45,069 nt of DNA from Candidatus Calditenuaceae archaeon. Its GTDB lineage: Archaea > Thermoproteota > Nitrososphaeria_A > Caldarchaeales > Calditenuaceae. The stretch covers positions 1 to 45,069 of the forward strand of contig JANXEU010000001.1 in NCBI GenBank assembly GCA_025058055.1, in the 5' to 3' direction. Positions 1 to 45,069 of this stretch are shown piece after piece. Each line of letters opens with the position of its first letter. The first letter of the stretch is position 1. Under the pieces are notes generated by a model. It was given only the letters and a program-made list of their open reading frames with translations, made no database searches and had not been told where the DNA came from. Position numbers and translations under genes: made by a program.

Positions 1-1
1 G

Positions 2-637
2 CAGCAGCTTCAGGACTTCCTCAGGGGCTACTTCAACGAAGCCCTCATCGACGAACTCAGTCAGCACGGCATCGCTGAAGTCTACGGCAGGCTCGACGAG
101 ACCAGCTTCCTCGCGAGGAACGTGGTGGGAGCTGCGTTCAAGAGGATAGGGCTCGAGCTGATCGATGTCAAGTTCGAGGGGATCGACACCACGCCCGAGT
201 GGAGGGACAGGATATTCTTCCTCAGGCAGGGCGTATCTGCCAACGAAGTTCTGAGGATGCAGACCGTCACGAAGACCGCCGAGGCCCTCGGTCAGAGCCA
301 GGGAGCTGCGGTCGGTGCGGGGATCGCCATAATCCCGCCGCTGTTCCAGCAACCAGCGCCTCAACCCCAACAGGTGCTCGTGGTGTGTCCTCATTGCGGG
401 TATCAGAACCCTCAAGGGATGAAGTTCTGCGGAAGCTGCGGCAAACCGCTCGGACCACCGCCTCCACAGCAGCCTCAGCAACCGCCGACGATCAGGTGTC
501 CCAACGGTCACAGTGTGCCTCAGGGCTACAAGTTCTGCCCCGAGTGCGGAGCTCCGTTGGCCTCGACGTGTCCGAACGGTCATCAAGTTCAGCCCGGATC
601 GAAGTTCTGCCCAGAGTGTGGAGCAAGGCTGGCATGA
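2..637 (+). CDS. SPFH/virion-core-like (YdjI-type) protein with three C-terminal zinc ribbons, 5' truncated by window edge
   Basis: Open frame continues upstream of the listed ATG to the window start (QQLQDFLRGYFNEALIDELSQ...). C-terminus has CPHCGYQNPQGMKFCGSCG, CPNGHSVPQGYKFCPECG and CPNGHQVQPGSKFCPECG after a Pro/Gln linker. Confidence 0.75.
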   Translation, partial: QQLQDFLRGYFNEALIDELSQHGIAEVYGRLDETSFLARNVVGAAFKRIGLELIDVKFEGIDTTPEWRDRIFFLRQGVSANEVLRMQTVTKTAEALGQSQGAAVGAGIAIIPPLFQQPAPQPQQVLVVCPHCGYQNPQGMKFCGSCGKPLGPPPPQQPQQPPTIRCPNGHSVPQGYKFCPECGAPLASTCPNGHQVQPGSKFCPECGARLA

Positions 638-957
638 TGAGCTACGGCACCGGAGCCCTGATCGCGATCGTCGCGTCGATCGGCGTACTCATGGTGCTAA
701 TGGGCTCGGGTATCTTGAGGGCCGAGCCTCTCTCAGCTGTCGGAGTCGTCCTCTCGGTCTTTGGGATATACACGATCGTCTACGGTGTAGCCTCGAAAGA
801 GGGAATTTACCTGGTGCTATGGGGAGGTGTAGCTCTCGCACTGGGCGTGGGGCTTGCCGCATCTAACGTCCTCAACCCAGTTCTGGTCGCAGGCATCGTT
901 TTGGTGTTCATCGCCGGAGTGGGTGCTGCGGCCGCTCTGAGGAGACGAGTCACGTGA
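634..957 (+). CDS. small multi-pass membrane protein
   Basis: ATG overlaps the stop of the upstream gene (ATGA). Hydrophobic segments MSYGTGALIAIVASIGVLMVLMGSG... and VLVAGIVLVFIAGVGAAAAL. Start taken inside the longer 199-957 frame. Confidence 0.6.
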   Translation: MMSYGTGALIAIVASIGVLMVLMGSGILRAEPLSAVGVVLSVFGIYTIVYGVASKEGIYLVLWGGVALALGVGLAASNVLNPVLVAGIVLVFIAGVGAAAALRRRVT

Positions 958-974
958 CCGAGGTTCGTTGGTGA

Positions 975-1316
975 TTGGAGGCTCTGTACGCTGATTGGAT
1001 CGACCTATTCCCCTACAAAGTGCACGTCAGGGTCTTTTGGGACAGAATGGAGGTTAAAGCCCATCTCTTCAAGATCGAGATACCATTCTCAGAGCTGGAG
1101 GGAATGGGCATCGTCGAGAGGATACCTTGGTACGTCGGCAGAGGAATCGAACCTTACCCTCACAACAGGACTCTCTACGTCGTCAGCCGTAGAAGGAACT
1201 GCGTCGAGGTCAGGAAAGGTTCAGGTTTCTGGAGAAGGTTGGTGCTCTCCGTAAATCAACCAGATCTCCTAATCGAGTCGGTGAAGAGGTACAGCGGCAG
1301 AGGTTGGATCATCTAG
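975..1316 (+). CDS. hypothetical protein (113 aa)
   Basis: ORF with TTG start, in the same direction and closely spaced to the upstream gene; plausible protein composition. Confidence 0.5.
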   Translation: MEALYADWIDLFPYKVHVRVFWDRMEVKAHLFKIEIPFSELEGMGIVERIPWYVGRGIEPYPHNRTLYVVSRRRNCVEVRKGSGFWRRLVLSVNQPDLLIESVKRYSGRGWII

Positions 1317-1343
1317 GTGGTTCAAGTGGCGCTGAAGTTGCTC

Positions 1344-1787
1344 TCACAGGGTTCGGGCCTCCCGCATCGCGTCACGGATCACGCTCGCAGTCTCCAGAAG
1401 TTCCCTCTCGCTCACCCTCAACCTGTTCTTCCCGAAGGCCCTGGTCGGGTTGTCCGTTTGGCTCTGATATCTCGGGATCACGTGGACGTGTGCGTGGAAG
1501 ATCACCTGACCTGCGGCGGCGCCGTTGTTCTGGAGCAGGTTGATTCCCGCTGGGTTAAGGGACCTCTTTATGGCCCTAGCGACCCGAGCAGCGAGGGAGA
1601 AGAGCCTACCTACCTCCTCCTCGGTCATCTCTAGAACGTCGTCCCTGTGGGACTTCGGCGCTACCAGCGTGTGCCCCACCGTCACCGGAAATCTGTCCAT
1701 GAAGACGAGACGCTCTCCGTCGTCCCAGACTATCGCGCCCCACTCCTCGCCTGACGAGATTTTACAGAAGACGCACCCTTCCTGCAT
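1344..1787 (-). CDS. HIT family hydrolase
   Basis: HIT signature HAHVHVIPRY, N-terminal CVFCKI, VTVGHTLVAPKSH. Confidence 0.93.
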   Translation of the reverse strand: MQEGCVFCKISSGEEWGAIVWDDGERLVFMDRFPVTVGHTLVAPKSHRDDVLEMTEEEVGRLFSLAARVARAIKRSLNPAGINLLQNNGAAAGQVIFHAHVHVIPRYQSQTDNPTRAFGKNRLRVSERELLETASVIRDAMREARTL

Positions 1788-1848
1788 GATCTCCGAACAG
1801 GTGCCTGCTTATCGGCTGAAAAGCGTTTTTCCCTTGACCACGAGAGGC

Positions 1849-1858
1849 GTATATCAAA
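1849..1858 (+). promoter_or_regulatory. TATA-like element (gtatatcaaa) for the dehydrogenase gene
   Basis: AT-rich box about 25 nt upstream of the GTG start. Confidence 0.5.
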
Positions 1859-1877
1859 GGTCGCGTAAGGCAAAGCC

Positions 1878-2897
1878 GTGAAGGCTGCACTGATCGAAGC
1901 GGGTAAGGGAGTTGTCGTGAAAGAGGTCGAACGGCCAGCGATCGGCAGGGGTGAGGTTTTGATCAGGATGGTCGCCTGCGGGTTATGCGGCACTGATGTC
2001 GAGAGGATTCGAGGAGGTTACGGAGTTGGCAGGTCCGCGATCGGGCATGAGGCAGCCGGAATCGTCGAGGAGGTCGGAGAGGACGTCAAGTGGTTGAGGC
2101 GTGGAGAGAGGGTCGTACCGCATCATCACACGAACTGCGGTGACTGCTACTACTGTTTGAACGGAAGCCCCACCATGTGTCCCGAGTACAGGAGACACCA
2201 CTTCGATCCCGGAGGTTTTGCAGAGTTCTTCAGGGTCCCGGAGTTCATCGTCAAACGCGGTGCGATCTACAAAATAACGGAGAGGCTCTCTCTCGAAGAG
2301 TCTTCTTTCGCGGAACCTCTCGCCTGTTGCTTGAGGGCCCTGAGAAGGTCCGGACTGAGAGAGGGGTGGAGGGTTGCGGTATTCGGGATAGGCCCGATGG
2401 GGGCGCTGTTCCTGGAGCTCCTGAACTCTCTCGGAAACGAGGTCGTGGCCGTGGACATCAGACCGTCGAGGCTTCGGTTAGCCGACTCAATCGGCGTCAG
2501 AGCCGTCGACGCGTCTAAAGCCGACGTGGCGGAGGAGTTGAGGTCTCTGACGGGCGGAAGGGGAGCAGACCTCTCGATCGTCGCTACGGGTAGTTCCTCA
2601 GCCATACTCTCTGCCATCAGGTCTACGAGAAACGGCGGCACAGTTTGCCTGTTCGGTCTACCTCCCAAGGGTACTAAAGTCGATCAAGACTTCAGCGACC
2701 TCCTAATCAGGGAGGTGAGTGTGATCTCCTCGAATGCGGCAAGCGAGGACGAAATGGTGGAGGCCCTGAGGCTCCTCGAGGAGCGGAGGGTCAACTTGAC
2801 GAAACTGATAACCCACAGGTTCCCTTTGGAGAGGTTCGAAGAGGCCCTGAGGACTTTCGAGTCGGGTGAGGGAATGAAGGTGCTGATAACGCCTTGA
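1878..2897 (+). CDS. zinc-dependent alcohol/polyol dehydrogenase (MDR superfamily)
   Basis: CGLCGTDVERI, GHEAAGIVEEVG, four-Cys structural zinc CGDCYYCLNGSPTMC, GIGPMGALFLELL. GTG start about 25 nt after TATA-like gtatatcaaa. Confidence 0.92.
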   Translation: MKAALIEAGKGVVVKEVERPAIGRGEVLIRMVACGLCGTDVERIRGGYGVGRSAIGHEAAGIVEEVGEDVKWLRRGERVVPHHHTNCGDCYYCLNGSPTMCPEYRRHHFDPGGFAEFFRVPEFIVKRGAIYKITERLSLEESSFAEPLACCLRALRRSGLREGWRVAVFGIGPMGALFLELLNSLGNEVVAVDIRPSRLRLADSIGVRAVDASKADVAEELRSLTGGRGADLSIVATGSSSAILSAIRSTRNGGTVCLFGLPPKGTKVDQDFSDLLIREVSVISSNAASEDEMVEALRLLEERRVNLTKLITHRFPLERFEEALRTFESGEGMKVLITP

Positions 2898-2898
2898 G

Positions 2899-3630
2899 CT
2901 ACTTGGTCTGAAGTGCATCCTTTACCAGCTTGTTGACCTCTTCCACAGGCACCGTCGTGTATGTCTTAACGTCTGCAGGTATCACGATCATCCTAGCCAT
3001 CCAGTTCTCATCGATCTTGTCGACCGATTTGACGAGAGCCGTTATCGCGAGGGCCTTCGCCTTCTCGAGGGACGTGTTAGTCTCGTAGGAGGACTCCAGT
3101 ATCTCTTTCACCTTGTCCGCACCTCTGCCTATGCTCCATGCCTGATACTCCATAACAACCCCGCTCGGTTCGGTATAGAATAGCCTCGCACCGTCGACAG
3201 AGACACCGCCTATCAGCAACGCGACGCCGAACGGCCTCACTCCTCCGTGTTGAGTGTAGAGCTGCATGAGGTCGCCAACTCTCTTCGCTATCCCCTCCAC
3301 CGAGGGAGGTTCGTCGTAGGTGAGCCTGTAGCTCTGTGCGTAAACTCGAGCACTGTCGACAAGCACCCTCGCGTCTGAGATCAAGCCCGAGGCGGCCGCG
3401 CCGATGTGAACGTCCACTTGGAAGAGCTTCTGAGAGTAGGCCGGAGACTGTAGCCTACTGTGAGCCCTCTCCTCAACGGCCAGAACAACTCCCTCCTCAA
3501 CTCTAATGCCCACGGACGTCGATCCTGACTTGACCGTCTCCAACGCGTATTCGACTTGGTAAAGTCTGCCCTGAGGCGAGAAGACCGTTATTGCTCTGTC
3601 GTACGCACCAGCCATACCTAGAGCGGCCAT
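2899..3630 (-). CDS. psmA: proteasome subunit alpha
   Basis: GAYDRAITVFSPQGRLYQVEYALE signature. Start refined to MAALGMAGAYD (ATG at 3630), 29 nt from a TATA-like element centred near 3659; the ORF track start is 3651. Confidence 0.95.
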   Translation of the reverse strand: MAALGMAGAYDRAITVFSPQGRLYQVEYALETVKSGSTSVGIRVEEGVVLAVEERAHSRLQSPAYSQKLFQVDVHIGAAASGLISDARVLVDSARVYAQSYRLTYDEPPSVEGIAKRVGDLMQLYTQHGGVRPFGVALLIGGVSVDGARLFYTEPSGVVMEYQAWSIGRGADKVKEILESSYETNTSLEKAKALAITALVKSVDKIDENWMARMIVIPADVKTYTTVPVEEVNKLVKDALQTK

Positions 3631-3750
3631 CTCCTCCGTTCTCAACACCAAGTCCTATAATAATTGTTCCTCCGAATTCGGAGGCCCGCGCAGAGTTTAC
3701 TTTCTCAGGTCCAGAACGCTCGAGAAAAGTTTTTAGTCATACTCGGCTCG

Positions 3751-4743
3751 ATGCCTACCGTGTGCGTGAAGGTTTACTACGATGCCGACGCATCACTGGA
3801 TCCCCTTAAGGACAAGACCGTGGCGGTCATAGGTTACGGAAGCCAAGGCAGGGCCCAAGCGCTCAATCTGCGCGACTCGCGTGTGAGAGTGATAATAGGA
3901 TTGAGGGGGGAGGGGAGGAGCTTCGAACAGGCTAGGGCAGACGGTTTCGATCCGATCTCAATCGACGAGGCAGCTGAACTCGCAGACGTGATTTTGTTTC
4001 TGATCCCCGATGTACCCATGGCTGAGCTGTATCGAAACAACGTCGAACCCCATCTGAAGCGAGGCAAGACGCTGGTTTTCGCACACGGCTACAACGTCCA
4101 CTTCGGAAGGATAAAAGCACCAGAGTACGTGAACGTCGTACTGGTTGCACCCAAATCACCAGGTCCCTTGCTGCGTCAGAAGTTCATAGAGGGAAGAGGC
4201 GTGCCTGCACTAATTGCGGTCCATAACGACGCCACCGGAGACGCGAAGCAGATCGCTCTTGCGATCGCGAGGGCTATCGGTTGTACCAGAGCGGGCGTGA
4301 TCGAGACCACGTTCGCGGAGGAGACCGAGACCGACCTCCTCGGTGAGCAGGCGGTGCTCGTTGGAGGCGTCATGGAGCTGATAAGGAAGGGGTTTGAAGT
4401 ACTGGTAGAGCACGGCTATCAACCGGAGCTCGCGTACTTCGAGGTCTGCAACGAGCTTAAGCTCATAGTCGACCTGATTTACAGCGGCGGCTTAACGGGT
4501 ATGCTCAACTCGGTCTCGGACACTGCGAAGTTCGGTGGTCTGACAGTCGGCCCGAAGATAATTGACGAACGGGTTAAGGAGAACATGAGAAGGGCCCTGA
4601 GTTCGATCAAGTCAGGTGAGTTCGAGAGATCTTGGACCGGAAACCCGAAGGCCTACGAAGAGCTCAGAAGGTTGATGGCAGCGATCGAATCGCATCCGAT
4701 CGAGTCGGTCGGAAGGTCTCTGAGGGCGAAGGGGATTCTCTGA
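3751..4743 (+). CDS. ilvC: ketol-acid reductoisomerase
   Basis: [67 protein letters not shown]. Start is probably ATG 3751 or GTG 3760, not 3664. Confidence 0.95.
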
Positions 4744-4745
4744 TT

Positions 4746-4949
4746 TCACGTGAGTACTGCGTTCACTTTCCCGAGGACCTTCGCCTTTCCGCCCCGCGGC
4801 GTCGCAAGCACCTCCTTACAGACCGTGCACCTCACGACTGTCTTGGAGCTGTCGAAGACGACCTGCCTGTTGCCGCAGCTAATGCAGGTAACCAGCAGAA
4901 ACTTGGAACGGGGCTGAAGTATCAACTTCTCTACGTCTACCTTCGCCAA
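4746..4949 (-). CDS. rps27e: 30S ribosomal protein S27e
   Basis: Zinc finger CISCGNRQVVFDSSKTVVRCTVCKEVLATPRGGKAKVLG. Confidence 0.95.
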   Translation of the reverse strand: MAKVDVEKLILQPRSKFLLVTCISCGNRQVVFDSSKTVVRCTVCKEVLATPRGGKAKVLGKVNAVLT

Positions 4950-4955
4950 CTCGAG

Positions 4956-5234
4956 TCACCTTACGATCTCCAGCTTCCGCATCCTTATGCCGGCCCGAAG
5001 AAGCTTCCTCCCGCACTTGTTGCAAGTCAACAGGAGCGTCTTCTTGTCGGTGGTCTTCGCTTTGTTGCGCTGAATGGGATACTTCTGACCGCCGTAGCCG
5101 CGAAGTTCCCTCTCGTGCCGCCTCGCGCCTACAGCGAGCGACCTCTCCTTGCCTTTCTTGTACAGAGACACCTTGTGCTCTGTGTGGGCGTTGCACCTCG
5201 GACAGTGAACGTTAATCGCCTCCGGCACCTTCAC
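4956..5234 (-). CDS. rpl44e: 50S ribosomal protein L44e
   Basis: VKVPEAINVHCPRCNAHTEHKVSLYKKGKER...RGYGGQKYPIQRNKAKTTDKKTLLLTCNKCG. GTG start at 5234, 28 nt from TATA-like ctttttaaag (minus strand). Confidence 0.95.
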   Translation of the reverse strand: MKVPEAINVHCPRCNAHTEHKVSLYKKGKERSLAVGARRHERELRGYGGQKYPIQRNKAKTTDKKTLLLTCNKCGRKLLRAGIRMRKLEIVR

Positions 5235-5310
5235 GGCTACAAGATGCCAGCGATCGCTTTTTAAAGTTTGACGACCATCGGCACACCATCTTCGGAGCCT
5301 CGGGGATCTC

Positions 5311-5320
5311 TTAATAATAG
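5311..5320 (+). promoter_or_regulatory. TATA-like element (ttaataatag) for the cdc48-like gene
   Basis: Centred about 27 nt upstream of the ATG at 5342. Confidence 0.5.
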
Positions 5321-5341
5321 GTGTTGAGATGAGTAATTGGC

Positions 5342-7546
5342 ATGTCGCACAAGCGAGGCGTTCAACTGCGCGTCGCGGAGGCGCGTCAGAGGGACATCGG
5401 CATGAGGATCGCGAGGATCGACAACTCGATATTGAAGGACCTGAACCTTTCACCGGGGGAGCTCCTAGAGATAACCGGTAAGAAGGTGACGGTCGCTAGA
5501 TGCTGGCCTGCGTACAGGGAGGACGAGGGCCAGAGGCTGATCAGGATCGACAGCGAGATCCGGAGGAACGCCGGCGTCAACGTGGGTGACTACGTCACCG
5601 TTAACAGGGCAGAGTCCGTGAAGGGGACTAAGGTGGTGCTCGCTCCCTACGAGCAGCTGCCTTTCATCGGCGACATATCGAGGGTTGTCAAGCAACAGCT
5701 CATGAACCTGCCCGTCGCAAAGGGAGACACCGTTATCATCCCTATACTAGGAATGGGTCTAGAGCTGAAGGTGATTCACACGGTACCGAAGAGCTACGTC
5801 TTCGTAACCGAGGACACGGTCATCGAGGTTTCCACATCGCCCGTGGCTAGGACCGACGAGGTCGGTGGTATAACGTACGAGGACATCGGAGGTTTGACGA
5901 ATGAGCTCCAGAGAATAAGAGAGATGGTTGAGCTTCCGCTCAAACACCCGGAGCTCTTCAGACACTTAGGGATCGAGCCTCCGAAGGGCGTGATCCTCTA
6001 CGGACCCCCAGGCACCGGGAAGACACTGATCGCAAAGGCCCTCGCAAACGAAACCGGCGCCCGATTCCTCAGTATAAACGGCCCTGAGATAATGAGCAAG
6101 TTCTACGGTGAGAGCGAGGCAAGGCTGAGGGAGATATTCTCAGAGGCGGAGAAGAGCGCACCCAGCATCATCTTCATCGACGAGTTGGACGCGATCGCAC
6201 CTAAACGAAGTGACGTGTCTGGTGAGGTGGAGAGACGCGTGGTCTCTCAGCTCCTAACCCTCATGGATGGGCTGAAGTCCAGAGGCCAAGTTGTAGTTAT
6301 AGGTGCCACGAACAGGATAGACGCTGTGGACCCTGCCCTCAGGCGGCCCGGGAGGTTTGACCGTGAAATCAGGATAGGCGTCCCAGATCGGAACGGGAGA
6401 AAGGAGATCCTTCAGATACACACGCGACGCATGCCTTTGGCCGAAGACGTTGACCTCGACGAGCTCGCTGACGTAACGCACGGCTTCACGGGTGCCGATA
6501 TCTCTGCCCTCTGCAGAGAGGCTGCGATGTACGCACTACGGAGGTTCCTGCCGAAGATAGACTTAGAGAAGGAGGTGATACCGGCGGAGGTGCTTGAGCA
6601 GCTGAAGGTGACTAGGGACGACTTCCAGCAAGCCCTCAAGGTCGCACAACCCTCTGCCCTGAGGGAGGTCGTGCTGGAGGTACCCAACGTGACTTGGGAC
6701 ATGGTCGGAGATCTCGAGGACGTGAAGCAGGAGCTCAGGGAGGCAGTCGAGTGGCCTCTCAAGTACCCGGATCTCTTCAAGCGGCTCGGGATAAGGCCCA
6801 CTAAGGGCATACTTCTCTACGGGCCTCCTGGGACCGGGAAAACGCTCCTCGCCAAGGCGGTCGCGACCGAGTCCGAGTCGAACTTCATCAGCGTCAAAGG
6901 CCCCGAGGTCCTATCGAAGTGGGTAGGCGAATCCGAGAAAGCTATCCGAGAGATCTTCAGGAAGGCCAGAGAGACCGCGCCCTGCATCATCTTCTTCGAC
7001 GAGTTAGATTCGATCGCCACGAGAAGGGGCACGCACACCGACGCTGGAGTCACGGACCGCATCGTCAATCAAATGCTGACCGAGATGGACGGCATACAGT
7101 CGCTGACGGGCGTCGTCGTGATCGGCGCGACCAACAGACCCGATCTGCTAGACCCCGCGCTGCTGAGACCAGGGAGGTTCGACAGGGTGATACGGGTACC
7201 GATCCCCGATTACAAGGCTCGGCTCGAGATCATAAAGGTCCACACTAGAGAGATGCCCATTGACGAGGACGTCAACCTCGACAGGCTCGCTAGGCTGACC
7301 GAAGGGTATACCGGCGCCGACATAGAGGCGTTGTGCAGGGAGGCTGCCCTCAGCGCCGCAAGGGACAACTCGTCACTCATAGCGGCTTCCAAGCAGAAGA
7401 AGGAAGAGCTGGAGAGGCTTAAGGTCTCATGGCGGCACTTCGAGCGGGCGTTCGAAAAGGTAAGGCCCAGCATAAACGAGGAACTGAGGAGCGCGTACGA
7501 AAGGATCGAGGAGCGCATCAAGACCCAGATGGCGTATATCTCGTGA
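5342..7546 (+). CDS. Cdc48/VAT-type AAA+ ATPase with two AAA domains
   Basis: CDC48 N-domain, then two Walker A ([26 protein letters not shown]) and two Walker B ([25 protein letters not shown]) motifs; [20 protein letters not shown]. Confidence 0.97.
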
Positions 7547-7580
7547 ATCGAGCTGGACTCGGCACTGCGCGGATCTCCAA

Positions 7581-7590
7581 CGTTAATATC
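7581..7590 (+). promoter_or_regulatory. TATA-like element (cgttaatatc) for rtcB
   Basis: Centred about 28 nt upstream of the ATG at 7614. Confidence 0.5.
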
Positions 7591-7613
7591 TCCCGCATCT
7601 GATTAAGATTGGA

Positions 7614-9110
7614 ATGAGCGTTTCCATTCCTCTGCAAAAGGCAGCACCGAACATATGGATGATACCGAAGACGTTCAGACAAGACATGAAGGTACCGGTG
7701 TACGTGTTCGCTTCGGAGAAGCTGCTGGAGAAGATGAGGACTGACCGCACGCTGCTGCAAGGCGTCAATGTAGCAACCCTACAGGGAGTTCAGAAGCACG
7801 TCGCGGTGTTGCCAGACGCACACGAGGGATACGGCTTCCCGATCGGAGGCGTAGCCGCAATGGATGCAACCGAGGGCGTGATCTCACCCGGAGGGGTCGG
7901 TTACGACATCAACTGTGGTGTGAGGTTGATGGTCACAAACCTCACCGAGAAAGAGGTGAGGCCAAGGATGGTTGAGTTGGTTAACTCGGTCTTCAGGCAC
8001 GTCCCCGCAGGCCTCGGATCAAGGAGGAAGGACTTCGTAGTCTCCAGATCTGATCTCGACAGGGTGGCGGTTGAAGGCGCGAGGTACGTGATCGAGAGAT
8101 ACGGCCTCGGGTGGCACGACGACTACAAACACATCGAGGAGGAGGGCAGGTATCCCAGGTACAAGGCCGGCGAAATACCTGACCCCGACCCGGCAGTGGT
8201 CTCGAACGAGGCAAAGCAACGAGGCCTCGACCAAATAGGGACTCTGGGAAGCGGCAACCACTTCTTGGAGATCCAGAAGGTTGAGAGGATATTCGACCCC
8301 GTTGCGGCTAAGAGGATGGGCATACATCAGGAGGGACAGATAACGGTGCTGATCCACTGTGGAAGCAGGGGCTACGGCCATCAAATCTGCAGCGACTACC
8401 TCAAGGTGATGGAGAGGGCGGTAATGAAGTACAACATCAGGTTACCCGACAGAGAGCTGGCTTGTACGCCCACCAACAGTCCAGAGGCCACCATGTACCT
8501 CAAGGCGTTCGGGTGTGCAGTCAACTTCGCGTTCGCAAACAGACAGGCCATAAGTCACTGGATTAGACAGAGCTTCGAGCAGGTCTTTAAGAGGCCGGCG
8601 GAGGAGATGGGTCTGAAGATCGTGTACGACGTCTGCCACAACATCGTCAAGCTCGAGAAGCACAGGATCGACGGCGAGCTGAGGGACGTCTTCGTTCACA
8701 GGAAGGGCGCCACTCGGAGCTTCCCCGGTAACGAGCCGCCGTACACCGACTTCATTCCAGAGACCTACAAGGACATCGGGCAACCGGTCTTCGTGCCGGG
8801 CAGCATGGGGACGGCGAGCTGGGTACTCCTCGGCCAGAGGGGGTCGCTGGACCTTTCGTTCGGAAGCAGCGTCCACGGCGCCGGTAGGCAGATGAGCAGA
8901 GCGGGCGCTAAGAGGGCTTACAAGGGCGATCAGGTCGTAAGGGCTTTAGAGAGCAGGGGGATTTACGTGAAGGGTGACACCATGGACACGATCGTCGAGG
9001 AGGTCCCGGAGGCCTACAAGAACCCTGACGACGTGGTTGAGGTCGCTCACAGCGTCGGAATGAGCACGAAGGTCGCGAGGCTCGTACCGATCGGCGTAGT
9101 GAAGGGATGA
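7614..9110 (+). CDS. rtcB: RNA-splicing ligase RtcB
   Basis: PDAHEGYGFPIGGVAAMD, GGVGYDINCGVRLM, GSGNHFLEIQ, IHCGSRGYGHQ, SVHGAGRQMSR. Confidence 0.97.
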   Translation: MSVSIPLQKAAPNIWMIPKTFRQDMKVPVYVFASEKLLEKMRTDRTLLQGVNVATLQGVQKHVAVLPDAHEGYGFPIGGVAAMDATEGVISPGGVGYDINCGVRLMVTNLTEKEVRPRMVELVNSVFRHVPAGLGSRRKDFVVSRSDLDRVAVEGARYVIERYGLGWHDDYKHIEEEGRYPRYKAGEIPDPDPAVVSNEAKQRGLDQIGTLGSGNHFLEIQKVERIFDPVAAKRMGIHQEGQITVLIHCGSRGYGHQICSDYLKVMERAVMKYNIRLPDRELACTPTNSPEATMYLKAFGCAVNFAFANRQAISHWIRQSFEQVFKRPAEEMGLKIVYDVCHNIVKLEKHRIDGELRDVFVHRKGATRSFPGNEPPYTDFIPETYKDIGQPVFVPGSMGTASWVLLGQRGSLDLSFGSSVHGAGRQMSRAGAKRAYKGDQVVRALESRGIYVKGDTMDTIVEEVPEAYKNPDDVVEVAHSVGMSTKVARLVPIGVVKG

Positions 9111-9111
9111 G

Positions 9112-9846
9112 TTGAAGAGGCCCTCGAGGAGGAAGCTGATCCTAGCCTCAATCCTCGGGTCTGTCTCGTTCGCAGGTAGCCTCTTCTCGACAGCCTCCAT
9201 AAACTACGAACTCGAGGTGACCAGACTCGACGCAGGACTGGGAAGAAGAATCGCCTTCATGCCGGACATTCACTACCACGCCCTTGGAGAGGAGCACGTG
9301 GAGAGAGCCCTTAAGGCCTTGGAGGGCTTGGACCCCGAAGCGGTAGTGATAGGTGGCGACTTGGTCGATGAGGAGACTCGTGACATCAACGGCCTTGACA
9401 ACCTCTTGAAGGAGATCGACTCGAGCGAGAGAATTGCGGTCCTTGGTAACCACGAGTACTGGAGCGGTTTGGTGGAGGTGGCTGTCAACGCCCTCAGAAG
9501 GCAGGGGTTCGATGTCCTCATGGACGAGTTCCTCAACACTTCTTTCGGGCGCGTCTTCGGATACGACTGGAGGGAGGAAAGGGTCTACCCAGAGATATCG
9601 TTCGACGGTCTGGTCTTCACACATGACCCTAACGCAGCTGACAGCGTGAGGGGGAGGACGCTGGTGATTGCTGGACACACTCACGGCGGGCTTGTCATCG
9701 GAGGGCTAACCGTTCTCACCAACTCGAAGTACAACAGAGGACATTACGCCCTCAAAGGTTCAAGGCTCTACGTGTCAAGAGGATTAGGTCAGATGCTCCA
9801 TCAGGTCAGGATCAACTCTAGGCCTGAGCTCGTCATCATTGAATAG
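9112..9846 (+). CDS. calcineurin-like metallophosphoesterase
   Basis: MPDIHYH, GGDLVDE, LGNHEYW, FTHDPN, AGHTHGG metallophosphatase motifs; N-terminal hydrophobic signal/anchor. Confidence 0.88.
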   Translation: MKRPSRRKLILASILGSVSFAGSLFSTASINYELEVTRLDAGLGRRIAFMPDIHYHALGEEHVERALKALEGLDPEAVVIGGDLVDEETRDINGLDNLLKEIDSSERIAVLGNHEYWSGLVEVAVNALRRQGFDVLMDEFLNTSFGRVFGYDWREERVYPEISFDGLVFTHDPNAADSVRGRTLVIAGHTHGGLVIGGLTVLTNSKYNRGHYALKGSRLYVSRGLGQMLHQVRINSRPELVIIE

Positions 9847-9870
9847 TCACCTCGACCCCCTCTTGTTGAG

Positions 9871-10320
9871 ATGCGAAGGACGCAGCTATCCCTACCTCCT
9901 CGCGTCAAAGTCCTTGAGGCTCTGGGCGCGGTTGCAGGGGACAGAGTGACAGGAATCTCTGAGACCGGCTGTAAGGTCGCCGCCTCCGAGGGCGATAGGG
10001 TTTACACCGTTCGCGTGGACCTCAATACAGGCGAGGTCTTCTCCGACGACAACGGCACAGTCTACAGGAACTACGTCGGCTATCCCGTTATCGCGTTTCT
10101 TATGGTGAGAGGGATTTTGCCATACAACGAGAGGATCGCCAACCCTCTGAAAGGGATCAGGTGGAGGACTCTCAACGAGCGGTTGAGGAGCTACAAGTTA
10201 GTCGAGAGGGAGGTGGCGAATCTGCTCAAGGGCCACGACATAAGCTGGTCTGAAGTGGAGAGGTTCGCGGAGGACGTTCTTTCGAAGTTGGGCGGGTTGC
10301 AGCTTTGGAAGAGACCTTGA
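9871..10320 (+). CDS. hypothetical protein (149 aa)
   Basis: Complete ORF filling the gap between the phosphoesterase and the convergent helicase; no recognised family. Confidence 0.6.
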   Translation: MRRTQLSLPPRVKVLEALGAVAGDRVTGISETGCKVAASEGDRVYTVRVDLNTGEVFSDDNGTVYRNYVGYPVIAFLMVRGILPYNERIANPLKGIRWRTLNERLRSYKLVEREVANLLKGHDISWSEVERFAEDVLSKLGGLQLWKRP

Positions 10321-10322
10321 GG

Positions 10323-13300
10323 TCAATCGGTACCCGGTTTAGGTAGCACCATGAGGCTCAGCAGGTAGAGTGAGGTCAGCTCCTGTTTTGCGAGGTTCTC
10401 CAGAGCAGGACTCACGGTGTTGATGGCCCTCTCCCTCCAGCCCTTCCATGACGTCTGGACCTTGACGCTCTTGATCAGCACATCTATCGGCGTCATCGAC
10501 TGTTCTGAGTCCTCCGTCCTGATCGACTCGACGATGTCCCTTAGCGCGTGATCAGGTCCGAAGAGCTTCGACGCATACGGTGACAGATCAACCAGCAAGC
10601 TTTCGCCCTGAAGGCCCGTGAGCTTCGCCCTGAGAGACCTCATCCTGAGTCTGGACAGCGCGGTGTCGAGAGCCATCAAGTCGTAAGCGTAGAGCGTGAA
10701 GCCTTGATCGACCAGCTTCGATATGTATGCCGATGACTCGAGGTAAGCCTCGTCTGGGCCCTCAGGGGTGAAAACACCAACCGGAACCTTGATGGTCTCT
10801 CCATCGAAGACCGCGACTGCGTATAACTCGTACGGTGAGGATGCGGTCCCTGATACGACGGAAGCCTCACCGAAAGGCATCGAGTACACTAAGACGGTCG
10901 CTCGCCTCAAAGCCCTCGACGGTCTCGGCAGGACCAACTCCCTTCCCCTGAACTCGACCCTAATTCTCTCTCTAGCGATGAACCTCTCCAGAATGGCGAT
11001 CGCGTAGTGACGCGCCACCTCCCAATCCATCCCCTTTGCGACCAGAGTCGAGTAGGCCAGCTCGTTGACGCCTTCGAGGAGGGCCTCGTCGAGCTCATCG
11101 GGCTGATAGGTCTCGGTCAGGTCCTTGAGCTTGATCCAGTCCAACCTCTCAATCAGTCCGGCAGAGTCGGGTTCGTGCACGGTCAGGAACTTCCTCTCAC
11201 CCATCACCGCGACGTCGTACTTGATCGTCTCGAAGGGTATGCACAAAGCACGGCGCATCACGAGCTCTATGAACGCAGCCCCCAACCTCGTGAGGTCGGG
11301 CTCAGCCCTAGGATCGAGCTCTACGGTCGTGCCATACGAGTAATCAGAGTAGACTCCGTCAACGACCGCTGGCACCGTAAGCGCCCTTCCATCCCTCACG
11401 ACGATCGTCTTACCTTCGCCGACCACCATAACCCTAGGCCTTCTGCTCCGAACAGTCCAGATCGTTCTGTTGGGGACCTTGACGTACCTGTTGAAGCCGT
11501 CCGGAGGCCTCACCACGCATAGGACGTCGCTGTGAATCAACCCGGACTTAAAGTCCCTCCTCAGGTCAGGAGTAGTTCCCCATCTCTTCGTTAGCGAACG
11601 GTACTCCTCAAGCACGTAAGCCAGAGGCTCGTACCGCCTCATCACGTGTTCGACGAGGTCCTCCACCACAACACCCGTTACCACTCTGCCCTTGACGTCT
11701 GGCTTGACGAACGACGTCACGACGCCATCAGAGGTGTAATCAATGCATCCGATCTGAAACTTCTCAACTAGGTCCGCGTGCGATATCTCCTCTAGAAACC
11801 TCTCGACGTCCTGAGACCTCCGGACCCTCTTTATGCCGTAGGGAGGTGCGAACTCGTAGAAGTTGAGGTTGAGCAGGGCCCTCTTGCCTCGCTCGTTGAG
11901 GTGTAGGCCGTCCCGAAGCCCTAACCTCCCCAGCAACTCCAGCTCCTCTTGGGAAGCGCGAACCGCCCTGTTTGGGTTCGAGAGCCTGATTAGCCCTTTC
12001 ACCAACGTCACGTATTTGTTTCCCGGATGCGCTAGGAGGACCTCCCGTGGAAGCGTGAGCCACCTAAGCAGCACCTCCGGACCCCTTCGCAGCAAGTTGT
12101 AGTCCCAACCAGAGGCTGGAAAGATGACGGTCTCGGTCCTCTCGATCTCCTCCCTCCTCCCCTTCCGCCCCTCTTTCTGGAGGAACTCTCTCAGGCTGTC
12201 GGGTAGCCCCACGTGAACGGTCCTGACAGCGTGACCGATGTCTATGCCCTGAGAGAGCGTCCTCGGTGATATCAGAAGCTTGAGGTTGCCCAGCCTCGCC
12301 CTCTCCTCGATCTCAGCTCTCAAGGACTTCTCCAGTAGGTGATGATGAGACGCCACTAGATCGCCGACCCGCTCCCTGAGAGCCCTCGCGATCTCCTCGG
12401 CCTTGGCGATGCTCTTCGTGAAGACCAACGTTATTCCGTCGTCGCTGGCATACCTCTCAAGCAACTCAATCGGGTTTAACCCCAGGTCCTCAGAGAGCTC
12501 TATGTCTGTTGACCTAGCGACCTCCAAAACCTTGTAAACCGATGACTTGAAGCGGTCGTAATCCTCAAGCGACTCTAAGACGTCGCGTCCCACTCCGGCT
12601 GAAGCAAGAGCATCCCTCGAGGCGCGCAACTTCTCCCATAGGGCCCTCAGGTCCTTTCCAAGCACAACGTAAGTGAAGTTCTTAGGTCTGATGGGCATTC
12701 CATCAACGACCTCCACCCCCTTCTCGGTGATCCGCCTAACGTACTCGGCTAGTTCTGTGGGGTCCTTCAGCATGGCAGTCAATATCGCGAACCTCACCTT
12801 CGGAGACACCTCCTCTTTCACGATCGCCATCATCGCCAGCATGATCGCCAGACTTCTTGGGTTGTAGAAGTCGAGGTCGTCGATCACGAGGACGTCTAGG
12901 TCCTCGAGGAACCCTCTTGTGTAGGGTGGCCTCTCGGTGCCGAACTTCTTCAGCTCGTTCAGGAGGAACGCGGGGTTCGTGATCACGACGTTGCTACTTG
13001 AGATCTCTTCCCTCAACCTCTTTGTCCCCATCGACTTCGAGTAGTCTCTGACCGTCGGTGCGTCGACGATCGCGGCCTTCATCCCAAGGGCCTCGCAATA
13101 CCTCTTGAGCCTCTTGACTTGGTCGTTCGCCAGAGCTAGAGTCGGGTATATCGCCATCGCCTTCAGCCGCTTCTTCGCCACGTAGAGGAACCAAGCTTCC
13201 GTCTTCCCGGAACCCGTTCCAGATCGAAGTATGAGGTTTTTGCCGCTGTTCAGCGCTATCAGGGCCCTCATCTGGTGGAAGTAAAGCTCCTTATCAGCGA

Positions 13301-13382
13301 TCTCGAAACCCCCCGAACCGAGCTCGGGCAAGAGGTCTCGGAACCTGACCTTGACTCGGCTCGGCCGGGAACTTTCGGTCAC
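10323..13382 (-). CDS. large SF2 helicase, MrfA/YprA/Hrq1-like (COG1205-type), divergent, with a C-terminal RNase H/DnaQ-like domain
   Basis: Motif I RSGTGSGKTEAW, Ia YPTLALANDQ, TNPAFLL, motif II VIDDLDFY, motif III LTAML, motif IV LVFTKSIAKAEEIA, motif V SPRTLSQGIDIG, motif VI QKEGRKGRR. TATA-like box at about -29. Confidence 0.85.
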   Translation of the reverse strand: MTESSRPSRVKVRFRDLLPELGSGGFEIADKELYFHQMRALIALNSGKNLILRSGTGSGKTEAWFLYVAKKRLKAMAIYPTLALANDQVKRLKRYCEALGMKAAIVDAPTVRDYSKSMGTKRLREEISSSNVVITNPAFLLNELKKFGTERPPYTRGFLEDLDVLVIDDLDFYNPRSLAIMLAMMAIVKEEVSPKVRFAILTAMLKDPTELAEYVRRITEKGVEVVDGMPIRPKNFTYVVLGKDLRALWEKLRASRDALASAGVGRDVLESLEDYDRFKSSVYKVLEVARSTDIELSEDLGLNPIELLERYASDDGITLVFTKSIAKAEEIARALRERVGDLVASHHHLLEKSLRAEIEERARLGNLKLLISPRTLSQGIDIGHAVRTVHVGLPDSLREFLQKEGRKGRREEIERTETVIFPASGWDYNLLRRGPEVLLRWLTLPREVLLAHPGNKYVTLVKGLIRLSNPNRAVRASQEELELLGRLGLRDGLHLNERGKRALLNLNFYEFAPPYGIKRVRRSQDVERFLEEISHADLVEKFQIGCIDYTSDGVVTSFVKPDVKGRVVTGVVVEDLVEHVMRRYEPLAYVLEEYRSLTKRWGTTPDLRRDFKSGLIHSDVLCVVRPPDGFNRYVKVPNRTIWTVRSRRPRVMVVGEGKTIVVRDGRALTVPAVVDGVYSDYSYGTTVELDPRAEPDLTRLGAAFIELVMRRALCIPFETIKYDVAVMGERKFLTVHEPDSAGLIERLDWIKLKDLTETYQPDELDEALLEGVNELAYSTLVAKGMDWEVARHYAIAILERFIARERIRVEFRGRELVLPRPSRALRRATVLVYSMPFGEASVVSGTASSPYELYAVAVFDGETIKVPVGVFTPEGPDEAYLESSAYISKLVDQGFTLYAYDLMALDTALSRLRMRSLRAKLTGLQGESLLVDLSPYASKLFGPDHALRDIVESIRTEDSEQSMTPIDVLIKSVKVQTSWKGWRERAINTVSPALENLAKQELTSLYLLSLMVLPKPGTD

Positions 13383-13449
13383 TAGCTCGTAGTAGTCGAT
13401 TCCCAGCGACCTTAAATGAGCAGAAGTGTCGGAGAGAGTTATTTCAGGC

Positions 13450-14055
13450 TCACCTCCTCTGAATCATGAGCTCGGCTCTCCTAAGGTCTTCTAGGCTATT
13501 GACCCGCAACATGAACGCCAACTTAGGATCCATCGAACGGAGCGCCCTATAGTTGACGTAGATGACGTTACGCATCTCCCCGATGACAACGTCCATCGAG
13601 TCCGAGTCATGGGAGGCCTGGTAGGCTCTAAGGAACTCTACGGTTCGATAAGCCGAGAAAACGTAGTTCCTCACTCCCTCTGAGGAGGTTGGCACGGCGG
13701 CGTTGAATCGTCTGGTCAAATCGAGCAGGAAAGTAGTGAACTCAACGGTAAGGAGGGGGGCGTCGCAGGGTAGAACGAGCAACCGATCAGCCCGCTTCTC
13801 CGAGAGGACACCGTGAATGATTTTAGGCAGCGCGACGTTGTAGGACATCACCAACCTGCCGAGGTGCTGCTCAACCAGTTCTCTGTAGTCCTCTGCCTCG
13901 GCCTCGTCCGAAACAGATACCATCACTTCTTCAACCTCGTCTGGTATCGATTCGAAGACGTACTGGATCAGAGGCTTTTGGTGCAGTCTGACGAGGCCTC
14001 GCCTAGAACCACCGATCTGACGGAACTCGGTCAGGATCAGGGCCGAAGCGTGCAA
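13450..14055 (-). CDS. MobA/CobY-like nucleotidyltransferase (divergent)
   Basis: ALILTEFRQIGGSRRGLVRLHQKPLIQYVFE followed by RADRLLVLPCDAPLL resembles the MobA-like NTP transferase fold. Confidence 0.65.
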   Translation of the reverse strand: MHASALILTEFRQIGGSRRGLVRLHQKPLIQYVFESIPDEVEEVMVSVSDEAEAEDYRELVEQHLGRLVMSYNVALPKIIHGVLSEKRADRLLVLPCDAPLLTVEFTTFLLDLTRRFNAAVPTSSEGVRNYVFSAYRTVEFLRAYQASHDSDSMDVVIGEMRNVIYVNYRALRSMDPKLAFMLRVNSLEDLRRAELMIQRR

Positions 14056-14226
14056 CCCACTTAGACCGAACCGGCTCGTGATTAAGACATTTTTTCAAGT
14101 TGTGGCATCGATGACGAATCAGGCAACGGTACGTCGCCATAGGTCAACTACTCAGCGAACCTCGCGTCGATCGGTTTCGACCAGCAGAGGCGCATCGTCC
14201 CTCGGTCAGCGGAGTACTGGAAAGGG

Positions 14227-14299
14227 TGGGGCCGGCCGGACTCGAACCGGCGACCTCCGCCTCGTAAGGGCGGCGTCATAGCCGCTAGACCACGGCCCC
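14227..14299 (-). tRNA. tRNA-Val (anticodon TAC), no encoded CCA, no intron
   Basis: Cloverleaf on minus strand: acceptor GGGGCCG/CGGCCCC, D arm GTCTAGCGGCTATGAC, anticodon arm CCGCC-CTTACGA-GGCGG, T arm GCCGGTTCGAGTCCGGC, discriminator A. Confidence 0.95.
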
Positions 14300-14381
14300 C
14301 GTGCGAACTCCTTCCAACGCGTATTTATGTTGAGGCCGACGGTCTCCGCTTTATAGCACGGCCTGCTCGGGTCAATCGGGG

Positions 14382-15926
14382 TTGTCCTCGATTAAGGAGA
14401 AGGTCTTGATCATCGACTACGGAGGTCAGTACACACACCTCATCGCGAGGAGGTGCAGGGAGCTCGGGGCTTACTCCGAGATAGTCGACAACAGCCTCAT
14501 ACACGAATTGAGATTGTCAGAGTATTCGGCGCTGATCCTCTCAGGAGGGCCGAAGTCGGTCTATGAGCTAGGATCGCCCCAGCTCGAGCCACGAATAATC
14601 GAATCCGGAGTTCCAGTCCTAGGAATTTGTTACGGCCACCAACTGATCGCAAATGCCCTCGGAGGAGAGGTGGTGAGGTCGCCGCGGCGCGAGTACGGAA
14701 GGACGCGAGTGATCGTTGAGGAGGAGAGCGTGCTTTTCGCTGGTCTACCGAGAGAGCAGACGGTCTGGATGAGTCACGGAGACGTCGTGGTTACACCACC
14801 GTACGGGTTCAGGGTGGTTGCGAGATCCGAATACGGTCTGATTGCGGCCATGGAGTCGACTGAGAGGCCAGTCTTCACCGTGCAGTTTCACCCCGAGGTG
14901 AGGCACACCGAGCACGGTATGCGAATGCTCGAGAACTTCCTCAGGCGGGGAGCAGGGCTTAGGGAGCGGTGGAGGCCCATGGAGAGGATCTTGGAGATAA
15001 TAGAGGAGGTCCGTAAGTCCGTCCCTGAGACAGAGGAGGTGCTGTTGGGGGTGAGCGGGGGCATCGACTCCCTCACCACCGCAGCTGTCCTTCATCAGGC
15101 GATCGGAGATCGACTTCACACGGTCTTCGTCGACCACGGACTACTGAGGGCCGGTGAGACCGAGGAGGTCATGCGCGTTTTAAAGTCGATGGGTTTAGAG
15201 AACGTCCACTTCGTAGACGCTAGGTCACGTTTCCTTGAGGCCCTGAGAGGCGTTTCGGACCCTGAAGAGAAGAGAAAGGTGATCGGAGCGCTCTTCATAG
15301 AGGTCTTCAAAGAGATCGCCTCAAGGATAGGAAGGGTCAGATACATCGCCCAAGGCACGATTTACCCTGACAGAGTCGAAAGCGGGGCCACGGGAAAGAC
15401 GACCAGCGTCATCAAGTCCCACCACAACGTCGGCGGATTGCCCAGAGAGCTTGGATTGGGTCTGATCGAACCCTTGAGGGACCTCTACAAGGACGAGGTG
15501 CGGGAGGTCGCGAGGGAGCTGGGTCTGCCTGAATGGGTCGTGAGGAGGCACCCCTTTCCGGGGCCTGGGCTTGCGGTGAGGATCATCGGCGAGGTCACTG
15601 AGGAGAAGCTTGAGGTCTGCAGGAAGGCCTCGGCGATCGTTGAGGAGGAGCTGATAAGGTCAGGACTTTACGAGACGGTCTGGCAGGCCTTCGCGGTAGT
15701 GGGCGACGATCGCTGGGTAGGCGTCAAGGGTGACGAGAGGGAGGAGGGGCGGGTGGTGATCGTGCGAATCGTCTCGAGCGAGGACGGCATGACCGCCGAC
15801 TGGGTGAGGCTCGAACACGAAACGCTCGACCGCATCTCGAGGCGCATAACGAACGAGGTGCCGAGTGTGACGATGGTCTGCTACGCCGTCAGCAGCAAGC
15901 CGCCCAGTACCATAGAACCCTGTTGA
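14382..15926 (+). CDS. guaA: GMP synthase (fused glutaminase and ATP-pyrophosphatase)
   Basis: LIIDYGGQYTHLIARR, GICYGHQL, FHPEVRHTEHG, GVSGGIDSLTTA, VESG...IKSHHNVGGLP, HPFPGPGLAVR. TTG start about 29 nt after ctttatag. Confidence 0.96.
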   Translation: MSSIKEKVLIIDYGGQYTHLIARRCRELGAYSEIVDNSLIHELRLSEYSALILSGGPKSVYELGSPQLEPRIIESGVPVLGICYGHQLIANALGGEVVRSPRREYGRTRVIVEEESVLFAGLPREQTVWMSHGDVVVTPPYGFRVVARSEYGLIAAMESTERPVFTVQFHPEVRHTEHGMRMLENFLRRGAGLRERWRPMERILEIIEEVRKSVPETEEVLLGVSGGIDSLTTAAVLHQAIGDRLHTVFVDHGLLRAGETEEVMRVLKSMGLENVHFVDARSRFLEALRGVSDPEEKRKVIGALFIEVFKEIASRIGRVRYIAQGTIYPDRVESGATGKTTSVIKSHHNVGGLPRELGLGLIEPLRDLYKDEVREVARELGLPEWVVRRHPFPGPGLAVRIIGEVTEEKLEVCRKASAIVEEELIRSGLYETVWQAFAVVGDDRWVGVKGDEREEGRVVIVRIVSSEDGMTADWVRLEHETLDRISRRITNEVPSVTMVCYAVSSKPPSTIEPC

Positions 15927-15957
15927 CGAATAAATCCGAGCAACACGACTCATCGTC

Positions 15958-18429
15958 GTGCGAATCGAAGTCCTGTGCCGTGACGAGTACTCTGAACTCT
16001 TAGGAGACAAGGAGGTGAACGGAAGGGTCCTCAACGTCGAGCGCGTTATCGGGGAACTTACCCGCTCTGTTAGAGCTGAGATCGACTCTGCGCTTTCTGA
16101 GAGAAGGCGGTGGCTCGATGACCGAACGCCTGCGAGGGAAAAGTGCCGGTTCCCTTCATGGGATGAGCATTTCAGGGACTCTGACGGCAACGTCAGGACG
16201 TTCAGGGAGATAGTTCAAGGACTGATCGACAACTTCCTCTCACGCGACAGCGCGATCGCGTGGAGGCTGAACGACCGCGTCTCCGTGCCTGACGAAGCGA
16301 ACCCGTTACTGAGAGCAGGTCTCGAGCTCACGGGCCCTTGGTATCCGCTCAGCAGGGCCATACATCAGATAAACTCGGACGTGGTAACGGCTTTCGAGGA
16401 CGAGGAGGACGCGTCGCCTGCTTGGTACGTTCCTCACCGCTCGGGAATGAGGTGCCCAGCAGTCTGGGAGGGGCGACGGAACGTCAAGCTTGTCCTCTCG
16501 GGAAAAGTGCCCAAGCCATACGTCGAGAGTGGTAAAGTTTACGAGATCCTTAAGCCGAGGGAGAAATGGCCGGTCGTCTTTCACAGGCTCCCGGGCATAC
16601 ACCTTCTTGATCGTTACGTCCTCGTCGAAGGTAGGCCGGCTCCAGCGATCGTCGTTTCGGCGGTGATCTATGCCCTCAATAACTACGACTCCCTCAGGCG
16701 ATCGGGTTCAGGAATTTACTTCTACGTGCCGAAAGTCATGACGCCGCGAGAGGCCCTCGTCATAGAGAGACTTCTCAGAGGGCTCGAGGACCTAATGGCA
16801 CTTAGAAGGGGTGAGATCAAGATCGCGATGCTTTACGAGGAAGGGATGGCCGGCCTCTACTTGCCGGTAATCCTTTGGATCTGGAGAGAGAGGCTCCTGA
16901 AGTCCAGCAACGGCCGCTGGGACTACTTGGGGTCGCTGATCGAGATGTGGAAGGACGAATCAGTCTTTCCCGACCCTCAGAACATCACCATGACCTCTCC
17001 TAACATGATGGTCTATCAACGCTACAACGCTCTCCTCATGCTAATGGCAGGACTCAATAAGGGTGAGCTTCGCGCAGCACCGGTCGGTGGTATGGCCGCG
17101 GTCATGCTTTACCCACAAACCGATTATTACGGTCGCAATAGGTACAACGCTCGAGCAGTAAGGGGGATTAAGATCGACAAATTGAGGGAGCGACTGACGG
17201 GGCTGGTATTCGTCGCGGAGGACGTTCAGAGGGACGCGATCGTAACGCTAGAGGACGTTCTTAGGGGGAGGTACAAGGGCCGTCTATATGATCTCTTCAG
17301 GCAGAGCTGGGTTGCCACGAAGGAGGAACAGTACGTCGCAGCTGGCAACGTCCCCCTCAGAGCGAGGCTCGAGGACCTACAGGGGATCATCGACGCACCG
17401 ATCGAGTATGTGGAGATCAACGGCGTCAGGTTGCCCACACCAGAGAGCGGCCTAACAGACGAGGAGAGGAGGAGGTTCATCGACCTCGGACTCCTCACCG
17501 TCGATGGCAAGATCAGGCCTTGGGTCGTGCTCACTTCAGAACTCAAAGAGCCTGAAGACCTCTTCTCTGGTGTTCTCTGGGAAGGGAGGACTCTCTGGGA
17601 AGCCCTTTACTCGGTACCTGATGGCGACGTGACCGTGGAGCACATACAGCACGCCTTCTACATGGCCGCGAACTACGCCTTTCAGATCCTCAACGGAAAC
17701 CTCGCTGCTGCGATAGACGACTACGAGCTGAAACAGCGTTTCATGAACGACCTTGCGACCTACAGGATTTTCACGGCCTGGCTCTGGTCGCTCTACAAGA
17801 ACGGTGCCCCGGTGACTAGGGACGGACACCTGCTCGGCCCTCAAAAGACCGAAGACGGCGTCGTGCTCTCAAAGAAGACGCAACACCTCCCTAGGGGCAC
17901 GAAGTTCGATGAGGAGCTGCTCAACAAGATCTGGGAGTTGCACTACGAGTGGACTAGGGCCTTCTACGATGACCTAGACAGGATCGCTGCCGAGCGACTG
18001 ATCGTCGCGTTGAAGGGATCTGCCTCAGAAGAGCTGATAGAGAGGGTTAAGGAGGCGTTGAAGAGAGCCTACGGTTCGGGGCCGTTCGCGGAGATGAGCG
18101 ACGAGGAGGTCGCGCGATCTGTTGCGGGGATCCTCGGAGTCGGAGTAGATGAAGCAAAGAGAGAGGTGATCGCGAACGCCCCTAGGTTCGACAGGTCGAA
18201 GGCGGTCGTTGTCATGGAGTTCCTCAAGGCCCTGATAACGTGCCCGAGGTACGTGCAACACAACGCTCGATTGCTCTTCGCAATATCGGAGATGGACAAC
18301 GAAAAAGCGTTGATGGCGATCGACCTCATACTGAGACGCACGCATGAAGAAGTCGAGGAGCTGGTGAGGAAGGGGCAGGTCGACGCCGAGATGCTCACGC
18401 TGTACAGGTACGTATACGACCTCAGGTGA
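15958..18429 (+). CDS. aceB: malate synthase, large Sulfolobus-type
   Basis: VPKVMTPREALVIERLL, LYEEGMAGLYLPVILW, NGRWDYLGSLIEMWKDESVFPDP, MTSPNMMVYQRYNALL, PVGGMAAVMLYPQTD; length about 823 aa. GTG start about 26 nt after gaataaatcc. Confidence 0.85.
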   Translation: MRIEVLCRDEYSELLGDKEVNGRVLNVERVIGELTRSVRAEIDSALSERRRWLDDRTPAREKCRFPSWDEHFRDSDGNVRTFREIVQGLIDNFLSRDSAIAWRLNDRVSVPDEANPLLRAGLELTGPWYPLSRAIHQINSDVVTAFEDEEDASPAWYVPHRSGMRCPAVWEGRRNVKLVLSGKVPKPYVESGKVYEILKPREKWPVVFHRLPGIHLLDRYVLVEGRPAPAIVVSAVIYALNNYDSLRRSGSGIYFYVPKVMTPREALVIERLLRGLEDLMALRRGEIKIAMLYEEGMAGLYLPVILWIWRERLLKSSNGRWDYLGSLIEMWKDESVFPDPQNITMTSPNMMVYQRYNALLMLMAGLNKGELRAAPVGGMAAVMLYPQTDYYGRNRYNARAVRGIKIDKLRERLTGLVFVAEDVQRDAIVTLEDVLRGRYKGRLYDLFRQSWVATKEEQYVAAGNVPLRARLEDLQGIIDAPIEYVEINGVRLPTPESGLTDEERRRFIDLGLLTVDGKIRPWVVLTSELKEPEDLFSGVLWEGRTLWEALYSVPDGDVTVEHIQHAFYMAANYAFQILNGNLAAAIDDYELKQRFMNDLATYRIFTAWLWSLYKNGAPVTRDGHLLGPQKTEDGVVLSKKTQHLPRGTKFDEELLNKIWELHYEWTRAFYDDLDRIAAERLIVALKGSASEELIERVKEALKRAYGSGPFAEMSDEEVARSVAGILGVGVDEAKREVIANAPRFDRSKAVVVMEFLKALITCPRYVQHNARLLFAISEMDNEKALMAIDLILRRTHEEVEELVRKGQVDAEMLTLYRYVYDLR

Positions 18430-19540
18430 CCTCGCGCCTTCCTACGTTAAGGTTGCCCCCAGATCCAGCCTTCATCAGCCGTGCGTACTGTCTCGGGTTC
18501 TTGATGCTGGCGGGACACAACCTCCCCTGCTCTATGCACAGGCCATGAGCTCGCATCGTCTGACATGAGGGGACCCAGTACTTCGTTCTCGAACCCTTCA
18601 AACCAGCTATGTGCTCAGTCTGATATCTCGCGATCCTCTCGTTGAAGTCAGCCCTCTGCGAGTAGATGCCGATCACGTCATCGACGGTGTAACCTATTGA
18701 GAGTAGGAACGCAGCAATCGCGAAGTTGCCGAAGTGTCCGACTTTTCCTCCTGACACGAGGCTCTGTTTCAGGGCCCTCATGCAGGGAGGCCAGCTCCCT
18801 TCTCCCCTGAAACCTCCATGTGGCTCACGTTTCGCCGCCCTCGCCAGAAGGACGCTCCTCACGGCCTCCAAACGCGTCATCAGCTCGCTCGGTACCTTCG
18901 GCTGCCCGACCTCAACGACCCTCTTTAGCGTCCTCGACTCGACCTCCTCGGCAGCCACCCTGATCAGCTCGCGCCTTGAGACGTAGACCCACCCGTTGTT
19001 GACGGTCCTGTTGACGAGCCTCCATTCGGTTCCATCGATCCCCTTCACGAGCCTCAGATAGTCTCTCAGCTTGATCTTGTAGGGCAGTCCACCCTTTCTC
19101 TCTTCCTCTGAGCTCTCAACGACGCCGCATTCGATGCTTAGCTCCTCGGTCAGTACATGTAACAGCGTTTGGTCGTCTTCGTCCGCGAGGAGGCGCTCCA
19201 CCCGCCTCGACTCGTAGAGAGACCATCTCCTAGCAAGCCAACGATCTCCTAGCGACGCGACCAGCATGAGCGCAACAGGAAAGCTAAGTATCTCAGCGTC
19301 TAGGTCTTCTGCAAGCCTCACCTCTCCAACGTCCTCGCCCTTTTCGACGGCCTCAACGACCCGCCGAACAGCGGCGTCGACAGCTTCAGAGTGCCAAGAA
19401 CTCGACAGCTCCTCCACCGTGGAACCCCAGTACTTGGAGACGTAATCCCTAGCGCCACTGACGAAAGGGTATTTCGCCATGAAGAGCTTTGAGTTGACGT
19501 AGAACTCTCTAGTCGGATCGGAGGCCACGGAGTAGGTCAC
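18422..19540 (-). CDS. priL: DNA primase large subunit PriL (Fe-S)
   Basis: Conserved C-terminal PPCMRAL...GHFGNFAIAAFLLSIGYTVDDVIGIY...YQTEHIAGLKGSRTKYWVPSCQTMRAHGLC...LCPASIKNPRQYARL. Confidence 0.93.
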   Translation of the reverse strand: MTYSVASDPTREFYVNSKLFMAKYPFVSGARDYVSKYWGSTVEELSSSWHSEAVDAAVRRVVEAVEKGEDVGEVRLAEDLDAEILSFPVALMLVASLGDRWLARRWSLYESRRVERLLADEDDQTLLHVLTEELSIECGVVESSEEERKGGLPYKIKLRDYLRLVKGIDGTEWRLVNRTVNNGWVYVSRRELIRVAAEEVESRTLKRVVEVGQPKVPSELMTRLEAVRSVLLARAAKREPHGGFRGEGSWPPCMRALKQSLVSGGKVGHFGNFAIAAFLLSIGYTVDDVIGIYSQRADFNERIARYQTEHIAGLKGSRTKYWVPSCQTMRAHGLCIEQGRLCPASIKNPRQYARLMKAGSGGNLNVGRREVT

Positions 19541-20063
19541 CTATCAAAGTTGAGATTTCTTGGTCTTTTACGTTCTTTAAGGCCGACTCTGCGAACTCCT
19601 TGACTCCTTCCGTTCCGAGCTCATCGATGTATTCGACTGCCTGAAGCACCATCTCGAGCTTGTCGAGGTCCCGAACCAGCCTCCCCTCAGGACTGACGCC
19701 CATTCTGTATTCGCTCACTGCCTCTGTCAGAAGGTTCCTTACCGCGTCAGGAGCACGGTCGAGGATACGCGCCAACGCTGTGTCCTCAATCACCGACAGC
19801 CGCTCCTCGCCCAAGGACGCTTTCTCTCCGGGCATAAGGTCGCCGGTGAAGGCTTCTGGGAGATCGTGAAGGACCGCAATGAGCGCAGCCTTTCCGGGAT
19901 CAAGACCGCGCGCTGCCGCGAGGGCACACGATAAGACAGCCAGCGCGAGGGAGTGGTCGGCAACGCTCTCTGGATCTCTGACACCTCTGAGCCTCCACCC
20001 CTTCCTCTCCAGAGACTTGAGGGCTGAAGCTGCTGAGTGGAGCTCGAGTAGCCACGAGTCCAT
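19509..20063 (-). CDS. HD-domain hydrolase (HDDC2/YfbR-like)
   Basis: VRDPESVADHSLALAVLSCALA, LIAVLHDLPEAFTGDLMPGEK, RDLDKLEMVLQAVEY. Start moved to ATG at 20063, just after nop10; the track ORF N-terminus is a shadow of nop10. Confidence 0.88.
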   Translation of the reverse strand: MDSWLLELHSAASALKSLERKGWRLRGVRDPESVADHSLALAVLSCALAAARGLDPGKAALIAVLHDLPEAFTGDLMPGEKASLGEERLSVIEDTALARILDRAPDAVRNLLTEAVSEYRMGVSPEGRLVRDLDKLEMVLQAVEYIDELGTEGVKEFAESALKNVKDQEISTLIGDLLRGLRSD

Positions 20064-20064
20064 T

Positions 20065-20262
20065 TCACTCAAGAGAACCTCCTCCAGACGTGGGGGAACT
20101 CTGAGACCTCCACCTCTCCAGGACGGACTTCGCCATTTCGTTAAGTATCGGACTACCTTCCTTGAACTGTTGCGGATGAGGAGACCTCGTTGGCGAGTTG
20201 CAGTTAGGACACGTCGACCTGAGAGTGTAAACTTTACACTTCTCACATCTGCGAATCCTCAA
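20065..20262 (-). CDS. nop10: ribosome biogenesis protein Nop10
   Basis: MRIRRCEKCKVYTLRSTCPNCNSPTRSPHPQQF; overlaps the aIF2-alpha stop. Confidence 0.95.
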   Translation of the reverse strand: MRIRRCEKCKVYTLRSTCPNCNSPTRSPHPQQFKEGSPILNEMAKSVLERWRSQSSPTSGGGSLE

Positions 20263-21062
20263 ACCTTCTCCTGACCCTCCCTACCGAAGGGAAGGACCTC
20301 GACAACGTCACCCTCGTTCGAGAGCACACCCTTCATCTTCTCGATACACGAGCTGAGCTTCGACGCAGCGTCCTGCACATCCCTCCCTTCCACCCTGAGG
20401 AGGTATCTGGGTGACCCTATGACCGTAACCCTGATAGAGTTTGGGTCGATCGCGGTCGCCGTTTCGGCCGCCCTTCTGATCGCCTCCACACCTCCCTTCT
20501 TTGAGGAGAGCTTCACGATCGCCTTTACAACGTGACCAGGCCTCTTCAAGTCCCTGAGACACTTCTCAACGAGCTTGGTCGCGAAGACCTCTGGAAGCTT
20601 CACCCAGTCCGGCAATGGCTCACCCATGGCCAGCTCTTCTAAGAACGAGTATATGCTCAGTCCTCTGGCCCTTATCGGCCTGAGAAGCCCCTCCTCTACG
20701 ACGTGGGCGGGTGTTCCTGTCTCCTTCGCGACCGCGTCTATCAGTCTCACGACCTTTACCTTCCTGCTCCACTCTAACATCTTCTCGTCGTGCTCTTTGT
20801 TCGAGACCCTCCTGAGGCTGACGTCAACCTGAAGCGTATCGGGGTTGCTCCTGATCACTTTGAAGACGGTCCTCTGTCCAACTCTGAGGTAGTCGGATAT
20901 GTTCCTCACCCATTTGAGGGAGATCTCAGAGAGGTGAACGAACGCCTCCAAACCCTCGTACTCATCGAGGGAAAGGGTCGCGCCGTGCCTCTCGACCTTC
21001 TTGACCGTAGCTACCACCAACTCACCCTCCCTCGGAAAGCCTTCCTTCCTCAGTATCGACAT
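20259..21062 (-). CDS. eif2a: translation initiation factor aIF2 subunit alpha
   Basis: S1-domain start FPREGELVVATVKKVERHGATLSLDEYEGLEAFVHLSEIS; TATA-like cttctaaaaag at about -27. Confidence 0.95.
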   Translation of the reverse strand: MSILRKEGFPREGELVVATVKKVERHGATLSLDEYEGLEAFVHLSEISLKWVRNISDYLRVGQRTVFKVIRSNPDTLQVDVSLRRVSNKEHDEKMLEWSRKVKVVRLIDAVAKETGTPAHVVEEGLLRPIRARGLSIYSFLEELAMGEPLPDWVKLPEVFATKLVEKCLRDLKRPGHVVKAIVKLSSKKGGVEAIRRAAETATAIDPNSIRVTVIGSPRYLLRVEGRDVQDAASKLSSCIEKMKGVLSNEGDVVEVLPFGREGQEKV

Positions 21063-21144
21063 CTCCGCTTAACCGCTTGGAGCTTCTAAAAAGCTTACCA
21101 AAGGCGCATCCGACTGGACTATGGCAGGAGATCCGTTGAGGTAA

Positions 21145-22356
21145 TCATCCGTGAGCTGTCGCTGAGACGATCTTTATCACGTCGCGGTCCTTGAGCCTGT
21201 GATCTGCAGGGACCCTCAGTCCTGTGCGAGCGTCGATGGCATACAGCAACCCCTTCGCGAGCTCCTTGTGGACCCTCTCGGCGAGTTCCCTGACAGTTGC
21301 GTCAGCTGGGACCAAGAAAGCGTCAGGAAGCACGTTCCCTGATCTGTCTGTCAGAGTCTTGACGTCGTACACGGGATAGACCGTGTTCATTCCAAGCAAC
21401 TTGAAAACCGTCACGTCTATCGCGAACTGAACACCGGTCCTCAGGTACCTCCCGAAGATCCGCTCGTTGATCACTTCCAGGGCCCACCTCTGCTGCTCGG
21501 TGAGGGCGCTCCCTCCTGTGATGACGAACTTTTCCTCTCCAGGCTTGTACCTTATGAGTCCCCGCTGCTCTGCCCTTCTGAGTATGAGCTCCGCCTCTGA
21601 GCTACACGGCACGACTATTTTGTCCGGGAACTTCTCGACTAGCTCCTGATAGAACAGCTCTGAGGTCTCTAGGTCGACCTTGTTCGCTACAATGATCGTC
21701 GGTTTCGAGATATCTCTCAAGACTTTGGCGAACTTCATGTCGTCGTTCATGTTCCAGTTCTCGAACTCCTTGCTCTCCAGTCCCGCCAACTTGAGGGCCT
21801 GCTCAACGTGTTCCGTACTTATCCTCATGCCGTGAAGGGGTTCGGCTATGGCTTCAGCAAGACGTTTACCAGCCTTGATCGATTTGGAGACCCTGTCTTC
21901 GTTCCGTTCGATCACTTTCATCAACCATATAACAAGCTCCTCCTCGATGTCGAAGACGTCGGCGACCGGATTTCCAGAACCGGGCTCTGTTAGTTTGCCC
22001 TCCTCATCGACGCTGCCCGAGGCGTCCACGACGTGTAGTAGTGCATCGGACTGTGAAGCAACCGCGAGGAACTGGTTGCCTAGGCCCTTGCCTGCCCAAG
22101 CACCCTTTATCAACCCCGGCAGGTCTATCAGCTCCAGCGGCAGGTAGCGCCAATCGTCGATGCAGGGAGCCGACTTGGGGCTACACTTTACCCCGAACTC
22201 CTTGTCGACACAGGGAGTTATCGCGTAGGCGATGCCGAAATTCGGCAGCTTCGTCGTGAAGGGATAACTCGATATCTCAGCGGACTGAAGAGTCGCTGCG
22301 TTAAAGAAGGTCGTCTTGCCTGTATTGGTCTTACCTATTAGCCCTAACCTTACCAA
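21145..22356 (-). CDS. Obg-like/YchF-type GTPase with TGS domain
   Basis: GLIGKTNTGKTTFFNAAT, ELIDLPGLIKGAWAGKGLGNQFL, NKVD. TTG start at 22356 preferred, with a TATA-like element about 29 nt upstream; the track start is 22380. Confidence 0.92.
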   Translation of the reverse strand: MVRLGLIGKTNTGKTTFFNAATLQSAEISSYPFTTKLPNFGIAYAITPCVDKEFGVKCSPKSAPCIDDWRYLPLELIDLPGLIKGAWAGKGLGNQFLAVASQSDALLHVVDASGSVDEEGKLTEPGSGNPVADVFDIEEELVIWLMKVIERNEDRVSKSIKAGKRLAEAIAEPLHGMRISTEHVEQALKLAGLESKEFENWNMNDDMKFAKVLRDISKPTIIVANKVDLETSELFYQELVEKFPDKIVVPCSSEAELILRRAEQRGLIRYKPGEEKFVITGGSALTEQQRWALEVINERIFGRYLRTGVQFAIDVTVFKLLGMNTVYPVYDVKTLTDRSGNVLPDAFLVPADATVRELAERVHKELAKGLLYAIDARTGLRVPADHRLKDRDVIKIVSATAHG

Positions 22357-22459
22357 CCTCAAAATAGTCTTGACTCTCAAGAATTAAGGTATTTCCTGAA
22401 CAGTATCAGCATCGCTGCAAAGCTCTGAAATTCAGAGGTAGTTGCCCCTGATGAAGCTC

Positions 22460-24475
22460 TCAGGTCTTGAGGTAATCCTTCAGCTCTTCGTAGGCAGTCT
22501 TAACCTCGTCAACGGTCGCCTCGTCTTCTAGAGTGGTCACGTCGCCGAGCGGTGCCCCCATCACCACCGCCCTCAGAAGTCGCCTCATTATCTTACCGCT
22601 CCTAGTCTTGGGCAGCCCCTTGACGAAGAGAACGTCCTTCGGGACCGCGATCGGCCCATACCTCTCTCTGAGCCACTCCATCAGTTGTGCTTTGACCTTC
22701 TCAGACGGCATGTGACCCACCTTAAGGGTTACGAAGGCCAGCGGCACCTCTCCCTTAATCGGATCAGGAAGTCCCACGACCGCCGCCTCCGCGACAGCGG
22801 GGTTTGAGACAAGAGCCGATTCGAGCTCGAAGGTCCCCAACCTGTGGCCCGCGACTTTCAGCACCTCGTCCGCCCTCCCCGCGACCCAGATGTAACCGTC
22901 TTGGTCCTTGATGGCGTAATCTCCTGTGTAATAGATTCCGGGGAACCTGCTCCAGTAGACTCTGTTGTAGCCCGCCGGGTCACCCCACATCCCGGTCGGC
23001 GGCCCGAGCATGCCAGGCCAAGGTTTCTTTATCACCAGAAGACCCTTAGCTCCGGGCGGGAGCGGGTTGCCGTTCTCGTCAACGACTTCTACCTCTACTC
23101 CTGGTAGAGGAGGGCCGTTAGTTCCAGGCTTCAGAGGTACCAACATCAGTCCAGGAGCGTGACTGATCAATATGCCACCAGTCTCGGTCTGCCACCACGT
23201 GCTCCCAACTGGGCACCTCTTGCCGCCAACCACTTCGAACAGCCACCTCCACGCCGAGGGGTTGATGGGTTCACCGACGCTGTGGATCAGTCTTAAGGAA
23301 GAGAGGTCGTGCTTCCTCACAGGCTCTTCCCCGAACCTCATCAACATCCTCACAGCCGTCGGAGTCGTGTAAAGTATCGTGACGCCGTACCTCTCGACGA
23401 TGCTCCACCACCTGTCGGGCCCCGGGAAGTCTGGAGCGCCCTCATACATTACGATCGTCGCACCCTCCATCAAGGGTCCGAATGCGACGTAACTGTGTCC
23501 GGTCACCCATCCTATGTCGGCGGTACAATAGTAGACGTCATCGTCCCTGATGTCGAAAATCCATTTCATAGTGGCGTGAAGTATTACCGAGTAGCCGTGA
23601 TGATCGTGGATGATGCCCTTCGGCTTTCCTGTAGTGCCGGAGGTGTACAAGACGTAAAGGGGTTCATCTATCGTCATCCTCTCAGGTTCAACGTACGCGT
23701 TGACTGGTACCTGCGACAGCAAGTCGTCCATGAACACATCTCGCCCTTCCTTCATGGGAACTTCGTCACGCAACCTCCTAACTACGACTACCTTCTCTAT
23801 GCCGTCGTACAGCTGACACGCCGAATCCGCTACCTCCTTCAACCTAACCGCCTTTCCCCTTCTGTAGAACCCGTCTGCGGTCACGAGGAACCTAGCCCCA
23901 AGGTCTCTCATCCTCATCGCGAGGTTCTCGCTGGTGAAGCCACTGAACACGACGGTAAACGTAGCTCCAATTCTGGCACAGGCGTACAAGACCGCCGGCA
24001 GTTCCGGAATCATCGGCATGTAAATCGCCACCCTCTCTCCCCTACGGACACCGATGCGTGTCAACCCCGAGGCTATCCTGTTGGTGAGCCTCCACAAGTC
24101 GTAATAGGTGAGCTTCCTCACCTCCTTAGGTGAGCCACCCTCCTCCAAAGGCTCCCCCTCCCAGATGATCGCGACCTTGTTCCTCCTCCAGGTCTTCACG
24201 TGCCTGTCCAAGCACAGATAAGAGATGTTTTGAAGGGATCCTACGAACCACCTGTAGACGTTGGGATGCTCGCCGGGTAGGAGAACGTGGTCCCATTTCT
24301 TGAACCACTCGAGCTCGTTAGCGACGCCCTCCCAGAACCTCTCGAAGTCTCTTGTGGTGAGGTCGTGAAACTTCTGATAGGCTTGCGGATCGACCGTTCT
24401 GTTCTCCCAATTCTTGAGAACCAGCCTCTCTTCAAAAGGAAGCGGCTCGCTCTGAAAAGACTCGTAGCTCATCAA
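22460..24475 (-). CDS. acs: acetyl-CoA (or propionyl-CoA) synthetase, AMP-forming
   Basis: YVLYTSGTTGKPKGIIHDHHGY, DIGWVTGHSYV, WWQTETGG, TGDYAIKDQDGYIWVAGRADEVLKVAGHR, KTRSGKIMRRLLR. Confidence 0.95.
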   Translation of the reverse strand: MMSYESFQSEPLPFEERLVLKNWENRTVDPQAYQKFHDLTTRDFERFWEGVANELEWFKKWDHVLLPGEHPNVYRWFVGSLQNISYLCLDRHVKTWRRNKVAIIWEGEPLEEGGSPKEVRKLTYYDLWRLTNRIASGLTRIGVRRGERVAIYMPMIPELPAVLYACARIGATFTVVFSGFTSENLAMRMRDLGARFLVTADGFYRRGKAVRLKEVADSACQLYDGIEKVVVVRRLRDEVPMKEGRDVFMDDLLSQVPVNAYVEPERMTIDEPLYVLYTSGTTGKPKGIIHDHHGYSVILHATMKWIFDIRDDDVYYCTADIGWVTGHSYVAFGPLMEGATIVMYEGAPDFPGPDRWWSIVERYGVTILYTTPTAVRMLMRFGEEPVRKHDLSSLRLIHSVGEPINPSAWRWLFEVVGGKRCPVGSTWWQTETGGILISHAPGLMLVPLKPGTNGPPLPGVEVEVVDENGNPLPPGAKGLLVIKKPWPGMLGPPTGMWGDPAGYNRVYWSRFPGIYYTGDYAIKDQDGYIWVAGRADEVLKVAGHRLGTFELESALVSNPAVAEAAVVGLPDPIKGEVPLAFVTLKVGHMPSEKVKAQLMEWLRERYGPIAVPKDVLFVKGLPKTRSGKIMRRLLRAVVMGAPLGDVTTLEDEATVDEVKTAYEELKDYLKT

Positions 24476-24593
24476 CCTTAAATTAAATGATGTTCGTAAT
24501 AAGCATTAATATCTAAAAAGTGAGATTGTGTCACATGACCCCTTTGATTATCTCTTAGAATTCAACAGGATAAAACTCTGAAATTGGGCCGCA

Positions 24594-24737
24594 TCACTTT
24601 TTCTCTTTCGCCTTGGCTACCACTTCCCTAACCTCCTCTTCCAATCTCAAGGGCCTCCAAGTTCTTGATTCAACTGTAGCATCAGCATGAGGCTGAATTG
24701 GTCTGTACCGGGTCGGGGTTCTCGCCCTTCGTTGAGC
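24594..24737 (-). pseudogene. possible remnant of a coding sequence (C-terminal fragment without start codon)
   Basis: Open frame AQRRARTPTRYRPIQPHADATVESRTWRPLRLEEEVREVVAKAKEKK* ends at 24594. No ATG/GTG near its 5' end and an in-frame stop upstream. Confidence 0.3.
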
Positions 24738-24970
24738 TTAAGGACTCCTCCATAAGGAGGTCGTTCTCGGTTCCCCGCCTCCGCCCCGCTCACTCCTCTG
24801 AGATCTATTAAGGGAACGAACGCTTCTACTTTCCACGTCGATCGAATTATTTTCAGCGAGTCTATGTTATAGATGTCTATGTGTTGTATTTATGGGGTTT
24901 TTGTTTAATGCATGTGGCTAAACATATTTTTCGTGAACATTAATTAGAATAACAAATATCAGCGTGTCGA

Positions 24971-27301
24971 TCATATCAAGTAAAACAACGGGAACAGGAA
25001 CACCCACACTATGTCTACGAAGTGCCAGTAGTATCCGAAGTACTCGATCGCCTCCCAATTCTCCTTCCCGTAGAAGCCCTTAATTGATCTAGAGACTAGG
25101 TAAGCTAACGCGAGCAACCCTGCTGTGACGTGTGCTCCGTGTACGCCTGTTGTAAGGAAGAAAGTCGATGCAGGCAATGAGCTTCCGAACGTAACACCAT
25201 GGTGGAGTAGCTCGGACCACTCGTTGTACTTGTTGAAAAGGAAGAGCAATCCCAAGGCTATCGTTCCTCCAAGGAAGCCTGTTGTAAGTCCCCTTTTATC
25301 GGCCCTCGCTGATGCTAAGGCTAGAACGACCGTGAGGCTACTGGTCAGGAGAACGAAGGTGTTGACGGCTCCGTGCCAGACGTCAAGCATGGTTCCCGGC
25401 GCGGGCCAAGAGCTTGAGGCAGACCTGACGTACAGGTAGGAGGAGATGAGTATACCGAACAGGGCTATTTCGGAGGCTATGAAAGTCCACCAGCCCAGCT
25501 TGACCCTGTCAACCTTCTCAAAGGGCCATCGCTCCCCGATCGAGTCCTCATGAGAGACAAACCTCTCCCTTCCCCACCCGACGACGCTGATCGCGAGAAT
25601 AACAAGACCGACAGGTAGCAACAGAGGGTGAACCGTCAGACCTGCGAGCGCGAGGAACGATCCCAAGCTGACCGCGAACGGATATGGAGATAGGTGGGTC
25701 TCGTGATGGTGGTGAGCTGCGCCATTGGTGGAGATGAAGGACAGCTTGCCGTCTGCAAAGGTCGGTATTCCGGGGAAGTTGTGGGGCGGAGGCGGTGACT
25801 CGGTCGCCCACTCGAGGGTGAAGGCCCCCCATGGGTTATTTCCAGCCGGTGGGCCGTTCCTCAAGCTCCAAAGCAGGTTCCAGAACATTATCAGGAACGA
25901 GAGTCCGAAGATGAGACCTCCCATCGTAGCCAGCTGATGCCAGAAGAGCAGATCCGTCTGATAGATGGGTACCCTCCTTGGAGTCTCCCATGCGATGAAC
26001 AGCGGGAAGTAGAGGAGGTTATATCCTATCATTGAGACAACGAAGTGTGCTCTCCCTAACCTCTCGTCGAACCTCCTTCCAGTCATCTTGGGGTACCAGT
26101 AGTAAATTCCAGCCAGCAAACCAAGCAGCCCTCCTCCGACCATCGTGTAGTGGAAATGCGCCACAACGAAGTAGGTCCCCCTTAGGATGTAATCGAGCGC
26201 GTTGGATCCCAGGAAGACGCCCGTAATGCCTCCGACGATGAAGACCATTATCGACCCCAATGCAAAGAGAAATGGCGTGCTGATCTGAATCCTCGCCTTT
26301 ACGAGGGAGTAGATGAAGGACAGGATTATCGCGTCGAAGGGGATGGAAATCGCTATGGTCGTAATCGTGAATACCCTTCTGACGTCCTGACTGATGCCGG
26401 TGTTGAACATGTGATGCCCCCATACTAAGAAGCTCAAGACCGCGACGATGACCATCGCGATCATCACGGCCGTTCTGCCATAGATGTGCCTCTTCGTGGA
26501 TGCCTGTATGACCTCTGCAATCGCTCCGATACCAGGGAACAGAACGATGTAGACCTCGGGATGACCGAAGAACCAGAAGATGTGATCCCAAAGCAACGCA
26601 CCACCCTCTGGCGAAGTGAAGTAAACCGTGCCGAGCAACCTGTCAGATACGAGGATGACCACCCCGGCCAGCAGCGACGGGAAAGCGTAGAGCATCATGA
26701 GCACGGTCAGGAGGATGGAGAACGTGAACATGGGCAGTTTGTTAATCGTCAAACCTTGAGCCCTCGACCTAAAGATCGTCACGACGAAGTTGAACGTTGA
26801 AGCAGTCACGGACGCGATGAGGAGCGCAAGTCCGAGACCTCCGGTGTTGACTCCCACATAGGGCGAGAACTGGCTCGTGGTAAGCGGTGCGTAGAGCGTC
26901 CATCCCGCGTCGATCGTACTGTCTTGGAAGAACGAGATGATGGAGAGGATGCCACCGAAGAGGTAGAGCCAGTAGCTCAGCGCGTTCAACCTCGGGAAGG
27001 CTAGATCCCTCGCACCAATCTGCAAAGGCACGACGTAGTTCGCGAGAGCGAAACCCAGTGGCGAGATCACGAAGAGAACCATGATCAGGCCGTGCATTGT
27101 GACAGCTTGGTTGAACTTCTGAGCGTTCAGGAAGTTAAGTGTGGGATCCGTTAGCTGGAAGCGGAAGAGCAGCGCCAACATCCCTCCCACTATGAGGAAG
27201 TAGATCGCCGTGACTAAGTAGAGGATACCTACGTCCTTGTGGTTGGTTGTCATTAGCCAGCGCTTAATCGATGATGTCGGTGGCAGAGGATCGTTTGTCA
27301 C
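24971..27301 (-). CDS. haem-copper oxygen reductase, fused subunits I+III
   Basis: CoxI: WLMTTNHKDVGILY, FWFFGHPEVYIVLFPG, WGHHMF, VVAHFHYTM. CoxIII part: IASEIALFGILISSYLYVR...GVHGAHVTAGLLAL...YWHFVDIVWVFLFPLFYL. GTG start at 27301 overlaps the subunit II stop. Confidence 0.94.
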   Translation of the reverse strand: MTNDPLPPTSSIKRWLMTTNHKDVGILYLVTAIYFLIVGGMLALLFRFQLTDPTLNFLNAQKFNQAVTMHGLIMVLFVISPLGFALANYVVPLQIGARDLAFPRLNALSYWLYLFGGILSIISFFQDSTIDAGWTLYAPLTTSQFSPYVGVNTGGLGLALLIASVTASTFNFVVTIFRSRAQGLTINKLPMFTFSILLTVLMMLYAFPSLLAGVVILVSDRLLGTVYFTSPEGGALLWDHIFWFFGHPEVYIVLFPGIGAIAEVIQASTKRHIYGRTAVMIAMVIVAVLSFLVWGHHMFNTGISQDVRRVFTITTIAISIPFDAIILSFIYSLVKARIQISTPFLFALGSIMVFIVGGITGVFLGSNALDYILRGTYFVVAHFHYTMVGGGLLGLLAGIYYWYPKMTGRRFDERLGRAHFVVSMIGYNLLYFPLFIAWETPRRVPIYQTDLLFWHQLATMGGLIFGLSFLIMFWNLLWSLRNGPPAGNNPWGAFTLEWATESPPPPHNFPGIPTFADGKLSFISTNGAAHHHHETHLSPYPFAVSLGSFLALAGLTVHPLLLPVGLVILAISVVGWGRERFVSHEDSIGERWPFEKVDRVKLGWWTFIASEIALFGILISSYLYVRSASSSWPAPGTMLDVWHGAVNTFVLLTSSLTVVLALASARADKRGLTTGFLGGTIALGLLFLFNKYNEWSELLHHGVTFGSSLPASTFFLTTGVHGAHVTAGLLALAYLVSRSIKGFYGKENWEAIEYFGYYWHFVDIVWVFLFPLFYLI

Positions 27302-27936
27302 TTCGCTCCACCTCCTTGAGATCCATACCACCGATCGAACTCCGAAGGCTCCATAACCACGAGTTTGCCGAGCATTACGCCGTGCCCTGTTCCGCAAAGC
27401 TCGAAGCACCTGATCTCATAAATATTCGGGACGCGAACCTCTGTCCAATAATAGTTGATCTTACCAGGTATCGCGTCTATGCCTATGCCGAGCTCCAATA
27501 TTCCGAACTTGTGAAAGACGTCTCTGCTGGTCACGATGAACTTCACCGGTCTGTTAGCAGGTATCCTACCCTCGCCCAGCACAACTAGGCCGTTCGGGTA
27601 AGCGAACTCCCAGCCCCATTGAAAGGCTGTCACCCTGATCTCAAACGCATCTCGAGGAGGAGACTCAAGGTACTCCAATGTGGAGAACGTCCCAATGATC
27701 AGCGAGAGCACTACAACAGAGCTCAGGAACAGCGATATCATAAGCTTCGCCGGAAACCCTTGCCGAGGAGGAAGCTCACCTAAGCTGACCTCTCCCTCCA
27801 CCGGCTTGTCCTCACGGGTTCTGTAGCGGAACAGATTGTAAAGGAGATATGTTCCGACCACTATGCCTACGATGGTTCCCAGCGTCAAGAACAGATTGAA
27901 CAGCCCGTAAACGGCCTCGGCCGAGGTCGAGACCAT
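27298..27936 (-). CDS. haem-copper oxidase subunit II (CuA)
   Basis: Two N-terminal TM helices; SRDVFHKFGI...IDAIPG; CuA CFELCGTGHGVM. TATA-like element at about -30. Confidence 0.93.
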   Translation of the reverse strand: MVSTSAEAVYGLFNLFLTLGTIVGIVVGTYLLYNLFRYRTREDKPVEGEVSLGELPPRQGFPAKLMISLFLSSVVVLSLIIGTFSTLEYLESPPRDAFEIRVTAFQWGWEFAYPNGLVVLGEGRIPANRPVKFIVTSRDVFHKFGILELGIGIDAIPGKINYYWTEVRVPNIYEIRCFELCGTGHGVMLGKLVVMEPSEFDRWYGSQGGGAK

Positions 27937-28081
27937 GTCTGTACAATTTGCTTCGCCTCATGAAATAAATGTGATGGCACGTAGCCTACTCGAGTGCTGC
28001 CGACCCTTCAAGTGCGGAAAGGTGGACACCGACGCGCGTAAGGGCACTCGACTCAACTCCTCAACCGCTGGCAGCGGGCAT

Positions 28082-28462
28082 TCAGGTCTGATACTCTGCA
28101 CTTTGTCCACCCCTCGACGAGGAGATAATCCACTCTTCAATAAGCGTGCAGCCTATCGGACTGACACTCTGATTTGGCCCGCAGTTTTGATTGAAGGGGC
28201 AGAGCGGACACGGCGAACCGAAGAGGGCCGAGGGATTGAACCTCTTTATCTGAGGAACGAGCTTCATCGTCCACCTGTCGTTGGCTAGTATCCTGACCCT
28301 CTTCACCAGCCCTTTCTTCTCCAACTTGATAGCGATCCTAGACCCGTCTCTGCTGGACACGCCCAGCTCGTGCCAAAGCTCAGATTGGAGTATCCCCTCT
28401 CCCCGCTCAAGCAAGAGCTTTATCGCTTGCTCTTCTAGCTTCGAGATCTTCGACGGCTGCAT
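28082..28462 (-). CDS. TFE-beta / RPC39(RPC34)-like winged-helix protein with C-terminal Fe-S motif
   Basis: LLERGEGILQSELWHELGVSSRDGSRIAIKLEKKGLV winged helix, then CPLCPFNQNCGPNQSVSPIGCTLIEEWI matching the RPC39/TFE-beta four-cysteine pattern. Confidence 0.78.
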   Translation of the reverse strand: MQPSKISKLEEQAIKLLLERGEGILQSELWHELGVSSRDGSRIAIKLEKKGLVKRVRILANDRWTMKLVPQIKRFNPSALFGSPCPLCPFNQNCGPNQSVSPIGCTLIEEWIISSSRGGQSAEYQT

Positions 28463-28541
28463 GAACCCCCTAACCCATTAAATCAGACGGGCGGTATTTA
28501 TGCGATGACGCCATCGCCAAAACGATTGCCTTCAGGAAGAT

Positions 28542-31500
28542 TCAGGGCCTCCTCAGCCCCTTGAGGTAAGCTGCGTGGAGCTCGTTAAGCGACCTGACTT
28601 CCCAAAGGCCCTCGCTGAGCCACTTCAGCACGCTCAGGGCCGAGTTAAGCGCTTGGAAGGTGGTGAAATAGGGTATGCCGGTTATCACGGCCCCGCGCCG
28701 AATGAGGTAACCAAGCCTGTCTCTCTCACCGGCCCTCAGCTTCCTCACGTCCACGATAAGACCAACGTTCAGATCTCTGAAAGTTAACGCAGCATCTATC
28801 TCGTGACTCCATCCTGAATGATCGACCTCGATGACTTCTTTGTCGTGCTCGATGACTCCACCTTCCGTTATCAAGCAAACGTCCATCCCGATTGACTTGA
28901 GCGACTCGATCGCATACAGGCCCTCGTTAATGGATTCTTCGCTGACCGCCACCAGAACTCTTACTCCTCTTCTGATCGGGTTGTTGGCAGCGAGCTGTGC
29001 CTTCCAGTACGCCTCCTCAAAAGTCGCACCTATACCCATGCACTCACCAGTCGACTTCATCCTTGGTTCCAGTATTGGATCAACGCCTGGAAGCTTCGCG
29101 AATGAGAAGACTGATTCCTTTACCGCGACATAGGGGGGGTTGGTCTCCTCCGTGATCCCGAGTTCGGTGAGCTTGCACCCGAGCATGACTTTGGTCGCAA
29201 CCTTCACGAGAGGCACACCGATCGCTTTGCCAACGAAAGGTATCGTCCTAGAGGCCCTCGGGTTGGCCTCCAAGACGTATACTTCATCACCAATAACCGC
29301 GTACTGGACGTTCAGGAATCCCACCACGCCCAGCTCTAGGGCTAAACGTTTGGTGTAGTCCCTGATCCTATTCAACGCCTTCGTGGAGAGGTTCCGAGGA
29401 GGAATGATCATGGCGGCGTCGCCGCTGTGAACGCCCGCCAGCTCTACGTGCTCCAGTATGCCGCATATGAACACCGATTCACCGTCGGAGATGGCGTCCA
29501 CGTCCACCTCAACCGCCGGATAGAGGTACTTGTCTATCAGTACGGGCCTCTCCTCGGTCACCTCAAGCGCCACTCCGATTAACTTGATCAGCTCCTCCCT
29601 GTTCCAGACGATCCCCATGCCCCTCCCACCGAGGACGTAAGAAGGCCTGACCAAGATCGGGTATCCCAGCGACTCGGCGACCTCAATCGCTTCATTCAAG
29701 CTCTTCGCGGTCCCACCTTCAGGCTGAGGTATCCCCAGTTTGAGGAGTAGTTCCCTGAACCTCTTTCTGTCCTCACAGATGTCGATGCTTTCGGAGCTGG
29801 TACCGAGGATTCGCACTCCCGCTTCAGCTAGTCTCTTGGCAAGCTTCAGCGGCGTCTGTCCTCCGAGCTGCACGATTACACCCTCTGGCCTCTCTCGATC
29901 GATCACGTTCATCACGTCCTCGAACGTCAGAGGCTCGAAATACAGCCGAGACGATACATCGAAGTCGGTGCTTACTGTCTCAGGGTTGTTGTTGATCACA
30001 ATCGATTCGATGCCCTCCTGCCTAAGCGCCAGCGACGCGTGAACCGAACAGTAGTCGAATTCTATCCCCTGACCTATTCTGATCGGTCCGGATCCGATGA
30101 TCAGCACCCTCCTCTTACCATCGCTCACTCTGGCCTCGTCGGTGTCTTCATACGTCGAGTAGTAGTACGGGGTCACTGCCTCGAACTCTCCAGCACAGGT
30201 GTCGACCATCTTGTAGACTGGTGTTACGCCGAGTGACTTCCTCAATCTCCTCACTTCTTCCTCAGTAGCGCCCAACAAAACAGCTAACTGTCGGTCTGAG
30301 AACCCCATTCGCTTCGCTCTCCGAAGCGTCTCCGTGAAGGCGGGTGAGCTGGGTTGTAAGCTCTTGAGCTCTTTCTCCATCTCGACGATCCTCTTGATAC
30401 CGTTAAGGAACCACTTGTCGATGCGGGTGAGCCTGTGTATCTCATCGACCTGCATCCCGAGTAGCATCGCCTCCCTAATCGCGAATATTCGCTCCCAAGT
30501 CGGTCTAACCAGCAACTCTCTCACTTGGTCTAGGGTCCTGATCGTGTCACGTGCATCCGCACCGAGTCCGTATCTGTTTATCTCCAGCGAACGGATCGCT
30601 TTCTGGAGCGCCTCCTCGAAAGTCCTGCCTATCCCCATCGCCTCCCCGGTCGATTTCATCATTGTGCCGATGACAGCGTCGAGGTCATCGAAGACGTCCA
30701 CGGGCCACCTCGGTATCTTGACAACGACGTAGTCGACCGTCGGCTCCATAGCGGCCGTTATGGTCCCAACGACCTTGTTCGGGATCTCGTCGAGCCTGTA
30801 GCCCAGCGCGATCTTCGCGGCGGTACGGGCTATAGGGTAGCCGGTGGCCTTCGAGGCGAGGGCCGAGCTCCTGCTGACCCTGGGGTTCACCTCTATCACG
30901 GTGTACTCGAACATCTCGGGGTTGACGCCGAACTGGATGTTGCAAGCCCCCATTATCCCAATCGCCCTGACTACCTTGAACGCGACCCTCCTCAGGACGT
31001 GGAACTCCTCGTCGGTGAGCGTCTGGGTGGGCGCGACGACGATGCTCTCTCCGGTGTGGATCCCGAGCGGGTCTAGGTTCTCCATCGGACAGACGCAGAC
31101 GCAGTTGTCCGCGGAGTCCCGCAGGATCTCGAGCTCGTACTCCTTCCAGCCCTCGAGGTACTCGTCGACCGCGACCCTCCCGTTCATGCTGACCATCAAC
31201 CCCGTGCTGACGAGCCTCCTCAGCTCCTCGTCGTTTCGCGCGACGCCGGAGCCCGTCCCGCCCAGCGCGTAGCTGGCCCTGCAGAGTACCGGGTATCCGC
31301 CGAGCTCCCTCACCGCCTCCTTCGCCTCCTCGAGGCTCGAGACCTCGATCGATCTGGGTATCGGCTCGCCGATCGACCTGATCAGCTCGTGGAAGAGCCT
31401 CCTGTCCTCGGCCTTCTTGATCGCCTCGACCGGCGTCCCTATCACTTTGGTCCCTACCTCGTCGAGGACCCCGGCCTCCTTCAGCCTTACGGCTAAGTTC

Positions 31501-31787
31501 AGGCCCGTCTGTCCTCCCATCGTCGGCAGCAGTGCATCCGGCCTCTCCTTCCTCAGGATCCTCGCGACCGTCTCGACGTCGAGAGGCTCCACGTAAACGA
31601 CGTCGGCGATCTCATGGTCGGTCTGGATGGTCGCAGGGTTCGAGTTGACGAGTATCACCTTGACGCCGTCCTCTCTCAACGCGAGGCACGCTTGAGACCC
31701 CGAGTAATCGAACTCCGCCGCCTGCCCGATCACTATAGGGCCGGAGCCGATCACTAGGACGCTGCTGACCCAGTCGAGCTTCGGCAT
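28542..31787 (-). CDS. carB: carbamoyl-phosphate synthase large subunit
   Basis: Two ATP-grasp halves: VLVIGSGPIVIGQAAEFDYSG and VLIIGSGPIRIGQGIEFDYC; EVNPRVSRSSALASKATGYPIA; C-terminal MGS-like domain. Confidence 0.97.
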   Translation of the reverse strand: MPKLDWVSSVLVIGSGPIVIGQAAEFDYSGSQACLALREDGVKVILVNSNPATIQTDHEIADVVYVEPLDVETVARILRKERPDALLPTMGGQTGLNLAVRLKEAGVLDEVGTKVIGTPVEAIKKAEDRRLFHELIRSIGEPIPRSIEVSSLEEAKEAVRELGGYPVLCRASYALGGTGSGVARNDEELRRLVSTGLMVSMNGRVAVDEYLEGWKEYELEILRDSADNCVCVCPMENLDPLGIHTGESIVVAPTQTLTDEEFHVLRRVAFKVVRAIGIMGACNIQFGVNPEMFEYTVIEVNPRVSRSSALASKATGYPIARTAAKIALGYRLDEIPNKVVGTITAAMEPTVDYVVVKIPRWPVDVFDDLDAVIGTMMKSTGEAMGIGRTFEEALQKAIRSLEINRYGLGADARDTIRTLDQVRELLVRPTWERIFAIREAMLLGMQVDEIHRLTRIDKWFLNGIKRIVEMEKELKSLQPSSPAFTETLRRAKRMGFSDRQLAVLLGATEEEVRRLRKSLGVTPVYKMVDTCAGEFEAVTPYYYSTYEDTDEARVSDGKRRVLIIGSGPIRIGQGIEFDYCSVHASLALRQEGIESIVINNNPETVSTDFDVSSRLYFEPLTFEDVMNVIDRERPEGVIVQLGGQTPLKLAKRLAEAGVRILGTSSESIDICEDRKRFRELLLKLGIPQPEGGTAKSLNEAIEVAESLGYPILVRPSYVLGGRGMGIVWNREELIKLIGVALEVTEERPVLIDKYLYPAVEVDVDAISDGESVFICGILEHVELAGVHSGDAAMIIPPRNLSTKALNRIRDYTKRLALELGVVGFLNVQYAVIGDEVYVLEANPRASRTIPFVGKAIGVPLVKVATKVMLGCKLTELGITEETNPPYVAVKESVFSFAKLPGVDPILEPRMKSTGECMGIGATFEEAYWKAQLAANNPIRRGVRVLVAVSEESINEGLYAIESLKSIGMDVCLITEGGVIEHDKEVIEVDHSGWSHEIDAALTFRDLNVGLIVDVRKLRAGERDRLGYLIRRGAVITGIPYFTTFQALNSALSVLKWLSEGLWEVRSLNELHAAYLKGLRRP

Positions 31788-32860
31788 CAGAGCATCACCA
31801 AGAACTCGTCGAAGATCCCGGCCCCGTCAGAGGGCCCAGGACGGCCCTCGGGATGATACTGCGTCGACAGAACGCTCAGATCCTCGTGCTCCAACCCCTC
31901 CACGGTGCCGTCATTGAGGCTGACTTGCCTTATCAGAAGGCCTTTGCTCTCGAACCTCCTTGGGTCGACCGCGTAGCCGTGATTCTGAAGGGTGATGTGA
32001 ACTCTTCCAGTCTTGAGGTCCTTCACGGGGTGGTTGGTCCCTCTGTGACCGAACTTCATCTTGTACGTGGTACATCCGAACGCGAGTGATATCAGTTGAT
32101 GTCCCAAGCAGACCCCCATCACCGGCACTTTGCCGATTAGCTTTCTGACGGTCTCGATCGCGTAACCCAGCACCGCAGGGTCGCCGGGTCCGTTCGAGAT
32201 TACCACACCATCGGGGTCCCAACCGAGGATCTCCTCGGCTGAAGTCCAAGCTGGGAATCTAACCACCGTCACTCCTTTCTCCAGGAGCTTCCTGACGATC
32301 CCGAGCTTCACTCCGCAATCAAGCAGCGCGACAGTCTTCCTTCCTTTCCCCAACAACTCAACTCTGCTGCATGAAGTCTCCCTCACCAGATCCACCTCAT
32401 ATCTCCAGGATGCCAACCTTCTCCTCACCGATTCGACGTCCACTGACTCTATGTCACCACACACTAACGCGGCTGGCACTGTTCCGTGCTCCCTGATTGC
32501 AACGGTCAAGGCCCTAGTATCGACGCCTTCGATGCCGACGACTCCGTACTCCCTCAGTAAGTCGGATAACTTTCCCTTGCTCTTTGAATTTGATGGATGT
32601 TCGCACGCGTCCCTGACTACAACCCCCTCCGCCCAGATCCTATCGGATTCCAGCTCTCCCGTCCAGACACCGTAGTTCCCGATGTGAGTGTAGGTGAAGA
32701 GCACTATCTGCCCGTTGTAGGACGGGTCTGAGAGCGTCTCCTCGTAACCGCTGAGCGAGGTCGTGAAGACAAGCTCCCCCAGAGCTTCGCCTTCAACGCC
32801 GATCGACCTGCCCCGTATCAGCGCCCCAGTCGCGAGAAGTAGCAGGCCTTCCGACATCAT
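31787..32860 (-). CDS. carA: carbamoyl-phosphate synthase small subunit
   Basis: FTTSLSGYEETLSDPSYNGQIV, GVCLGHQLISLAFG, STQYHPEGRPGP; 1-nt stop/start contact with carB; TATA-like element at about -26. Confidence 0.97.
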   Translation of the reverse strand: MMSEGLLLLATGALIRGRSIGVEGEALGELVFTTSLSGYEETLSDPSYNGQIVLFTYTHIGNYGVWTGELESDRIWAEGVVVRDACEHPSNSKSKGKLSDLLREYGVVGIEGVDTRALTVAIREHGTVPAALVCGDIESVDVESVRRRLASWRYEVDLVRETSCSRVELLGKGRKTVALLDCGVKLGIVRKLLEKGVTVVRFPAWTSAEEILGWDPDGVVISNGPGDPAVLGYAIETVRKLIGKVPVMGVCLGHQLISLAFGCTTYKMKFGHRGTNHPVKDLKTGRVHITLQNHGYAVDPRRFESKGLLIRQVSLNDGTVEGLEHEDLSVLSTQYHPEGRPGPSDGAGIFDEFLVML

Positions 32861-33029
32861 AGCCCTTTACGAGTTCCACTAAAAATAACTTGAGTTGAAA
32901 GCCTGTGAAACGTTGAAAAGGTGATGACGGGACAAAGTTATAACCCGAGGATCTCATCCGAGACGAACCTCACAACGGACGATAGCTAAGTCTTCGAGCG
33001 TTCTGAAAGCGGAATGGCGTTGTCTCAGC

Positions 33030-33806
33030 TCACTCTCTCCCACGCTTAGAGAGGATCTGAACCCATGGGTTGTCCTGAAGGTAGCTAGGAAGTGGTCCCT
33101 GCTCGCTCGCATCGTATCGGGCCTTGTCGTCTCGACTCTCGGCGATCGTCACCCTCCTCGCTCCCGACTCTAGGATCTCGACTTTTGCTGCTAATCTCTC
33201 GAGACGTTCCTTTAGCGACTCGAGAACCACTTCGATTTCACTCAAACGCTTCAGGGAGCCGATTTCGTTCTCGAGCCTCTCGATTCTACTGATCAAGCTC
33301 GTCGTCTCCTCTACGATCGACGCGCTGGCCTTTCCTTCAGTCATCGTTAGTTTCTGTATGATGGTGTTCTCCAACAAGTCCATCTTTCTGAGCATCTCTC
33401 TGATTGCACCTCTGACCTCCTCTAACGCCAGCGATCTCGAGTCCGGTGCTTCCGCGCGGGTTGTCATCTGAGCAACCTTAAGTCTGGGAGGCACAACTTC
33501 CTCAACGAAGCTCTCTCCGTACTTGACCAGCCCAAGTCCGTGAACCCTAAAGACGTATTCGCCGACTCTGCTCACTATTCTACCCGGGACTGCAACGTAC
33601 GCGACCCTCTCCCTCGCTGCGTCCATAGAGGCCTCAATCATGACAGAAATCAACTCAGGGGTGGACGCGTCCTCGTGAACTACTCTCACGACCCCATCCA
33701 ACGGGCCTTGCGATATCCGAATAAGGTCCTCTTCGATCGCAACGGAGTACCCTGCATCTTTAAAGTACTCAGCGATCCTCTGCACGGTCTGCCGTTCCTT
33801 TACCAA
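33030..33806 (-). CDS. hypothetical coiled-coil protein (258 aa)
   Basis: N-terminal alpha/beta domain, long coiled coil (ISRIERLENEIGSLKRLSEIEVVLESLKERLERLAAKVEILE), short C-terminal tail LPSYLQDNPWVQILSKRGRE. Confidence 0.65.
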   Translation of the reverse strand: MVKERQTVQRIAEYFKDAGYSVAIEEDLIRISQGPLDGVVRVVHEDASTPELISVMIEASMDAARERVAYVAVPGRIVSRVGEYVFRVHGLGLVKYGESFVEEVVPPRLKVAQMTTRAEAPDSRSLALEEVRGAIREMLRKMDLLENTIIQKLTMTEGKASASIVEETTSLISRIERLENEIGSLKRLSEIEVVLESLKERLERLAAKVEILESGARRVTIAESRDDKARYDASEQGPLPSYLQDNPWVQILSKRGRE

Positions 33807-33847
33807 CTCCCCACCTCAAAGTCGATACCGATATGAAAGCATCATCC

Positions 33848-34624
33848 TCAACCCGAGTGAGAGAGGAAGTCAAGCCTCCCTCCGTCTATGGTGACGACCT
33901 GACCCGTGATGAACGACGCGCTCTCCGATACTAGGAAGGCCACCAGCTGGGCGACTTCCTCAGGTCTACCTACGCGTTTGAGAGACGTCCTCTCGGAGGT
34001 CCACCTGATAAGCTCCTCAGCCTCCTCCTTGGGACTCCCGAAGACTAGATCGGTCAAGATGAGGCCGGGCGCGACGGCGTTGACCGTGATCCCGTATTCC
34101 CCCAGCTCCATTGCGAGCCTCTTTGTGAGCACGACGATCGCCGCTTTGCTCATCGCGTAGTAAGTCGTGTTCTTAGCGCTGGTCCCGAATCCCGCTATCG
34201 AGCTCACGTTGATTATCCTGCCCCACCTGTTGACCCTCATGTATGGCACGGCCGCGGCTGTGCAGTTCACGACGCCTTTGACGTTGACCGAGTAGAGCCT
34301 GTCCAGAATCGAGATGTCGTCCATCACGCCCCCTCTCAGGAATATGCCTGCGTTGTTCACTAGGATGTCCAGTTTCCCGAAGGAGTTGACTGCCTCGGTG
34401 ACGAGCCTTTCTGCGTCCTCCCTCACGGAGACGTCAGCTCTTACTGCAATCGCTTTACCTCCTGCCTCTTGGATGGCATCGAGTGTCTTCTTCGCCTCAA
34501 CCTCCCTGTTAAGGAAATTACAGACAACGTAACACCCAGACTTCGCGAGCTCGACCGCTATCGCTCTACCTATACCTCTGGAGGAGCCCGTCACTATGGC
34601 GACTCGCCCATTCAGCTTCCCCAT
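33848..34624 (-). CDS. SDR-family oxidoreductase (FabG-like)
   Basis: [44 protein letters not shown]-like element at about -31. Confidence 0.95.
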
Positions 34625-34722
34625 GACCTCCAGAACACTTCCCCAAGTCTATTAGTTTAACCAGCCCAATTTGCGATGAGAATTCACCTTAATACAATAG
34701 CAGAACGTGAGCATATTCTGGG

Positions 34723-35616
34723 TTGCAGTCGCAGACCAAGGCCGTCCTCACACCCGCATCGAGTTTCAAAATTTACTTCAAGCTCACGAAACCGAACGTC
34801 TGGTGGCTACTCGTCTACACCGGTATAGGAGGGTTCTTCGTCGGATCCGGACAAGCCTTAGACCTCCGCACATTAGCCCTAACGACGCTCGCCTTGATCT
34901 GCGGCTCAGCTGGATCAGAGACAATTTCCAACTACATCGAGAGGGAAACCGACTCGATGATGTCAAGAACGAGGAGGAGACCACTTCCATCGGGCGCGAT
35001 CAACCCTCCTGAGAAGGCCCTATGGCTAGGAATCGCCTTGACCTCCGCTGGCATCTTCACCTCAGCTCTCATCAACGTTTACGCGTTGTCTTTCATGATC
35101 GTAGGAATACTGGACTACTTGGTCGTTTACGTGCTGTTGACCAAGAAGCGGACTCCTCTGAACATAATCCTCGGTAGCTTTTCGGGAGGAGCTCCCGCCA
35201 TGATCGGTTACGTGTCCTCCAGTGGCACACCCGCCATCACGGGTTGGTTATTGGCAGCGCTGGTGGTCTTGTGGATACCAGGACACGTCTGGAGCCTCGC
35301 GTTGAGGTACAAGGAGGACTACAGGAGGGCCGGCATCCCAATGCTGCCTGTCGTAGTGAATGAAACTAAAGCGATAAGGTGCATAGTGTCCACTGTGATG
35401 TTACTGGTCGCGTTCTCGCTGATGCTCCCCTTGGTCGAACAGAGGCTCGGTACCGTTTATTTCGGTGCTGCCCTTGTTACTGGAGCCTTGCTGATCTACC
35501 TCAGTTTCCGGACAGCCATGAGGCCGGACTTCAAGAAATTCTGGAGGCTCTTCAAGTTCACCAGTCCTCATCTCGCGATACTCTTCGCCGCCATGATGGT
35601 CGACCTGCTCTTATAG
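34723..35616 (+). CDS. ctaB: protoheme IX farnesyltransferase
   Basis: SNYIERETDSMMSRTRRRPLPSG, YVLLTKKRTPLNIILGSFSGGAPAMIGY, GHVWSLALRYKEDYRRAGIPMLPVV. Confidence 0.95.
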   Translation: MQSQTKAVLTPASSFKIYFKLTKPNVWWLLVYTGIGGFFVGSGQALDLRTLALTTLALICGSAGSETISNYIERETDSMMSRTRRRPLPSGAINPPEKALWLGIALTSAGIFTSALINVYALSFMIVGILDYLVVYVLLTKKRTPLNIILGSFSGGAPAMIGYVSSSGTPAITGWLLAALVVLWIPGHVWSLALRYKEDYRRAGIPMLPVVVNETKAIRCIVSTVMLLVAFSLMLPLVEQRLGTVYFGAALVTGALLIYLSFRTAMRPDFKKFWRLFKFTSPHLAILFAAMMVDLLL

Positions 35617-35671
35617 GACTTAAATGCATACAATAGGTATTTCATGAGGAGGTTATTGGTCGGGCGTTAGG

Positions 35672-35681
35672 ACTTTTATAG
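35672..35681 (+). promoter_or_regulatory. TATA-like element (acttttatag) for the 143-aa gene
   Basis: Centred about 30 nt upstream of the ATG at 35707. Confidence 0.5.
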
Positions 35682-35706
35682 GAAGACACACAACTCGATC
35701 TGGAAT

Positions 35707-36138
35707 ATGAGCGTGCCGATTGACGTGAAGACGACGCTTGAGAGGTTTCGGAGGTTCATGATCTATAACACGTGTCTGTCGTTCATTCCAAAGGGCTACT
35801 TGAAGGACCCGACGGTCTTCCCGGAGAGGAACAGCGAGAGGGGGCAGATCTACCTCGAGGCAGCCGCCAAGATCGAACTCGCCAAGATCAAGGACATCAC
35901 GTTCGTGAAGGCAGTCGACGTTCTCGGAATAATTTACGCGTCAAAGAGCGGTAACACGCAGCTCAGGTGGAGACAGATCAGCGGATCCCTTGGCAGACTC
36001 ATGGGACAGGCATCCCTGAATTCGGTCGTCAACCTCATCGAGTCCAAGGTGCTAACCAAGGAGTACGTGGAGGGGTTGGTCTCCCACATGCAAGAGCTTC
36101 GTAGCGAGAGGGAGGGCGAGAACTCAACTGAGGATTAG
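35707..36138 (+). CDS. hypothetical protein (143 aa)
   Basis: Complete ORF with TATA-like acttttatag about 30 nt upstream of ATG; no recognised family. Confidence 0.7.
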   Translation: MSVPIDVKTTLERFRRFMIYNTCLSFIPKGYLKDPTVFPERNSERGQIYLEAAAKIELAKIKDITFVKAVDVLGIIYASKSGNTQLRWRQISGSLGRLMGQASLNSVVNLIESKVLTKEYVEGLVSHMQELRSEREGENSTED

Positions 36139-36639
36139 GGCCCTACAGCGGTCGCAAGGCTTGAACCCTTTATTGTCCGTGTCCTCGACGGAATTGCTGA
36201 AGTACATGACACAATCGCGTCTGACACAGTGATTTAACCCCAACAAATGGCCGAGTTCGTGAGAGACCTCCTTGCTCACGCGCGCGATGTAGGTGTTTAG
36301 TTCTTGATGTCTGAGCCTGTATGTCGAAACTACCGCCGACCTCTTGTACGCGAGTCCGAAACAGAAGTTGAAGCCATTGACGTAAATGTCGTCAGCCACG
36401 ATGACGATTAACAGCCCGACCTCTGGGACCAATCCCTCCACACTCCTCACCAACTCCAGCGCGTCGACCTGGCCCCTTCGCCTGTTCATTGACTTGGTGA
36501 TGAAAGAGCTCAAGTCAGAACGCTCTACCTTCGCGGAGAGACCATAGACCTCGTCTACAACTGAAAGAGCTCCGAGCACCTCTTCGCTCACAGCCTCATC
36601 GACGATGACCCTGACCTCCCCCCTCACGAAAGCTAACAT
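36124..36639 (-). CDS. amzA: archaemetzincin
   Basis: HELGHLLGLNHCVRRDCVMYFSNSVEDTDNKGFKPCDRCRALI, the extended metzincin motif plus Cys residues. Confidence 0.94.
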   Translation of the reverse strand: MLAFVRGEVRVIVDEAVSEEVLGALSVVDEVYGLSAKVERSDLSSFITKSMNRRRGQVDALELVRSVEGLVPEVGLLIVIVADDIYVNGFNFCFGLAYKRSAVVSTYRLRHQELNTYIARVSKEVSHELGHLLGLNHCVRRDCVMYFSNSVEDTDNKGFKPCDRCRALILS

Positions 36640-36665
36640 AACTCGTGTAACATTTAAGCAGGCGG

Positions 36666-37214
36666 ATGAAGGTAGTAATGGTTCTGGGAACTCCTGGTGT
36701 AGGTAAGAGCGCAGTTTGCAGCGAACTCGCGCAGAGGCTACAGGTACCGCATTTGGAGCTCACCGAACTCTCAGGCAACGTCACTGAGGTAGACCCTAGG
36801 GCTCTTTCCGCGAGAAGCAGTTCGATCCTCAAGAGGCACGGAGGTGGGGTGATCTCGAGCCACATAGTCTTCAAGCCTAGGGCCGTGAGAGTGATGAAGG
36901 CCATAGTACTCAGGAGAGATCCACTGGAACTCATCGAGGTGCTCCGGTCTAGAGGGTATGACGAGCCTAAGGTCGCTGAGAACGTCGAGGCTGAGTTCAT
37001 AGGTCTTATCTACTGGGAGGCGGTAAGGAAGTTCGGACGCCGATTCGTGCTTCAGTTAGACGTGACCAACAGGGAGTTAGTGGAGGTCATTGAGTTGGCA
37101 CATAGAGCCATTACCGGAGAACGCATCAGAGAAGAGGTTGACTGGATGAGTGATCTACCCGATGACCGACTTGAGAAGTTGTTGCGCTACCTGTCCTCAG
37201 TTACCTTGCTTTAA
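36666..37214 (+). CDS. adenylate kinase-like ATPase (AK6/Fap7 family)
   Basis: GTPGVGKSAVCSELAQRL, VVLRRDPLELIEVLRSRGYDEPKVAENVEAEFIGLIYWEA. Confidence 0.88.
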   Translation: MKVVMVLGTPGVGKSAVCSELAQRLQVPHLELTELSGNVTEVDPRALSARSSSILKRHGGGVISSHIVFKPRAVRVMKAIVLRRDPLELIEVLRSRGYDEPKVAENVEAEFIGLIYWEAVRKFGRRFVLQLDVTNRELVEVIELAHRAITGERIREEVDWMSDLPDDRLEKLLRYLSSVTLL

Positions 37215-38261
37215 GACTCGCTCAGCTCGCTCAGCGACCGCCTCGGCCATCTCAAGAGTACTGGCGCTGCCACCGAGGTCGTAAGTCACATGTCGCCTCT
37301 CCGCGACCACGTCCTCAACCGCCTTGAAGACTGCCCTCCCTTCTCTCACGAAACCGAGATACTCAAGCATCCACGCTGCTGAGAGCAACATCGCGGTTGG
37401 ATTGACTCTGTACTGACCCTTGTACTTGGGGGCACTGCCGTGTGCGGGCTCAAACATCGCGTATTTATCACCGAAGTTGGCGGAGTAGATCATCCCAATG
37501 TTAGCGACCAGTGCCGAGGCGAGTTCTGACAAGACATCCATGAATAGATTGGTGCTGAGTATCACTGTATTATTGAACCTCTGCGGGTTTTTGACGAGTT
37601 GTTGAGCCATGTTGTCGATGTAATATTCTTCCAGCGAAATACTGGAATAGTTAGATGCGACCCTCTGAACAGCGTTGAAGAACACCGAGTCAGTTAGCCT
37701 CAGGATGTTCCTCTTCGTTACGGCTATGACCTTCTCGAACCCCCTCCGCTTCGCCTCCTCAAACGCGTACCTAGCAACTCTTTCTGAGGAGAAGTCTGAA
37801 ACTCTTCTTATTGCGAGCGCTGTGCCGGGTGCGATCATGAACTCTATACCAATATACAACCCCTCAGTAGCTTCCCTAACACAGACGAAGTCCACGTCTC
37901 CTAGCGGACCAGGCAGACCTTTGAATGTCTTAATCGGCCTGACGTTTGCGTATAAGTCCATTCGCTGACGTATGCTGACCGCGACGCTCTTCGGCGCTCC
38001 CGGATCTGGAGGCGTAGTGGTTGGTGCTTTCAAACATGCGTCGCTATTCAGTATAACCTCCCACGTGTCGTCTGGGATAAGGGCGAAAGTGGTCGGCTTA
38101 CCGGCAGAGACCCACCAATCGTATCCCGCATCCTTCACCAAGACCTCAATCCCCGGGTTGATCTTCTCCAGAACTAAGAGAGTAGCCTCCGTCAGTTCAG
38201 GGCCGGTTCCGTCTCCTTTGATCAAGACAACAGACTTGGTTCTTGGCAAACTCAACTTCAC
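37197..38261 (-). CDS. isocitrate/isopropylmalate dehydrogenase family
   Basis: KGDGTGPELTEA, SVAVSIRQRMDLYANVRPIKT, REATEGLYIGIEF, YSANFGDKYAMFEPAHGSAPKYKGQYRVNPTA. Confidence 0.88.
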   Translation of the reverse strand: MKLSLPRTKSVVLIKGDGTGPELTEATLLVLEKINPGIEVLVKDAGYDWWVSAGKPTTFALIPDDTWEVILNSDACLKAPTTTPPDPGAPKSVAVSIRQRMDLYANVRPIKTFKGLPGPLGDVDFVCVREATEGLYIGIEFMIAPGTALAIRRVSDFSSERVARYAFEEAKRRGFEKVIAVTKRNILRLTDSVFFNAVQRVASNYSSISLEEYYIDNMAQQLVKNPQRFNNTVILSTNLFMDVLSELASALVANIGMIYSANFGDKYAMFEPAHGSAPKYKGQYRVNPTAMLLSAAWMLEYLGFVREGRAVFKAVEDVVAERRHVTYDLGGSASTLEMAEAVAERAERVLKQGN

Positions 38262-38683
38262 TTAAATTAGCTTCTAATAAACCGTCAGCCTCGTTGAGGA
38301 GCCTGATCTCTACCTCCTTCGAGAACCACAGAGACGGACGACGCGATTAAGGTAACTCATTTGAAGATCGCAATCACGCAAGCTGATAAGCTGAACGAAT
38401 AAGCGGCGAACTCCGCGCGAGTTAACTCAACATGGAGTGGTGCCGTGAAACCGCCGAGAGAAGGAACGATCTTCGAAGCGCACCGGACAGTCAGCCTCTG
38501 TAAGACTTTCCCTGTGGACTTCAGCCAGAGAATCAAAGATTAAGTCCAGAGCCGAGTGGCGAGGGGAACCTGCTGAGCGAACGACCACACTCGACTAAGC
38601 AGCGAAAATCGACAGTGCAGGCAAAACGATCGTTGTGATGTCACTAGCTTGAGGTCGAGTCGCTGTAGGTTGTTGTTCCTACC

Positions 38684-38728
38684 CTTTAGACTCGTGAGTA
38701 GTCGTTTGACCGCACGAGTTATCTAAAG
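38684..38728. other. long imperfect hairpin in intergenic gap
   Basis: CTTTAGACTCGTG...CACGAGTTATCTAAAG: 13-nt arm matched with a 3-nt bulge. Preceded by a second hairpin GTAGG-ttgttgtt-CCTAC at 38665-38682. Confidence 0.55.
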
Positions 38729-38830
38729 TGACCGCTATTAACATGACTCGAATATACCACTCTGGGCAGGACATCTAGATAGATAATTAAAGTGTTACCA
38801 TAAAGTGTGTCCGATTTTTCAAGTCCTTGT

Positions 38831-39292
38831 CTATGTTGAAATGTCGTGAACGCTAGCGCCCGATAACATGAGGAGGTCGCTTGTCCTTAACTTGATTAAA
38901 GTGTCGGGAGAACCGCCCGACGTTACCACCTCGTCGTATCGGAGGATGCTGCTGTCGGCTATCACCCTGACGCCGGTGCGATGATTGAAGGGAGGCACAC
39001 CGCCAACGACGTATCCGGTCATCGACATGACCTCCTCCCTTGAAGCGATCCTAACCCGAGCTCCTATCACATGGGACAGCTTCGTCTTGTCCACACTTCT
39101 GTCACCCGAGCACAACACAACGATCGCGCTGTTATTCGACACGAAGACGACGTTCTTCACGATCACGGAGGGATCGCAACCTATAGACCTCGCGGCGCTC
39201 TCTACGGTCGCTGCCTCCTCGCCCTTGAGTTGGTAGAGCGTGAACTCAACTCCTCTCTTACTAAGGAACTCCATGATGGCCTCGTGACTCAC
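38831..39292 (-). CDS. YbaK/ProX-type aminoacyl-tRNA deacylase
   Basis: IVKNVVFVSNNSAIVVLCSGDRSVDKTKL...EEVMSMTGYVVGGVPPFNHRTGVRVIADSSI. Confidence 0.92.
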   Translation of the reverse strand: MSHEAIMEFLSKRGVEFTLYQLKGEEAATVESAARSIGCDPSVIVKNVVFVSNNSAIVVLCSGDRSVDKTKLSHVIGARVRIASREEVMSMTGYVVGGVPPFNHRTGVRVIADSSILRYDEVVTSGGSPDTLIKLRTSDLLMLSGASVHDIST

Positions 39293-39421
39293 GGCTCCTT
39301 AAGATCATCGTAGCCGAAATTAGCGGTTTGGGGCTCACTCAAGGCTGAAGTCATCACGACGCAGCTTTCACCTCCTCGATCATCGCCCCCCTTAGTAGCA
39401 CGTCAGATCAGAAAAACTTGA

Positions 39422-39769
39422 ATGCGGAGTTGCGAGAACTGCTTTAATGACGTAGCGTCTAGGGGGGACATCGGGTTGAGTTATAGGAGGGGGCGGAGGT
39501 TCGAGTACGAGGTAAGAGACCTCTTCCGTTTGAGGGGATGGTTCGTCATCAGGGCAGCCGCTAGCAAACCTGTTGACCTCGTTTGCATGAAGAGGGGGAG
39601 CGTGGTGCTGGTGGAGTGCAAGTACGGTGATAAGCCCACGAGAACGGAGCTCGAGCAGGTGCGATTTATCTCCCAGAGCGTTGGTGCCACCGCTGTGATC
39701 GCTGTCAAGGAGAGGTACGGGAAGATCAGCTTCTATGACGCCCTGACAGGAGAGGAGTTCGTGCCGTAG
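39422..39769 (+). CDS. Hjc-like / restriction endonuclease-fold protein
   Basis: RRGRRFEYEVRDLFRLRGWFVIRAAASKPVDLVCMKRGSVVLVECKYG fits the E...D...ECK nuclease pattern. True start may be internal. Confidence 0.8.
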   Translation: MRSCENCFNDVASRGDIGLSYRRGRRFEYEVRDLFRLRGWFVIRAAASKPVDLVCMKRGSVVLVECKYGDKPTRTELEQVRFISQSVGATAVIAVKERYGKISFYDALTGEEFVP

Positions 39770-40858
39770 GTGGATGGGATGCTGATGGGCAGATACGAAT
39801 CAAACGCTGCAACGAGGTTTGTGAAGAGAGCGGTTCAGAGAGGCGTAGCAGCGGAGCACTTCAGGTCAACGGAGATCGGCCCGATCTCCAGCTTGGGGCT
39901 CGGGACCTACCTAGGAGATCTGAATAGTGAGACTGATGAGCTGATGACGAACGCCGTGGTCCACGCGGTCTCGGAGGGTGCGGTGAACGTTGTGGACACG
40001 GCCATTAATTACAGGTGGATGGCCTCAGAGCGGTGCGTAGGATCGGGGCTGAGGTCTCTCGTGGAGTCTGGCTCAGTTGAGAGGGGGAGCGTGCTGATTT
40101 GTACGAAGGCCGGTTACCTCTCACACGACCCTCACTCAGGGGAAAGGTATGAGGAGTTCCTTGCCAAAAAGATCATCGGAGAGGGGCTCGCGAGTCCTAA
40201 CGAAATAGCTGCTGGAATTCACTGCATAGCTCCGAAATACGTGGAGTGGAGCGTGAGGAAGAGCATCGCCAACATGAACCTCGAGGCCGTGGACGTCGTC
40301 TACCTTCACAACGTGGGTGAGTCCCAGTCTCCGGTCTTTGGTAAGATCGAGACCTTGAGGAGGCTCGAGGGCGCGTTCAGAGCCCTTGAGGAGCTCAGGG
40401 CCGAGGGTTACATCAGTTGGTACGGTATGGCCACCTGGAGCTCGCTGATCGTTCCGGAAGATTCGGAAGAGCATCTGGAGCTGGAGGAGGTCGTCGAGGC
40501 AGCGCTCTCCGTAGCCGGGAGGTCGAACGGATTCAAGTTCGTGCAGCTTCCCCTGAACTACGCGATGCGGAGCGCGATCGAGACCAAGACTCAAACGGTC
40601 TCTGGGAATCAGCTGACCGCAGTTGAGGCCGCCAAGGCTCTGGGGTTGATCGTCGTGACCAGCGCTCCCTTGCTCCAAGGAAGACTGCTGCGGTTGGCGA
40701 AGCCCCTGGGCCGGAATTACGAAGGCCTGACGACTGCGCAGGCACTGATCCAGTTCTGCAGGAGAGCGCCGGTAACTACCACGCTCGTGGGTGCTAAGTC
40801 GCCGGAACACGTCAGGGAACTTATTGAGCTCGCCAAGAAGAGTCCTGCCATTGACTAG
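39770..40858 (+). CDS. aldo/keto reductase
   Basis: LGLGTYLGD, VNVVDTAINYRWMASERCVGSGL, VLICTKAGY, VDVVYLHNVGE; TIM-barrel AKR pattern. Confidence 0.9.
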   Translation: MDGMLMGRYESNAATRFVKRAVQRGVAAEHFRSTEIGPISSLGLGTYLGDLNSETDELMTNAVVHAVSEGAVNVVDTAINYRWMASERCVGSGLRSLVESGSVERGSVLICTKAGYLSHDPHSGERYEEFLAKKIIGEGLASPNEIAAGIHCIAPKYVEWSVRKSIANMNLEAVDVVYLHNVGESQSPVFGKIETLRRLEGAFRALEELRAEGYISWYGMATWSSLIVPEDSEEHLELEEVVEAALSVAGRSNGFKFVQLPLNYAMRSAIETKTQTVSGNQLTAVEAAKALGLIVVTSAPLLQGRLLRLAKPLGRNYEGLTTAQALIQFCRRAPVTTTLVGAKSPEHVRELIELAKKSPAID

Positions 40859-40863
40859 CGGTC

Positions 40864-41487
40864 TTGAGACGGGCGGCCTCGGTCGTGGGGATAGACCTGA
40901 CGGCTTCCACTAGGAAGGAGTCTGCGGTGGCGCTCCTTCACAGAGGTCGTGCGTCCATCGAATGGCTAGGGCCCGACCACGAGATAGTCGGCCGAGTAAC
41001 CGCGATCACACCTAGAACGGTCGCCATAGACGCACCGCTATCGTGGCCCGGTCAGCGCAATTCCCTGAGGGAATGTGACAGGGAGGTGAGGAGACTCGGT
41101 GTCGGAATACTCCCACCTACTCTTGGACCGATGAGACTCCTGACAACTAGAGCGATCGCTCTAACCGAAGCGCTAAGATCTAACGCAGTCCCGGTCATAG
41201 AGACCTATCCGAGGGCTGTGCATAGGCTGATGGGGTGGGTTGGAAGAGGTGGGAGGCCTGGGGCGAGAGAGTTGGGGTACCTGTTTAAGGCCCTGCGACT
41301 ACGGCTCGAGTGCGAGGTCAACGAGCACGTCATCGATGCTCTCACGTGCGCTTGGGTAGCATGCCTGTATCTGAGGAACGAGACCGTCGAGCTAGGCGAC
41401 CCGAAGGAGGGGACGATCTCCTTGCCTCGCGCCTGCCTCACTCCCTCAACGCGAAGTCCTCGGACTTCCAGACGTATCCGCAGCTAG
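40864..41487 (+). CDS. DUF429-family protein (RNase H-like fold)
   Basis: VVGIDLTASTRKESAVALL, VAIDAPLSWP, RECDREVRRLGVGILPP, VIETYPRAVHRLMGW, HVIDALTCAWVACLY. Confidence 0.85.
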   Translation: MRRAASVVGIDLTASTRKESAVALLHRGRASIEWLGPDHEIVGRVTAITPRTVAIDAPLSWPGQRNSLRECDREVRRLGVGILPPTLGPMRLLTTRAIALTEALRSNAVPVIETYPRAVHRLMGWVGRGGRPGARELGYLFKALRLRLECEVNEHVIDALTCAWVACLYLRNETVELGDPKEGTISLPRACLTPSTRSPRTSRRIRS

Positions 41488-42004
41488 TGCAGTAGAACGA
41501 CCAGATCTTGACGACCTTGCTATCCTCCGGGATTAACGGTATGTTGATGGATCCGCCGCACTTGGGACATCTGTCCCTCGAGTAGCTCTTCCAGACCTTG
41601 ACAGCGATCTGCACCCCTTCGACTACGGGGACCTCGGAGACCGTGAAGCCGGCCGCGAGGAGCTCTGATTCAGCGGAGGACCCCTCAGAGCTCAGATTCG
41701 TAACGAGAACTCCGCCGACCTCTAAAATCCTGTTGACCTCCTGAAGATCGATTCGTCCTCCGATAGGCCGACTGCTGTCGATCGCAATGACCATCTGCAT
41801 AGAGGAAGACCTCAGCGGGAGCTGTGGCCCTGAAACTATAATGTCGGTCGGTTCGAGTACCCCGTGGTGAAGCTGAATGTGTCTGAGCGCAATCGAGCCA
41901 TTCCCCTCCTGTGTGGTCACAACGATCCTGAGCAGATCGTTCGCTGCGAGGAGACCTGAAGCCATGACGTCGCGAATTACCCGATCCTCGACAGGCACTT
42001 CCAA
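41438..42004 (-). CDS. truncated SAM-methyltransferase-like domain with C-terminal zinc ribbon
   Basis: PLRSSSMQMVIAIDS...LQEVNRILEVGGVLVTNL resembles methyltransferase motifs; CPKCGG...FYCTSCGYVWKSEDF zinc ribbon. Confidence 0.65.
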   Translation of the reverse strand: MEVPVEDRVIRDVMASGLLAANDLLRIVVTTQEGNGSIALRHIQLHHGVLEPTDIIVSGPQLPLRSSSMQMVIAIDSSRPIGGRIDLQEVNRILEVGGVLVTNLSSEGSSAESELLAAGFTVSEVPVVEGVQIAVKVWKSYSRDRCPKCGGSINIPLIPEDSKVVKIWSFYCTSCGYVWKSEDFALRE

Positions 42005-42038
42005 CTCAGAAATCGATTACGGCTTGCTCAAAAATCGA

Positions 42039-43349
42039 TCACACGAACCTACGCTCCTTGAGAGCCGCCGCGAGAACGTCATCGCCGTAAATTTTCAGTT
42101 CGTATCTAACGCTGACCTGAGGTCTCTTCACGTCCAGTAGCCTAACCAAATCGATCGGTGTCGAGTTCACGATTACCTCCGGGTCGCATCTGAGTATCGT
42201 CTCCCTGAGATCACGGATCTGCTCAGACGTGTACCCCATCGATGGCAGGACTGGCCCTATGTGACTGAACTCCTCGTAGACCCTCTTTATCTCGCCCACC
42301 GCGAAAGGCCTCGGGTCGATCACGACGGCCTCTCTTTCCACCGCCACCGCGTAACCCGCCGCGTGCGACATACCTCCGTGAGTGACTGTGGGTGCGTCCT
42401 CGATCACCAGTGCCCTCTTACCTGACAACGTAGCCGTACCCTCGATAACAGTCTCCGCACGGGCGAGCGTTACCGCCGCCTTCGTGTTATGACGCTTTAC
42501 GTTTCTCATAATGAGTTCGACGTTCTCACGCGGCGCTACGTTTGCTTTGTTGATCACTACGACGTCAGCCATGATGAGGTTGACCATTCCTGGATAGTAA
42601 GAGACCTCGTTGCCTGGTCGCAGAGCGTCGAGAACGACTACGTGCAGCGTTGGCTCGAAAAAGGGGAAGTCGTTGTTGCCTCCGTCCCAGACTATGACCT
42701 CAGCAAACTTCTCGACTTCCCTGAGAACCTCCACATAATCGACGCCCGCGTAAACCACGTTGCCCTCCTTGAGATGCGGTTCGTACTCCTCCCTCTCCTC
42801 GAAAGTGCATCTGTAACGCTCTAGGTCCTCGTAGTCGGCGAACCTCTGGACCGGATGCCTCAGGTCACCGTACGGCATTGGGTGTCTGACAACCACGAAC
42901 CTCTTGCCTGCAGACCTCAGCAGCCTCGTTATGTAACGTGTCACAGTGCTCTTCCCGGCCCCTGTCCTGACCGCAGTAACCGCGATAACTGGAACCCTGC
43001 TCTTCAGGGAGGTTGACCTAGGGCCCAAGAGCGCGAAGTCGGCTCCGGATGCGAGAGCAAACGACGCCTTTCTCATTACTTCCTCGTGAGAGAGGTCGCT
43101 ATAGGAGAGCACTACAAGGTCGACTCCATCCTTCATCAGCCTCGGAAGGTCGGACTCGTCGTAAACTGGGATGCCGTTCGGATAGAGCTCTCCTGAGAGC
43201 GGGTACGGATAGACCCTGTTGGCTATACCCGGTACCTGAGATGCGGTGAAGGCAACCACCTCGTAAGAGGGATCGTTCCTGAATACGACGTTGAAGTTGT
43301 GGAAGTCTCTACCCGCGGCGCCCATGAGGATCACTCTTTTCCTCCTCAC
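42039..43349 (-). CDS. cyclic 2,3-diphosphoglycerate synthetase-like P-loop protein
   Basis: GAAGRDFHNFNVVFRNDPSYEVVAFTA, P-loop AVTAVRTGAGKSTVTRYI, HPMPYGDL, WDGGNNDFPF. Confidence 0.9.
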   Translation of the reverse strand: MRRKRVILMGAAGRDFHNFNVVFRNDPSYEVVAFTASQVPGIANRVYPYPLSGELYPNGIPVYDESDLPRLMKDGVDLVVLSYSDLSHEEVMRKASFALASGADFALLGPRSTSLKSRVPVIAVTAVRTGAGKSTVTRYITRLLRSAGKRFVVVRHPMPYGDLRHPVQRFADYEDLERYRCTFEEREEYEPHLKEGNVVYAGVDYVEVLREVEKFAEVIVWDGGNNDFPFFEPTLHVVVLDALRPGNEVSYYPGMVNLIMADVVVINKANVAPRENVELIMRNVKRHNTKAAVTLARAETVIEGTATLSGKRALVIEDAPTVTHGGMSHAAGYAVAVEREAVVIDPRPFAVGEIKRVYEEFSHIGPVLPSMGYTSEQIRDLRETILRCDPEVIVNSTPIDLVRLLDVKRPQVSVRYELKIYGDDVLAAALKERRFV

Positions 43350-43536
43350 ACCCTCTCACCGACCATTGACGAGCAGTCATCCAATATCATTCTGTCGGTA
43401 TCTCGTTGTCCGTTAAAAGTGCCAACGCCATCCACCTCATCAAAAGGGCAGAAGACGAGTGTAGCGCTGCTCGCAACTGAACGCTTCGTTTACGGTGTGA
43501 GGACATCGTAGTCTGATGAGCTAGATTGAGAGCCTC

Positions 43537-43610
43537 TGGGCCCGGTGGGATTTGAACCCACGACCTTCCGGTTATCAGCCGGACGCTCCGCCAAGCTGAG
43601 CTACGGGCCC
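43537..43610 (-). tRNA. tRNA-Ile (anticodon GAT), no encoded CCA, no intron
   Basis: Cloverleaf on minus strand: acceptor GGGCCCG/CGGGCCC, anticodon arm TCCGG-CTGATAA-CCGGA, T arm GTGGGTTCAAATCCCAC, discriminator A. Confidence 0.95.
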
Positions 43611-43787
43611 TAAGCGGTCAGCGCTCTAATTCACTAATTAACCTGCTGAAGTCCAGAACCAGTCTTGCGCGATCGTGGGGACAAGTCGCGGCGTCCGATG
43701 CGACGCTCACGTCGTGACACTCAATTGCTTGAAGCGTCCTGGGGCTACGTCATGGTTAAAATCGCCCTCAATCTACTGCTGAGGACC

Positions 43788-44216
43788 TTGGGAAACGGTG
43801 AGTTCGCCGCGAGGACGCTGGTAAGGACGAGGCGAAGATTCAGGTGGAGTTATCGGCCCTACAGGTCCAAGATGATGCGGCTTAAGGAGAAGTACGACCC
43901 TCTCGAGGGCGCACCAATGGCGAGAGGAATAGTCCTAGAGAAGAAGGGCATTGAGTCCAGACAGCCCAACAGCGCGGTCAGGAAGTGTGTGAGGGTCCAG
44001 CTCATTAAGAACGGTAAGGTTATCACCGCCTTCTGCCCTGGAGACGGGTCTCTGAACGTGATCGACGAGCACGATGAGGTCCTCGTTCAGGGAATCGGTG
44101 GAACGCTCGGGAAGTCCTACGGAGACCTGCCAGGAGTGAGGTACGAGGTCTTCTTGGTGAACGGCGTACCGCTGAAGCTGCTCGTCATCGGAAAGGTGAA
44201 GAAACCAAAACGCTGA
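43788..44216 (+). CDS. rps12: 30S ribosomal protein S12
   Basis: [18 protein letters not shown]...[54 protein letters not shown] start 43788 preferred because TATA-like ggttaaaatc is about 29 nt upstream; the track start is 43665. Confidence 0.93.
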
Positions 44217-44262
44217 CCTCGAGCGATAGTTTGAGGTCCTTTAACTTGCTAGTCCACCTTCC

Positions 44263-45069
44263 TCAGAGCCCCAGTATAGCACCTAACGCGTAACCCGCGG
44301 CAACTAGTGCACCGGTCACAACAGCGTTACGAACGTTGAGGGCCAACACAGGTATCATGGCGTACTGGTTCCCGAAGGTCTCCTTGACCATTCTGTATAT
44401 CCTTTGTGCTGTGGGTATCGTCGCTAGGCCAGCCAGCACCAACCAAGGTCCCAGTCTCAGCACCGGTATTAGCGCTATCACCAAGTAAAGGGCAACGAAC
44501 GAGGCAGCAAGGAACCTCAAAGTCTGCTTCTCCGTGAACCTCGCGACCAAGTGCATTTTGCCCGCAGCGCGATCGTATGGAGCGTCAGGAATCTCGTTAA
44601 CGTACAGTATCAACATGATTAGTAGACCTATGGGTACCGAAGCAAGGAAGGCCTCCACCGAGAGGCTCCGTGTCTGTACGAAGTATGATCCGAGCACGAT
44701 CACGGGCCCGAAGCCAGTTCCCACCGCGAGCTCACCGAGTCCCCTGTAAGCCAGCTTAAACGGAGGAGCTGTGTAGAAGTAGGAGAGGAAGAGACCGAGC
44801 CCCATTAAAGTGAGTATCTCGACTAAACCTCGAGTGAAGGCGAGGTAGAGACCTGTCGCGGAGCCAATCGCGAAGAATGAAGCGAAGAGTAGCTTAGCCC
44901 CGGACTCGCTGATGAGTCCGTATTGTAATGACCTGGATCCTCCGCTGAAGGGTGTAGGCCTCCGATTTGCAGGATCGGCTCCGAGCTTTGTGTCGAAATA
45001 GTCGTTCGCCACGTTCAGGGCCATGTGTATGAAAGCGAGTCCTAAGAAGGTCAGCAGTAGGAGAAGGGG
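44263..45069 (-). CDS. UbiA-family prenyltransferase (MenA-like), 5' end beyond window
   Basis: NVANDYFDTKLGADPANRRPTPFSGGSRSL, YTAPPFKLAYRGLGEL, YVNEIPDAPYDRAAGKMHL. Frame stays open to the window end (PLLLLLTFLGLAFIHMALNV). Confidence 0.88.
   Translation of the reverse strand, partial: PLLLLLTFLGLAFIHMALNVANDYFDTKLGADPANRRPTPFSGGSRSLQYGLISESGAKLLFASFFAIGSATGLYLAFTRGLVEILTLMGLGLFLSYFYTAPPFKLAYRGLGELAVGTGFGPVIVLGSYFVQTRSLSVEAFLASVPIGLLIMLILYVNEIPDAPYDRAAGKMHLVARFTEKQTLRFLAASFVALYLVIALIPVLRLGPWLVLAGLATIPTAQRIYRMVKETFGNQYAMIPVLALNVRNAVVTGALVAAGYALGAILGL

Follow-up and report, generated by a model that had tools for sequence, protein, structure and literature searches.

Helicases of the YprA family are frequent in defence systems, some of these having dead nuclease tails, and YprA helicases have also been described in association with YprB or joined to it on one chain (Bell et al., 2025; PMC12458937). 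In MrfA (YprA) of Bacillus subtilis (PDB 6znp), the motor is followed by winged-helix, OB-like, connector and DUF1998-like elements with a four-cysteine zinc cluster (MZB/DUF1998, PF09369), and MrfB (YprB), a DEDDh exonuclease of the RNase_H_2 type, is the product of a separate gene. The YprA-YprB fusions of Bell et al. have the same pairing and fall within the repair branch of the YprA phylogeny; in the sections consulted they are mentioned in passing, without description of a dead exonuclease. TALON helicases are YprA-type proteins ending in an inactivated RNase H fold, are rare and largely found in Chloroflexota, belong to a zinc-module lineage, and typically lie in an operon with NERD nuclease, TPR-CSD and TBP genes (PMC12458937). 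Here we describe an archaeal protein in which an MrfA-like helicase is joined to a degenerate RNase H-like domain. Although YprA-YprB fusions and YprA proteins with dead tails have already been reported, the archaeal lineage appears to be new; no description of it was found in the literature searched, the coverage of which was partial.

The gene occupies positions 10323..13382 on the minus strand of the window, that is, of the whole 45,069-nucleotide stretch of Candidatus Calditenuaceae DNA analysed, and encodes 1019 aa from a GTG start; the domain coordinates given below refer to the same strand. The part on which the initial annotation was centred (10323-10905) is the final ~194 codons of this ORF, and the residues quoted there are indeed found in it. 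The helicase gene is intact and has full-length orthologs, 40-75% identical, across the Calditenuaceae and many further genomes of the order. Above cut-off, Pfam recognizes DEAD and Helicase_C only in the 1019-aa protein, and all NCBIfam matches stay below their cut-offs.

An N-terminal strand and RecA1 (residues ~12-230, 12693..13349) contain GTGSGKT (55-61), IYPTLALANDQ (78-88), DDLDFY (168-173) and TAM (202-204), and are separated from RecA2 by a small helical insert (residues ~241-300, 12483..12662), delimited from the AlphaFold secondary structure and matched by no PADLOC family. RecA2 (residues ~302-440, 12063..12479) has SPRTLSQGIDIG at 372-383 and QKEGRKGRR at 402-410; the SF2 motor motifs GTGSGKT, DDLD, TAM, RTLSQGIDIG and EGRKGRR are all intact. 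Downstream, residues ~441-800 (10983..12062) form, in the model, the winged-helix, OB-like, long-strand connector and DUF1998-like order of MrfA, that is, an MrfA-type canopy without the zinc cysteines; these elements were assigned from the secondary structure together with the fold match of the full chain, and by profile comparison the likeness of the canopy sequence to MrfA is weak. The full-length AlphaFold model (mean pLDDT 86.5, pTM 0.83) found MrfA 6znp first in a Foldseek search of the PDB (E 5.4e-27, 888 columns), the next family being Hel308 (E 8.4e-16), and the full-length profile scored 415 with archaeal YprA, 313 with Lhr and 190 with Hel308. By predicted fold and by profile, the helicase half, canopy included, is thus closest to MrfA. 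It differs from MrfA in its additional C-terminal domain and in lacking the four-cysteine cluster: no MZB match was obtained in the protein or in its own genome, and just two partly conserved Cys are seen across the family.

The C-terminal domain, hereafter the tail (residues ~820-1015, 10338..10925), is best described as a degenerate YprB/DEDD-like domain for which an RNase H/DnaQ-like fold is predicted. Its AlphaFold model, built from 29 sequences (pLDDT 86.8), has the order b1-b2-b3-aA-b4-aB-b5-aC, which the MrfB paper gives for DEDD exonucleases (PMC11194089). A fold search of the BFVD viral library placed first a protein of Pseudomonas phage LKA1 labelled 'YprB ribonuclease H-like' (prob 0.92, E 0.02); entries for phage RNase H, DnaQ-like proteins and polymerase/exonuclease followed lower in the list. 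Against the PDB, Foldseek gave weak matches that were not significant (E 0.2 or more), mostly of the RNase HI type and also to integrase and Argonaute, with no DEDD enzyme among the 50 matches listed. The PDB matches would suit a tail that arose independently, like those of TALON or TOTE systems, and whose likeness to YprB reflects a shared fold only, and the inactivated RNase H tails of TALON YprA proteins (PMC12458937) offer a precedent for it; the viral match points instead to YprB.

Profile comparison bears on the same question. A profile of 73 homologous tails aligned to 21 Thermoproteota RNase_H_2 proteins with a probability of 75, collinearly over nearly the whole domain, and its score of 37.7 exceeded both the best of 200 column-shuffled templates (19.8) and the reversed template (10.2), so the YprB-type motif order noticed in the initial annotation is beyond chance. 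Decoy profiles of RNase HII, NurA, PIN, YprA, Lhr, Hel308, RecA and the canopy reached at most 2.3%, and PolB exonuclease 8%. This specificity for RNase_H_2, not extending to RNase HII, argues against independent origin, as does the motif-I Asp, which is in the expected place in 26/73 homologs. The signal, however, is carried by the f29/f33 group (42.5%), and the Calditenuaceae alone give 0.7%, so that the assignment of the window's tail is one of homology through the family; the lack of signal in the window's own clade is what an independent origin would predict. Pfam RNase_H_2 matches one of 69 tail members (E 0.002), and PDB sequence searches with the tail profiles returned repeat and short-motif noise only. 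On balance, the greatest similarity of the tail to YprB/RNase_H_2 is supported by profile, with the fold search as independent support, and descent from YprB rather than from another RNase H-like source is likely; we regard an independent origin as conceivable but doubtful.

The tail occurs in 72 of the 300 Thermoproteota genomes sampled, its carriers including many heat-loving archaea, and the helicase part alone in 81 of the same 300, some of the extra ones being contig-end fragments. Seven homologs negative with the tail HMM were inspected, five from the f21/f13 set (L268-L272) and two from f32 (L266, L267): L272 (708 aa) stops before any tail, and the tail HMM matches neither the C-terminal extensions of L268-L271 nor the C-terminal region of L266 and L267. 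Remnants of the helicase gene with stop codons were also seen (L108, G235:C1:1195202-1196626; L115, G242:C80), and genome G235 has an intact copy in addition. In the phylogenetic tree, the family has a support of 100 and, with midpoint rooting and long branches, groups tentatively with YprA rather than with Lhr or Hel308 (SH-aLRT 86); the tail-bearing clade broadly follows taxonomy within itself, and the f21/f13 forms fall outside it.

Canonical MrfA with its zinc domain is present in other Thermoproteota and occurs together with the window-type protein in at least 12 genomes. The window protein is therefore a paralog lineage, a clade separate from MrfA/YprA. The MrfA-MrfB-type fusion proposed in the initial annotation therefore stands insofar as an MrfA-like and a YprB-like half share one chain, but not as a simple fusion of MrfA with MrfB. 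Apparent archaeal mrfBA pairs do occur elsewhere: a YprB-type protein of 412-416 aa with an intact DIE motif lies no more than about 2 kb from a canonical MZB-bearing MrfA on the same strand in G155:C4 (L116, L147), G125:C93 (L117, L148) and G170:C30 (L118, L150), all of one family.

Around the gene, the window encodes a CDC48-type ATPase, RtcB, a metallophosphoesterase, a MobA-like transferase, GMP synthase and a malate synthase-like protein, and no conserved neighbour or operon was found across 20 sampled loci from many clades. Such housekeeping neighbours, together with the lack of a conserved one, speak for a housekeeping function in the chromosome and against a defence island. No separate exonuclease gene adjoining the helicase, in the manner of an MrfAB pair, was found at the loci examined. 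RtcB was considered as a functional neighbour and rejected, as it adjoins the helicase in some Caldarchaeales, in varied arrangements, and does not recur across the other clades examined; the RtcB ligase gene is near the helicase at 7614-9110 of the window and at L029-L033 and L038, with arrangements that differ among groups of the order. On the plus strand, 9871-10320 encodes a protein of 149 aa whose match to the SAF domain is sub-threshold at best; in the majority of the Calditenuaceae loci examined, this gene and that of the helicase face each other tail to tail. The own genome also encodes a small separate RNase_H_2 protein with an intact LDIETTSL (L133, G000:C26:66462-66947), and proteins of this type are present in several related genomes with no clear linkage to the helicase. 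Co-occurrence gave no support to the separate RNase_H_2 protein as a partner nuclease: it accompanies the fusion in 7/30 genomes and is found in 16/121 without it (Fisher p 0.17).

We also asked whether the protein could be the helicase of an antiviral system of the TALON, ARMADA or Druantia type instead of a repair factor, given that the YprA family is frequent in defence and that some members have dead nuclease tails (PMC12458937). This appears unlikely. Against it stand the wide occurrence of the tail in the sample, a tree that broadly agrees with taxonomy and neighbours of the housekeeping kind; unlike those systems, the archaeal protein has no zinc-module cysteines, and no defence operon partners were found at the loci examined, the NERD nuclease, TPR-CSD and TBP genes included. 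Those systems are also marked by a BrxA-like insert; the archaeal protein has the short helical insert behind RecA1, with no PADLOC match to it. PADLOC matched just the shared motor domains of the protein. A plasmid search returned shared motor fragments only.

As to catalysis, the exonuclease set D-x-E, D, H/Y, D is complete in none of the 73 homologs, and so the alignment of orthologs recovers no member that retains it; in MrfB, by comparison, the set belongs to a free-standing enzyme. In the 73-row alignment, the motif-I Asp position is D in the 26 homologs mentioned above and E in 5/73, the following Glu is found in none of these acidic members, and the last Asp is D in 0/73. The motif-II Asp coincides with gaps in the profile alignment and is excluded from the column-by-column scoring. 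The window protein has L831, Y833 and S1004 at the catalytic positions. The loss of acidic residues noted in the initial annotation is accordingly seen, with its placement amended: by the family alignment, DxE corresponds to L831-V832-Y833 (LVY, 10884..10892) and not to 'YSM' (833-835), and the last Asp to S1004 (10371..10373) within AKQELTS. An inactive nuclease domain agrees with the loss in 73/73; the structural role assigned to it at the same time is one that we infer.

The tail is nonetheless maintained. Mean pairwise identity is 24.5% in the tail against 46% in RecA1, 58% in RecA2 and 44% in the canopy, and most close pairs for which dS is usable give the tail a dN/dS of about 0.05-0.14, with higher values in a few Calditenuis-related pairs; the tail changes more quickly than the other parts of the protein yet is under purifying selection. 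Its best-conserved element is the FDGE turn (859-862, 10797..10808), with D in 70/73, G in 73/73 and E in 65/73. This conservation could suggest that the tail cuts through other residues, for instance around the turn, but such catalysis is very improbable, considering that several homologs have N, G, Q or S in place of the acidic residues of FDGE, that the turn comes after strand b2, away from the RNase H active-site positions, and that the tail lacks a group of invariant acidic residues. Equally remote is the idea that the tail is not RNase H-like and that its matches arose by chance, for, modest as the individual E-values are, the strand order, the profile scores against shuffles and decoys and the viral fold search with YprB first all agree.

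The reading that we prefer, with a probability of roughly 0.62, is that of a chromosomal archaeal DNA-maintenance helicase in which an MrfA-like motor has retained a dead YprB-like tail, probably with a clamping or docking role. An ancestral YprA-like helicase would have acquired a YprB-like exonuclease by fusion or capture, and the acquired domain would have lost hydrolysis early and kept its fold. The helicase probably moves 3'-to-5' on single-stranded DNA as MrfA does, its polarity, substrate and role being inferred by transfer from MrfA. Since the catalytic residues are lost, the tail probably serves for gripping or guiding DNA and not for cutting it, or else for docking a nuclease encoded elsewhere, in either case while damaged strands are being removed. 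More tentatively, the family may be a deep archaeal branch of YprA in which the exonuclease was fused, inactivated and long kept as a DNA-reading or clamping module and the canopy zinc cluster was lost, making it a distinct repair helicase beside canonical MrfA.

The tail-bearing helicase is matched only generically by current family models, and the ancestry of each of its halves can now be recognized. Its tail would be a former nuclease that now serves as an accessory domain without catalysis, in parallel with the inactivated RNase H tails reported for TALON defence helicases. As excision repair in archaea is poorly understood, this widespread helicase offers a testable candidate.
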